A stretch of DNA of 64,000 nucleotides from Zarea fungicola (taxonomy: Eukaryota; Ascomycota; Sordariomycetes; Hypocreales; Cordycipitaceae), in contig FWCC01000141.1 in assembly GCA_900169235.1 (NCBI GenBank), positions 194,284 to 258,283 of the forward strand, in the 5' to 3' direction. This document shows, piece after piece, positions 1 to 64,000 of this stretch. The position numbers were made by a program, and so were the translations under genes. Positions within the stretch are counted from its first letter, which is position 1. Each line of letters opens with the position of its first letter. The notes beneath the pieces were generated by a model, which was not told where the DNA came from, did not search any database, and saw only the letters and a program-made list of their open reading frames with translations.

Positions 1-510
1 TTTGAAACAGAGATTCCAATCCCGCGACCTGTGCTAGGCTTCTTCTTTGTCCTTGTTTCCCTTTATTTTTATATCCAAGTGATATTTTATTCTTCTTCAT
101 CCCTCCCCAAGTTGCCGCGCACACCACATCCCGCATGCGATAGCGGCCAACAGCAAACCGCTCAACCGACTGCGCGCAGTCTGCCTCATCTCCACCTTGC
201 TTACACGCTGACCCAACCGCCAATGCCGCATCTCGCGCTCAACGTTCTGGGATCATGAGCTTGAAAGGAGTGAGGCGACAGATTCAATGCAAATTCCAGT
301 CCATTCTCCCATCATCCAGGCGGCGGAAATGGGATCAAAGCAGTTCGGATGAGCCACCCTCGGCAAGGGAATCTGGGTACACATCCACTCGAAGAATTCA
401 GACAGGCATTCATTTTCCACAATTTCCACACACTCCAAGTGGAGGCGTTCACTACTCACGCTCATTGGATTTCTGATGTATTTTTTGGCCGTTCACTTAC
501 GCCGTCACAG
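1..510. other. Upstream region of the Dcn1-like gene, no supported coding exon
   Basis: The 5' exon(s) of the Dcn1-like gene should lie here or left of the window. I looked in all frames for the UBA-like helix bundle expected at the N-terminus of Dcn1 proteins and found no convincing match. Short open frames here look like chance. Confidence 0.4.
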
Positions 511-1302
511 GTACTACAGCCAACAAGCGCTACGGCCACCAAGCCTTGATGCTCCGCTAGATGCATTATTTGACACCCTGCGAGGTATTTCACATGGCAC
601 CCAGTAACCATCTGCTCCTGCTAACACTCTGCAGATGAACAAAATGACGCCAAGGACCGCATGGAGCTTGAATCCACCATGAACTATCTCAGCAGCAACC
701 TTGGCGTCAACATTGAAAATGCAGAGCTTTTTGTCGCCTTGGAGCTGTTACAGGTGCCAGCCATTGGTGAGATTACTCGCAAGGGCTATATTGAAGGATG
801 GAAAAATGCAAAGTATGTTGCACCGCTCCAACACCATGCCATGTCCAATACTGACTTTACAAGTGTCGAGCCCAACCACAAAGAGCACGCCAAACACCTC
901 CAGACTCTGGTGGCGGCCCTGGCGCGTGATACCGCGCTGTTTAAAAAGGTATACAAATACGCCTTCATCGGTGGACGTGAAAAGGACCAAAAGGCTCTCA
1001 GCCTCGAAAACGCCTTAGTCTACTGGGACATGCTCTTTGCCCCTCCTGGCATACAATGGAAGAATCAACATCGAGACTGGCTTGCGCTCTGGAAGGCCTT
1101 CCTCGCCGAGAAGTGGACACGCTCAGTGAATCGCGACATGTGGAATATGGTTCTCGAGTTTGCCTTTAAGAGCATGGACGATGACACGCTGTCTTTTTGG
1201 AACGAGGATGGTGCATGGCCCAGCGTCATTGACGACTTTGTCGAGTGGTGCAAGGCCAAGGGCATTGGCAAGTCGGAGCAGATGGATGTGGACGGGGAAT
1301 AG
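511..1302 (+). CDS. Dcn1-like defective-in-cullin-neddylation protein (PONY domain), 5' end unresolved
   Basis: Scaffold-type NEDD8 E3 ligase that promotes transfer of NEDD8/Rub1 from Ubc12 to cullins, activating SCF-type ubiquitin ligases. Two exons are supported: 511..584 and 635..1302, separated by a 50-nt intron with a GCTAAC branch site and CTGCAG acceptor. Splicing joins the frame cleanly, giving DTLR-DEQNDAKDRMELE. The rest is a full PONY (DUF298) domain: an N-terminal helix region, GYIEGWKNAK, a central FKKVYKYAF segment, and the conserved C-terminal WNMVLEF ... WPSVIDDFVEW block. The C-terminus is natural (MDVDGE then stop). Acceptor TCACAG at 505-510 suggests a further upstream exon, which should carry the UBA-like domain and start codon but could not be placed. 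A downstream ATG at 661 would leave a shorter PONY-only protein. Family assignment is firm; the gene start is not. Confidence 0.85.
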
Positions 1303-2139
1303 AGAACCCGCCCAAGACGTTCTCAAAGACAGAGTGCTCGCCGCGGTCGTCCTTGTGCGTAGGACTGCGTCGGTCCACGAAGCTAGGAACCTGCCCGAGC
1401 ATTGACAGAATTTGGCAAGATTGGCCAGGTGTTTGGTCAGAGCACCACGTTGCTTCATGCACATTAGGCACATGTCGGTGATTTTTCGGCCAATTAGAGG
1501 GCCCCGCGACCACCAGGGATTATAAAGCATCCATACCACGACGACAGATATTGGAGGGGTGGGATTTGACCATGCGGCGACGGCGCTATACTCGGGTATT
1601 TGTCCTATTACGAGTTAGAGGCTACATGATGCCAGGTTGCTGCATTTACGCGCCTAGGCCAATGAATTACGATTAGATGGCTGGTGCATCACATGCCCAG
1701 ATTTAAATACAGCATTTAAACAAACTATTATTGAAGAAAAAATCAACAAGGAAAAATGGTATTTGTAAAATGTCTGATGATTTTATGCTATCCTTTTGAT
1801 TTTTATGCTATCCGTAGTCCCCAGTAATATAATGTATTTTGTACAGTGGTTGCCAGCAGAATGGCAGGGGGGTAATTTTTGATGCTGGCCATTTAATCCC
1901 GGCATGATTTCCGCGCTTCAATATGGTACATGGTGCTCAGGCAATAGATTCTTGCAATGCCTGACACGGGGTTTTGTAGTTGTATGGGACATTGAGTCGC
2001 GTCTTTTTCTTTCTTTTCCTTTCCGCCTTGCCTGGTGGTGAGCGGCCCTGATCCTTGATGAATATCCGACCAGTCTGATTGTACATGATTCTCGAAAGGC
2101 GTAAAAAAAGGGTATAAGTTCTGTCCCTCTGTTTGTGTA
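1303..2139. other. Intergenic, convergent 3' ends
   Basis: Lies between the stop codons of the Dcn1-like gene and the Mrp17 gene, so it should hold both 3' UTRs and terminators. No coding frame is supported. The 1690-1850 stretch is AT-rich and contains a short repeated block, TTTTATGCTATCC, at about 1782 and 1801. Confidence 0.6.
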
Positions 2140-2671
2140 TTAGGCCTCGCTCCCCTCGGTCCGCCACTTGGGCGCCCCAAAGCGCGAGAGCGTGTCCAGC
2201 TTGCCGTCGCCGAGCTTGACGTGCGCCGCCCGGATCATGCGCGGCTCGAGGCGCATCACGTTGCGCACCTCGCTGTGCAGCTTGGCCGACGCGTCGTAGC
2301 GCACGACAAAGTAGTGCCCGTGGTGGTGCTTCATCTGGTGCACCGAGATGGGCTTGGGCAGGGAGAAGACGCCCCAGTTGGCGAGGCCCCGGACGACGCC
2401 GCCGTTGCGGAGGATGGTTGACCCGACGGTTGTGGCGATCCTGAATCACGTTAGTTTTTCTTTTCCATCGAGGTTCCGTTTGTTGTGTCTATCGTCGTGA
2501 TGGGAAAGGTTTAATGTGAATGTTTGGCGATGGTGGATTGCAAGAACATACTCTTTGACCTCGTGCAGGTTGCCCGGTCGCACCTATTGTTTTCTCTGGT
2601 TAGTTTTGCATCAATGGGAATCGGAAAAGAGACAACGGCAAACATACTATTCCTATTAATTCGTAGAGCAT
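2140..2671 (-). CDS. MRP17: Mitochondrial small-subunit ribosomal protein bS6m (Mrp17)
   Basis: Three-exon gene on the minus strand: 2648..2671 (24 nt, eight codons), 2552..2583 (32 nt) and 2140..2440. The introns are 64 nt (2584..2647) and 111 nt (2441..2551), both GT..AG. The spliced product is 118 residues, the usual size of fungal Mrp17. It opens with MLYELIGI then VRPGNLHEVKEI, the first strand and helix of the S6 ferredoxin-like fold. It continues with GSTILRNGGVVRGLANWG and ends with HGHYFVVRYDASAKLHSEV and a basic tail. It acts in the mitochondrial 37S subunit. The very short first exon is easy to miss with single-ORF gene calling. Housekeeping gene; I see nothing unusual in its coding sequence. 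Confidence 0.93.
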
Positions 2672-3283
2672 TTTTGCGACCGTATTCACTTCTAGATGAA
2701 TTACGCTGTGTATGGGTAGGAAGCTAGGAGACGCCAGGACAAGGAAAAATAATAGGCGTGGAGTAGCTCCGGAAATTAGCCGGCGCGACGGTCGTGTGCT
2801 CAACCAACAATTGAAAAAATATCTTTTATGGCAATTTATGGTTTTTTTTTTCGTCCTTCACTCCGAGTTTTATGTATTCTTCTCATGAAATTTTGTAGTT
2901 TGCAGCAGCAGCTCAGAGTATTACTAGTTGTAGCCTTTTCAGCTGCGTACAGAGTCGCTGGACTGAGCTGTCGAGTATTGTCAGATATGGTGGTCCAGTT
3001 AATAGTAAGGTATATAATAGTTTTAGCTAATATATTTATTAAAGCATGTTCAAATATATAAAAAACACTATGAAGTCTTTAAGATTTAAATTATACTAAA
3101 AAGTAATAAAAAAGGTCAACTATCCCTATCAAGGCATCCCCACGCCCGTTAGACGTGGCCTCTATTAGTATAGTATATATATTAAGAATATATAAAAATA
3201 CTTGACTTATTTAGCTATTGTGTTACATTAAAGTTGGCAAGTGGAGCAAGTCATGTAGATAAAATCTAGTCTGCAACTCGGCA
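2672..3283. other. AT-rich intergenic region
   Basis: Holds the Mrp17 promoter next to 2671 and the 3' flank of the HET/ankyrin gene. The 3000-3240 stretch is strongly AT-rich, with short runs of TATATA, and may be decayed repeat. No coding frame supported. Confidence 0.5.
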
Positions 3284-4120
3284 TTAGCGAACAAAGACGG
3301 GAAAGATGGGGTTGTACGGAGTTCCAAGTCTGCAGTCCCTACAGCACCAATCACTCCTGTCCATCATGGAAGTACTTATTGCATCATCAATATCAGCCCC
3401 ATGCTGCTGTAGAAGCCTACAAATAGCAGAGCAACCTACCGAGAGGGCATGCTTAACGGCTGTGTCACCCGCCGTTCTGGGCTTGTTGAAGTCGGCGCCT
3501 CTTTGTAGCAAAAGCTCAACCACTTCATACTTTCGACGACTGATGGCAGGGAACAGAGGTCCGCCGCTCTGTTCTTGGCCCGCGTGAACGTCAGCCTTGC
3601 GGTCCAGGAGGAACTTCAACATGCCCATATTTGCGTCGTTGGCATTAGCAGCCCAAAATAACGCAGTCTCTCCACGATAGTTGACTGCGTTTATGTCCTT
3701 GCCGGGTGCAAGTAATCTCTGAACAATGGCTTCGTGGCCATTTGACACTGCCTCCTCAAGTAAATCTAGCGGTATGCCAGTATCTGGGGCTTGCGCGAGA
3801 AACAAGTCGAGCAAGTGGACATATCCACGGCGGCAAACAGCGTATATTGGAAAGTTGAAGCCCTCGGAAAGAATATCTTTGAGGTCCACCTCAATGTTAC
3901 TCGGTTTATATGCGAGGAGAACCTCAGCAACGCTGGGGTCACTGTACCGAAGAAGAGCAACCTTGAACTTTTGTGCGAAGGTGGCATCTCTTTCGAAGCC
4001 AGCACCGCTTTCAAGTAGAATTTTCACCATTCTGTCATCACTGCGCTGGCATGCTAGCTCCAACGCTGTGTCAAAAGTGCCGTCGCCGGTCATGTTGACG
4101 TTTGCGCCTCGACTAATCAA
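3284..4120 (-). pseudogene. Frameshifted 3' part of the HET/ankyrin gene
   Basis: This frame continues the ankyrin array of the large upstream frame after a one-base phase change. The upstream frame ends in an ankyrin helix (SPLHEAVEFYAYEIA) and stops at 4117-4119. Ankyrin sequence resumes at once in the next frame (LISRGANVNMTGDGT, then FDTALELACQ) and continues with about six further repeats to a natural stop at 3284. A putative donor GTGAGT at 4165-4170 and an acceptor at 4113-4114 exist, but the resulting 58-nt intron leaves the wrong phase and would remove half a repeat, so splicing does not repair the frame. Simplest reading: a small indel in the gene or an assembly error. The 278-residue frame has its own ATG but lies inside a repeat, so independent translation is unlikely. 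Confidence 0.6.
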
Positions 4121-7100
4121 TAAGCAATCTCGTAGGCATAAAACTCAACAGCCTCATGTAATGGACTCACCACTCTATCGGGATCGGTTGGATAAGAGTT
4201 GTTCCCGTCAACAGAAGCGCCTTCGTCGAGTAAAAACCTGGTAATGTCGTACCGGTTACTGCGCACAGCTACTCTCATGGCAGACTCACAAGCATGCGCT
4301 CTGTCATCAGCGGCACATTCTTTAAGCAGGATCTGGACTACTGGAAGGTGTCCATTTTTGATGGCACGAGTTAACGGTGATAGATGGAAAATCCCCGGCA
4401 TATATTCGTGTTCGGCCTTGGCAAAAATAGAATGACTTGGCAGGTGCTCCGCTGCTTTATTGGATATGAGCAGTTCTACTGCCATAGCCTGGCCCTCCTC
4501 AGAGGCCATACATAGTGGGACACCGCAGTATGGACCTAAGATTGGGGATAAAGTCGTATATCCGGCAACTCTTGCTCCCCTGAGCAGAAGCATCTTCATA
4601 ATGGCAATGTGGCCACCCCGGGCAGCTAATGTGAGTGGTGTCCCAGGTTCTTTTGGGTCTATCCCGAACCAGCGTTGGTCAGTATCGTGTGGCGCAAAAG
4701 TCTCAGTCTTGGCGCCCTTTTCCAACAATAGTTGCACCACGTCCTCACATCCGCTCTCAGCAGCATAGCAGAGTGGTGTTGCCGCACTGTCACGACCTTC
4801 AATAGCAGCCTCATTCTTTAGCAAGAGTTCCACAGTGGCGAGACTCCCATTGGCAGCAGCGTATGACAGCGGCGTTCTTCCAGCTTTGGTCGCCCAGTCG
4901 ATATCAGCGCCGTTGTCCAGAAGGAGTTCGACCACTTCGGTGTGTCCTCCCTCGGCCGCCACACTTAACGGTGAGCGTGCAGAAGCGATGCCGTCACAGT
5001 AAGCCCCTCTGGAAAGCAGGATCCTCGCAATCCTCTTCTTGCCCTCTTCGGCGGCCTGACGCAGCGGGTATGGGTTCGCCACTGCACCGGCGCCACCGCT
5101 GTCGAGTAGCAACTCAACAGCGCCGGCAAAGTCACACTCCACGGCAAGCAACAGCATCTCCAGCGGATCCTGGTTCTGCAGACTAGGAATTAGACGCTGA
5201 ACAGCGGCCATGTGTCTGTTTCTTATTGCCTCTTGAATAAAGAATCTGGCGTTATTTGTGCCGAGGCCAATGAAATTGAAAAGTCGTGTAAACGCGACCT
5301 CGAGTCCATGCTCAATGGCAAAGATTAAAGGCGACCATCCATTCTTACTGTTGGCCTTTGATGGCACCTCACTCTCACCATGTACCAACGCAGCGACCGA
5401 ACCCTGCCGCATGTTTATTGCCAGACAATGGAACGGAGTGATGTTGTCGACATCTTGGCAGAGTTTGGTTAGGCTTGCGCCTTGCTCGGTGAGATTTTCG
5501 AGCGTTGTTTTATGCTGGTTCATCTCGGCAAAGTGCCGCGGCGTCCAGCCCTCTACATCTTTGACGCTCTTGTCAGCGCCTGACTGCACTAGGAGATCAA
5601 CCGCCTTGGTGTTGCCGCTCATTGCGGCAAAGTGAATGGGCCGCCAGCCGCGTTTCGCATCCTTGCAATTGACATAGTCCTCGGCACCATTTGGTTCACT
5701 ACCTAGGAGGAGTCGGATCACGTCTAAATTCCCACTTCCGGCTGCGTAGTGCAACGGTGTCCAACCAAAGCAATCCCGAAACTGCTTGCTGGCACCTGCA
5801 TCAACCAAGAGTCGCGCACAGTTAAATTCACCTCTCACTGCCGCGTAATGCAAAGCGGTTTGGCTGTTTCTGTTGATTTCATCAATAGTTGTAGTTTGGT
5901 TGTTGTTGATCTCACCAATACTTGTAGTCATGTTGTCACTCTCATCCAGTGTTGTAGTTTCGGTTTCACTCTTATCCGGAGTTGTAATTTTGGTGATGAG
6001 AAATTCAAGTACTGCCTCGTTACCCAGTTCCGCCGCGACATGTAGTGGTGTAACGCAACTGTTATCCTTTGGGACGACGTCAAACTCAGAATCAACAAGC
6101 TTCTTAGCAACTTCTAGAGAGCCACCCCAGGCTGCATGATGCATCGCCGTTCGACCGCGGTTGCATTTGCCTTTGGAGGTCAGCAGACCGGCCAAGCACC
6201 CTACCATTTTTTCATGACCTCTTTCAGCCGCAATGTGTATAGGCAGCTGCCCGAGACTGTCTGGTACATTCTGCTCTGGGATTTTAACTAACTGTTCAAA
6301 AGCCTCCCAGTCTCCTGTCAGAGTAGCTTGGTGCAGCGATCCGGCAGTTTGCCGCAGTGACTCTATGCTTCCCTTTTTTCTAGCCTTGGACTCGACGCTG
6401 ACATCTCCGGCAAGCCTGGCCGGCAATATCGCCCACTTGTCTCCGTTCAAGGACGGATGAGGGTATACCGCACCAACCAGTTCATAGCGTGGCACACCAT
6501 CCAGAGCTTGTCCGATTAGGCTGGCGAGGAGCGCTCTTTTAATCGTTGTATTTTTGACTTCGGCAAGAAGATAACACTTTTTACCGGACTGCAGCGCGTG
6601 CCGAACACACTGTTCAACCAAGCGATGAGTGCCGCTCCAGGAGCAATGCTCTTCCAGTTTAGAGTCTGCGCGGCTGATACGCCAACTACCCAAAAGATCT
6701 CCATCATCCAGAATCTGAAGGGATGCAGTCCCTGAGTCATGTGGCATGGACCACAGGTTGGCAGAGCACCATTCGAACCCACTGGACATGGTTGCGGAAT
6801 TGTGAAAGAGGTTGCCTGGAGCCACCCTGCGCATTTTCATCAGAATCTTTTGGTATGTGTCTTGTTGCCGTTCATCATGCTTGATATCCAGCATTAATGC
6901 CGAGATGATTGACCTGTCCTTGGGCCATGAGGTGGACCGCGATCCCAGGGTCACGAGAAGATCGTTTAACTTTTCAATCTTGTTTCGAAGATGACGAATC
7001 AAGGACGATGCAAACTCACGAGGAGAATTCGGCGGACCGTCCTTTGCCAGGATGTCTTGGTCGAGATCTTTAATCTCAGGTCCGTGCTGCCCCCTGAAAA

Positions 7101-7998
7101 TGACCTTTACTTTGCGCGACTTGGCCAGCTCGAGCGCTGTCCAGCCACGGCTGAACCACGGCGACATCAGTATGCCAAAGCAAGCCGTCTCTGGATCCCA
7201 CCGCCAGTTTCTGATGAAGCAGTCGTGTATAAGCGTAATCGTTGCGCTCTGGTAGTTGTTTTGTATCATGTGAATGGCCTTTTGGCGAGCTGCCTTGTCC
7301 TCGGGGATGCAGACGGTATCCCACCAGATGCCGTCGCACCCGAAACGCTCGGCAATGCTCTGGAAGAAGTGGTAGAGACACTCGTTTACTTGGCCGGCTT
7401 TCCAAGCGCCAGTCCCTGTGCCATCGGACCATACATGGCTTATGGCCATGTACGGTCGCGGAGCCTCGAGCATGGCGGCTCCATCGAGAGCCCAGACCGT
7501 AGAATGCTCCTTCATGGCAGCATCGTTCAGAAGGTCTCTGCTAAAGCGGGCAGCGAGCGGCTTGCAGTCTTTGCCCATACACTCATGACGCTGCTCCACC
7601 GCGGTGAAATCCCGCTGAGATTGCTCACAGAAATCAAAAGTGCAGGAGCTGTGATCGTTGCTGTCGCTGAATCCTTCACCAGTCTCGCTGGAGGGTACCC
7701 TGAAGTCAAGTTTGCAGTCAGGGAGGAGTTTAGGGAGATTGTCCTTTGCAACGGCCCATACCCGATGCGGACAGAGGCCGTAGTCCCCGGTTGCTGTTTT
7801 GAAGTCATCGAGAAGCTTTTGCCTGTCAGCGACTCCCCTACTTGTCTGAAATGCCGCGGCACATGGCCTAGCAGCGTCAATATCGCCGATGCCGGCAGCC
7901 CTAGATTGTATGACAGCCGGGGCACTCGCAGCCCGAACGACGGAGCGTGCGACAGGGACAGCTGCCAGAGCCGGGCGAGAACGACGATCGGACAGCAT
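4117..7998 (-). CDS. HET-domain protein with long ankyrin-repeat array
   Basis: A 1,293-residue frame without introns. An N-terminal unique region of about 180 residues is followed by a HET domain (roughly 180-310) with PYMAISHVWSDG, GIWWDTVCIP, an AT-x-TLIHDC strand and SRGWTALELAKS. From about residue 570 there are some 17-20 ankyrin repeats, for example TPLHVAAELGNEAVLEFLI and TPLSYAAANGSLATVELLL. HET domains are known from fungal heterokaryon incompatibility, where they trigger cell death after non-self recognition; ankyrin arrays act there as sensors or scaffolds. A region at about 5880-5990 encodes a run of TTT-x-DES/EIN units inside one repeat, a local internal duplication. The frame is cut at 4117 by an apparent indel, and the array continues in the next frame. 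Function in this organism is inference; family assignment is strong. Confidence 0.85.
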   Translation of the reverse strand: MLSDRRSRPALAAVPVARSVVRAASAPAVIQSRAAGIGDIDAARPCAAAFQTSRGVADRQKLLDDFKTATGDYGLCPHRVWAVAKDNLPKLLPDCKLDFRVPSSETGEGFSDSNDHSSCTFDFCEQSQRDFTAVEQRHECMGKDCKPLAARFSRDLLNDAAMKEHSTVWALDGAAMLEAPRPYMAISHVWSDGTGTGAWKAGQVNECLYHFFQSIAERFGCDGIWWDTVCIPEDKAARQKAIHMIQNNYQSATITLIHDCFIRNWRWDPETACFGILMSPWFSRGWTALELAKSRKVKVIFRGQHGPEIKDLDQDILAKDGPPNSPREFASSLIRHLRNKIEKLNDLLVTLGSRSTSWPKDRSIISALMLDIKHDERQQDTYQKILMKMRRVAPGNLFHNSATMSSGFEWCSANLWSMPHDSGTASLQILDDGDLLGSWRISRADSKLEEHCSWSGTHRLVEQCVRHALQSGKKCYLLAEVKNTTIKRALLASLIGQALDGVPRYELVGAVYPHPSLNGDKWAILPARLAGDVSVESKARKKGSIESLRQTAGSLHQATLTGDWEAFEQLVKIPEQNVPDSLGQLPIHIAAERGHEKMVGCLAGLLTSKGKCNRGRTAMHHAAWGGSLEVAKKLVDSEFDVVPKDNSCVTPLHVAAELGNEAVLEFLITKITTPDKSETETTTLDESDNMTTSIGEINNNQTTTIDEINRNSQTALHYAAVRGEFNCARLLVDAGASKQFRDCFGWTPLHYAAGSGNLDVIRLLLGSEPNGAEDYVNCKDAKRGWRPIHFAAMSGNTKAVDLLVQSGADKSVKDVEGWTPRHFAEMNQHKTTLENLTEQGASLTKLCQDVDNITPFHCLAINMRQGSVAALVHGESEVPSKANSKNGWSPLIFAIEHGLEVAFTRLFNFIGLGTNNARFFIQEAIRNRHMAAVQRLIPSLQNQDPLEMLLLAVECDFAGAVELLLDSGGAGAVANPYPLRQAAEEGKKRIARILLSRGAYCDGIASARSPLSVAAEGGHTEVVELLLDNGADIDWATKAGRTPLSYAAANGSLATVELLLKNEAAIEGRDSAATPLCYAAESGCEDVVQLLLEKGAKTETFAPHDTDQRWFGIDPKEPGTPLTLAARGGHIAIMKMLLLRGARVAGYTTLSPILGPYCGVPLCMASEEGQAMAVELLISNKAAEHLPSHSIFAKAEHEYMPGIFHLSPLTRAIKNGHLPVVQILLKECAADDRAHACESAMRVAVRSNRYDITRFLLDEGASVDGNNSYPTDPDRVVSPLHEAVEFYAYEIAY

Positions 7999-8765
7999 AA
8001 CGGTGAAGTTTTCTAGTTGGCGTGCTTGCTGATCGATGTGGAATGTTTGAAACTAGCATCACGGAATGGCGGCAAGCTGTTGTGAATGAGATGGTGCGAA
8101 GAACGAACAAGCCATACCTGGAGAGGCTGTCAAAGTTCCCTATGTTTCAATAGGTGTGAACCAGACGAAGCATTGCCCCTCCTTTCTTGCTTCTTCTTGA
8201 AACAATTTCACATCATCCTGCATAAGTGTGACAGCAGCAGCACGCCTCGGCTAATAAAATCTACCGGATAGGCGCCGCCCAGCCTAGACCCCTGTCAGCA
8301 GCTGAACTGGCAACTTCAGCCGCAAGCTCTACTTACCAGGCTGGGTGTAGCTGTGTTTGACAGTGAGTCGCCACGATTTTTACAAATCATTTTTATACTA
8401 TTCTAATTCAAATTATCCAACGTAGGAGCTAATTATCACTATAATACGCTGATGTCTACACTATGTTGGTAGAACTTGGCAAGGGCGCGTATTAAATCGT
8501 ATGTAGGCACACTTCTGCAGATTGTGACATTGATTGCGTCTCTCGGAAATAACTTGCCTCTCCTCGTTCAAAATCCATGCAGTTACTCATCACATATTCA
8601 ATTCTTAGTTCTTAATTTAATTCCTTTTTTTTTTAAAAAAAAAAGAAAAAAAAAGATTCCGCCGCTCGTACGTAGCTGCCAATCACACACTTGGCCCCCA
8701 AATGGCCTACCACTTCCTTACGAGCCAATTGGGTTGGATGGACCGACTTTGAACACACAAAACTG
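7999..8765. other. Intergenic: HET/ankyrin promoter and 3' flank of the RBR gene
   Basis: No coding frame supported. A T10/A10 perfect palindrome sits at 8625-8644, followed by more A-rich sequence to about 8655. This could be a poly-A remnant of a retroelement or simple low-complexity DNA. Confidence 0.5.
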
Positions 8766-10130
8766 TTAAATTCTATAACGCCGGCAGTCTTCGCAAGCAA
8801 GCATATGGCAGCGTTTGCAGGACAGAATATATTTCCAGTGTCTCGTCCCACAAACCTCGCACACCTTGCCCCGTCGTGAGCCTTCAATTTTGGTGAACTT
8901 GCCGCTGTGGTCACACTCATGAGTTGATTGAAGCTCCTGCACCATATCTGCCACGCGTCGCTGGCGAACTAATGGTAGTAACCCTGGCGCTTCTCTATCC
9001 ACAATCTGCTGAGCTCGTCGATTCAGCAGTTCCGGCGCCCAGTCGCCACAGTCGCAATCCTTCCACTTCACGCCGCACCTGTAGCAGAACTCCGCGCGGC
9101 ATCTACAACTGGGATAGGAATGAGCTTTTGCTTCACCAATGGAACGTATTCAAGGAACCTACGTCATATGATCGCAACCCTCATCTCGTGAAACCATTTC
9201 TCCACATCCAAAACACGCTTTCCAACCCAGCTGCTCTGCGCAAACAATCAGGCTCTCCCTTACTTCATCAGCCGCGCAGGCTCCTTGGTGTGCTAAGGCT
9301 TTGCAATTTAAACAAGTTTTTGAATTACAAGCCGTGCAGAAAGCACAGTCAAGATTTCGATGATGTGGCAGAATGAAGCTGGCACACTCCCCATTGGCAC
9401 AATAGACTCGATCCGCACTCGTATATTCCAGCTCAGCGGTTTGGTATATTTGCAGCTCCTCGTTCGATAAAACTGTCTCAATGGTTGATTTTTCGATTCG
9501 CTTGCGGTGGCATTTTGGAGGAAATAGACTCTCGTCCTTGATAACACGCAGCAAAAAAGACCTGAGGCATGGCGTGCAGTAAATGTCACCACATAATAGT
9601 CTTACCATGGCATGAGGGGGAGTAGGCTCTGTACAAACAGTGCAATAGATTTTATCCGAATCAAACGGGGCCAGTTCATGGTCAACAGGCTGGCCTGATG
9701 GGCCGGCAGCAGTGCTGGCCGACGAGGTAGTTACCGCGTAATCCCTCTGAGCAGGATTCGCTCCAACTGTAGACATGCCCTCAGCCTGAGCAACGGATCG
9801 AGATGGTAGACTGACTCCGTCATCCAAGCTTATGGCCAATTGCCGATCTTGGACACACTGATTCTCTTCGAAATTGACGTCCTCTATGACCCTGGCGTCG
9901 GATTCGAGAGCTGCAGCAATGCTGTGTGCAAATTTCGCGTCTTTGGCGAGAACCATCGCTTCCCGTATTTCATTCTCGAAGCTTGTAAATGCTAGCACAA
10001 AATCCGGAGGGCTATCTTCAACCCACTTCCCTACTTGGATATCGCGGACGGTGCACATCTCCTCGAGTTGGAGTTGCAAAGCAAAGCTCCGATCGTCAAG
10101 ATCAAGGGCGGAGATGGCGCATACCATCAT
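8766..10130 (-). CDS. RBR-type (RING-IBR-RING) E3 ubiquitin ligase
   Basis: Two exons, 9163..10130 and 8766..9108, with a 54-nt intron. Splicing joins GCDHM-T-CRCRAEFCYRCG, restoring the second RING across the junction. The protein is 436 residues. The N-terminal ~160 residues carry a helical segment (FALQLQLEEM) seen in fungal RBR proteins. RING1 starts at CTVCTEPTPP with CGDIYCTPCL. The IBR region has YCANGECASFILP and CAFCTACNSKTCLNC. RING2 has ACFGCGEMVSRDEGCDHMTC, in which the last Cys is the expected catalytic position forming the thioester with ubiquitin. A Cys/His-rich tail follows (CEVCGTRHWKYILSCKRC), possibly one more zinc-binding unit. RBR ligases accept ubiquitin from an E2 before transfer; the substrate cannot be read from sequence. 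Confidence 0.9.
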
Positions 10131-10924
10131 CCCGAGCGTACCTGTTTGTGTGATTTATTGTAGCGATGATATCTGATTTTCTGAATTAGGGGGAAAATAC
10201 TCTTAAGTTTTCTGTTGTTACTCGACGTTCATCATTTGAAGGGTGGTTATGCATGAGACGCGCTAAACCTAAAAGCGAGATTACAACATTGCTGGTTCGC
10301 AATTACCATTTTCGGACGTCCATCGGGAGTATGTCTCTAGTGCAACAAATATCATAGCAATATTAGTCCGGTACCCGAACTTGTACTGTTAGCTTCCTCG
10401 GATTGGATCAAAATCCTCGCCAAGTTGTGATTCATTGGCCAAAACAGAATCCACCATGATGGTGATTTTAGCATTTGATGACATGTCTTGACGCTAGTTA
10501 CCAGCGGCCGGTAGCTGAGCAGGACATCGCGTTGCCAAGGCAAGGCATTGTCCTCCATAACCAGTGACGATCAACGCCAACCCCTCCCACAAACGTTGCC
10601 AGCCCATGCATCAACAGCCACGGCGCGGCGGGTTATTTACCCTTTCTATTAACCGGCTTTCAACCTTTGTCTAACCTAGAATCCCGTAAAATAGCCCGAC
10701 ACCTGCTCGATTGCCGTCTTACAATTCACAGACTCCGAGCAGTAGAAGAAGGCCGAAGCTTTCAGGAATTTATCAATCATTTCCCCTTACGGTGCATCGT
10801 TTGCAAGTGATACGACACCATGGTACAGTGTTGTAACATTATTCGCTCTATGCTTTCTGCATGCAGGGTCAAGCATGAGGCAGTACATTAGTTGTATCTG
10901 CGGTATATACTGCATGAAACCTAA
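10131..10924. other. Intergenic between RBR ligase and GTP cyclohydrolase I
   Basis: Promoter side of the RBR gene and 3' side of the cyclohydrolase. Open frames here are short, without recognisable motifs. Nothing else seen. Confidence 0.5.
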
Positions 10925-11859
10925 CTATTTCATATTAACGAGACCAAAGAACTCGTTGCATAGTTTTGATTCGTGCTCGAAACATCCAAGAGCACAACTC
11001 GTAGTGGTTGCACTAGAGGTTTGCTCAACACCGCGCATTGCCATGCAGAGGTGTACAGCCACCACGACAACAAAGACACCGCGAGGCTTCAGAACATTCA
11101 TAATAGCCGTGGCAATTTCGCTGGTAAGGCGTTCTTGGACTTGAAGGCGACGAGCGAATACGTTAGTGATGCGCGCAATTTTGGAAAGGCCAATTATCTC
11201 GCCATTGGGAATGTAGCCAATATGGATCTGAGAAATAATTAGTTTTCTATTCACATGATGGCGCAATATGATATTAAAGTACAGCGGATGTGCAGGGAAC
11301 AAACCTTTCCGTTGAATGGGAGCAGGTGATGCTCGCATAGGGAATGAACATCAATATCTTTGACAATAATCATCCTGCCATGTCCCTCCTTGAAGATTGC
11401 ACCGCGGCATATTTCATCAACATTTAGATGATAGCCTTGCGTTAAGAAAAGCATGGCCTCAGCAAAGCGTGAGGGCGTATCAACCAGACCCTCCCGGTCG
11501 GGGTTCTCTCCAATAGACTCAAGAATGGTGCGGACGGCAGTACGTAGCCTCTCTACCTGTTTAGAGTGTGTGGCAACTGGCTGTGCATTTTGGCATGCGT
11601 TTCTTACTGCGTCTGAGTAAGCCTCCGATCTTCCCAAAAGTACGGGGAGTAAAACGCTAGTACTGGTGCCATCATTTTCCATCATTACTTCTGTAGTAGT
11701 GTCAGAAAAATTATCCATAGCCGTCGATGCAACATGTTGATTGCTTTTTTGAACAGCTTCAGCACGGGTTTGACAAAGCTGCGTGTTATTGGCCCGTTCC
11801 TCTGTTAGAGACATGGCAGCTGCTGCACTATAACGGTCTTCAATGTCGTGTAAGGGCAT
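10925..11859 (-). CDS. GTP cyclohydrolase I
   Basis: Converts GTP to 7,8-dihydroneopterin triphosphate, the first step to folate and pteridine cofactors. Two exons, 11305..11859 and 10925..11227, with a 77-nt intron, give 285 residues. The N-terminal ~100 residues are a poorly conserved extension. The catalytic domain follows, with GENPDREGLVDTPSRFAEAM, then DIDVHSLCEHHLLPF carrying the zinc-binding Cys and active-site His residues. After the junction come GYIPNGEIIGLSKIARI, RLQVQERLTSEIA, and the second metal-binding region HLCMAMRGVEQ. All key residues look intact. The C-terminus (GCFEHESKLCNEFF) is short and normal. The gene is transcribed away from the four-domain fusion gene at 12250, with only ~390 bp between starts. 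This suggests co-regulation and that this copy may serve a dedicated pathway rather than only folate. Whether another copy exists elsewhere cannot be told from this window. Confidence 0.92.
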
Positions 11860-12249
11860 ACTTGTGCTACTAACTATTTAATTGGAATGATCTCGCAGAT
11901 TAAATAGAAATCCTGGACGCTGAATAAATAACGAATCATATATCCACGTCCCAATATAGTAGAGAATAGCGTGCTCGCATGGATATACAAGTACATCACT
12001 TTGCTAGTCGGCCCTTCTGCTGCCACATTAATTCATGTCCCTAAATTTTTGATGCTTGAATGCAGCCGTCGGATGGCGCCGCCCCCTCCTTCTTGCGCCT
12101 TCCTTTCTGTAGGTTGCACAAGGAAGGGTTGGGCACAATCTGGGCACAAACTAGCTTATTTACCTACTCTCCCAAGTCAGAGCGTTGAATTAAAACTAAA
12201 GTCTGGGAACGTGCTCTTTGCATCATCCCTAATAATTATCGCCTCACTC
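11860..12249. promoter_or_regulatory. Putative bidirectional promoter of GTP cyclohydrolase I and the four-domain gene
   Basis: About 390 bp between the two divergent start codons. The plus-strand frame stays open here back to an ATG at 11971, but the added residues resemble no domain. I take 12250 (MATLESLKHRL) as the start because conserved methyltransferase sequence begins just after it. Confidence 0.5.
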
Positions 12250-15200
12250 ATGGCCACTCTTGAATCGTTAAAACATCGCCTCAGAGAGGAAGCTGGGGCA
12301 TTGTCGTTATCATTCATACCTCAGCCACTATCGTACTCTCAATACAAAGCTGGCTACGATATTCTGACTCTGGGTCTGGGGAATTTGACATACAACCAGT
12401 TCATTATTCCACAATTATCGAGGCTTCTGAGCAATATTGAGTCACCATCAAACATCTCAATCCTGGAGATTGGACCTGGTCCGAATAGCGTGGTTGCCCA
12501 AATACCTTATCATATTCGGCGATTGATCACGAAATACGCTGCCTTTGAGCCGAACGATATTTTTGCGACGCATCTAGAATCATGTCTACGTCGTTGTACC
12601 GAGGGTAGATCCCAACTGCCGTGCTTGGCTGAAAAAGCTGATATTCGCCGAGTACCGTTTACGACAGATAAAATCCGAAGCGGTCAACCAGACATGGATA
12701 TGTGCGACAAGGCCTTTGATGTCATTCTATTTTGCCACAGCATGTATGGCATGAAGCGAAAGCAGGCATACTTAGAAAAGGCACTGGGTATGCTTGCTGA
12801 ACGTGGCATTATAATAGTATTTCATCGCGGTGAAAGCCTATTTATCGAGAATCTGGCATGCCATCAAACTGCCTGTTTTCCTACAGGAAAAGTCTCTGTA
12901 GAGAACAGTGATCATCAGTTGGACTATTTCTCTTCGTTTATCGCCGGCCTCTATCCTCAAAATACGGACGCAGGAGACACAAGACAGGAGATTATGTTCC
13001 GTTGGCGTAGCATCTGCCGTGAGATGGGTGCTGCCGACAGGGACGTGCAAGACTGCCTTTGGTTCAGGTCTCCGACGACCATGGTTGCCTTCACCAAAAA
13101 CGCGGCGTCGTTGTCGAATCTAGTTGCAGAAGTACCGATAATGGCACAAAAACAGATAAAAAATCGAGACGCTCGTCTTCAGAGGAGTGCAGCTCACGTC
13201 GTGCCTAGAGATATAAAGGACGTTCAGCACAGTGTGCGCTGGGCCATTAAGAATAAGTTACAACTCACTGTTCTAAGTGGCGGCCATAGCGACCATTGTA
13301 TTCGCTCCAACGTCGTTACAATTGACATGGCGAGCTTTAACGATGTCAATGTCACGCAGATGGATGACTGCCCCGGCCATGAGCCAAGCTATCTGGTCGT
13401 TGCGGGATGTGGTTGCAAGACTAGCGACATCATTCAAAAGTCTATGGAAAAAGGCCTTGTGGTGCCTCTCGGCGCCCGCCCGAGCATTGGCTCTGGCTTA
13501 TGGTTGCAAGGAGGGATTGGACACCTCACACGGCAACATGGGCTGACGTGTGACGCCATTGTTGGTGCTGTGCTAGTTAGTGTTGAAAGCGGCAAAATCC
13601 TCTATGCTGGCACTGTCCCCCGGCAGTATCGACCACCTGATGCTGTGCGTGTAAGGAATGAGCCTGAGCTCCTATGGGGTTTGAAAGGTGCTGGCACAAA
13701 TTTCGGTATCGTTGTTTATGTTGTTTTTCAAACCTTTACAGCTGGAATAACCGGCTTGCGAAGCTGGTCAATTCCTGTCAAGAACCAAGAAGAAGCACAA
13801 CATGAATTAAATCAATTCGAGGAATCCGTCGCCAAGAAACTTCCACGGCACTGTTCGGCAGACATATACCTACATTACAATGGCGATCAATTGCTTCTAA
13901 GCGGTACTTTTTTTGAAAGTCAAACCAAAGCCAAAACACCTATCACGTGGCCAATGGATAAATCTCTTCAGAAAGAATCTAGTTGGCAATATAAAGATGC
14001 CATGGAACTGTTCAATGCCGACCTATATATTACTGATATAAACGGCGGGCATGAAAAGGGCAAAACATTCTCCTTCAAAAGATGCATTTTCTTAAAAGAT
14101 ATTGGAGATAGGCACAGGGCTGCTCGATTAGCTAGAGCATTTGAGTCTAGGCCATCGGATTTATGCTACATCCACCTACTTCACGGAGGTGGCGCGGTCA
14201 GTGATGTGCCGTCCGATCATACATCCTTTGGGTGTCGTGACTGGAGCTACGCATGTGTGATAACTGCAGTCTGGCCTCGCGAAGACGATTCATGTGCCGC
14301 TAGTGATGCCAAGCAGTGGGTTTATCGTGTTGCGAACGATCTACTTCCTCTGAGCGACGGCGTCTACGGCGCTGATTTGGGACCAGATCCAAGAGATATT
14401 TTGCTGGCCCAGCGCGCATTCGGCCCTAACCTTTCCCGTTTGTCCCAGCTGAAGAAACAGTTGGACCCCTTTGATGTACTTGCGTACGCGTGCCCACTCC
14501 CGAGGAGCACAATTAGACAGAAACTGGTTATCCTCATCACAGGAGAAAGCTGCTCCGGTAAAGACTATTGTGCCCAGCTCTGGGCCTCTATTTTCGTTGC
14601 CCACCGTGTTTCTGTCCGTGTCGCCAGCATAAGCGACATGACAAAAGCAGAATATGCGAGGACGACTGGAGCTGACTTTTATCAACTTGTCTCTGACCGT
14701 ACGTATAAGGAGCTACACAGAGAAAGGCTAACGACATTCTTCCAAGCGCAAGCCCAGAAACGACCTCAGCTCTACGAAGACCATTTTCAGACGGTGGTAG
14801 ACGGGTCTGCTGATGCTGATGTGTTGCTTATCACTGGTATGAGAGACAAAGCACCTGTTGCGGCATTCTCACATTTGATACCGTGCAAGAAGCTAGTAGA
14901 AGTCAACGTAAAAGCTTCTCAAGGCATCCGTCAGTCTCGTAAAGAGATTGGCAACGCAGACAATAACAGGACCTCGCCACAATCATATGAAGCTGGCGAC
15001 GAAGGCTTTAGTACTCCAACGAGATCCGACCATCACGCCGATTTCGTCTTCGATAACACCACAGCCGGAGAAACCAAGGCCAGAATCTTTGCAGAAAAAA
15101 ATCTAGTTCCGTTGATATGCGACGAGCTACGGCAGCTTCGGGCGATGATACGTACTGTCCGCGACTTTCCACTTCCTGGAATCGAGTTCCGGCATATTCT

Positions 15201-15696
15201 TGGCATTCTTGAACATCCGCGTGGTCTAGCAATAAGTACGTCTTTGCTTCAGAGTTATTTCGGTGACTGGACGAGGGTCGGTACTATAGCGTGTTGTGAG
15301 GCAGGTGGCTTCATCTTTGGGTCTGCTCTAGCATTGGCAGTTGGTGTACCACTGGTAACGATTCGAAAATGCGGTAAACTTCCCCCACCTACAATATCTG
15401 TTGCGAAAGCTTCATCGCATATATCATCGCCAATCAGCGTTAGCGAGGAGAGAATCGAAATGAGTTCTAATGCGATTTCTCCTACAGCATTTGTTGTTGT
15501 TGTTGATGATGTGCTTGCAACCGGAAGAACGCTTCTCGCAGTATTGAAACTTTTAAAGGAGGTAGGTATTGGTGCTGAGAATGTTAATATCCTGGTATTG
15601 GTCGAGTTTCCCATTCATCTTGGACGAGCATTCTTGCGCCAAAGTGGGTTCGGCATGGTTCGTGTTCAAAGTCTTTTAGTCTTTGGTGGTGTTTAG
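12250..15696 (+). CDS. Four-domain fusion: methyltransferase, FAD-linked oxidase, P-loop kinase-like, adenine PRTase-like
   Basis: A single uninterrupted 1,148-residue frame. Residues ~1-280 form a class I SAM methyltransferase, with motif I ISILEIGPGPN at ~70-79 and AFEPND after strand 2. Residues ~300-750 are an FAD-binding PCMH/BBE-type oxidase, with SGGHSDHC for FAD contact, GSGLWLQGGIGHLTRQHG, and GLKGAGTNFGIV. Residues ~755-930 resemble animal-type phosphomevalonate kinase, with a P-loop ITGESCSGKD at ~761 and LVSDRTYKELHRERL. Residues ~970-1148 are adenine-phosphoribosyltransferase-like, with DFPLPGIEFRHILGI and the PRPP loop VVVVDDVLATGRT at ~1083. Domain identities are from motif reading. 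Such a chain could methylate, oxidise, phosphorylate and ribosylate (or salvage) a purine- or pterin-like ring, which fits the divergent GTP cyclohydrolase I. That pathway is inference. Absence of introns over 3.4 kb is notable but not unique. Alternative start at 11971 would add 93 residues. Confidence 0.85.
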   Translation: MATLESLKHRLREEAGALSLSFIPQPLSYSQYKAGYDILTLGLGNLTYNQFIIPQLSRLLSNIESPSNISILEIGPGPNSVVAQIPYHIRRLITKYAAFEPNDIFATHLESCLRRCTEGRSQLPCLAEKADIRRVPFTTDKIRSGQPDMDMCDKAFDVILFCHSMYGMKRKQAYLEKALGMLAERGIIIVFHRGESLFIENLACHQTACFPTGKVSVENSDHQLDYFSSFIAGLYPQNTDAGDTRQEIMFRWRSICREMGAADRDVQDCLWFRSPTTMVAFTKNAASLSNLVAEVPIMAQKQIKNRDARLQRSAAHVVPRDIKDVQHSVRWAIKNKLQLTVLSGGHSDHCIRSNVVTIDMASFNDVNVTQMDDCPGHEPSYLVVAGCGCKTSDIIQKSMEKGLVVPLGARPSIGSGLWLQGGIGHLTRQHGLTCDAIVGAVLVSVESGKILYAGTVPRQYRPPDAVRVRNEPELLWGLKGAGTNFGIVVYVVFQTFTAGITGLRSWSIPVKNQEEAQHELNQFEESVAKKLPRHCSADIYLHYNGDQLLLSGTFFESQTKAKTPITWPMDKSLQKESSWQYKDAMELFNADLYITDINGGHEKGKTFSFKRCIFLKDIGDRHRAARLARAFESRPSDLCYIHLLHGGGAVSDVPSDHTSFGCRDWSYACVITAVWPREDDSCAASDAKQWVYRVANDLLPLSDGVYGADLGPDPRDILLAQRAFGPNLSRLSQLKKQLDPFDVLAYACPLPRSTIRQKLVILITGESCSGKDYCAQLWASIFVAHRVSVRVASISDMTKAEYARTTGADFYQLVSDRTYKELHRERLTTFFQAQAQKRPQLYEDHFQTVVDGSADADVLLITGMRDKAPVAAFSHLIPCKKLVEVNVKASQGIRQSRKEIGNADNNRTSPQSYEAGDEGFSTPTRSDHHADFVFDNTTAGETKARIFAEKNLVPLICDELRQLRAMIRTVRDFPLPGIEFRHILGILEHPRGLAISTSLLQSYFGDWTRVGTIACCEAGGFIFGSALALAVGVPLVTIRKCGKLPPPTISVAKASSHISSPISVSEERIEMSSNAISPTAFVVVVDDVLATGRTLLAVLKLLKEVGIGAENVNILVLVEFPIHLGRAFLRQSGFGMVRVQSLLVFGGV

Positions 15697-15931
15697 TGAC
15701 GCTTCTCTTAAACAAGTTAAATTGCTTCATTTCATGGCGCTATCTATATCCTTTGTGGTGAACTGTTTAGTTCGACTTTCATGCCACAGTGCCGCTTTTT
15801 TTAGCCCTTGGTAGCGTGAGAGCCCAGAACGGACTATACTCATAAAATGAACCAGACAATATAAAAAAGGTCGTATTGTTTTCCGATCTCGCGACCATAC
15901 CTAGTGAAAACAGAGAAATGAAAGAGTTTCA

Positions 15932-17814
15932 TCATCCGACTTGACGAGAGTTAAAGCAGGAGAGGAGCATAAAGGAGCATCTCGGCAATTTGAGAATTTC
16001 TTCGGCTGGTAATTGTTGTAGTTGGTACTGGTCTAACTGCCAGAGGTCTCCTGCAAAAATATATTTAATAATGGGAGCCACGGCATTGCTAAACCTCCGG
16101 AGCATGGCGCCCTCGGTCTGATCAAGAAGTAAAATGAAGTGCTGAAACGCAGCATCCGATGGTGCCAAAAGCCTAATTTGAAATTTCATTAGTGCAAGAT
16201 ACCGGTACCATCATCGGATATGGGCTGCATACGTGGAATCAGATATTGCGGGAATTGAGCCTGCAGAGACAAATTCAGAGCACGGAAGCAGCCCAAGTAT
16301 TCCTGTACCAAATGCAGAGCTAAGCATATCAAGTCTGCGCCCAAGCTTTCGAAGCTTCTTCAATTTGCGGTATGCCCTCTCATATTCAGCCGATGTTTTT
16401 TCCACATCTGGGTGAATCTGCTCCATAAGTAACTTGGTTGCGTTGGATTCTTCCAGATGGCGCGGATTTCCAACCCCCCTGCCAGTCATGCATGCATTGG
16501 ACAAGTCGAGGTTAATCCAATTCTCGTCATTGACTACACACAGTTGATCTCTCCACAATCTCAACACATGAAATCTTCTCACTAGCGACAAGCCCGTAAT
16601 CCGCTGTTCTGTACTCTGAATCGCATGTAGCCTGTCTCTGATAGTCAGCTTCATCTCGGGAGACGGTAACTTAACGCCAAGCTCCTCTCTAAGAATTCGC
16701 ATCGTCTCCTGAAGAACAACAACCGAGTCAGCACTACATAACCCAGCCCAAATCTTCAAGTATACTTCTTGCTCCAAGACAGTGTATTCAGCGGCCAATC
16801 TCTGTATGGTATCCCGGGCTAACGGCGTCGACCATGGGCTAGGTAAGTTGTACTCTGTGCACCGCTTTTCATCCTCAGTGACATAAAGTCTGAACCACTC
16901 GGCCTTGACCAAGTGTGAAGTGGGATGATCTATTTGACTCTGTACCGTTCTTTGCGCAGCAGTCTCACCATCTCCAGTACTAGCAGCGTCCCTCAAGAGA
17001 CGCGCACCAAATTGAGGTGGGTTGGGCTGATGGCTGCGCGTCAACATCCCCAAGGCTTCTTCATCATCATTCGTGAATGAGTTGTATAGTGTGTGGGAAT
17101 TCTCAAGGTCATAAGTATTGCGTTGTCCTGACACCATTGAATCTAGCTCTATCACGCATTCGCTCGGCGAGTCGGCATCCCGCCCAAGGATGGCTGAAGT
17201 TGTCTGGGGGTCAACCGACAATGAAATATCATGGCCTTCATATATGTACTCTGAGCCGGCTACACTTAGCCAGTTAAGTGTATCACCTGATGAGAGACTG
17301 ACGTCTGTTAGCCTACGAGTGGCGTAGATGACATGCTTACTAACCAAATTCTATCCATAACCTTTTTCACAGTCTCTAAAGACCGAGAATCCTTCCACAC
17401 GGCTCCAATGATTGCGCTTATTGCGTAGCTTTTGACAGTTATAGATGGCGGCCCCGATTTTTCGCAAAGCTTAAGATAGCGAACAATGCCAATTTTATCC
17501 GCCACGGCTGCACGCCAAACTTTGGATTCAACCAAGCATTGCATAATACGCAGTTTTTCTACATCGAATTTAGCACAACGCCGTCTGCAAGCTAGATTGT
17601 ACTTGCCTCGTGACAATGGCTGTTCGTAGCCGGCATCACTTATAACTAAACGCATTACATCCTGTCCAACAAGGGCAAGTTTCCTGTTACCATCATAATT
17701 CATCAATTCTGCCCCGGCAGCGGTTAGAGACACCTGTAGAAGTCTGAGGTCTGAAAATTCAACCCCGATGATTTGCTCGGTGGAGTGACAGTCAAACTCT
17801 GTCGCCATTGGCAT
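15932..17814 (-). CDS. RNase III-like domain protein, catalytic residues not conserved
   Basis: Three exons proposed: 17345..17814, 16233..17297 and 15932..16172, with introns of 47 and 60 nt. The second intron has GTATGC donor and CACTAATG branch site. Together they give 591 residues in one frame. The first ~155 residues follow the RNase III fold: FSDLRLLQVSLTAAG, then NRKLALVGQDVMRLVISDAG in place of the NERLEFLGD signature, then ISAIIGAVWKDS in place of the EALIGAVYLD block. The signature acidic residues are replaced (Glu by Ala, Asp by Gln, Glu by Ser), so the domain is probably inactive as a nuclease. The remaining ~430 residues, rich in charged helices, are not recognised. It lies head to head with the deaminase gene at 18932, sharing a ~1.1 kb promoter region. 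It may bind dsRNA structurally, but no function is shown. Confidence 0.7.
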
Positions 17815-18931
17815 CCTGGTTCTTCTTTAACTTTTGGTGATTACTTAGCACTGCAAGCATTCAGTGCCTGAAGTGGATGACGTTTGCAAGTCACAAACAA
17901 AATCAGGTGCGACTTGGATGAAGTGGTCGTTCACGAGGAGAAGAGGACAGAGATTTGAAAGGAAAACTCCCCAAAGTTACTACGCGGGCCAAGAGAGATT
18001 TATCAAGGTGGTATCACATGATTGCCTCATGATTGCCTCACAAGTGGTACGTACCATCACATTTGTTTTGTTGGAGGCGCCACTGCTCATCGCCAGCGCA
18101 TCGACGCCAACGCAAGCTATGCCGGATTAAGCAATTACGTTTACTCCAAGTCCTATTGCCTAGTTTTGGTTTAGTGTACGAGCTCAAGTCTGTTCGCCCA
18201 TTGCGAAAAAGTAAATATGAGCCAGGCATGACCAAATACAATGAATGGCATGTAGGATAAGGCGAGGCAAGATAGAGATAAATTCAAAAATAATGCAGTG
18301 CCAGAGCTGCTATACTGTGGACATGGAGGTTTACAATACGTCAATTTTTAAGATTGATTTGTCTTGCAGTATGCGCGTTGAACCATGGTACACGTCAGAT
18401 AAATTGGCTCGAGAGAAAGAACATGCTGCTGCAACAAAGGCTATCAGAGCTCGCCCTATAAAACACAGGCTATAATATAGATGCAATGGCAGTTTATAAG
18501 ATCTTCGTCGCTATGTTATAGCTTCAAATTGAAATATTTGAGGCGAGGGCGAGAATAGAGGTGTGAGTGATTCATCGTGATATGCAAGTTCAGAATTTTG
18601 GAGCTGTTATGTAAAGCGCGGCAAGTTTAACCTGAGTCCAATTTATTACTAGATTGGCATATAGCTCTACCAAAAAAAGTTTCACCGCTGCTTGAGCTGA
18701 ATACGTGGAGATAGGGACCAAGGTATGGTAATTGGTCGCCGTATCTACAAGACATTGACTAAGCGGCACCGCTTTGATCGGAGCACAGCCATGATAAATC
18801 GTCTGCTTAAAAGCTGGAATAAAATTAACCATTTTTATCGAAGTGTGTGCGTTTTGTCTCGCTTGTGACGGCTGGCAACCCTTTTCCCGCCTGATTGGCA
18901 TTCTAAACTCCATCTGAGCCTCACTTAGAAC
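17815..18931. promoter_or_regulatory. Divergent intergenic region between RNase III-like and deaminase genes
   Basis: Contains both promoters. I see no coding frame with family resemblance. No clear TATA box or repeat stands out. Confidence 0.35.
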
Positions 18932-20688
18932 ATGGCTAGCAGCTCCGAGTATATTTGGGGCAGCAAGTTTGTGACAAGAGAGGGTTTGCTTCAAAAGATA
19001 ACCCTTCTAACCATACTCAATCCGGTCCAGGAACGCCCACAAACCTACAAACTCGTCACGCGCCAACGACGCACTTTGACAGTTGCCCAAGAAGCGGAAG
19101 TCGCTAGCAATTTAGCCTTTCTCTCAAGACGGAGTGCTGAGTCGCACAATGTGGCAGCGATTGGACTTGAAGAGGAAAGTAATAGAGGAATGACAGTTAG
19201 AGTTACTGTCAATGGGAAGATGCTTGATAGTGTTGTTGAAGGACTGATACGCATATGCAATACCCTCCAGTGTATCTCCCAAAATGGTATGGCCAATTGC
19301 TTATCAAAGAATCTATTTTACCAGCTCGCCTAACTCAGAACTTACCAGGAGCCTTACTCTCAGATAATATAGAGTTACTTCTCTCGGAGGTTGTTCGCCT
19401 GAACCTGTCGCGTCTGCGAAGTCGCCTGAAATTGAAAAAGAGGAACAGCGTCGACAATGGTCCAATCGCACAGCTGGTGAAATTCTACCGAGGCACAAAC
19501 CGCGACCTCGATTCTGGAAAGGTGCTCCTGGAGCTGGATTCACTTACTCGTGTTTTCAAGTCCGCTCCTTCTAGCCCTCCCACATCATCAACCTGCCAGA
19601 CCGCGATGACTATTGTAAAATTGGCTTCCAAGCTAACTACTACGGATTTCCTGGACATCGTTGGCAGGTGCGTGTCAGGACAAGACCGCCTCGCTCGCTG
19701 CATCGACACTGTGAGGAAAATTGGGCAGTACTATCGAGCAACGAAACAGCTGGTAGTAGCAGCTACTGCGATTCATAGCCGTGTACTGTTTCAACATATC
19801 CAAGTTTGCCCATTTCGTATTGAGGTCCCAAGTTGCGTTCGAACGATCGTTTGTGTGGATACTGGTGCAAAACAGGCAGCGCTTCATGCAGCTGTCCTTT
19901 CGAGGCTAAACAAGCAACGATCCGGACTCAAAATTCACGCCGAGATTCAGCTTCTTTTCTTCTACGAGCAGCACCAAGTGGCCTGTCCACCAAGAGTGAT
20001 TGTAGCCAGCAAAGCCAGCTGCTACTTATGCAATTTATTCCTTGAGCTACATGGAAAGTTCCAAGTAGTCAGCTCATATGGGAAGCTGAATGAACGGTGG
20101 ATTCTCCCGGACTGGCTACATGGAATTAACTCGCAGCAACGGCATCAACTTTGCTACATTGTGGAGCAGTTTTACGCAGCTCTGAGTGCAAAATGTGAGG
20201 CAGGTGTATTCAAAAAGAAACTGCCTGATCCTATTGAGAGCTTGATTGCAATATCTGCAGTTTGGAACGAGTCAGTTTTAACGACTCCCTCGCTGACCTG
20301 CTGTGAACCGGAAGGAATTCCTTCGTCGCAACACGCCACCCCGCCGACAGTGATAAAGGCTCAACGAAGGGAGACAAGGCTTCTCACAGAGTGTGAGCTG
20401 CCTTACATTTTTGCCATACATCCCGGGCTTCAACGACTGACAGTTGAATTCGGTACACTAAGACTCATATTTGATTTTGAGTCACATTCAGCAAGCGCAT
20501 TGTCAATCAGCCAAGACGGCGAAGAGGGCTCTGCTGTTGAAGTTGATGCATTAACAATTCCAACGACATCAGCGGTAGAAGTATCCAGGCGTACTGACTC
20601 GCATGATACGGTATTTAGAATTCGTCATGGCCGGATATACATAGACATTAAAATATTCGGTAGTGGCAGCGGAAGCCAAGCGATTTGA
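18932..20688 (+). CDS. OTT_1508-like nucleic-acid/nucleotide deaminase family protein
   Basis: Two exons, 18932..19286 and 19349..20688, with a 62-nt intron (GTATGG donor, GCCTAACTC branch, TTACCAG acceptor), give 564 residues. The deaminase core lies in the middle. KIHAEIQLLFFYE carries the HAE zinc-ligand/catalytic-Glu motif at about residue 313. KASCYLCNLFLELHG carries the C-x2-C zinc ligands at about 340. The preceding strand region (RTIVCVDTG) and the short His-Ala-Glu spacing fit the fungal OTT_1508-like deaminase group, predicted from comparative genomics and largely uncharacterised. The N-terminal ~280 residues are helical and contain no known domain; the C-terminal ~150 look like a beta-rich appendage. 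Substrate (nucleotide, RNA or DNA) is unknown. The divergent RNase III-like neighbour hints at nucleic-acid biology but proves nothing. Confidence 0.78.
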
Positions 20689-23332
20689 CATCGCAACAAA
20701 GCAGCCAGAAAGGCCTTAGACCATGAATGACGAGCTGTCTCTTATCGTTGGGCTATGAAGCGATATAGGAAGTGTACATGCGTTATGCTGCACTACAGGA
20801 ACTACACATTACACCGCTTTAATGCATGCTTCGGCAATTTTTTCTAAACTTACTGACAAGCGCGGCAAGCACTCGATATGGCCTACTAGCACATAGTATT
20901 TTACCATGTCTTCTCTCAAGTGGGTAATGAATGCATCGACAAAGTATATCGGAAATATCTTTGACCTTCGTACCTTTCTTGCACTGCATTCACTAACGAC
21001 ATATGTACGGATAAAAATTGTCGCGTAACGCGAACCGGACTTCAATTTGCCAACACCAAAATGAGATTCCGAACTAGTCGTTTCTATGTATGTATGATAA
21101 CAGAGAGTAAATATTTAAACAGTTTCAACTCTGGTTTATGGCAGTGCCATCTGAACCTATAAGTGTAACGGTCCAGACCCAGTATATTGACAACCTAACT
21201 AGGCAAGTACTACGACTATCTTAAAGCGAGGCTGAAAAGGAGAGCTCAGGGGTGGAACTATTGAGCTCGTCGCTTCCCGCTTAATGGTGAGCACTGGCGA
21301 GGATGGCCGGGGTCATGGCTTGAGTGCCAACAGCGACACTCATCTCGGATGAAGTCAATTTAGATATCAGGAAAACCAATCCAGTAGTATATTTTGCTTT
21401 AGTTAGATGTCTGCAACACAACTATTTTCAAAAACTCTCCTTCTCCTTGTGCATCAAACTGCTGCTCTATCCCGTACCACTAACCCTGCCATACCTCGCC
21501 GCCTAACCTCTCAAAGGATTCTTTTATACCCCCAAGGCAGGCCAGTGCCTGCATTTATGGGAGAAAACGCTGGAAATCACCCTCGACTACTTTCTCCCTA
21601 GTCATCACTTGTTCCCGGATGGCACAGATGAGATCCAGCGAGGAATATAGTGATGCCATTTCTCCGCGCAGATCTGACATATCATTGAGTACGGTCAGTG
21701 TGTCGTCTTCGTTCGTGCCTGCCGTTGGCCCTACAACCGCATAAAGCATTCTTGTCCCCTAGCAGGTATGCTGATTATAACTTGATGAACAATGGGAAAG
21801 CGAATGCACCACGGTCGTGAAGTCGAGGCATTCCTCAAGGCAGATGTAAGCGGCGACAACCGGCCAGTACATTTTACCTCCTGACACCCCCTGCAGTGGC
21901 TCATACGACGGTAGACGACTCGGGCAGTGCCGTCAGCAGCAGTACGGAGAGCATGGCCGACATGGCAGCCCTCGGCTGTGAGGCGATGAGAGAAACCATA
22001 GCGGGGCCTATAGTGAGACCCATGGTGAGGGGCCAACAGTCGCATTGCTGTTGGACGTGCTAGGCAAACAATCCGGGCACCACGCCGCCGCCTCGACCCG
22101 CCCGCAAGTGGTACGGAGTAGCGCACGGAATAGCGCCCGAAGATTCCAACGCGTCAGCACTTTCACCAAACAGGCGGAGAAGCCTACATACGAGAGCCCG
22201 CTCGGTGGGTCGAGGCAATCACCAAGTCAATTTGCAGCACCTCAGGGTGCGTCTAGATGGTTGATGGTTTTTGGGGTTATGCAGGAACATGTGGGCCATG
22301 TGGACAATGCAAGACATGAGGGATTTGCAGGTTTTGCAGACATGCAGGGCATGCGGGACATGGGGAAAGACTATCAAAAATATGATGGTATGATTACTGG
22401 AAAATGGTGCTTTTTGTATTCTTCCTGTTGGGTTTTCTAGCTCGAGCGGTTCATGTTTATCTTTTCATTTATATTGAATACAACTTCCCAACCCCTTGAG
22501 TTTTATGTGGTTGGCCTTCCTTTCTTCTGATCATGAATGATTACTACTCTCTTGGACTGTTGGCCGTCAGTTTAGGCAGCAACTGGGTTAGGAGGTGTGG
22601 TGGCAGGCAGATCGGCAAAAACAACTCAATCGGGGCAAGCCACTAAAGGCGAACATTGGTGTGCCAGATGCCTACCGACCCCTAGCCACCAGGTGGAAGC
22701 TAGAATAATGAGGAGGTATCCAGTGTGATCTTATTGCTACGGGTCGGTAGGAATCCAGCACGCTGATGTTCGATTGGAGGAGCAGAAAGCGCAATATGGC
22801 CCAAGCGCGGGCAGAAAGTGGCCTCGACGCCGAGAATAGAGGGTCGGAAACAAGGCCAGAAGAGGAAGAGGGTGGCTGCTGCCAGAAATAGCTGTGGAGA
22901 TGGGGCCAGGGCCTAATCGGCACCAACCGGCTGGTCAAGAAGCTGTTGGGTAATACGTACTCCATGGTAGAAGGGCTGACAGGTAGGGGAGTATATGAAC
23001 AAGTGGATAAGGACGCAGCCGTGGTCGGGAACGACGGCCAAAAAGCCACCAAGGAACAGCACTATCTAGACGCCACCACCAAAAGATGCTCTAAACTCAT
23101 TCCCCATACTCCTATTCCCTTTCCCACCCTTGTTTGTTATTGACGCCAACAACTGGCATATCAAACAGGAAGACAGAAGCATTATTCTTACAGCCTTTAC
23201 CCCATGATAACTGAACAACTGTTATTAAGAATTAAATAGCATGCATTTTGGCAGAGAAATTGGAAATAGAAAGCTACTAATATTGTGTTTACTGCACTTC
23301 TTTTTAATCAAGGATAGTCCCCAAATACTAAA
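20689..23332. other. 2.6-kb intergenic region without supported genes
   Basis: Several open frames of 60-130 codons occur on both strands (for example around 21.7-22.4 and 22.7-23.05 kb), but none has family motifs, plausible splice-linked extensions or a signal peptide. The 22.5-23.15 kb part has ordinary base composition and may be a decayed mobile-element or gene fragment. An imperfect CATG-rich repeat is listed separately. Confidence 0.45.
22286..22368. repeat. Imperfect CATG-centred tandem repeat
   Basis: About seven CATG-containing units spaced roughly 8-15 bp apart (ACATGTGGGCCATGTGGACA, then AGACATGAGGGA, GACATGCAGGGCATGCGGG). The repeat is degenerate. No function is evident. Confidence 0.5.
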
Positions 23333-24373
23333 CTACTGAGCTGGTTGTGTATCCCAGGTGAATTCCTGGCTCTTATGCTGTGGCTCTACATAGCCGCCAG
23401 GTACATACCGACCCGAAGCCTTAATATGCCAGGCATAGATCCCCTGCAGCGCGACTCCAAGATCCTCAACGTAATCCTCAGCCGTGCTCTGCCATTCTCC
23501 AAAGTCGGGTAGATTCTTCTGCAAAACGACAAACTCTGCAAGAGCATCATCGTGAATTTCCATTGACTTCTTATAGGCACTAATCAAGTCCAGTCCCATC
23601 TCCGACTGGATGGTCATGACAAGGTTAATGACATCTCCCTTGCGGGCGAGCTCCTTGGGCAGCGAGACAAAGTCGTTGTGATAGCCAACCAATGTTCCGA
23701 GTAGATCGTGCAGGCGCAGAATGATGGGGTGGCGAAGGACTGTGAGAGGGAGCTGGCGGTAGTTTTTCTGCATGCACAGGTACTTGGCAAAGGGGATTGA
23801 CCCGCTGCTCTGCTGGCGAATTACATTGTAAACGGGCAGCGGCGGCGGCTTGTCGGCGGATATATAGCGCTTCTCGTCAATGTACCCTGTCAAGAGCGCC
23901 ATGATGGAATCGATGAATTCCTCGTACAGGGGTTGTGGCATTTTGCATGCCATTGCATCCTGTCGCAGCAGCCAGACTTGGTGGTAGAATCCCGTTTCTG
24001 GCTCTTGCTGATCCTCGCCGCTGAGCAGCGCCTGGGTTTTTGATCTGTACACATTGACCTCATTGTTGCTGCTGTGGTCTAGGTAGTCATCAATGATGGC
24101 AAAAAAAGCAGAGAAACGGGAAATGGGCCGAAGCTCCTCAATCGTCATGGATGGATACGCGCGTGCCGCAATATCACCAAACCGGTGTCGTTTATGTGCC
24201 TCCCGTGCCTTGATTGATTCAAAGGGACAATCTGCATCAATCCATTGATCGCATTCTGCAGCCAGATCGTCAATCAGAGGGTTTGCCAGATCAGCAAACG
24301 GGTACTGAGGGCGTGGCAAGTCCTTGAGCTCTGCATAGAGCGTAGCTTCAATATCGGCAGCCATTATGCCCAT
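23333..24373 (-). CDS. Class I terpene synthase (cyclase)
   Basis: An intronless 346-residue frame, the normal size of microbial class I terpene cyclases. The metal-binding motifs are in place: aspartate-rich DDYLDH about residue 92, the NSE triad NDFVSLPKE about residue 237, and a C-terminal RY pair (GRYVPGG) that senses the diphosphate. It would ionise a prenyl diphosphate and cyclise it. It lies 1 kb from a GGPP-type prenyl synthase transcribed in the same direction, which favours a diterpene (C20) substrate; a sesquiterpene cannot be excluded. The start is ATG 24373, with a second Met three codons in. Together with the P450 and carbamoyltransferase to the right this marks a terpenoid biosynthetic cluster. 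Confidence 0.92.
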   Translation of the reverse strand: MGIMAADIEATLYAELKDLPRPQYPFADLANPLIDDLAAECDQWIDADCPFESIKAREAHKRHRFGDIAARAYPSMTIEELRPISRFSAFFAIIDDYLDHSSNNEVNVYRSKTQALLSGEDQQEPETGFYHQVWLLRQDAMACKMPQPLYEEFIDSIMALLTGYIDEKRYISADKPPPLPVYNVIRQQSSGSIPFAKYLCMQKNYRQLPLTVLRHPIILRLHDLLGTLVGYHNDFVSLPKELARKGDVINLVMTIQSEMGLDLISAYKKSMEIHDDALAEFVVLQKNLPDFGEWQSTAEDYVEDLGVALQGIYAWHIKASGRYVPGGYVEPQHKSQEFTWDTQPAQ

Positions 24374-25388
24374 CTCCGTTTGTTATCTAAGAATTCTGGT
24401 GCTTCGCTTGGCTGCACCAAGTGAGAGCAAGGTGAGTAAGGCGATGGAAGATGCTGTCGTGCAGAAGAGTTGGCAATGCCTTGACGGAATCCAGCTGCCG
24501 GCAATGCGAAATACAGAATACCTTGCCGGGGAAATAATGAATTACACTATTTCACTGCAATTGTGTTCAGTCTAGTTTTATTTATATTCCTCCATCCAGG
24601 TCCGGCTGTATTCGGGGGAGCCGTTGTGCCTGCCACTAAAATCTTACTGAACGATAACTCTCTCAGTGGAGCGGTGTAGTCCTTGCTCAAATTCAAAAAG
24701 CACTTACAAACACAGCCATCTGGCTCCAGCTCATCTACTACTAAGCGTATGCTGTTCGGGTGGAATGGACCGACGGAGTTTATGGAACCAATTTTCTACA
24801 GCCCTATAAAGTACCCCTGCCAAGAGAGATGCCGAAGACCCGCCTGCCGCCCGGGCTAGTTATAGTCTCTGTTGATCTTTTGACCCATGGTCGGCTTTTG
24901 CCGCCTCGAACCTAAACGGTCTGTTCGTAATTGTCAGACCAGCCCCTTTTGACAAAAATTGGCTCAGTTACTCATGGGTAATAGCCACGTGCATGGCGGA
25001 AAACGGCTAGGAGAAGTGGTTCTCTTGCCGCACACCGCCGAGCAGGGTCTCTGCTCCATAATCAAGGCCACGTCATGGTAAGATTATGACATTACTTGAT
25101 GAACAAGGGGAATTAGCTGCTCACAGAGCAGTAGTATGCTGGAATATCTTTGATTAATTCATGCTCTCAACGGCTGCAGGCAGCGTACTGGAAAATACGA
25201 TGCTCGACATTGCTCATGTCGCTCTTGAGTTCCTAGCTTACAGGCAAAGGTCATGAGTGGATGGATTAATGTTAACATGGCATTTATCTCGGCGTGTAAT
25301 TAATTAGATTATTTCTATACCAACTTGATCAGATACAACTACAACTAGTAGATGTAGGGCTCCTTCAACACTGAATCGTCATTGATGT
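24374..25388. other. Intergenic: terpene synthase promoter and 3' flank of prenyl synthase
   Basis: No coding frame supported. Should contain the promoter of the terpene synthase and binding sites for the cluster regulator. CGG triplets and CCG pairs occur, but I could not single out a site. Confidence 0.45.
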
Positions 25389-26390
25389 TTATAATGTCAG
25401 CTTATCCAACAAAATGTACAGCGGATTTTCCCTCCCATTACCGAAGCTGAGATTGTTTATTATTTCCCTTGCTCTATTGATTTGCACGTCAATAAAAGCA
25501 CGTGTGTACTCAAAGCTGCCGGTCCTCTCCATGCATTGAACCGCATATCTCTTTTGGTCAGGATCGGCGGTTTTCTGCCTTAGGATATTCATCAGGTCCA
25601 TGTTGGTCGGGTCCTGATGGATGCTATGTATGACGAGGTATGAGAACTTTCCCTCAGTAATATCCTCACAATAACCTTTTGTCTTTGTGTATTCTTCTGA
25701 ACAAAGATTTTGATAATCATCTCGGACTTGGAAGAGAACTCCAATGATATCGGCTAGGAGGAGAAGATCCGGAGATGTCGGCTGAGTAGATTGCGTTTGT
25801 AAGAGTTGGACGCCGAGCCTGAAAAGGCCGCCAGTCTTATGGCCAATCATTTCAAGATAGTCGGCCTCCGTCGGACAAATGAGCGAGTCTCGCCAGTACA
25901 AGTCCATAGCCTGCCCAAGGTGCAGCCTCATCATCTCGTTGACAAAGTGGTCTGTAGCTTCAGTGCTGTCCAGTTTTTGAAGCACCGTCATTGCTTTAAA
26001 ATAAAAGTAATTGGCGCTGTTAATCGTCTGGGGTACGCCATAGATGCTGTGTGCCACAGGCAACCCTCGGCGCAAAACGGAGTCATCTTCGATGTCGTCA
26101 ACTAGTAACGACGCGGTGTGAAGCATTTGGATGGAATTAGTGATAATTTGAAGGCTGGAAGCCGGCACACCCATCCAAGTGTTGAAGCCCTCGAGGACTT
26201 GCGAGCGCACACCTTTGCCCGGATGCTGTAGTAAATAGTTGAGCGGGCCGGCGACCACTGCCTCGCTTTTCTCCCTCCATCCAGGAGACGCAGTTTCCGA
26301 TCCAAGCCCTTCGTCTGTAAAAGAACCAGGCATTTCGATAATCAGCCGACTTTCCCCAGTCTGTGTTGAGAAAGGTTGATACAATGGCAA
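25389..26390 (-). CDS. Geranylgeranyl diphosphate synthase-type trans-prenyltransferase
   Basis: An intronless 333-residue frame of the trans-isoprenyl diphosphate synthase family. It has GKGVRSQVLEGFN for IPP binding, the first aspartate-rich motif DDIEDD preceded by SLLVDD, the HLGQAMDLYWRD segment, KTGGLFRLGV, and the second aspartate-rich motif in QVRDDYQN. The DDYQN form of the second motif is typical of fungal GGPP synthases. It would make GGPP from FPP and IPP for the neighbouring terpene cyclase. A cluster-located extra GGPPS besides the housekeeping one is common in fungal diterpenoid and indole-diterpene clusters. Chain length is inferred from motif context only. Confidence 0.9.
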   Translation of the reverse strand: MPLYQPFSTQTGESRLIIEMPGSFTDEGLGSETASPGWREKSEAVVAGPLNYLLQHPGKGVRSQVLEGFNTWMGVPASSLQIITNSIQMLHTASLLVDDIEDDSVLRRGLPVAHSIYGVPQTINSANYFYFKAMTVLQKLDSTEATDHFVNEMMRLHLGQAMDLYWRDSLICPTEADYLEMIGHKTGGLFRLGVQLLQTQSTQPTSPDLLLLADIIGVLFQVRDDYQNLCSEEYTKTKGYCEDITEGKFSYLVIHSIHQDPTNMDLMNILRQKTADPDQKRYAVQCMERTGSFEYTRAFIDVQINRAREIINNLSFGNGRENPLYILLDKLTL

Positions 26391-26753
26391 CTTTGACGTA
26401 GCTCAGTATCTTGGTCACCGGGATAAATTACAGCTTTATAATATTACATATTACTAGTGCTGACCAATAAATGGACAGCATTGCAAGTGGGGAGAAGTTT
26501 AGATATATGATATAATTGCAACTATCTAAACTGTACCAGTACATGCCACATTCTCTAAGCCAGCTTGAGGAGATTACCGTTCAGCGACTAATTGACCGTG
26601 GTAGGCAGGCTTCTGTTGATCAGTTTATATAACAGATATATTCTGGCCAATTATAATAACAAGAGTTTAGTCCATGTTTCAATTTTACGCTCAATCCTAT
26701 GGTCATTGGCTAAGATCGGACTGAATACTGATGCGGCAAAGTAGCGCGATGGT

Positions 26754-26850
26754 CTTTTCTTTTCTTTTCTTTTTTTTTTGTACAAAAAAGAAACTCTTAT
26801 CACTTTTCTTTCTTTCTCTCCTTCTTTCTTTCCTTCTCTCTTGCTATCTA
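26754..26850. repeat. Polypyrimidine (TTTTC/CTTT) low-complexity tract
   Basis: About 95 nt of almost pure C/T with TTTTC and CTTTCTTT units, interrupted near 26781 by GTACAAAAAAG. It lies 360 bp upstream of the GGPP synthase start. Pyrimidine tracts are frequent in fungal promoters; a role here is not shown. Confidence 0.6.
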
Positions 26851-27626
26851 ATCGAATCAGCCAACATCCTTAACGACCAACCAATCGGTGGCCATAGTTA
26901 GCTCACCGTGGACTCGGCAACTCCGGGTCAAGTCCGTGCGCTCCGTTGCAATAACGGGATCTATTGATTACGTCTCACCTCCGCTTTGGCTAAATATCTT
27001 ATTGATTGTCTTACACGGTGGAGAGGTGAAAATGGCGCACAGTAATAGGAGGCTTTGGTCAGGCCAGAGAAATTCTTGGCAAATCCAATACGTGTGCGTT
27101 TATATTGACACACCAGTCGGGTGGCGGATTACGGCCTGGGAGGCTTAGCCATCCATATTCGATATTTCATAGATCGGTAAGTGGGTAAACAGGTATTTAG
27201 CGCTGACTTAACTCAGAAGTGTAGAGCATTTGTCACACAGTGGCTATAGATTCGGATAGTAGCCGTTACGGCCCCCTCCCTCTGTTTCTAAATTTTATTT
27301 GTTGGTCATCTCCTTTCTTCGCTGACATGCAAAAATAACAAACAAAATGCATAAACAACACAATACAGCTTATTAACATAAAAGTAAACAATAACGGATT
27401 TCTGAAATTCTCCTTCCTATTTCAAGCATATTATGAAATGGGGTTCATGGTAGGGCTATGTTCATGCCTTGAGCTTATATATGTGGATTGTGTTATGTAT
27501 TGACTGTACTCTCCTCATCGTATGTATTGGTCCGGCTGTTCGGCATTTCCCTCTGTGGAAGCCAATGCAAGCCCTCACTGCTTTAAGGTGGGCGCTCCGG
27601 CAATGGGCCAAAATAACTCAATTGCT

Positions 27627-27718
27627 GGTCTGTGATCCTGACTATCCACAATTTGTCGTTTGAATGCTGTCTTTTCGAAAGGACAAGGGTGCTAGGTAAC
27701 CACTCGACCACAGAGACC
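27627..27718 (-). other. tRNA-like/pol III-like remnant
   Basis: On the minus strand a TGGTCGAGTGGTTA box resembles a tRNA A box. The ends GGTCTCTGTG and CACAGACC can pair with one bulge. No proper B box or anticodon arm is visible, so this is not called a tRNA. It could be a decayed tRNA or a SINE-like piece. Confidence 0.25.
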
Positions 27719-28448
27719 CAAAAAAGATCAAGCAATGCCAGACCCTAGTCGGGTACCCTTGGCATCCAATATATAGCTACGTTCTAGATCCCTGACACTT
27801 TTTTAACCCTGTTACAGTAGCCCCTACAATGATCGGCTCCAGCCACTGCCCGCCTAGACTGGTGCTCTGGTGGCTACTGATAACACTGCATTGTATCCAC
27901 TACGGAGCAGCTTCTCGAAGAATTGAGAGGCGGTACAGTAAAGAAATATGGATGATTCCGTCAATACAAATATGGATCGCGTCGTGAATATGAATGTGAC
28001 CAAGGCTACGGATATCCACCATACTTAGCTCGAAGCCTCGCGTCAGATTCTAACGCAACTTCGGTACTCAATTCTATTTAATACAATTCTCAGCCATTCG
28101 GCTACATTCCATTTGGGGTTTCGCGGGACTCTTAAATGACTCAACATAGACTACGTTTGATTGGGTACTTGCATATGAGCCGGTGGGGATGACCAATGCT
28201 GCTTATTTTAATCTTTGCCAAGCGTGTGGAAGCTGAAAGAAAGGTCGGGTTTTTTCATACATAAAAGCACTAGCAGGGATAGGGGTTTTTTCTCTCATTG
28301 TTCTGATTACGAAGTAGACGCAGTGCAAATGCTGCAGATTCTGCGTATGGTAATATATACGCAGCCACCTACACTCCGCCTATATGTTAGCTCAGGTTCG
28401 GAGCGTTGCCAATTCGCCGATTATTTACAGTAACAGCGCATTCAGGCC

Positions 28449-30333
28449 ATGGAATCCTTATATCGTACTGTCCCGTACAGCTGGGCTACGATGTTCAAGT
28501 CGGTAGGCGATGTAGAGCAAAGGCTTCAATTATATTTATGGACTGCTCTGGCCCTACTCACATCCTACTTGGCTTATTCATGGTTATACAATTTATACCT
28601 ACACCCACTGCACCGTTTCCCTGGTCCTAAACTGGCTGCAGCAAGCAGTTTATATGAATTTTGGTACGATGTCATTAAAGATGGCCAATACCTCTGGCAA
28701 ATCGAGAAGATGCATGAGAAATACGGTACGTGCGAAGACTGTGCCATTACTTAACGACGAGTTCTGTGAATGCAGCGCTGACATTTACCTCTCTAGGGCC
28801 AATCGTCCGCATTAACCCAAGGGAGTTGCACATCCGCGACTCACATTACTACAGCAACATTTACGCTGGAGGTGTTCGCAAGGTTGACAAGGACGCGGCC
28901 ATTGGCCAGGCACTTGGACTCCCAACTTCAATCGTCGCAACAATTGACCACCACCACCACAAGGCGCGTCGTGGCTATCTTAACCCCTACTTTTCCAAAC
29001 GTGCTGTCGTTTCTATGGAGTCCATGATCAATGAGCGCCTTGACAAACTATGCGAGCGCCTTGAAGCCTCCATGAAGAACAAGGAGCTGGTTATCCTCGA
29101 CTCCGTATTTTCAGCCCTGACAGCTGATATTATCACCTGCCGTTTTTATGGAGAGCACCATGACTATCTTAGTCTCCCTGACTACAAGATGGCGGTCAGT
29201 GAAGCTGTCCTCGGCGTCTTGTTTGGCTTTCACTTTGTGCGATTTGTTCCGAGTCTAGTTACCATCCTCAGAAAGCTCCCTATTCCCATCATTCGCTTGA
29301 TCTTCCCACCGGTTGCGGAGCTGCTGACATTCAAAGAAGAGGTAAGGCACACAATTCTTGCCTCTTTAGATGAAGCAACTGAAGACACGGCCAAGTCGGT
29401 CATTGTATCGGTACTCCTTAATCAAAACATTCCAAAAGCGGAGAGAGACATTGATCGTTTTCTGGATGAGGGCACTGCACTCCTCCTTGCCGGAACTGAG
29501 ACAACATCGAGAGCTCTAAGCGTTGGCATGTTTTACCTTTTAAACGATAAAACGCATTTGACGAAGCTCCGTGAAGAACTGAGTACCTTGCCATCTCGGC
29601 CAGGAAACGATTATCCAATGTCGCAGCTGGAGAGCCTTCCTTATCTTGTGAGTCACCCTGTATCATGTTTTACATCAACAAAATGACAAGACACCTGAAG
29701 TCTAATTTGTCGCAGACTGGAGTCGTGAATGAGAGCTTGCGCTTGTCGTTCGGATTTGCAGGCCTTTCCTCACGATTATCTACACAGGAATCGCTCCAAT
29801 ACGGCAGTTATGCTATCCCACCCGGAGTAAGCAGGTTCCTATCTATTGACAACTATTCAATTTGAACAGTCTTTTCTGACTTTGAATAGACTCCAGTTAG
29901 CCAGTCGGCATACTTTGTTCACACTGATCCCGAGATCTTCCCCGATCCTCACACATTCAACCCTGTTCGGTGGATTGAGGCGGCGAAAGCTGGGTTTCCC
30001 TTGAGCAATTTTCTCGTTAGCTTTAGCAAGGGCAGCAGAGCATGCATTGGTAATCAGTAAGCGGAATTTTTTTTAACCTTATCTTATGTCGGGAGAGGCC
30101 ATTTAACAGCAGCATGACCTAACTTCTCCTGCAGGGTGGCAACAACAGAGTTGTACATGACAATTGCAAGAGTTGTCCGCACATTTGAGATGAATCTTTG
30201 CGGAAGCACAGTAGAAGATGTCAGAATCCATTATATTCGTGTCATTGGTTTTCCAAAGAAAGCCAAGAATGCGGTAAATCCGCTCGGCGAAATCATGGTC
30301 AAAGTTACAGGCAGGGCTGGCCTCATAGCTTAG
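28449..30333 (+). CDS. Cytochrome P450 monooxygenase
   Basis: Five exons: 28449..28725, 28797..29647, 29716..29826, 29890..30056 and 30135..30333. All junctions are GT..AG and keep frame, giving 534 residues. An N-terminal membrane anchor ([17 protein letters not shown]) is followed by the [10 protein letters not shown] proline hinge. Key motifs are AGTETTS in the I helix (oxygen activation), NESLRL supplying the ExxR pair, PVRW in the meander, and the heme-binding [10 protein letters not shown] with the axial Cys. It is a class II microsomal P450 needing a CPR partner. Its place between the terpene genes and the carbamoyltransferase suggests it hydroxylates the terpene skeleton, giving the oxygen that can be carbamoylated. 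Subfamily not assigned. Confidence 0.93.
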
Positions 30334-30939
30334 ATTGGATCTACTGGGAGAGATGTAGAGGAAACTTGATTAATTTTTCTCCCACGTAGATGAGCTAGCC
30401 CGTTAATAGCTGTATCATTGTTAGAGGTCCCATTTCTTGAAATGGTTTTGAGTACTCATCCATAACTTTTGGGACCTCTAACTGTCGCTCCTGTGACCAA
30501 CACTTCAGTAGTTTCTCACCTCCCAGCACCCTTAAAAGTTTTGAATGGAAAATTGAAAATTAAGACACAGTGTTCTGGCGTCTATTAGCTTAGCTCTTCA
30601 GAAAAGTTATGTAATACAAATACAAATCAATCTATCATCCTTGCGGGAGACTATCATCATTGAAGCGCTCAACTTGCGCGTGAACTCCGCAGCTTTTTCC
30701 CAGTTAATAATGTACCATTCGTTAGCTCCATTTTAATTGATTTTTCAAGACAATTATTATGTGAGATTTTAGTGGCATATGCCATCGGCCCTGCCGGATG
30801 TACATATATGGCTCCTAATGCGCCGCAGAACATTTGTTCCTGTTTTGGCTGCTCTTGATCGGCACACCTCTTAACCCTTCTCTTTACTGGCCTGTTTGAT
30901 TTTGAACCCAGCCTCAGCTACCTCTCTCTGACTTATCGT
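30334..30939. other. Intergenic between P450 and carbamoyltransferase
   Basis: P450 3' flank and carbamoyltransferase promoter. Contains the inverted repeat listed separately. No coding frame supported. Confidence 0.5.
30420..30482. repeat. 13-bp perfect inverted repeat (stem-loop)
   Basis: GTTAGAGGTCCCA at 30420-30432 is matched exactly by its reverse complement at 30470-30482, with a 37-nt loop. It starts 87 bp after the P450 stop. It could be a 3'-end structure, a paired regulator site or a tiny MITE-like remnant. Confidence 0.7.
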
Positions 30940-33081
30940 ATGGCTGGACCGCGTAACCCGGCGTTTGCGCGCTGGGCCGGCCAGACTTGGCAACGCTTTG
31001 CAACGCGCCGCTATGCGAAAGCGGGCCTGTTCTCTGCCGATTCTCCCACCGGGATGAAGATAGTTGACGACATCAAGCAGCGAGTTCGCTCAGGCAAGAC
31101 TTGCTACATTGTCGGTTTAGGAGTAGCTGGGCACAACGCCGGTGCCGCGCTTTTGAAGGTTTCGCTGCTGGACGGCATCCAGCTCCTCTCCAACGATGAA
31201 GAAGAACGATTTAGCGGGGAGAAGCACTATAAGCATTATCCCAAGCACGCCATTAATGAGCTGCATCGCCGTCTACTTGCCCGCGGTGTACAGCCCTCTG
31301 AAGTGGCGGCCTGGGGGACAAGTTGGGACTACAGCAACCTGGAATCATTGTTCGTGAGGAGCTTCGCCGAAGAGTTTCCATATAATCTAAAGCTTTTAAA
31401 GAGCGACGATGCAATGGATCCGGCCGAACAATTCAAGGAAGCTCTTCAGGCGCCAAACAAGATCCGTGAGCAGCTTGGCCTCGATGTCACTCCGCAGCTG
31501 CTCATGTTTCCACACCACGAGAACCATGCCTCCTTTTCATATGCCGCCTCTCCATTCGCGAAGAATGGTCGACCGACCATGATCTCAGTCGTGGACGGGA
31601 CTGGGGATCGGGGATCCATCTCGTACTATCGAGGAGAGAACGGAAAGGTCACCGAGCTCTATTGCAACCAAAGTGTGTGCGACTCGCTTGGTTGGTTCTA
31701 CAGTGTCATCAGCTCGACACAAGGCGGCTGGACGCCGCTGAGCAGTGAGGGCCGCTATATGGGGGCGGTCGCTTGGGGGGACGACAACAGACTTACCAAT
31801 CCCTATTATCGACGTCTGCGAGACATCTTCCATTTCGGCGCCGATGGACAGGTTCAGCTGAATCGCCAGCTGGCGAATTGGCACATCGCTGGATGGCATG
31901 CTCCTTACACGCCGGCACTCGAGGCCATTCTCGGCAAACCCATCCCCCTCGAGCGAATGTGGAACCCCGATGCTGTCCTCGACATCAATTCCATCCAGCA
32001 TTCGGCCATCACCCGTGATCGCGTCGATCTCGCTGCTGCCACACAGCTTGTTTTTGAAGACGTCATATTCCATATCGTCGATTACCTGATTCGCAACAGT
32101 CGCAGTGATCAGCTTGTCATGTCGGGCGGGACTGCACTTAATGCGCTCGCTAATATGAGACTACTGGAACACTTCGATAACCAATGGTACAAGCGCAATC
32201 TAGGCATGGACACACAACTCAAGTTGTGGATTCCTCCTGTGACAGGCGATGCCGGTGTCACAATAGGGGCTGCGTACAGCGCTGCCATGCGAGCAGAGGT
32301 CCCCTGCGGTGACAACCTGAAGCAGGCCTCCTGGTGCGGAATTCCAGCTACAGTCGATGAGATTCAGGCTGCCTTAGACAAGGATCCAAAAATCGCCTTC
32401 CAGCGACTCGGTAACGTCAACCATGACGCTGATCGTCTGAGGGTCGCCGACCTCATGGCGTATACCCTTGAACGCGACGGCGTTCTCGGCCTGTACCAAG
32501 GCTCAGCTGAGACTGGTCCGCGTGCATTGGGACAGCGTTCCATCCTTGCCAATCCCTGCAACCCCGACACTAGGCAAATACTTAATGAGCGAGTAAAGTT
32601 TCGTGAAGCAATTCGTCCCCTGGCGCCGATGGTGACACGGGAGCATGCCGACCGGTTCTTTGAGCTGTCCGAGGGCGCGGCGGCCGATGACTACAACGCC
32701 TACCGCTACATGGTTCTTGCAGTAAAGGCACGTCGTTTGGCTCACGAAAAGATTCCCGCTGTTGTCCACAAGGACGGGACGTGTAGGGTTCAGATAGTTA
32801 CGTCTGAATCCAACCCGCTGGTCCACGACTATCTGCAGGCTATGGGCCGCCGGCTCGGAGCGGAAGTATCTGTGAACACGTCGCTGAATGTTGGCGGCCC
32901 AATTTGCCAAACTCCTGCGCAAGCACTGGCTGTTGTGAAGCGGGCGAAGGCGCTCACGGGGCTGATCCTAGTTGGCGGTGAAGGAGAGATGTTCCTCGCT
33001 TGGCATGCTGTGGACACCGATTTTAAAGATGGCGGTAAACGATTGCAGAAATTGGTATCCAGTCATGCCGCTGAGCTCTAG
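30940..33081 (+). CDS. NodU/CmcH-family O-carbamoyltransferase
   Basis: An intronless 713-residue frame. It transfers a carbamoyl group from carbamoyl phosphate, via carbamoyl-AMP, to a hydroxyl group, as in nodulation factor, tobramycin and cephamycin pathways. Visible family blocks are GVAGHNAGAALLK near residue 63, FPHHENHASFSYAASPF, VVDGTGDRGSISYY, LSSEGRYMGAVAWG, MSGGTALNALANMRL and PPVTGDAGVTIGAA. In the C-terminal half come GSAETGPRALGQRSILANP, REAIRPLAPMV and VNTSLNVGGPI. Both the N-terminal ASKHA-like and C-terminal YrdC-like halves appear complete. The N-terminus before the domain is Arg-rich and could be a targeting peptide (inference). The family is mainly bacterial; lack of introns and a rather GC-rich 5' end fit an ancient bacterial transfer. 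Its likely substrate is the P450-hydroxylated terpenoid. Confidence 0.93.
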   Translation: MAGPRNPAFARWAGQTWQRFATRRYAKAGLFSADSPTGMKIVDDIKQRVRSGKTCYIVGLGVAGHNAGAALLKVSLLDGIQLLSNDEEERFSGEKHYKHYPKHAINELHRRLLARGVQPSEVAAWGTSWDYSNLESLFVRSFAEEFPYNLKLLKSDDAMDPAEQFKEALQAPNKIREQLGLDVTPQLLMFPHHENHASFSYAASPFAKNGRPTMISVVDGTGDRGSISYYRGENGKVTELYCNQSVCDSLGWFYSVISSTQGGWTPLSSEGRYMGAVAWGDDNRLTNPYYRRLRDIFHFGADGQVQLNRQLANWHIAGWHAPYTPALEAILGKPIPLERMWNPDAVLDINSIQHSAITRDRVDLAAATQLVFEDVIFHIVDYLIRNSRSDQLVMSGGTALNALANMRLLEHFDNQWYKRNLGMDTQLKLWIPPVTGDAGVTIGAAYSAAMRAEVPCGDNLKQASWCGIPATVDEIQAALDKDPKIAFQRLGNVNHDADRLRVADLMAYTLERDGVLGLYQGSAETGPRALGQRSILANPCNPDTRQILNERVKFREAIRPLAPMVTREHADRFFELSEGAAADDYNAYRYMVLAVKARRLAHEKIPAVVHKDGTCRVQIVTSESNPLVHDYLQAMGRRLGAEVSVNTSLNVGGPICQTPAQALAVVKRAKALTGLILVGGEGEMFLAWHAVDTDFKDGGKRLQKLVSSHAAEL

Positions 33082-33489
33082 TCAATATTGAATGTCCCAA
33101 CTGCATTGTCTTGATCTCCAACACCTGCATTCAGTTGGCTACGCTTGAGATGACTCCCGGAGAACCCAATCTTGTCATCTGGTCTTTTGCCTTCTTTTGT
33201 CTTGATTTATCCTCTTAAGCTTGTAACCTGGAATTTTTTAGATAATTTGCATCCATTATATACTGCACTTTGCCCTAGTAGGGATATACCAGCTCTGAGT
33301 ACGGCGCACAATCACTACTACTACTACAAATGCCGGAAGTCTCGGCTTATTACACGTGATAGCTATCTAGCCATAGGCTATAAGTATTCATTTACAGGCC
33401 AATCCTAGCCAGTAATCATCAATCTTAAAACTAACCCCTGAACACCTCGGCTGCTGAAATGAATGATACATTGACCTTAACACTATAAT
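33082..33489. other. Intergenic, convergent 3' ends
   Basis: Lies between the stops of the carbamoyltransferase and the membrane protein gene. No coding frame supported. Confidence 0.5.
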
Positions 33490-35094
33490 TTAACTCACGT
33501 AACTTGCTTTCCAGGAAGTCCACCTTTCCTTGGCAGTCGCTTCCAGATCCTTCCACTTTGCCTTCTCACCCTCCTTGAGGTCTCCTGGGAAGAAGGTAGC
33601 TAGCATACTCGCACCCGCGTATGGGTACTTGTCCTCCACCTGAAATAAAGTGTCCATGACCTTTGCCGACCCAACAACTCCAACAAATGTAAGCGGCATA
33701 CCATATGCGGCGGGATCCCGCATTATCCCCGCGGCAAAAATGTTCTGGCAAATGCCAAGGCCGCCCACAGCCAGCAAGAACCAAGTGTTTTCCTTGATAC
33801 CCGCCGCGGTGATGAGGAGGAGGACCCATAGGAGAGCGAGAGCCAGCAAGGCAAACCGGGTGGTGCGCTGGGTTGACACTTTGATGTCACTTGGACCTGC
33901 GGCAAGGTCTTCAAGGTCCAGCCCTTTCCCCTGGCCCAAGATAAGAACGGCATGCTGGCTGCCATTGCCTGTTGTCACGATTACATCCTTCTTGGACTTG
34001 TTGCGGCAGGCCCATTTCTCCTCCTTCCACTGCGGCAGGCTTCCGGTGGCAAAGGAGAGCAGGATACCAACGACTGTGATCAGCATTATGCCCCAATCGC
34101 CGTATACACCGCAGGGAATGGCTGCAATGCCCAGTTGTAGGATGCTTGTGCCCCACCCGAACCAGTAGACAGAGTCATATCCTGGAGCACCAACGTGGGC
34201 TTGCTCGGCCTTGTAGACAGAGACACACAAGCCGGCTTTTTTAGGAAAGGCCAAGTCGTTACCCGATCCAGGTACTTCCTGATTCGCCTTATTCGTGTCA
34301 AAATCGTGTTTGGCCTTGAGCATGGTCTCAAGGTGCGCCGACACCTGCTTATCTTTCCACACATCAAAGTCCCTAACAATGCGACTGATGATCCAAGAGT
34401 TGTTGCTCCGCGTGTATCCTGATTTGGCGTTGGTGACTTGGCAGGGAGTCTCAGGGGGCGGCATGAGTTTGTTATCCCCAATTGCCCTCACCACTGCAGT
34501 GACAGCAAACGCGACCCATCCTACGACATAATCAGCAAATGAATGACTTGGGGCATTTTGGAAAGAGAGGTTACCAAACGAGAATGCGACTGGAGTTATC
34601 TTTGAGCCAACAAGCTGCGCAAGGGCGCGGGCGACAATGTCACCACCAAGAATGAGGAGCACGGAGAAGACGTCGCCAGGGTTTCGCCATTGGGCCGAAA
34701 ACGCGTCTGACGGGCGGCCGGGGGCAAAGGCGCGACGGACAAGGTCTAGCAGGACGGGAGCCATGGTGTTGGTGTGCCAAGTTCTGTATGCGTTGAAGTT
34801 CTCTAGAATAGACAAGACCAGAGATACGCTCGTGATCGTTAGGTTTACATCTGCAAAAGAAAAATGGGGTGCTTGTATCTCATCAGCTCTTGAAGCTGAC
34901 GCCGTGTCACTTGTGATATTGGCCACTAATAATAACAAAGCTGAAATCAAGCCACACAGTAGTGAGTGGGTCGACGTGGCGCATGGGCTTGTGGCTGGCG
35001 GCCTGCTTCGGGGGTTAGGGTTAGCCATTATCCAGCACGGCCGAGACAGGACAACAGCAAGAAATACAGAGGCCGCCATGACGTCTTCCACCAT
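33490..35094 (-). CDS. Multi-pass membrane protein of unknown function
   Basis: A single 534-residue frame. About eight hydrophobic segments are visible, including VMAASVFLAVVLSRPCWIMA at the N-terminus, LLCGLISALLLLVANI, VFSVLLILGGDIVARALA, ADYVVGWVAFAVTAVVRAI, GIMLITVVGILLSFATG and FALLALALLWVLLLITAAGI. A charged loop of about 100 residues (residues ~220-310) separates the two halves. I recognise the general type from filamentous fungi but cannot name a domain or activity. It lies inside the terpenoid cluster next to the carbamoyltransferase 3' end, so it may be a cluster passenger or contribute to transport or resistance; nothing in the sequence decides this. ATG at 35094; a Met at codon 5 is an alternative. 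Confidence 0.75.
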   Translation of the reverse strand: MVEDVMAASVFLAVVLSRPCWIMANPNPRSRPPATSPCATSTHSLLCGLISALLLLVANITSDTASASRADEIQAPHFSFADVNLTITSVSLVLSILENFNAYRTWHTNTMAPVLLDLVRRAFAPGRPSDAFSAQWRNPGDVFSVLLILGGDIVARALAQLVGSKITPVAFSFGNLSFQNAPSHSFADYVVGWVAFAVTAVVRAIGDNKLMPPPETPCQVTNAKSGYTRSNNSWIISRIVRDFDVWKDKQVSAHLETMLKAKHDFDTNKANQEVPGSGNDLAFPKKAGLCVSVYKAEQAHVGAPGYDSVYWFGWGTSILQLGIAAIPCGVYGDWGIMLITVVGILLSFATGSLPQWKEEKWACRNKSKKDVIVTTGNGSQHAVLILGQGKGLDLEDLAAGPSDIKVSTQRTTRFALLALALLWVLLLITAAGIKENTWFLLAVGGLGICQNIFAAGIMRDPAAYGMPLTFVGVVGSAKVMDTLFQVEDKYPYAGASMLATFFPGDLKEGEKAKWKDLEATAKERWTSWKASYVS

Positions 35095-35477
35095 TCCTAC
35101 AGCCAGTAGCCAGCTAGCTCACATCCATTAGAACTTCACGCTCAATGAAGCAGACGCTGCCTAATTATCTGCCCCGACACGTCTTGCCTGGCGTCGTGGG
35201 CGCATTAGGAAATATAGCGGTTCTCTAGCAGCCGCACTTCAAACCACCTGGAATATCGGTGTCTGGTGGTGACCAAGCCGCATTACCAACAGAATCCGGG
35301 GTGCGTTGAAAATTTCCGCAATGCTGCAAATCGCTTATCGTGGGGCACATCGAAGCGCCGCCAGAGAGTTTATCCGCATGGCAACACAAGCCATTGATGC
35401 ATTTGGCGCCGCTGTTGCAAGATCTATCTGTAAGACATTCAAAGACTAAAGTGTAACATTAGCACTAATCTTGTCTA

Positions 35478-36093
35478 CTAAAGAGTCTGCGAGATCGGAA
35501 GCGGCGTACAGTTGGGGACTTGGCCATTGCCTCTCCAAGTAGTAATCTTGCAGTGGTCGTTGAAGTATGTGTAGGCGCAGTATTTGGCGACGTTGCAGCC
35601 GTTCGGCGGAGGAGTTATATCAGCAATACCTGATACAAGGTTGTATGTCTGGCCGTTATAGACCCATCGGCCGTCGAAGTAGTGCTGATTATAAACGCAC
35701 TGGTTGATAATGTCGCTTTATTCCATCAGATTTAGGTATTAACAACAGCAACCATGATTGACCTACTTTGTACCATCCTAAAGCATATATTAGCAACGCT
35801 AGAAGGATTATCCCCTATTATTAAAGAAATCATACATAACAATTCGGAAATCCTGAGCCTGAACTCTTTGTCCGTGATAGAATGACTACTAGTTGTTTGT
35901 TGTTGCTAGTCCCCGATGCCGAAACCTGACAATTCTTTCCAAGGGCGCAATCGGAATTGGAACACATTTTGTTGCGAGCATCCCAGTAAACATGCAACAG
36001 CTCCGACGGAATAGGACCCGCCGGATTCGAGCAGTCTGCTGCGAGTGCAGAGGCGGCGAAGCAGCCGAGGGAGGCAAAGAGAAGCTGCTTCAT
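35478..36093 (-). CDS. Small secreted cysteine-containing protein with an 11-nt micro-exon
   Basis: Proposed exons: 35836..36093, 35768..35778 (11 nt) and 35478..35715. Intron 1 is 57 nt with a TGCTAATA branch site; intron 2 is 52 nt with a GTAGGT donor. This is the only arrangement I found that keeps the frame and avoids stops; total 168 residues. A clear signal peptide (LLFASLGCFAASALA, cut before ADCSNP) leads to a mature protein with nine Cys in pairs such as CSNSDC and CNVAKYC. The junction reads NCY-DGTN-DIINQC. The pattern of I-x2-Q/N-C-V followed by G-x-W resembles other uncharacterised fungal secreted proteins. No catalytic motif. It sits within the terpenoid cluster but is probably unrelated to the chemistry. 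Confidence 0.7.
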
Positions 36094-36912
36094 TTGGGCT
36101 GTGTTCGACGAGTTTCAATATAAATCAAGAACACAGGTCAATGTGAGTTTTGCACGGAGTATTTATATAGTTTATATAAATCTACTCTAATTACGACATG
36201 CGGGGTTATACTGAAATCACTCAATGTAGATAAGTTTTACCCTCTAAGTGGAAGTTGTATGGCGTGCACATGGCCGCTTCGGAAAATTCAACGAGATCCC
36301 TCCGGTAATGATGTGGATGTCTAACGCTGCCCTGTGCGTGCCCCCTGCTATTTATCTTTATTGCTCGCATCAGCACTAGAAGGGTCAGCTGAAGATTGAA
36401 GCTGGGTGGTACCAACATCAAGTGGGAATACGCCGAAAGGGGGAATACGCCACGAGGGGAATTTATGGCGAACCTGATAAACGGTGCTTATAAGCACTAT
36501 ACAGAGAAATAGATAGCCAACTCGAGTCTAAAACTAAACTTAATTATTTCAAAATAGGAAAGCCGTATCTAATACCTATTCATTTGCCGATTTGCCGATT
36601 TCAGGTATGCGACATCTGGACAGACTCAATTTCTCCCCAAAACGACCCTTCCAGTATCCCCCGTACCGGCTAAACCGTGCCTGCGGGGCTGAATGAGTCG
36701 GAAGACATTGTATGGCTTATTATCGCAACATCACATACGAGATTAGGCGGCTGGGTGACAACTTGGTTCCATCATTCTTGCATCTAACAACTACCGAAGG
36801 CGTCTCAACCACTATTTTATAGCAGTACGGGTCGTGCCCGCTTAAATAAATGACGAACTAGCCAATTCAAGGCTAGTATTCGGCTGGAAGCGGGTCGATT
36901 CATACTTTGGGA
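36094..36912. other. Intergenic: secreted-protein promoter and MFS 3' flank
   Basis: AT-rich TTTATATAGTTTATATAAA near 36162-36180 could supply a TATA box for the secreted protein gene starting at 36093. No coding frame supported. Confidence 0.45.
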
Positions 36913-39104
36913 TTATACTTTCCCGGAACTTCCAACCTTGTCCTCTCTCTTGCTCTTTACCGACTTCCACCCTACGCCCCATGAGAATGCAAACTGCAAA
37001 ACGGAAAGACCTGCCACAAAATAAAAGACCCAATTAATGCTCTTACAATAAGCAGCTAGCACAGCTGGCAGATCTGCCGGCGGAACGACTGACTGGAAAC
37101 CTGTCGCGCCGGTTTTAAGTACAGCATCGACGTCGACAGTAAGGGCGTATTTTGGAATGTTGGTTCGTAGCCCCTGCGCGAAGATGACTTGAGACACTGA
37201 CGCTGATACCGCGCCAGCAAAAGTTTGGCTACATGTTAGGATGGCCATGGCAGCAGCCAGATCGGTGCGAGACACAGAATTTTGAATAGCAACCATTGGC
37301 TGCCGCGCGCGCGTCAGCATTTGTCGGTGTATCTGACAGGGGTAGTGCTTAAAAACATGGAGACTCACCACCTGAAATGCTGCTCCACGGCCCAAGCCGC
37401 TTACGACGAGATAAGCAGCCCACTTTACCGTTGAAGTATCCGTTGACAGGGTCGAGATCAACCCGCTGCTGACTGCGGTGAGGATGCTGCCAAACACACC
37501 CCACGGCAAGTAATAACCGAGTTTGCCCGCTAGAAATCCGGCAGTCAGCGCCGCGCTCATGGGACCCATGGAAGGATACTAAGATAATCTACTTACTCAT
37601 GATGCCGGAAAGAACTGCCATGACCAATTGACCAATGATAGTGGGCAGCAAATCAACGCCACTAATGAGGGCCGACTTGCCACGTACCGCTTGAAAGTAT
37701 AACGGATTGTAGTACAGCAACGGGACCGTGATGCCGAATATCATTGCAAACATCATACTGCAGGACCAAACCACCCGCTGTTTGGCCAGGTATCCAGGGA
37801 ACATGGCGTCTTTGCCCATGTGATTCTCCCAGAGAGCGAACACAGCAAACGTGGTGATGCCGCCGCAGAGGAGGCCAATCACCGTGGAGCTGTTCCATGC
37901 GTATTGGTTGCCGCCGTACTCAAGCCCTAAGAGGAGCTGCAACGATGCGCCCACGAAGAATACAAATCCAATAATGTCAAAGTCGCGGGTGAGTGACAGC
38001 GTCGGCAATACTTTGCGGAAGGGTTTCTTTGGCATCTGCTCCGGAATGCGCGTGAACATCAGTAGGACAGCAACGAGGCCCCCGATAGGTAGATTGACAT
38101 AAAAGCCTAGACAAGACGTTAGCCAAGGAAAACGTAAACCTGGGCCTGATGGACATACACCAGCGCCACGATGAGTATGTTGTAAATGCGCCTCCAAGCA
38201 GAGGACCGCAGGCGAAACCAATCTGCGCGACTAAGAATGACAAGCTGGTTAGAGCCAGACTCTACATGCCACAGAAAAATTTACAAACCAGTACTTACCT
38301 CCCATGCTGATTCCAGTTATGACTATTCATTCAAGAGAAAGATTAGCATCCGACTTGTTTGCAGCTCGCCGTCTTGCATTTACCTGGTCGGCGGTGCATG
38401 GGCACAGAGCCGGCAACGATAAGCAGGCCGCCATTCATCAAAGCCGCGCAGCCTATGCCAGCTGTTGCGCGTCCAATGATGAACATTGTTGATGAGGTGG
38501 CCACGGCGCAGATGAGCGAGCCAAGCTCAAACACAGCGAAAAAGGAGAGATATGTCCACTACCGACCGTATAAGTGACAGCCTGCAACGGATCTAGTATA
38601 AAACGCCTACCTTGAGCGTGAAATGTCTGTAGAGCTTTCCATTCATTGGTTGCAGAGCAGCGCTGTGGAAGGTGTTATTGAGCACACTTGAAAGAAACTA
38701 TCCGCGCCTCGTACCTCGAAATGGTGTAGGCACTTCCGTACCATCCAATGTCCTGCAGTGAGTGAAACTCGGTCGTTATGCGAGGAATCGCCTGGACCAT
38801 TGCGTTAGAAAGATCTTATAGTAGTGATAAATGTATTATTTACCGTTGTCACTATGGCAACATCCAGCATGAATAGCATGGTAACGAGCGTCACCCCAAT
38901 CGTCGCCATCACGAGGGGAATGCCCGTCAACCAGGCCGTCTGGCTCTCCACCCCTTGTGCCTGGTGGTTGGAGGATTCATTTTTGGTTTCTTCTCCCCTT
39001 TCTTGTGTATGATCTGGGGAACGCATTTTGACTTCCTTGTCCGCGTTTGATGGCTGCTGATCGCTGGCGGAGTTGGAGCTGTTCTCGGTAGTAGCGCTTT
39101 CCAT
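36913..39104 (-). CDS. MFS drug/H+ antiporter (DHA2, 14-TM type)
   Basis: Nine exons reconstruct to 572 residues with every junction in frame: 38844..39104, 38715..38791, 38611..38662, 38558..38384 (i.e. 38384..38558), 38299..38322 (24 nt), 38159..38230, 37597..38106, 37369..37529 and 36913..37299. A hydrophilic N-terminus of ~55 residues leads into TM1 with [14 protein letters not shown] (motif D1). Then [26 protein letters not shown], and the antiporter motif C in [14 protein letters not shown] followed by YVNLPIGG. The later region contains the paired helices of the 14-TM group and a C-terminal WGVGWKSV tail. Family members export fungal toxins and metabolites by proton antiport at the plasma membrane. 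The adjacent Zn2Cys6 gene and nearby terpenoid genes suggest export of the cluster product or self-protection. Confidence 0.88.
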
Positions 39105-39483
39105 TGCTGCGAGAATGACGATAGTTCAAGTGGAAGAATATTAACCGGCTTTTCAACCGACTGCAACTGCAACAGATTCTGCTCCTAATATGATGACGTT
39201 TTGGGGTTTCCATCGGCTCCCTTTTGTATCTGACGCAAGAGCAGCATCATCGGAGTTGGGACTTGTGCCGCTCCGTACCACCGTTGCTTGCACCCTGCCA
39301 CAGGGTCTCGGAGCCAAAACACGGGTTCAAGTGGAGTATCACATTATTATAGTAACGTACTCTAAGTATTGATTTATCAGCTTTATTATTAACCCTAGTC
39401 TCTCTCTGAACTTCTGTTGAAACACTCCGTATGTAGCTAACCCAACAGGCTCAACTGCCGTTGGAGTGCAAAGTACTCATTGC
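39105..39483. other. Intergenic: MFS promoter and regulator 3' flank
   Basis: About 380 bp with no supported coding frame. CTCCGTA/GGAGT-type pentamers recur (for example near 39253 and 39427), but no clear operator can be named. Confidence 0.4.
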
Positions 39484-41413
39484 CTATGCTGCCGGATCAC
39501 TCATCCACAGATCCTCTGACAAGCCGAAAAAGCTTTCCCACTCGCCCATATCTTGGGTTGTCACATCCACGGTCAAGTTTGGCGCAGCCGCTCCCTGATC
39601 ATTCAGGATCGTCCCCCATAACCCCCGGAGCCTACGGACCATTAGAACAAGGTTGCTAAGGTTTCCGGGTTGGTTATCCCACGTCCGGAGGGCGAGCTGC
39701 TCCTGCGCTTGTTGCAATAGCCGATCGAAACGGTCGGTAACTTGCAGAATGTCCACCGTATTACGAACTGCTTCGCGGTCCCATCCAGGCCGCTCCAACA
39801 CAGTCAGGCGAAACAATATATAGAGGCACCGGGCACCCTCAATCAAGTCCAACCCCGAGAAAGCTGCATAATCTGTAGGGATAATTGTGAAGAAGCAGTC
39901 GAAATATCTCTTTGAAGCCATTAAGCACGCGTAGAGGTAATCTAGTCTCTTCGTCTCCCCCGCGTCTGTCTGAGGATATATTTTCATGGCCGCAGTTACG
40001 TATAGGGAGATTTCGGCATGAGAAAAATGTAGAGTTATGCGTTCTATAGCTCCCATTTCAGTCAGATCAGACGCAATAGTCGCAGCATGGCTGTAGGTTT
40101 CTTGACTTACTATCTTGCAGAAGATCAGGTGATGTTTTACGTTTCAGCGCGTCAAGGTCGTGTTTGATTGCGTTCATATGGAAGTACAGTGGTGCTTGTG
40201 GTGTTTCAGAAATTTCGTGTTCAGAGCGTGTTAGCTGTACAATTTTGTCCGTGATCAATCGAATGCGACAAATTTCCACCAGGATCAAATCATGTTTTGT
40301 CTCGTGCCTTTCTGAGAGGATATCTAGAGACTCCGCTAGATGTTTGTTCCATCGCAGAGGCTCCACGAGCCCGAGGAATTGAGAGTTTCTAGTTGCATAT
40401 TTAGTAAATACATCTCCAAGCCACGGAAGAGAGGAAGCGTGGCATACACCGAGCTGAGTATATAACAGCTAATTACAGAGCGCCTTTCATTCATGGTACG
40501 GGCGGATGACGCTGGCAGCGGCAGATGCGGTAGAGCCTCCGCAATGGGGAATTCAGAGATTGTGTTGACCCCTGCGTCACGAGGCGGCCTGTCGAGACCA
40601 AGCTCTCGAGTGATAGCCATGGCCATTTGGGTGTATATGCAAGAGGATCGTACCTGTGGCTGGACTCGGTACGTGATCCTACGTATGTTTAGTATCATAA
40701 AGTGAGGCTCTTATCGCAAGAGATGGCCTTACCAGCCCGCGTAGACAAGCAAGCCCTGAAGAAGATCCAGGCTCTTGTTACAGTCTACAAGCAGCTTCCT
40801 GGCAGCCGTTTCCCTTATGTTAGCAGCGATTAGGGCCTGTTGAATGGAGTTGCTGGCTTGAGCCGCGCCGATGCATTGCCAAAGGAACGGGGAGGTTTGT
40901 TTCAGCTGCTGTGCCGATGTGCCAGGCGTTATGTTGATGAAGGGAAAGTAGTACAGTTTGTCACGGCAGAAAGCTTGCAGGAGTTCCTCTTCCTCGACCG
41001 CTGAAAAGACGGTTAATAGCCCATGATGTGACGGCTCATCCGATACTGAGGTGGCGACTTGATTTACACTCTCACTGGATGATTCTTGGTCACAATGGAT
41101 TGGTGCTGGCGATTGCGTCGTCTGATCCGAATTGGGCTGCAATTTGGCCATCAAACCGTCCAGCTTTTGTTCCAGTTGCGCCGTCTTGGACAGCGCCTTG
41201 GGTTTGCGAACCCGCACCGAAGGGCGGCACTCCTTCTGCAAGCGGTGACATCTAGGGGATGGGGAAGGTTAGAATGGCCGGGCTGCTCCAGGCTTCTGCG
41301 GAGGGTAATAATATGCAAGCCCGCACCTACCTCTGGCAACCGTGCCCACTAGCGCGAGGAATGCAGCGGCATTTGGATTGTGCGCAGGCCCGACAAGCCC
41401 GGCCGTATTCCAT
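39484..41413 (-). CDS. Zn2Cys6 transcription factor, likely cluster regulator
   Basis: Five exons, 41331..41413, 40733..41251, 40448..40678, 40111..40388 and 39484..40043, give 556 residues with all junctions in frame. The first intron falls inside the zinc cluster. CRACAQSKCRC at residues 7-17 is joined to GCQRCHRLQKEC, completing the six Cys. A basic segment (RVRKPKA) and a short coiled-coil-like stretch (QLEQKLDGLMAKL) follow, then the fungal-specific middle homology region with LLVYAGW, MAMAITRELGLDRPP and EPLRWNKHLAESL. Such proteins bind paired CGG triplets as dimers. Position beside the MFS exporter, and within 6-18 kb of the terpenoid genes, makes it a reasonable candidate for the cluster-specific activator; this is inference. 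Confidence 0.88.
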
Positions 41414-43441
41414 GGATATATACGAGACGGGGATTTCCATTTCCTATGCCCGGTCATCCAGAAAATGATAGCGGCATCAGCGTCGATGAAATGTTCGACC
41501 TGGTATGCGCGTCTGACAAATCCGAGACCGATGAATCGTGTAGGCTGCCAGGTGGGGACGGAACTCCGTCCAAAAATGCCGGAATGCCGGCCGATTGGGC
41601 CGGAAAATCGCCGAGTATTTTGAGAAACACCAAACACGATATACTTGATTAGGCCTACCCGGTAACAGAATTTAGATACAGGTAGGTAGCTGCCTACGAT
41701 ATTAAGGCAAGCAATAATACGTCGAGCCAAGCCTTCGCCAGTGATAAAACAAGAAACTAGCAACAGGTGAAACATTAACAATAACGAAATGACTTCCAAT
41801 GGCAAAATCGGTCGCAATAGTAATGTTGGTTGCGTCAGGATCAGGACCTAGGGATTAGTGCGAATTCGCAAGGCATTTTCATTTATTCCTTTCCTAGGTA
41901 CCTTTTACTTTTTTAAATAATGTAATTAAAGTATTAGCAGAGGAGTAATATATAAACTATTATTTAGTGCCTAGAGTTCTAGCGCATCTTATTGTCTGCA
42001 ACTGGCCAAAGTGCTAACCCTCTCTTGCCCGACTCCAAGTCTATAGCCTTGAGAATGCCGCTCTATAAGTCCTCCTCTTGCCATTTCATAATGTAGTCTA
42101 TATTTTGCGGCGCATGTAAAATAGCGACATTTAAATTATGAAGGCGCCGTATTGGGCAGCTTTTGCGCCATTGTGTCAGCGGGTTGATCAATGATCTGCA
42201 CTCGCGGAAACTTTTCTGGGGGTTCGTTGACTCTCTCTAGACTCTTTCTGCTGCCATGTGAAGGATTGTGAAAAGGCCGGAGTTCCTGGGTCTCTCACAA
42301 TAACAATACTATATCCACTTTGCGGTCATAGTGCGGTGAAGTCTGAAGCTCCAGGCGGCGATTAGATCTGTTCACCGCGTGCCGGTTGCCGGTAGAGACG
42401 AACCCAGCCACACCTCCGTCGGGTAGTTGTATTAGTACATTTAAAATAGGAGTATCCATGTAGAAAATCTAAATAGTGCCAACTAGCTGAATCCTTTGTA
42501 CCAGTGTATACTTAGAGAAGTAGCTAATAATACAGAAACTAAGACTTGTAGCTAGTTAACTGCTGTTCTAAGGCTAACTTGTATGCTATTGTTATAAGTA
42601 TAGTATTAATACTCCGTACACAATGGTATGATAAAAAATATTATCACTCGTGTCTAGTGTTCGTTCCCTCTTTTTTTTCTCTCACTCTTTAAGTTTTCTC
42701 GGAAGAGTTGAGCTGTTTTGCCTGCCTTCCAATTCCTGCATATAGAGGAGGAGTCCGTCCTCCAAAAGTAGCTAGATAATAGAAGATCAAGTTACCACAA
42801 GCATATCTACTGAGAGACGCCCCTCTCAGTACCGTGAATTGTAACTACTCGTGATCGTACCAACAAGCAGTGAGCCATACGACCTCGACGTCATCATCGC
42901 TGCACTGGTTGAGCACGCACGAGTGCCCACATAGTTGTGCATAAATTCGCACAGATGTAAGGTGAATAATCCAGTGCTTCGTTGATGGAATGGACCGAAA
43001 TTCATGAAATACGGGGCTGCATTCAATGAAACGGTTCAACTTGAGAATCCCGGTCAGTTGATTAGCATTTCGGCTACGGCGACTTTTCAAGTAATCATGA
43101 GCTCCCCACTATGTAGCGTGAGAGATATGTTGTCGCGGCTTTATGTGGAGCTATTGCTATGTCCGTTCAAAGTAAAAATATCCGGAAGTATGGAATGATT
43201 GTGGTTATTGTGAATTACATGACTAAAGAAAGATCATAATAGGAAGGTGAATGAATACTGGCTGAGAAGGAGAAGGCTAATCCCCTGCCCACCCAAAAAT
43301 ATAAATACGTGCTCTATTCGTCGAAATAAAGTCCTTCTCTAGATTTAACAACCCTCCAAACCAACAATAAACTCAAGCAATCAACCATCCCAGTCTACAA
43401 CACAACTACAAAACATCCATAAAAGCCTTCGAATATTCAGA
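41414..43441. other. 2-kb intergenic region, AT-rich in parts
   Basis: Promoter of the Zn2Cys6 gene on the left and of a secreted protein on the right. Open frames at 41.3-41.8 kb are antisense to or upstream of the regulator and have no family motif. The 41.9-42.7 kb part looks like decayed, AT-rich repeat. Confidence 0.4.
43300..43307 (+). promoter_or_regulatory. Putative TATA box of the 43442 secreted-protein gene
   Basis: TATAAATA lies about 135 bp upstream of the start codon, followed by a C/A-rich leader typical of highly expressed fungal genes. Confidence 0.45.
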
Positions 43442-43771
43442 ATGGTCAAATACGAGCTCGTCGCTTTTACGGCTTTCCTTGCCGGTGTTGTTGCAGACCG
43501 AATCGACGTCACCATCTATACCAAGGGTGACTGCACTGAGCCTTCAACCACCATTGAACCAATGAGCAATACCGATCAAGTCAACGCCTGCTACAATTAC
43601 GTGTGGAATGGTTCCAACAGCGCTAAAATAACCCACTGCCAGAGTGGTGCCAGCTGCGCATGCACCTACTATGCTGAGGAAAACTGTGGCGGGCAGAGTG
43701 TGAGGTTGGGAGAAAACAAATGCGCTTCTCATGGCGGAGGCTGGCGGAGCTACAAGTGCTCCGCCTTCTAA
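43442..43771 (+). CDS. Small secreted cysteine-rich protein (109 aa)
   Basis: Intronless 109-residue frame with an N-terminal signal peptide (ELVAFTAFLAGVVA, cleavage before DRIDV). The mature part of about 91 residues has eight Cys in the order DC, NAC, HC, SCAC, NC, KC, KC, enough for four disulfides. Sequence is beta-rich (RIDVTIYTKGDC at the start and GGGWRSYKCSAF at the end), suggesting a compact beta fold such as those of small crystallin-like or effector-like secreted proteins, but I cannot name a family. The promoter has a TATA box and an A/C-rich leader. It stands alone between two repeat-rich stretches. Candidate secreted effector or antimicrobial; no activity can be read from sequence. 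Confidence 0.8.
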   Translation: MVKYELVAFTAFLAGVVADRIDVTIYTKGDCTEPSTTIEPMSNTDQVNACYNYVWNGSNSAKITHCQSGASCACTYYAEENCGGQSVRLGENKCASHGGGWRSYKCSAF

Positions 43772-44584
43772 TTATTAAACTTTGAGTTTTATTTGTCTGA
43801 ATATGGTACCTTTGTCTTCTAGAACATAGGTATGCATAATATAGCTTCAGTTAGATATTTTACAAGAGTTCTTGGCTGCCTTGCTTTCCTCGGCAGAAAA
43901 CTTGCTGAAATAAAATTCAGAATTGACAACTTCAAATTATATCTTTATTGCAGTTGGTAATTACATGTAAATTAATAAGCATCTTTCGAGGTGCTAGTAG
44001 CCTCGGACTCGATTTCGTCTAGAAGTTGCTTTGCATTTCTGCTTAATCACAGCGATCGCATCAGCTGCAATAGATCACAATGGGATCGAAAGCCAAGATA
44101 TCACAGAAAAAGAGATGAAGTGTGAATGAACAGTAGCTCCTAGTGCTTGTTTTCATGATGAAGCTAAGCTGAAGTTAAGGGACATCATGAAGGGGGAGTT
44201 GCCTAATAGTGGCTCAGGTGACAACCGAACAGAAGTCTTATTAATTAATATAAGTAATGGTTTTTCTTTTAAGGGTTCTACTCCTATGAATAGTTCTAGT
44301 CTTAACAATAGTTAGAAGTATACTATTTAATTTATCGTGACTTACTTTAGAGAATACCCTAACTGTGACTTCCATTCATAAGCCATCGTTACAAGTAACG
44401 ATCGCCCATGCCGTTAGGCCACGGAGCAAAAGGTTTGGGCTATTAGAGCAATTCTAGCAATAATTGTAGGCGCAATAGCAGTATATATAGCTTTTTAGGC
44501 CACCAATAAACCGTTTATTACATAGTCGTAAAGTGATATGGTGATTCTGCACTGGAGTGGGTAGTCTGTTAGCTATGGCTACCT
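43772..44584. other. Intergenic with dispersed-repeat copy
   Basis: Contains the repeat copy at 44313-44399 and AT-rich flanks. No coding frame supported. Confidence 0.45.
44313..44399 (+). repeat. Dispersed AT-rich repeat, copy A
   Basis: Matches the reverse complement of 61323-61412. Shared blocks include AGTATACTATTTAAT, CTTTAGAG and ATACCCTAACT, then a GGCTTAC/GTGACTTCC-like part and AAGCCAT. Differences include many C/T and G/A changes, as expected from old RIP-type decay. Confidence 0.6.
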
Positions 44585-46081
44585 TCAATCTTCCATCAAA
44601 ACCTCAGCCATACGCTTGCGAGCGTCGCCTGGCGTCCAAGTAAACAATTTTCTAACTTTTGTGTCGCTCATCTTCTTCTCAACAAACGCGTCCATGGCCA
44701 GCTTTTCCTTATCATTAAGCATACCAATGCGTGCCATCCACAGTGATCCACCGGCGGCCATGTGTTGTCGCTCTCCGAAAAACCTAACATCCAGATACTT
44801 CCAATAGATGGCGTCAAATGCCCAGCTTTTTCTTGCGGCGTAGTTGAGCCAGAAACGCCCCATTACCCAGCTGTCGCGCATGTATTCAGATAGATTAAAC
44901 TGCACCGTATTTGGATGTGTGGACGATTCTGCTGTTTTAATGGAGGAAAGCCAAGTATGCAATCGTTGCTCATAATGCATTGCCCAGTCTTCTATCCCTG
45001 CAGGCCACATCTCTGGTATATGCAGTAATAACCACCATGGAGGATCAAGGATGAACTGCGTTGGCGCCGCATATGTAAATTCCCAGTCAATCGCGGCGAC
45101 GATGTTCTTGCATTCATTGACAAGAAAGCTGTCAGGGCGGAGGTCATCACACCAAAGCCGAAAACGCCCTTCCATATCGGGTGCTGAGCAGGAGGATTTC
45201 ACCGTCGCTGCCTTAGCAGACCAATTATCGTCGGCGAACCCAAACGTGGAAAACTTCCCTTCCTTCGCCAACTTGTGGAATAAATATCTAGAGATGTATT
45301 TGTTTTTGCAGTCATCCGCTGATTCAACTAGGTCGTTGTGTTGAAAAGTCAACTGAGCTATGTGCATCCTTGCCAACGTGGTATACCACTCATCTGCTGA
45401 TTTGTAAGTGGTATTTGGTGATGGTAATACATCTCGGGGAATATTTGCTAGCTGGACCATATTGCTCATGTTCTGTGTAATTGGTCTTCCAAGGACAAGA
45501 CACTGTGTGTTGTTATTTTCAGGGGATCCAATTCGATTGAACTCTGGCTGCCATAGTTGTAAAAGACACAAAGCCAGTTTTGAATACATTTTTTCTAACA
45601 AATTTTCGTCAATGTCAGTATCTAGTACTGGTACTTCGTTGGTATTGTCTCTGCGTCTAGACAATAAATCAGACATATCTCCTTCATTCTCAATGTATGG
45701 TAACATTATAAATGGACCAATTTCCGATATGGTCTCATATTGAAGCATCTCTGGGACAGGAAGGTGAGTTGCTTCTCGAAGGAGCAGCCCCGTTGTCGCC
45801 TCGTGCAGTGTCTTCTCCTCTGGAAACTGGGATGAGCTGGGACAGGGTATGCGGACGAGAATATCGCTCCGTGATCCATCAACTCGCACTCTGTAAAGTA
45901 TATTGTAGCCACCGAGCCGTATCTCCACCAGCTCTGCTGCTGCTTCTCCAAACCGCTTTGAAACAGCTGATACCACCTGCTTGCAGAATGAACTGCTCAC
46001 GAATTGAAGTTTAGCGGTTTCAAGCTCTTCATCATTCAAATCCCAAGCAATATCATCGTAATTTGCACGCTCTTGTTTCAT
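44585..46081 (-). CDS. Aminoglycoside phosphotransferase-fold (APH) family protein
   Basis: Intronless 498-residue frame. N-terminal kinase lobe includes EIRLGGYNILYRVRV (a glycine-rich loop equivalent), DILVRIPCP with the ATP-contact residue, and an EATTGLLLREATHLPVP helix. The catalytic loop is WCDDLRPDSFLVN, in the place of the usual HGDxxxxN, so the first His is replaced by Trp-Cys and the Asn by Ser-Phe. The metal-binding Asp is in AIDWEFTYA. The rest (DPPWWLLLHIPEMWP and following helices) matches the large fungal-specific APH family, often expanded in secondary-metabolite and accessory regions. The substrate is unknown. The altered catalytic loop may still be active, as in other fungal members. 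Confidence 0.8.
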   Translation of the reverse strand: MKQERANYDDIAWDLNDEELETAKLQFVSSSFCKQVVSAVSKRFGEAAAELVEIRLGGYNILYRVRVDGSRSDILVRIPCPSSSQFPEEKTLHEATTGLLLREATHLPVPEMLQYETISEIGPFIMLPYIENEGDMSDLLSRRRDNTNEVPVLDTDIDENLLEKMYSKLALCLLQLWQPEFNRIGSPENNNTQCLVLGRPITQNMSNMVQLANIPRDVLPSPNTTYKSADEWYTTLARMHIAQLTFQHNDLVESADDCKNKYISRYLFHKLAKEGKFSTFGFADDNWSAKAATVKSSCSAPDMEGRFRLWCDDLRPDSFLVNECKNIVAAIDWEFTYAAPTQFILDPPWWLLLHIPEMWPAGIEDWAMHYEQRLHTWLSSIKTAESSTHPNTVQFNLSEYMRDSWVMGRFWLNYAARKSWAFDAIYWKYLDVRFFGERQHMAAGGSLWMARIGMLNDKEKLAMDAFVEKKMSDTKVRKLFTWTPGDARKRMAEVLMED

Positions 46082-47131
46082 TGTCAGGTCGCAAAATGAT
46101 CATGTCGTTTCCAAATGATATAGCAAGAAGATTAGCCAACCCTGGCGATGGCAGCCGTCCAAGCAATCTGCGCGGTGTGGCCATGCATGGATAAATCTTT
46201 ACCCACTTCCGTGAGACCTCCGTAGTTGGCCAAACTCGCCGGAACCTGATGCAAACTGACGGGAGCGAGGTAACAACAGTTCGTAAGGCTGCCTGGCCTC
46301 ACAATGCGACCACATATCGACTCTGCACAGTTTTGAATCTGGAATGAGACTGACTGGCGCATCGAAAAACATGATTAATCTGGCACTCGTCCTGTGATCT
46401 AGCGATGGGGTGTTCACTAGACGCCATCACCAATTTAAAGATAATTGCCAAGAAATGACAAAAGTAAAGTAAGCATGCATGTCTATATAGGTATAGAAGA
46501 TTCAGCTATATATTGACACTTTACAGTAGTTTGTTCTACATATAGGACTAAGTGCCGAAATCATAAACGTAGACAGCCCAGTCCCAATGACCGATTAGGT
46601 AGGTCTATGTCATAGCTAGTGGCGCCAACCCCAGGATTAGAAATAGTCAGTAGGGCGTGCAATATTAATAAATGCATGCCTGCTCGCATCTATATTGGCC
46701 GCCACTATGCATGCATGACCTGCGTGAGGCCGAATGCAACGTTGAATCAGGCTGATGTTGGGCGAACCCCTCTTTATCTCCCCAAAGTCCATTCCCATCA
46801 ATGTCATCTGATTTTTATTATTAAGGTATCCTTTCGCTAGACCGATACCACTTTGACGGTAGTAGAGACTGCAACAGCCTTACACGCTGCCGCTGAACAC
46901 GCACGTGCGAGAAAGCATCGATTACTGGTGACTTACAGCGGTTGTATTCCACTCCGACCTACCTCTTGCGTTTTGCTATGTACTGCAGCTCCCTCAATCA
47001 GGGCAGGCACATATATTTGTGAACTTCGCTGGAAATATCTAGTTAGTGCTGAGCCATATTGCTTAATCGACTGTTATCTAATAAGCTGCAATAGATAGAC
47101 GATTCAACTAGTTCAATAATCTGGTTAGGAT
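46082..47131. other. Intergenic, divergent promoters
   Basis: Between the APH start and the ankyrin gene start. Short frames only. Nothing further recognised. Confidence 0.45.
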
Positions 47132-49205
47132 ATGGAACTCATCGAAGCGGCATCCCGAGGGGATAATGTCGCCGTGAACAGGCAGCTTCAGCAAGGTGTT
47201 GATGTTACCTTCGAAGACGAGAACGGTCGAACAGCGCTTTCATGGGCTGCTGAGGCAGGGTATAACGAGGTCGTCCGAAAATTGCTTCCTGCACCGAATA
47301 TCGACGTAAACTCGAGAGATTGCAAAAATGGATGGAACCCGCTGCAGTGGGCTGAAGACGGCAATCACAAAGATGTGATTGCGAGTCTCTTGACTGCTAA
47401 GGGTATTGACCTGAGTTTTCAGGGCTCGTGGGGGGAAACTCCAGTGCTTTATGCCGTCGCATTTGGGAAGCCAGAGGTTCTAGAAGCTATTTTATGCCCT
47501 CAGATGGAGAATACTACCACCCACAGGCCTGACATTGACAAGAAGGATACCAAGAGTGGTTTAACGCCCTTACGCATTGCAATTCGGAACAAATCTGAAC
47601 GCATTATCGAACTACTTCTCCAGTCTTCAGCATCCAAAGAAGGAATAACGCGAGAAGATTGGCTCCAAGCATTTGGAAGCGAAGCTTCAACAGACACTGT
47701 CATAATATCCGAGACGAGCGTTCGCTTCATCTCAGATATCTCAATAAGCTTAGAGAGATTCTTCTCTAAGGAATTCTACGATCTCACTGGGGAAAAGTAC
47801 TTGGTGTAAGTTTAAATATGCAGTCTTTTTTCAAGATTGCGGACTAAAGTGTGTTCTGTAGTTTAACCCGAGACCTTTCACTCTGGGAGAAAAAGTGGCC
47901 CCCTAACACAGAACCTCTTGGAAACTGTGGGCGGCGCCACAAGTTCGTTGACCCCTATGGTAGATCAAAGGTCTTGGTCAATTTCAGGATTGATATGCCT
48001 ATACTCAGCGAAGCTCGGGACGGTCCCGCTGGCATGACCTGGAAGGTATATGAAGTAGCTTGGACTTTGGCCGAAAATAATACGCGAGGGCAGTCATCAT
48101 GGACCTCGATAAGCTACTTCAGCGTTCTCACAGAGGGCAAAGTCCCAACAAACGGCATGGAGCTTTTACTGCAGCTTTTGCGCCTCTTGGAACTAGACTG
48201 GCTCAGCATCTGCGGCCAAGCAGAGCGAACCATCGATACTATCGTGAGTTCAGCGAATCAGATTCCATTACTAACATTTCCAGCATCTGCTGTCAATTGT
48301 ACTCTTACTTCATCTAATAAATATTATTAGAGACAAGATCAGGTCTCAGCGCAAGGAACAAGTCCCCGAGTCATCCGCCAGCTTGCCGAACATGCGCAGA
48401 GGTGTTCTTATATTCGTGTTCACTTACAGCACCAAATCAGTGGTTTAAGCTCATTCGTACAGGAGTACTGTCGAGAGTTCACTGCTGATCCGGATGAGCC
48501 AACGATGCTCAACGTGATCGCCGATTTTGGGAAAGGTATGCGTGAGAGATCAAACCGTCAAGATCAACTCATACGCGATTTACTACAATTCGTCAGTATA
48601 CATCTAATCTATGGGCTTGGATAACTTATTCAACATTGTATAGGAATTTGCATGGGTCTCTATTAACGAGGCCCAGCGGTCTGTTAGCGTCGCGATAAGC
48701 ATGAAACGCCTTACTTGGATTACGGTAAGATCTGCCTGCAGACTGCTCACAATTTAGATTCTCTTCTTCAACCTGATTTGGCCTTGACACATAAAAACAG
48801 TTCATTTTTCTTCCATTAATGTTTACCTCGGTAAGGAAATAAGGGGGTGTCCTTGGTCTCTAACGAGGTTGCCCTATGTGACGTTCGTATTGCTAACAGG
48901 CAGCTGTTTGACGTTTCGAATACCAGAGTCTGTTCGGCATGAATGTGGACATTCTGAAGGACAATCCAAGCTGGTATTGGTACTTTCTCATTGCTGCAGC
49001 AGCCCTTATCTTGACTGCGATTGGATGGGTCGCTGTTCGCATGCGTTTTGTACGTGATAGAACAATCTTAATAACCCCACTCTCCCCTACCATAATCCCA
49101 CCACGTCCAAAGCTCCTAATATAGAAACAGTTTGAACCACTCTCGGCAAAGTTAGCAGTTATTGAGCAGAAATTTACGAATTTCAAGGGCCATACGAGGC
49201 ATTAA
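47132..49205 (+). CDS. Ankyrin-repeat protein with CorA-like membrane domain
   Basis: Seven exons proposed: 47132..47805, 47862..48243, 48331..48591, 48644..48724, 48801..48830 (30 nt), 48927..49049 and 49125..49205. All junctions keep frame, giving about 543 residues. Residues ~1-165 hold four to five ankyrin repeats (TALSWAAEAGYNEVVRKLL, NPLQWAEDGNHKDVI, TPLRIAIRNKSERIIELLL). A beta-rich middle and a helical stalk (SVAISMKRLTWIT) lead to two membrane helices: FIFLPLMFTS, then the pore-type signature SLFGMNVDIL followed by YWYFLIAAAALILTAIGWVAV. The GMN tripeptide at the end of the first helix is the hallmark of CorA Mg2+ channels. Fungal ankyrin-CorA fusions are widespread but uncharacterised. 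Exon 5 and the last acceptor (AATATAG or GAAACAG) are the least certain parts. Confidence 0.75.
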
Positions 49206-49385
49206 AAGCTCTTCCGGACGAAATCAAACGAGGCATTAAAGTAGTCTACAATGGAGTCTAAGGAGGCATATTCAAATCGTATTATTCAATTTAGGGAGAC
49301 TGTGAATGGGCTTGAGATAATCTATGTAACCAATTCTAATACAAATTACCGTAAATTCCATGCCCATCCGCAAAGTAGCACCCCC
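49206..49385. other. Short convergent intergenic segment
   Basis: 3' flanks of the ankyrin-CorA-like gene and the minus-strand gene at 49386. Contains a duplicated phrase, AAATCAAACGAGGCATTAAAG, of the preceding CATACGAGGCATTAAAAG, a small local duplication. Confidence 0.4.
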
Positions 49386-50138
49386 TTACACCTCAGATTT
49401 AACAAATTTGGCGTGAAACACGCGTCGTTCCTCTGGAAAAGGGAGACATTTGCCTTTTATATCATTGTAAGATTGCCGAAACTGCTCCGTTGCCATTGCC
49501 GCCTGGTGGTCTTCTAAACTATCCCAAGCTAAAAGAAACTTTAGCACTTTTGCCATTCCAGTTGGCGATGCCCCATGAGGTATCTCGTCCAGCAGCCACG
49601 CGTAGGTGACGGCCCTCACTCCGTTCTTCTGATTCAGAGACGATTGGGACAATCGCACACATTTTTCTTCCAGGTCCACAATGCCAACTTCAGGGGTATC
49701 TGAAGCGACGAAAAGCATTAGGACCTCGGTCACAGGTGCAGCATTCACCACATCTGCAACGTTTAGGGGTTTGTATGCTGCCGTGTCCCGTAAAACATAA
49801 GAACTTTTGGCCATGGACTGAAAAAGTTCACCATATTGCCGGGAATCGTTATGTTGGGGACCGGATCGATTCATCCAATCTGTTTTTGTAGTAAGACGGA
49901 AATGAATTTAGCATACCACTAAGTCTTATGTTCTGTTAAGTGACGTACCAATTTTCACACAAACCCAGTCTGGCTTCTCGATTTGGTGACCCCAGTGAAG
50001 CGCAAAGCAATCGGTTTCGGAAGCGATCACGGTGATTATTCGCCGCCAAGCTTTTCCATCATCTGACTCTGCATTGTTAAAATCTTTTAAGCTGCTGAGC
50101 TGGAAGCTAATGAACTCTGTCAAAATGCTGCTATTCAT
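49386..50138 (-). CDS. Uncharacterised fungal protein, possibly dimeric alpha/beta-barrel
   Basis: Two exons, 49949..50138 and 49386..49879, with a 69-nt intron; the junction gives VCVKI-D-WMNRS. Product 227 residues. Two similar halves can be sensed: each has a strand around a WGHQIEKPDWVCV or AWDSLEDHQAAM type segment and helices such as GKAWRRIITVIA. That W-x-S/G-x2-D/E-H pattern (LAWDSLEDHQ) is common in antibiotic-biosynthesis-monooxygenase-like (ABM) barrels, which act as small oxygenases or heme/substrate-binding proteins. The assignment is tentative. It diverges from the reductase pseudogene at 50790 over ~650 bp. Confidence 0.65.
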
Positions 50139-50789
50139 CGTGGATATGGATATGTGAATGGTAAGTTCGTCTATGGACCAAAAGTTGGAGGTTCAGCACT
50201 GTCTTATTTAGCGATATGGGTGGATTAGCTACATCATTACAAGGGCAACCCTTAATGGCTTATCACGCCTAGGCCGGCAATCCGAATACATTTGTCAGTC
50301 GACACTCGTGAAAGCCCTTGGAGCCACTGGCCGGAAGGTCGGGATCGGGATCGGGATCGGGGAGGAGTGCTAACATGCTTTAATTGTAGATCGCTGATGG
50401 CAGGCGGACTAGTCCGCAGCGGCGGCCCACTGCCTTGGTCGCATTAATCCTCTTTGGACCGAGTAAAGTTCTGAGCGACGCCGGTTGGATCACACTTGCT
50501 TCTAATCTACGGAGAACAGGTCATGGAAACTATTACTATCAACTTCTTGCCTATTATCGCTAGATGGTAGATTCATTCTGATTATAAAGCACCAATAGAG
50601 TGAAGTTGTATCTAATGCACGCATTAGTAATTCATGACGAGTTTTTTTGTCCGTGTGACGTACACACTTACGTTATTTGGATTTTCGATAAATTGTCAAA
50701 CTACTCATATAAAATGGTAGAATTTGCATTTCACAAGCTGCTGTAGACCGCCACAAACGCAAATCATTTTCATTTCATCCATTACCACA
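50139..50789. other. Intergenic with short tandem repeat
   Basis: Divergent promoter region between the 49386 gene and the reductase pseudogene. Contains the GGGATC repeat listed next. No coding frame supported. Confidence 0.45.
50339..50362. repeat. GGGATC tandem repeat
   Basis: Three and a half perfect copies of a GGGATC hexamer. Simple repeat; no function inferred. Confidence 0.8.
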
Positions 50790-51806
50790 ATGACCGATCT
50801 TGTTCTTGTAAGCCCGAGCGGCTGTCCGAACGCAGTCTGATTTCGACAAAATTTCCTCGTCAAAGGAAATTTCAGCATTTTCCTCTCAGCTCGAGTGTGT
50901 TGTGGTTCCAGACATCACTATCCACGGGGCATACGATGAGTCTGTGAGAGGGACGAAATATATTATCCACGTCGCTTCTCCACTGCCTGGAAAGGTCCAA
51001 AATGAAGCAGATTATGCGACTGCATTGATTCAACCAGCAATTCAGGCCACAGTTGGTATGATGCATTCTGCCATGAAGGAATAAAGCGTCCAAAGCTTGT
51101 CATCACCGCCTCTGTGCCCTCATTTGCGTCTGTGGCCGCTCTTGCCAGCGGCATCAAGGTTGACGGTGAGCCATGGTTCAGAATCCGGTTACTCTTGCTG
51201 CATACTAAAGACAAGGTAGAACAAACCAGAGCGGCAAACACAGAAGGCCCATTCAAAAGCAGCTTCCTCACATACGAGGCCTCAAAAGCCCTCGCGTTTC
51301 AGGCTTCGGAGAAATTCATCGCAGACCAAAAGCCGCCGTTTGATCAACATCCATCCTGCGGTTTTTTAGGCCGTGATAATACCGTGAATGAGGTCCAAGG
51401 TCTCATGAAAGGGACAAATCGCCTTATCGTCGGTCCTCTGCTCGGACACAGCAATCCCCAACCCGCCCTAGGAATTACAGTGCATGTCAATGACGTGCCA
51501 AGGCTACATGTTTTGGCTCTGAATCCTGAGATTAAGGGCCATCAGAGCTTCATTGCTGTAGGACCGGATTACGGCAGGGTGAACCGGGCAGACTCCATTG
51601 ATATTATCACAAGACGGTACCCTAAGCCATATGCTGCCGGCGCCTTTCAATTTGATGCATGTACTCCCACCAAAACTGTGCCCGTAAAGGTGGACAGTTC
51701 CAAAGCCACTAAGACATTTGGCATTCAATTTGAAACATTTGAGGAACAGGTCGTCTCCATAGTGGATCAATTTCTGGAGCTTGCAAAGAAATCTGCTGCA
51801 ACTTGA
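50790..51806 (+). pseudogene. Decayed NAD-dependent epimerase/reductase (extended SDR)
   Basis: Sequence resembles dihydroflavonol-4-reductase/cinnamoyl-CoA-reductase-like fungal SDRs. It starts MTDLVLV but then lacks the glycine-rich TGxxGxxG dinucleotide loop and about 60 residues expected before VVVPDITIHGAYDE. A GTAAGC..CAG pair (50808 to ~50890) might be a real intron, but cannot restore the lost motif. YIIHVASPLPGKV, LTYEASKALAFQ (the catalytic YxxxK appears as Y-E-A-S-K) and GLMKGTNRLIVGPLLG are still recognisable. A frameshift near 51080 separates the first part from the remainder, which stays open to a stop at 51804. Loss of cofactor binding plus frameshift indicates a dead gene. The C-terminal 230 residues could still be translated from an internal ATG, but would not be an enzyme. 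Confidence 0.75.
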
Positions 51807-54619
51807 AAAAGATAACAATGTTCAGCATGGAACGGGGCGATCAATCAGCTATCCTTTTACAATTAAATAACTAGCTCCTCGCTCCTAATGGCGTCTGTCC
51901 CACAAATAGTTCAACAATTAACCAACAAGGGAGGTAGCCCGCACGACGGTGGTGGGTGGTTGTTCTGTTCGACACCTATTATGACAGGTGATTAGTGGAA
52001 TAACTGCAACAAATCATATTGCCATATTTAGTGACCATTCTGTGGAGGGGTACCCTTTTGAGCACCACTCGAAGGACCTTGCGGGTATCAGCGCTGACGC
52101 GTCCTGTCTAGAGTGCAGCAGAACACAAGCAGGTCGAGGCACACTGTATTCACTGATATCTGACCGTCTTCGTCCGAACCTGACTGCGTTCCATTCTTCG
52201 CCTTCCAGTTCGTACGGAACTGTACAGAGTACAAAGAACACACTTGCTATTGCCAGAGGAAACTTGAAGAAACAACTACGGTGGGGCTGCCCGGCACTTA
52301 CACACCAGTGTGGATCAAGGCGCCGTCTTAGGTATTCTGCCTGGAAGGGCTGACTGGCCAACGAGATTGGCCAACCGGTTAAAAGAGTTGATTGGAAGTA
52401 GACCCTGGTCTGGGAGGAGCTGGTCATTAGGGAGCCCATGGGTATAGGTGCAAGAAAAGAGTTTCTACAACAAGTTATGTATAGACTAACAAATGCTAAT
52501 AGTCTATAGCCTATGTTGCATGCAAGACATTTCGCACGGAGCATAGAAGCGTATGAGAGGAATGCAGTGAGAGTAAATTCATCGCTATCTAACTCCTAAT
52601 ATAGCTAAGCGTGTGATCACTAGGGATCAAAGCTTTACTTGATGAGATTTAGGAAAGCCTGCAGGCTGCGGAGGGTTGCGACGTAGGAGCTCGTCGATGT
52701 TGAACTCTTCTGTGGGCTTGGGTTAATTCCGACCAAGGGTTGAGAGGGGGTGGTCTGGAGCGTGCGAAATAAAGCTGGTGGAAGGCTTGGCCGATGATTT
52801 GAATGCATGTGTGCTCTCCAGCTCTTCCCGTGTTTCTTGCTCTTGTAGCAGAGCGGCGTGTAAGTCCTGCTGAAACTTTTCAAGTGTAGCCTTAGAATCT
52901 CTGTAAGCCTGCGATGATCCGCAATGGGAACATATTCGGCCCTGGGGGTATGCGATGAGGTCAGTTTCCTTAGGCTTGTTAGATGGTGTGTTGAGAAACT
53001 GGGCGCCAGTTGGATTTTCCGTTCCGTAAAGTAGGGCGAGAGGGGTTAGGGCAGTCCAATCTTAGCAGAGAGAGTCGAAAGACAACACGCCTTGATGATA
53101 AAGCAATAGGTGCATTTGAGATTTGAGGGGTAGTACAGAACCGGCCTCTACAGCTGAGGGAAGCTGAACTTATCAAGTTTGGCTGTCTGTGTATTCGTGT
53201 ATTAGGATGTACCTGGAGGAGGAGGTGGCAAGATGTGATGAGAACCGCCCTATGACTTGCATAATTGAAACGCAGGCGAACGGACCGCGAGTGAAGAAGG
53301 GCCATGGCTTCGGTCGCGTTTTCGGCTTCATTCGGGTCTTTTAAGTAAGCGTCCCATATCTTCAACCCAATGGCCTTTTAATTTTCTTCTCATCATCGGG
53401 GGCCACCCAAAGCTGGTTGGGTGCATGAAGCCAAAGCGATTGATTTACCGTGCAATGGCACCTCTAATCGTTCTATGAGTAGTGAATTTGCAACTAGTGA
53501 CCTGCTGCACCAGTCCTACGCCGATTGCTCTATCGACTTTGACCGGATCATATCTAACGCAATGGCCCTATAATATGTAGCCACAACTGAACTAGTAATT
53601 AGATTAACTGTTTTATTAAGCTAAGTAACACCGGCCCATCATGACCATGTTCTCATCCGCATTGGTATACCTAAATCAGTTAGCTGGTGGAGGTCAGTGG
53701 AGTTCCGGGCGGCCCGACTACACGGCACATACACCACATGTAGGCACAAGAATTTGTTCGTCGAGCGGTTAGCGGGATCCTAGTCACTCTTACGAGATGA
53801 TGCCTCTGTTGGGAAGCGGTTCCCCTCGTCGTGGCCCTGCCGCGAACGGCCGAGGATCTACGAAACGAACCCCGAAACGATGTTGACGCGGCACGTAATG
53901 GATACCGAATCAACCAATTAAAGCCTAGAGGACTAAGGTATACGCTACCAAAAGACTAAGATGCTTACTATTCTGTCAGAACTGTCACCTTGGCCTTAAA
54001 AATAACCTTCTTTTTGAAGTCAAATTTAAGCCAACTCAGTATCTCCAACAACGTAAAAACAATCACCACTGTATCAATTTAACACGAAAAAGGCAGAAGA
54101 GCAATCGGTTCACCCGCCTAAACACCACTTTATGACGCTACTGAAATAAACTCTCCGCACCGCCACCACTCAAGCCAAGTATCGTCGCCAAGAATTCCCA
54201 TAGTATTCAATTTCATGCCCCTGCATGATACCTATCGGCCGGGCGTAGCAGTGTACGCCACTCATACTACTTAATTGAGGATCGAAACAAATGCCGCCCA
54301 CTAACTAATTATCCGGAGCGGTTCTAGAAGCGTCCTGGACCTATTTGTCAGACAATCACCGCTAACAGACATCATCAAACCGATACTCTTGGCTGTGAGA
54401 ACATCTGCCGCGTTACATGGTCTGACCAGCTAGGCAGTGGACCAGTGGATGGCGAGCTGAATATGCAATAATCAAAGACTTTTCAAAGCGTACTGTTAAA
54501 CTATAAAGTATATCAAATGCGCCGTTTCACTGTAAGAGCACTTAAAAAGCACAGCAGCACTTACAATTACATTTTCAAATTATACACACTCGTCTTTTAC
54601 TTAATCCTCTACCATCAGC
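51807..54619. other. 2.8-kb gene-poor region
   Basis: Several open frames occur, for example minus 52014..52544 and minus 52979..53365, without family motifs. The minus-strand segment near 52630-52900 encodes a helical, Glu/Gln-rich phrase (QQDLHAALLQEQETREELE) broken by stops; it may be a mobile-element or gene remnant. A tRNA-like A-box phrase lies near 53758. Otherwise nothing supported. Confidence 0.4.
54502..54508 (+). promoter_or_regulatory. Putative TATA box of the 54620 secreted-protein gene
   Basis: TATAAAG lies about 112 bp upstream of the start codon. Confidence 0.4.
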
Positions 54620-55745
54620 ATGAAGTGGCTCTCTCTCGCCGTAGTGCTGCTTGCTCGGCTCGGAACTGCGGCTCCAGCAGCATCAAGCGTCTATGTCCGC
54701 TTTGAGCTGATTAGGGAGTCTTCTGAAATATCGTTGACTATTGTCGACGCAGCTACCAAGAAAGCGCTTGGCAGGTCCTGCTCCGCCAAGCTTGACAGCG
54801 GAAAGTTCGCAAACTGGCCTGTTTCCATCAACCTGGATACCAGCGGACAAGGCAACATCACCTTGGGCACCAATACCCAGCCGATGGAATACAATCTGGA
54901 GCCAGCTGCTAGCGTATCCTGTGATAGCATCTCTGATGAGAAGGCAGTTTTCATTTCTTGTAAGGTTTCTGTGCCAGCAGGCGTAGATCTTACGCCTGCG
55001 GAGGATATTGAGACTAGTAAATGTCTCTCAGACGAACGTGCTTCTCTGGCCACGGTGGCGGATGCCATGGCCGCAGGAGGCAACGCCGACGGCCCCCCTA
55101 TTCATGCTCCCACTGGCAAGGTCGACGGCGCTGTAAACTCTACAGACATTGATATCAATGGCAAGAGGCAGACCAACCCATGCTCGCAGTGGACGCCAGA
55201 CGTGCGACGCATTGGCGACGGTGACCCATGGCAGCACCACCTCTATACGCAATTGAGTGTATGTGAATCCCCCCGCAAAGGAAACCCCTACCCTTCTCGT
55301 CCTCATACCGGTCATTAAAAGCTTAAAACGAATAAATGTACTAACACGCTCTTAGGAACCCACCACCTGCGATGGCAGGAACCCCTGCTCAGCCACCTTC
55401 ACCGAAAGCAGGGGCTGGTCCTTTGGCGCCAACATCAACGGCGCGGCGAAGTGGATCAGCGGCGGCTTCTCCGTGGCGTATAGCGTGACCTCGGGCAATT
55501 CCTACTCATGCAACGGCGGTGGAAGGGACACCGTCTGCGTTTGGTACGACCAGGCATTTACCGAATACAAGGTCGTCTCCGGCTCACGCAATGGGTGCGG
55601 GACGTTCTCGCCTAGCTTTAACACTAAGATCTCATCGCCTAATCAGAATAACCGCGGCGGAAAGATGTACTGTGTTTCAGGTGGACACTGTCGTGGCAAG
55701 AGTGATAGATACTGGCAGCTCTACACCCGCCGTGGCGGCCCCTAG
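54620..55745 (+). CDS. Secreted prepro-protein with Kex2-type site and Cys-rich C-terminal domain
   Basis: Two exons, 54620..55258 and 55356..55745, with a 97-nt intron containing TACTAAC. Product 342 residues. A signal peptide (SLAVVLLARLGTAAPA) precedes a ~165-residue beta-rich region with three Cys, then a likely Kex2 processing site INGKR before QTNPCSQW. The C-terminal ~160 residues contain eight Cys, starting CDGRNPCS, and a Gly/Ser/aromatic-rich core (RGWSFGANINGAAKWISGGF), with SYSCNGGGRDTVCVW and YCVSGGHC later. The architecture (pro-region plus dibasic site plus compact disulfide domain) is that of a maturing secreted effector or antimicrobial protein. I do not recognise the family, so activity is not claimed. 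Confidence 0.78.
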
Positions 55746-57940
55746 ATTTTTAGGCTCCCGTCGCAATGGTTCGGAGTGGTCTTTATTTCAGTTTGGGTCA
55801 TATACTCTCCCATCTAGGGTTGTAGATGGCTAAAAAACTAAGGATTGATTAAACCGTTTCGCTTGCCCTTAGCCTTCAGTTACCATCATCAGCAGTGTCT
55901 ACTGTTGTTACGACGTGGCAGTGGTTTATTTTTGTGGGAAACTTCCACTTTAACTTCTATTCTTATTTTATCTAAATATTCATAAATGATACATTTTTGC
56001 AACGCCGGCTCCGATTATTAGTCAGAGTTAAAGATGCCAACACATGCTAGACTACTGCTCGTCTCATATGCTATAGTACAAGATAGTTTCATGAGCAGAA
56101 GGGGATTATGATAGCAGCTTTACATGCAATAGGTATTATTTGATGAAAATGAGGAAATAATCTGGAAACCCAAAGTTTGGGGGCGGCACATGTAGGTGTT
56201 GATCACTGATACTGCTGTACTGGCTCACATCAGATCAAATATGGGGTTGAAAACTGATTTCTAGGCAAGTCTCTTGAACGTAGCAAAGCTTCTAGTATTT
56301 AATATGTAATTTTCGCTTCCTCGCGAGAGGAGGCGTACGAGGGAGAGGTCTGATTGACCAGAATCGCTGTATTACCCTACTTTTCAACACCACCACTTGT
56401 CACTGCTGGTCTACATCAAGAGGCTTACGCTGTACCTGCTATCACGTGCACACGCGCCGTTCCTGTATTTAGCCAGATTCCTACAGGCTCCCAATTGTAG
56501 ATCTTTGAGCTACGTCTTGTAAATAGAGCCTGCCCTGCCTGAACAGTGCCTATCCGTAGCAATAGATCTAACTCAACCTACCTGGATGCTCTCCGTCCTA
56601 CCTGCCGTCCTCTGACCCTGACACCACTTTTAGTAATAATTAACGCCTAGCCTAGCACATAATAAGAATTAATATTTATATAAATAGACCAAAACGAGGA
56701 ATTCCTTACAAAAACCTTAATAACCTATACCTAATACTAATTAGTACTATTAGGTATAAACTTAGTAAGGTAACTAAAAGAGATAAGAATTTTTCTTATT
56801 TTTTACTATAAGCTTATTATAGAAAAGTTTTCATACTAACTATTATACTAGGGTAGGAATACTACGTCTATTAACCTTAACCAAGTTAAGGTCATTATTA
56901 ATGAGAACAGCTAGGTACCAGGTAGGCTAGTAACTATACTGCCAACACACATAACTTCTAAATTTGTGATTTTAGGTAGGAGGGGTCCTAGGATGACTTA
57001 TATAAAGTGGATTGAGGCGTTATTTCTTTTCTATATGAGTTGATACTTAGATCAGTGATGAGGCACTCCATTTTGAACACTTGTTTTATATTTTCCTTGT
57101 TGCTTAGACGACCGTGATTTGACACATGCCTTGCTGGTCTACCTATGCTCCGCGCTATTTCTCGATACCTATTGCCTTGTGCACACATTGGCAGCACAAT
57201 GCCGATCATTCTGTAGTTCTTTGCTTTGGCAAGACGAACCAGAGGCGCGTCGGCAAACAAAAGATCAGCCAAAAAAATGATCGCCAAACAAAAAGAGGCA
57301 ATGTCTCTCGTGTTTCTGCTCACACAGAGCTGGTGGAAACGAGTCAACAACTTCATAACCAACTGCTCGGTTTTAGTGGCGATTATTTGCATCTTTTCCG
57401 AGAAATAATATAGAAGCATTAGGTGCACGTTTACACTAAAAGGTAAAAGTGCATTAATAGAATTTGGAGGTCCTTTACAGCAAAACTAAAAGAGCCTTTA
57501 ACCTAAAATAAATAAATTTTAGTAAATAATATTTAATTGGCCAAGATGCAAGCAAGTATTTATCTTTATTTTATCATTGTGCGCGAAATCACATTCAGGT
57601 CTACTATCTCTTTAAATTCGTGAACGCTACAAAGCTAAAAAGCGGTGTTTAAATGTAGATGGTTTATATCTGTGGTCGTATGTATTAGAAGTCGATCTAA
57701 ATCACTTGATATCCGACACGGTGCGTGATATCGGGTTACATGGTATGTCGTAGTGCGACAACTCGTTTAGGGTTTGGAGTTTCCAATTTTATATCTAAAT
57801 GCCATTGATACTCGCGATTGAAACCCGCCAGCGATCGGCCGAGCTTAAACTCCAGTAGAGAACTCCATACAACGATCGAGGCTTCCCACACCGCGTGATC
57901 CTCCACCTCAGCCCTGCTAGTCGGACGCGAATCGTTCGAG
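55746..57940. other. 2.2-kb gene-poor, partly AT-rich region
   Basis: The 56.64-56.92 kb part is very AT-rich with small palindromes, e.g. CCTTAAC-CAA-GTTAAGG at 56875-56891, and CCTAATA..TATTAGG near 56730. It looks like a RIP-decayed repeat. Open frames at 57.0-57.4 kb have no family motif. The right end is the 3' flank of the micro-exon gene. Confidence 0.45.
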
Positions 57941-59001
57941 TTACTGTAACAAGCCATCCATATCAACAATGTTATTCATAGCAGCTATGGCAGTCAAATA
58001 CTTACACACTATAATTATTAGCTACGTTAGCATACCACGGCGAGAGATTTGTTTCGACACAGGGCAAAGCACTTACCTCCTAGAGTCACAGGAATATATT
58101 AGCAATTTACAAGTTTGTCAAACATCTCCTATCAAGAAATAAATAGATAGATACTTACGCACTATAATAGTGAGTTGTGTTAGTACCCTTGAATCAATCG
58201 ACTGCTAAAGGTTGCGGTCTATACTTACAGTCTGCGGATATTGCATATGTAAATATTACGATTATATAGCTTTTATCGGTAATAAAAGGTCTAATACTTA
58301 CGCACTATAAGTACTATTGTATTAGCGACATTTCTAGTCTAATAATATTGGCCTTAATAGGAAAAATACTTACACACTGTATAACATTATATTAGGTCGT
58401 CAAATACAGGTGAGAGTTGTCATATATAATGGGAGAGGTACGTACACCAAACTAGTTGGTTTGTTAGCGACCCAGTGCTTAATTAACGTCGCAGTATAAT
58501 TGAAACTTACGCGAGGCTGAGCAGATGATTGATATTAGCATACCCAAAGTCATGGCCGGATAGACATATGGATAGCTTACATTCTAAAATGCCGAAATAT
58601 ATAAATGCATTGCCAGTGGGAGCCGCGTCGTAACAGATGGCAGAAAAACTTACACACTGTCAAAAAAAACCCATTCATGTATAAGCTTCTATATCCTATT
58701 AATCATAGTCAAGTACAACCTACGTCCTGTTTGTTTCACTTAGCAGAGTATTCATACAGATGACAGGATTCTTACTCACACACTGTTGCAGTGGATATTA
58801 GCTAATCAAGCATCACGCCAATTCTTGCAATAAATTAAGTACAAACCATCTAATTAGCAACACAGTTAAAACCTCGTAAATAGCGAGCACAAATCAGTAA
58901 CCAGTACTTACGCGAGCTTCTAGAGGATCAAACCACTTGTTCACCGGGCTGGCTGCAACCACAGCCACGAGAACGGTCATGATCATTATTTCAAACTTCA
59001 T
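57941..59001 (-). CDS. Micro-exon gene encoding a small secreted cysteine-rich peptide precursor
   Basis: Exon 1 (58912..59001, 30 codons) encodes a signal peptide (IMIMTVLVAVVAASP) and a short spacer ending DPLEAR. It is followed by thirteen 3- or 6-nt exons, each AG|codon|GT: 58847-58849 M, 58780-58782 C, 58724-58726 D, 58654-58656 C, 58581-58583 N, 58511-58516 PR, 58446-58451 FG, 58374-58376 C, 58302-58304 C, 58229-58231 T, 58159-58161 C, 58077-58079 E, 58006-58008 C. The final exon starts with TAA at 57941-57943. The fourteen introns are 53-79 nt, all phase 0. Nine of thirteen micro-exon donors are exact GTAAGT or GTGAGT; most introns carry CTAAC/CTAAT 10-30 nt before AG. The 45-residue product ends in a 15-residue tail with Cys pattern CxCx5CCxCxC. 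No family recognised. The first micro-exon (M, donor GTTTGT) is the weakest. Without RNA data the splicing is inferred, but the regularity is hard to explain by chance. Confidence 0.75.
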
Positions 59002-59186
59002 TTTGGTCGTTGATAGAGGTTCTGTCGCTGTCAGGCGTATTGAAGTGATTAAATCAATGTTACATATCAATAGAGCCTCCAACAAGCGTCTTAAGTAGCT
59101 TATACAATAACCAATACCCCGCCTCAGCGCTGATCAAGGCACTACTACCTGCTATTTGCAGTTAGATAATTCGTGTATTTTTTGCA

Positions 59187-59198
59187 TATATTTATATA
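59187..59198 (-). promoter_or_regulatory. Putative TATA box of the micro-exon gene
   Basis: On the minus strand TATATAAATATA lies about 186 bp upstream of the start codon at 59001. Confidence 0.35.
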
Positions 59199-60594
59199 CG
59201 AGCTACCGGAAACCTCAAGCTGACCCGGCTACAACGGCACTCGTCTCAAACTTCGGGCTGACTTGGGCACGAAGGCTCTCTAAACGTATGCAGGCCTTCT
59301 CGGATCTCCACTACTAGTAGGAAATAGATTGTCAATGTTATCAAAGCTGAAATGCGGGGGTTCTCTGGATGCTGGTATGGCGCTAGCGTGACCTGCCATA
59401 GGTGGCTATTGCTCGAATGGTCAGACACATAGTCCCATTCTAGTAGCTCGTACGGGAGAATGAAACATCTAGGTGTCATCTCCTTGTATAAACCACACAA
59501 GTCTCCATATTTGCATCGCGAAACATTTCGGGAACTCGGCCAGCAGTTCACCTTTTGAAATTGTACCAATCTCGGCCCGAGCCAAACCATAAACGTAGTC
59601 TGTGCCTTACATCCATAACTTCTGCAGACGTTCCAATGACAACCGATTGTGTAGCGTCACTAAAGTCCAGAAGTATTTATATAACACAACATACAATGTC
59701 TTGCCCGCTTTCTGTAATTGTGTAATAAGAAATTGATGCGCACCTCTGGGTAGACCAGTCTATGTTTAGTCAGTCTTAGTCGTCGAGCGGTCAAAATTAC
59801 CCGACCCAGTCGTCAGGTGAACCTGCTCTCGCTTGGATACATAAATCGATCGATATGCTAGTGGGGGAGCTAGATAAATCAAAACAGCGAGCAAAGACAT
59901 AGGTTTACGCCGACCAATTACGTTCTTCTGTTCTGCCTCAGCTCGCTTGGGCATTCGACGGGGTCTCAGTGGCGGGCAACCCCGGAGCGGCAGCCCGATC
60001 ATCGGGCTGTGGGCCTAGCACCTACCCGGCAATAGTAGCAAGCCACAAGTTTCAATACAAAAATGAGTGATAGTGGTTTATTTATACAGCCCTTTACTTA
60101 ACCCTTTTACAGCATATCTTATGCATTATTTATATAAGTAAAAGGATAGGATAACTAATCAGAGAAGGCCATGGTTTCCTAAGAGCCCTAGTCTTAACTG
60201 TTACCACTCTGGCGCTTGTCAGCTTTCGGAAAGGACGGTTATGCCGGCCACGACTGCACTCACGGGTCGGTCGACTTTACGCCGATTGATACTGTTGCGT
60301 TGCATTACATGCCTACATTGGGTCTCTCGTAAGTATTAAAACTGAAACTTAGAGTCGAAGGGGATCCTTCGCTTTCACGTGGCCACAGGTTCCATATAAT
60401 CGCTGCATCGACCACATGAAAGGAGATGCTGACAGGCTGGACACATTCGATCCTTGCAATTCAACCTAGGATGTCGCAAATGTGCATCGTCGAACCGAAA
60501 CTGGTGCTTCGTATAGATTCCATGTCTTTTAGTTATAGAATCTTACATTTATTATAAATAGCTTCGCCATTTCTTCTTGACAGACAATACTTGT

Positions 60595-60601
60595 CTATAA
60601 A
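60595..60601 (+). promoter_or_regulatory. Putative TATA box of the 60740 gene
   Basis: TATAAAG lies about 140 bp upstream of the start codon. Confidence 0.35.
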
Positions 60602-60739
60602 GTCCCTCCAATCCTCCCAGACAAGGAACCTCTCTAGCAATAAAAGCAACATTATTTCAAGAATATTCTCGAAGCAAACCTTGTAAGTTTACCTCTGCGG
60701 CATGTTATGTAAGACCATGCTGACTCCTGTCGCAGCATC

Positions 60740-60997
60740 ATGCAATTCTCTCTCGTCAACATGGCCACTACCCTCCTTTGGCTCTCTGCTACAGTTGAGG
60801 CGTCCAAGTGCTTTTGTAATGGAGGCACTGCCATCTCGAAGCAGGCTTGTGATAGAATTGGAAAGGACTACGGTTGTTTTGGGTGTGGCTATGCCGGATG
60901 CTGCGTTTTTCCAGGCCCCGATCATGATGCATTCGTCAATGCGTGCAATGACTTGGGTACCGGCTTCCAAGGATGCGGCGAATGTGCCGAGTGTTGA
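60740..60997 (+). CDS. Small secreted cysteine-rich protein (85 aa, 11 Cys)
   Basis: Intronless 85-residue frame with a signal peptide (MATTLLWLSATVEA, cleavage before SKCF). The mature ~64 residues have 11 Cys: CFC, C, C-x2-C, CC, C, C-x2-C-x2-C. Core motif FGCGYAGCCVFPG and a C-terminal CGECAEC. The spacing resembles fungal secreted CFEM- or Avr-type small proteins only in general density; I cannot assign a family. An odd Cys count suggests one free thiol or dimer. The start could be either of two Met codons (1 or 8). An antisense frame over the same DNA is a shadow. Candidate effector. Confidence 0.75.
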   Translation: MQFSLVNMATTLLWLSATVEASKCFCNGGTAISKQACDRIGKDYGCFGCGYAGCCVFPGPDHDAFVNACNDLGTGFQGCGECAEC

Positions 60998-61128
60998 GAT
61001 ATCGGCAACCTGCAATGCAGATTTTATATTATACTTATTAAAGATAAGTCCTTTTACACTTAACTAAATAGGTCTTATAGTAAGTTTTAATTAATTTCTC
61101 TTCTTTAATGCTAAGGATATAGTACTGT

Positions 61129-61148
61129 CGCTGCCTCTAATGGCAGCG
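61129..61148. repeat. 7-bp hairpin
   Basis: CGCTGCC - TCTAAT - GGCAGCG, a perfect 7-bp stem. Confidence 0.6.
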
Positions 61149-61220
61149 CAGCAAATGCGGCTTTCTGATTAGTTAGAATGGGGAGTAGCCCTACATAATC
61201 TAGGCACCCTCTCTATAAGG

Positions 61221-61244
61221 AAGTGATCATCGCTATGATCACTT
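61221..61244. repeat. 10-bp perfect hairpin
   Basis: AAGTGATCAT - CGCT - ATGATCACTT, 10-bp perfect stem with a 4-nt loop, flanked by further imperfect pairing (CTAT/ATAG). Confidence 0.75.
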
Positions 61245-61322
61245 AGATAGCTTCAGACATCAACAATCAATACAGCATTGAGCAAATGACCTAGGTTCAC
61301 CATTCCTAAAGGAATCCAACAA

Positions 61323-61412
61323 GTACTTACTTATAATAATGGCTTAATCGATGTAAGCCGTAGTTAGGGTATGCTCTAAAGCAAGTTATTAGATTATATT
61401 AAATAGTATACT
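61323..61412 (-). repeat. Dispersed AT-rich repeat, copy B
   Basis: Reverse-complement match of 44313-44399, 17 kb away. See copy A for shared blocks. Confidence 0.6.
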
Positions 61413-62021
61413 TATAAGTATTATTAAGAGATTAACTGTTAATAGAAGAACTATTTATTAGATTAATTATTTTATAAGGTATTTATATAAAAATCTTTTA
61501 TATATATAATTATCAACACCTATATAACCCAGAATGTGGAAGTTCCAGGGTCCACAAGGTAAGCTCAGAGTACCAAGTCAGCCACTTATGGGAGATGAGG
61601 AAAATGCAGAGACCCCACTCTAGTTTGTAGAGTCATCTCAAATCGAAGCCTATTTAAGCAGGTGCAGCCGACGGAACCTTTTACGGGAAGTGGAGAGGAT
61701 TTAGACGGTGCTTTACCGTAGTCTCTAGCAATCTGGCCCAAGCTCTTGAGCCTTTGCCGACGTCAGATAGAGATAATTGTATTACAGAATTACAAACCCC
61801 GCTCGAAATTCAGCCGCCCAACCAACCGGGACATGGCCTGGTTGTCTTCATTCGCATGCAGTTGGCCTTCCTTATTTGAAATAGCACGCCTGATCCACTA
61901 AATCGTAGAATGACCACCGGCGCCACGTATAAAATCGGTCATTTCTTTTCTCTGCTCTGGGAATCTAGTCCTCTGCATCGCTTGTTGCCCCTCTCGTTAA
62001 TATCAAACAAACCAGTCAATT

Positions 62022-62777
62022 ATGGGCACGCAAGCCATGGAAGTGCCATCGCAAGTCGTCCAACGCCTGAGCATTCGTTGGCTTCCTGACGAGCCGTTTG
62101 AAGATACTGCTACCGTTGCCCTCAACGTTGGGGGCTATTTTATCGACTTGCGTGTGACGATTGCAGATCAATCAATCCAATGGAGTCAAGCGGGAGAAAG
62201 AATTATATTGAAACAAGATCCTTGTAAGTCTGCCACCCAGTCGTATCGGAATAGTGATTCGTGGTCACGTACGTCGTGCTGACCTCTCTTCTCAGTCACT
62301 GTCCGTTGGACACACATCATAGACTCCCTAGGCCTTACCGAGCCTGACGAGGCTCAAATCAAAAAGCTCCCGAATGGAGATGAACTCGAGAGCGGCGTCA
62401 CGCCAGCGCCGCATAAGGACAACATCCCGACCGCCTTTGAAGAGGTGTGGAGAGATGTCACTACCAAGAAAACCCAATCTGAGCTGTCATGGATTCTTCA
62501 GAGCACTGATGGGAATACTTTTATTGGAAAGGTTGGCAACATCTACGTCACAAATCGGAAGAGTGTTACAGGCTTTGCGGCACGGAGGGAGGATCGAGTT
62601 GATGCTACGGGTAATGATACGTGGAAGATTACCTTCCAGTCTGAGAATGGCACAGCGCTTCCAAGTGCGACACAGGCTGTTGCCGCCATTGACTCGCCAG
62701 GGCAGAGCTGGACCAATGGCCAAAATGTAGATATTGCTGGTGTGAACTATATATTCAGGGCAGTTAGCTCGAGTTGA
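62022..62777 (+). CDS. HRI1-family protein
   Basis: Two exons, 62022..62223 and 62296..62777, with a 72-nt intron; the junction reads KQDP-F-TVRWTHIID. Product 227 residues. It shows the HRI1 pattern of two similar beta-rich halves: RLSIRWLPDEPFEDTATVAL, YFIDLRV, a WSQAG strand, TVRWTHIIDSL, then the second half with AFEEVWRDV, SWILQSTDGNTFIGKVGNIY and WTNGQNVDIAGVNY. HRI1 of budding yeast is a lipocalin-like cytosolic/nuclear protein found with the casein kinase Hrr25; its function is unclear. Filamentous fungi have several divergent copies, often in accessory regions. Some features differ from the yeast protein, so orthology is not claimed. Confidence 0.8.
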
Positions 62778-63490
62778 TTTTTTGTCGCTCTCATTTAATA
62801 AAAAACTACGCTGTTGAAGAGAGTGGTAACGTCTGGTAGCCATCCTAATCCGAGTCCAGCTGTGTTTCCCAGTAAGGGTACCCGCCAAAAATTTAACACA
62901 AGCTAGAGTTTCTAATCCGATGAAGATGGTCCCTGACCAAATTTTGGTATTGGACATTGCATAAACCGCGGGCAGGCGGATTTCCTTAGATACTGTAAAG
63001 GCTGGGGGTCACGCATCTGATCGGGACTCCCCATTTCAGAAATCAATGGGCAGCTTTTGGTTCGCTCGCCTTTACTTGGACTGCTCGGCGGTTGTGGGAG
63101 CGACTTTACAACATGTGACGTAGGGCACGCATTAAACTAACGTGTCGTGAAGACAATTGCGGCTCCAATGGCTCCATGATAAGTAGCGACATCCGAAAAG
63201 GCTGCAACCTTTTCGAGTGGTTTGATCAACAACCAAGTGAGAGTCGTTATGAGATTTGACCGAGGGGGTTGTCACCACACCGATTCAGACATCGTCGTTG
63301 AGGGTGAAATTGGGCCGAGCCGTTGCGATATATCTTTGACGTGAGTGGTCCCACGAGGAAATGTATCTGCTTCGAACAGTAGAACATCTACTGACCCCTC
63401 TGGTATTTGCGTGAAAGGCTGAGTCAATTTGCAAGAAAGTCTGCGTTCCCAGCGAGGAACTGAGATATCCTTACTCCTGTTTCGAAGCCG
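62778..63490. other. Convergent intergenic region
   Basis: 3' flanks of the HRI1-like gene and the right-edge gene. A minus-strand open frame at 62487..62957 is antisense to the HRI1-like gene and rejected. Confidence 0.45.
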
Positions 63491-64000
63491 TCATGGGCCG
63501 ATGCAGAATTCTGGCGTCTCATCAACAATCTCAAACCACGACCATGGATGCTTCTTGTCGCATGACAGCCAAACAGTATCCATAAACTCAATCATGCTCC
63601 TGCAAGAAGTAGGGGCCAATCCATTTGTGATTTCTTCCATATGTTCAGCAACCTGCAACCGCGACGACTCAGAAGTAAGTAAGGGTGCCAACTCCAGACA
63701 GCTGATGAAGTAAGGGAACAGCAGATACCGGGGTCCACGGGGGCCTCGTTGCATTTCGTTGACTATACTCTGCCTCAGTTTGATTGCTGTCTGGCGTCTC
63801 ACTGCGCTGCCGTTATCGGGCTGCAATGATTGTATCAATAACAAGGCCATCAACCGAAATATGTTTCCTTGGGAGATGAGGTGCTGTTTTTCAAATTCTT
63901 CCATAGGTTGCATGTGTACCATGCGGCGGGAAGCCTCCTGTACGGGCATCCAAGCCTTGATAGAAGTTGCCAGTTGCTGAGCTTGCTCAATCGACTCTTC
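63491..64000 (-). CDS. C-terminal part of a probable fungal-specific transcription factor, truncated by window edge
   Basis: The frame is open from the right edge (64000) to a stop at 63491, giving the last 169 residues of a larger protein. The sequence is helical with LMALLLIQSLQPDN, then LLFPYFISCLELAPLLT, RLQVAEHMEEI and IEFMDTVWLSCD before a W-rich end and stop. This layout (a hydrophobic segment followed by a regularly spaced helix and an M-x2-VW motif) is typical of the C-terminus of fungal_trans_2 regulators. The DNA-binding part, if present, lies outside the window. Family call moderate; partial status certain. Confidence 0.6.
   Translation of the reverse strand, partial: EESIEQAQQLATSIKAWMPVQEASRRMVHMQPMEEFEKQHLISQGNIFRLMALLLIQSLQPDNGSAVRRQTAIKLRQSIVNEMQRGPRGPRYLLFPYFISCLELAPLLTSESSRLQVAEHMEEITNGLAPTSCRSMIEFMDTVWLSCDKKHPWSWFEIVDETPEFCIGP

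Follow-up and report, generated by a model that had tools for sequence, protein, structure and literature searches.

The region described here lies in a 64,000-nucleotide stretch of the Zarea fungicola genome, the whole of which is called the window below. On its minus strand, read directly and parsed by script, we found an exon 1, 13 micro-exons and a stop codon, with a structured RNA element on the 3' side. In the following list the micro-exons come from the script parse, exon 1 from the sequence together with hydropathy and inspection by eye, the stop from the sequence, and the RNA element from the covariation of its 14 genomic copies.

58912..59001, minus strand: exon 1, with ATG, predicted signal peptide and short predicted pro-region MKFEIMIMTVLVAVVAASPVNKWFDPLEAR, and a phase-0 GTAAGT donor at its end
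58847..58849, minus strand: micro-exon 1, ATG (Met)
58780..58782, minus strand: micro-exon 2, TGT (Cys)
58724..58726, minus strand: micro-exon 3, GAC (Asp)
58654..58656, minus strand: micro-exon 4, TGT (Cys)
58581..58583, minus strand: micro-exon 5, AAT (Asn)
58511..58516, minus strand: micro-exon 6, CCTCGC (Pro-Arg)
58446..58451, minus strand: micro-exon 7, TTTGGT (Phe-Gly)
58374..58376, minus strand: micro-exon 8, TGT (Cys)
58302..58304, minus strand: micro-exon 9, TGC (Cys)
58229..58231, minus strand: micro-exon 10, ACT (Thr)
58159..58161, minus strand: micro-exon 11, TGC (Cys)
58077..58079, minus strand: micro-exon 12, GAG (Glu)
58006..58008, minus strand: micro-exon 13, TGT (Cys)
57941..57943, minus strand: stop TAA immediately behind the last acceptor; with another possible acceptor (exon from 57913) the end is Gly-stop
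57827..57880, minus strand: 3' structured RNA element, an outer 6-bp stem (CGATCG/CGATCG) and an inner hairpin, in the probable 3' UTR

The first-pass annotation of this DNA had described a signal-peptide exon, thirteen units of one or two codons and a stop directly after the last acceptor, and all of these are present in the sequence. Eleven of the 13 micro-exons measure 3 nt and two measure 6 nt. Spelled in order as M-C-D-C-N-PR-FG-C-C-T-C-E-C, they give the conceptual tail MCDCNPRFGCCTCEC, a Cys-rich mature part with 6 Cys in 15 residues; six of the thirteen are single Cys codons, a count that had been given correctly. The N-terminus of exon 1 is hydrophobic (KD 3.12), and its signal peptide is predicted by eye and from hydropathy. 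Reading on into intron 1 yields VSTGY and a stop, that is, five codons and then the end. Introns 1 to 13 span 53-79 nt. The last intron is either 62 nt long, with its AG before the TAA, or 92 nt, with a further CAG that leads to Gly-stop, so the protein ends at once with either acceptor. An ordinary intron of 68 nt, read by eye in a gene on C421 that we take to be beta-tubulin-like, indicates that the ladder introns are normal in size.

Two descriptions of the splice sites had to be narrowed. Recurring GTAAGT-type donors had been reported, and the ladder of donors is indeed there, but the exact GTAAGT occurs at 9/14 of them, the others being GTTTGT, GTGAGT, GTAGGT, GTAAGC and GTACGT, of which two (GTTTGT and GTAGGT) are weak. 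Likewise, CTAAY-type sites had been placed before most acceptors; a CTRAY branch-like site is found in the last 45 nt of 8/14 introns (counting the last in its 92-nt form) but is missing from this stretch in 6/14. The introns of the window gene are mutually unlike, with 1 of 91 pairs exceeding the null maximum, and by this comparison of intron pairs its ladder units are not tandem repeats of one another.

A search of the 43-Mb assembly showed that the same build recurs. The genome has at least three further genes of this kind (on C30, C335 and C124), and therefore at least four in the set, a lower bound that rests on two patterns, with three contigs matched only by a GTATGT variant left out. 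In the full models of C30, C335 and C124, frame and absence of stops were imposed. The C30 gene (L027, plus strand) begins with MKSFYLVIAALASLAIAVPAADSLLG, then DRAIAP, and continues with mostly one-codon exons that give CGG-KAC-PAGTRCCTNCGGDYVCRRPG-QA-CIC; it has 30 introns and 29 internal exons (26 of 3 nt and one each of 6, 9 and 18 nt). The C335 gene (L051, C335:14000-23000, minus strand) begins with MKYFVAIVLLLIGACMAIPIPEVNAEEG, followed by 47 exons, all of 3 nt, that give IITDLPIGVLHGILKGIAIGVYTGFHDVLGDFATVLGNSLPFFPKRP, and then CAT TAA; its 48 introns range from 49 to 83 nt, one of them with a GC donor. On C124 (L029, minus strand), a signal-peptide-like exon MLLLPALAAVAGAT is followed by about five one-codon exons and then GLLEVPPVVDQE-stop, with three exons firm and the later introns less certain. 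A stop within one codon of the last acceptor is common to the window gene, C30 and C335. When the stop rule was removed from the chain model described below, the window gene kept identical exons, none of them a stop, and stop-free chains were again obtained in C30 (28 exons, the KAC exon being passed over) and C335 (31 of the 47). A fifth place, on C421 (L052), carries a run of five one-codon exons with a score of 64. As a full ladder gene it was rejected: it has no in-frame exon 1, there is a stop in the next predicted exon, and 2/6 exons fall out of frame when unconstrained. We left it as a partial or decayed ladder. The ladder places on C115, C30 and C421 lie about 2-27 kb from a contig end, perhaps in subtelomeric or repeat-adjoining DNA.

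The peptides of the four ladder genes differ completely. In DNA searches for paralogues, the window gene, C30 and C335 each matched only themselves. Against Pfam-A, no family was found for the window and C30 peptides, and the C335 peptide gave one sub-threshold, unrelated match; NACHT or ankyrin domains were found by Pfam in none of the three. In the PDB, the C30 peptide had three matches at E 0.17 or worse and the other two had none. A protein database search with the C30 peptide gave no relatives, and for the micro-exon-encoded parts none were found with either the C30 or the C335 peptide.

Could such ladders arise by chance, or as a compositional artefact of AT-rich intergenic DNA? Raw pattern counts would allow it: GTAAGT-N44..74-AG-NNN-GTAAGT occurs 25 times genome-wide against 24 in the reversed control, and its GTATGT variant 6 times against 10, so neither is in excess. 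The matches nevertheless cluster (6 within 481 nt on C30, 5 in the window gene, 2 on C421), and it is this clustering that constitutes the signal. We used a chain model with introns of 42-110 nt and exons that are multiples of 3 up to 9 nt, its donor, branch and acceptor weights being set by hand after the ladders had been seen. The window ladder, with its 14 introns, scored 114.5; in 300 dinucleotide shuffles no score exceeded 14.3 and no chain had more than three introns. The best chain elsewhere, over 291,968 strand-bases from the remaining window sequence and from non-ladder loci, of which several had been chosen because they matched a ladder pattern, scored 18.2, with two introns. With the multiple-of-3 rule dropped, internal exons were still multiples of 3 in 13/13 cases in the window gene, 27/28 in C30, 32/32 in the part of C335 covered, 3/3 in C124 and 4/6 in C421. 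A further argument against chance is that the matches build ladders with as many as 48 introns, and that a signal-peptide-like exon stands at the head of four of these. With the ladder scoring far beyond shuffles and background, we reject this explanation, to which we give practically no credence.

The codons themselves point the same way. Among one-codon exons, Cys codons make up 6/11 in the window gene (binomial p 4.5e-6), 7/26 in C30 (p 1.7e-4) and 0/47 in C335, the reference being 22 of 460 AG-NNN-GT codons counted on both strands of the whole window, with those of the ladder among them. Since Cys is enriched in two genes and absent from the third, the codons reflect the individual peptide and not a splice-site consensus. 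No stop codon occurs among the 84 one-codon exons of these three genes (p 0.04 if not imposed). The hydrophobic C335 peptide was also considered as an amphipathic helix but was not more amphipathic than shuffles of itself (p 0.21), and this candidate was dropped.

How such arrays grow is best seen in C335. That the introns are unlike each other, as the first-pass annotation had it, stands for the window gene but fails in C335, where 24/528 intron pairs exceed the null maximum; the figure for C30 is 1/406. A 145-bp unit comprising two introns and two codons is repeated four times in C335 (TRF, 86% matches). Between copies 1 and 2 and between copies 3 and 4, the introns differ at 22/207 sites and the one-codon exons at 9/12 (Fisher p 1.2e-6), the B intron of copies 3 and 4 being left out of the intron count because the fourth copy has diverged and changed in length. 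Counted as variable columns, the contrast is 5/6 in exons versus 24/139 in introns (p 0.0012), and over all pairings of the four copies it is 23/36 in exons, 40/408 in intron A and 24/213 in the first three B introns. The codons of the unit are TTG/AAT/TTG/TTT and GGG/TCG/CCG/TTT, with one codon pair identical (TTG, TTG). Because the two intron types alternate strictly, tandem duplication with later codon change is the favoured route; codon-plus-intron units would then have multiplied and their codons diverged, suggesting a secreted peptide that changes fast. Arrays could instead have grown by the copying of introns into pre-existing codon boundaries, with introner- or stwintron-like gain as the model. 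The codons flanked by near-identical introns in C335 differ about as much as unrelated codons would (9/12; 23/36), a level that copying between older codons could also give, but this route does not readily account for two intron types alternating strictly over four 145-bp units, nor for the introns of the window gene and of C30 being unrelated to each other. We consider it a plausible minority option.

The C335 locus is kept elsewhere, in another assembly. Its peptide matches one database protein, P0121, of 59 aa, on a 3,791-base contig (source label lgn). P0121 is a C335-type exon 1 (27/28 residues identical) read on through intron 1 past the first micro-exon, and its end LTFITKDCIFTNRCPIY matches the frame of the corresponding place in C335, LTFITTDCIFMSRCPIYR. 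The middle of intron 1 has diverged between the two, and the start of the intron and the surroundings of the first micro-exon are kept. If the acceptor is identical, intron 1 measures 61 nt in P0121 and 60 nt in C335; this length difference is not divisible by 3, which fits an intron.

On the 3' side of the window-gene stop lies a 55-nt element of which the genome has 14 copies. Allowing up to three mismatches, a 29-base pattern located 13 places against 0 in the control; the fourteenth is the C30 copy, whose apical loop contains an insert. Apart from 57827-57880 (minus strand), the copies are at L027, L058, L059 and L061-L070. In the 14-copy alignment, 90.7% of cells are standard pairs under a 13-pair, three-helix structure (0/500 shuffles). 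Two-sided changes occur in 16 cells, a number reached by 0/500 shuffles, and in six pairs, reached by 13/500; the number of further pair types was not above shuffles (370/500). Most changes are carried by the outer stem, of which the 29-base pattern holds only the one innermost base. Slid structures were at most 42.3% paired, a control that is tilted by the drawing of the structure from the first copies found. Single-sequence folding was no better than shuffles in the five copies tested, and Rfam gave no match on the element strand and one chance-level match on the other.

Upstream of the element, a convincing signal-peptide start is found at 5/14 places (the window gene, C30, C94, C270 and C191). 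The simple filter used, which covered about 1.5 kb upstream for most copies, gave weaker candidate starts at two more places, one of them lying across the element, and nothing at the other seven. No ladder was found in the 8 kb around each of the first six further copies or within the 3 kb examined at the six found later, and the element was not found in the stretches examined of C335, C421 and C124. With copies that have no ladder nearby, the element does not mark ladder genes specifically, and its use as a tag for them was rejected. We read it as a putative 3'-UTR RNA of small-secreted-protein genes, a role that it presumably also plays in the window gene. Being shared, it offers a second handle for finding such genes.

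Other features of the neighbourhood can be mentioned here. Two ORFs with signal-peptide-like starts by eye, at 60740-60997 and 54620-55318 (both plus strand), flank the ladder gene; the former is Cys-rich, and neither has a Pfam family. Further away, 23333-33081 looks like a terpenoid cluster, with the following putative members.

23333-24373, minus strand: terpene synthase
25389-26390, minus strand: polyprenyl synthetase
28730-29686, plus strand: P450 piece
30940-33081, plus strand: carbamoyltransferase, its nearest named relative 69% identical, in Zasmidium cellare

Matches to the carbamoyltransferase are patchy across fungi and bacteria.

Based on these results, the window gene very probably is spliceosomal and encodes a tiny, secreted, Cys-rich peptide whose mature part comes from thirteen phase-0 micro-exons. 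The ladder, its frame and its recurrence in the genome are directly observed, as are the duplications and the base-pair covariation of the element; with the Cys enrichment, the first three fit the earlier interpretation as a signal-peptide exon plus 13 micro-exons better than the other models considered. In the mechanism that we propose, exon 1 would encode a signal peptide followed by a short pro-region, whose last residue, Arg, suggests cleavage after LEAR, just before the micro-exon-encoded peptide. The whole mature peptide MCDCNPRFGCCTCEC would thus be supplied by one- or two-codon exons set between ordinary short fungal introns. In fungi, introns of this size are recognised through intron definition, and a 3-nt exon then need not be recognised as an exon. 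As each intron has its own donor and acceptor (with a CTRAY site in 8/14), the introns can be taken out singly by this route; each removal would leave a clean donor for the next. All exons being multiples of 3, any skipped micro-exon would keep the frame. The gene would presumably be transcribed and spliced in this way, and its peptide secreted, perhaps to act at the interface with other organisms.

Two other uses of the ladder have to be weighed against this reading. Spliceosomes easily skip 3-nt exons, and the mRNA might largely join exon 1 to the last exon, the ladder being a decaying or neutral intron array. That it encodes merely 15 residues, and that the C421 ladder looks decayed, would fit; on the other hand, the sites form ladders of 14, 30 and 48 introns, Cys codons are strongly over-represented in two genes and missing from the third, and the splice sites of C335 persist while its codons change. 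We find wholesale skipping quite improbable. The ladder could also serve mainly for splicing diversity, with transcripts that skip different micro-exons yielding a library of related short peptides. The exons are phase-0 multiples of 3 in the three long models, where this was imposed, and in 72/73 cases once the rule was dropped; the micro-exons of Tuber NACHT genes are alternatively spliced, according to the accessible parts of the sources (PMC3689799, PMC4986451, PMC10197012). Against this, strong sites at most introns would favour full inclusion, and in Cys-rich peptides the loss of one Cys would break the pairing. Diversity as the main purpose therefore seems unlikely to us, without being far-fetched. 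A more ambitious possibility, which we put forward as speculation, is a gene class whose secreted peptide is written one codon per exon, with codons gained, lost or swapped through duplication of single codon-plus-intron units and skipped in frame by splicing, so that every such gene would give a fast-changing combinatorial library under diversifying selection.

Under the favoured reading of a fully spliced micro-exon gene, several consequences follow. In C335, splicing of 47 successive 3-nt exons and 48 introns as modelled would put donor-acceptor pairing by the spliceosome to a severe test, with many equivalent sites lying close together, and would make this gene a natural setting in which to study intron definition and the order in which introns are removed. 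Because 3-nt exons are frequently thrown out by gene finders and RNA-seq aligners, ladder genes are probably missing from fungal secretome and effector catalogues; their signature, a phase-0 intron chain after a signal-peptide exon, can be used to find them. In C335, near-identical introns beside differing codons make selection on single codons measurable against neighbouring intron sites.

With ordinary fungal small secreted Cys-rich proteins, the window gene shares small size and Cys-rich content, and its hydrophobic N-terminus is a candidate signal peptide. C94, C270 and C191 have larger first exons ahead of the same 3' element, and their Cys-rich part is not split codon-wise where it was read. 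Micro-exon genes are a known kind. Iotti et al. are said to have described, in 2012, Tuber melanosporum nank genes with tens of codon-sized micro-exons. The first-pass statement that no such fungal gene had been described was therefore too strong, as alternatively spliced arrays of codon-sized micro-exons are reported in the NACHT-ankyrin (nank) genes of this species, in the parts of the papers available to us (PMC3689799, PMC4986451, PMC10197012). A fungal secreted-peptide gene made of consecutive one-codon exons was not found among the matches listed from open-access PMC titles and the starts of abstracts; a complete secreted peptide encoded codon by codon, in runs of as many as 47 such exons with short introns, seems to have no counterpart there.

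The likeness to Tuber is that codon-sized (3-bp) micro-exons occur in runs within an ascomycete gene family (11/13 here, 47/47 in C335). As far as the accessible text of those papers goes, the Tuber micro-exons diversify part of a large intracellular receptor, whereas those of the ladder genes are predicted to supply the whole of a tiny mature secreted peptide, and the NACHT and ankyrin domains of nank have no equivalent found by Pfam in the ladder-gene peptides. Another very short exon in a filamentous ascomycete is known from Trichoderma virens Xlr2; the 2024 abstract states that functional micro-exons had not previously been described in filamentous fungi, and what it presents is one regulated micro-exon in a transcription factor rather than a ladder (PMC11121469). 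The aphid bicycle genes are likewise fast-evolving putative effectors recognised by gene structure and not by sequence, but they are animal genes, and a run of one-codon exons is not stated in the part of that source available (PMC9168663). In organisation alone, the ladder genes can be likened to the micro-exon genes of Schistosoma mansoni, for which the portion of the source at hand gives secreted, variable proteins, exons of 3-81 bp and introns of up to 5 kbp (PMC10526429). Both have secreted proteins (predicted here) and short exons down to 3 bp, and the ladder genes show the same plan of a signal-peptide first exon, assigned by eye and hydropathy, followed by short exons that are multiples of 3; they differ in that their exons are nearly all exactly one codon and their introns mostly 49-92 nt.
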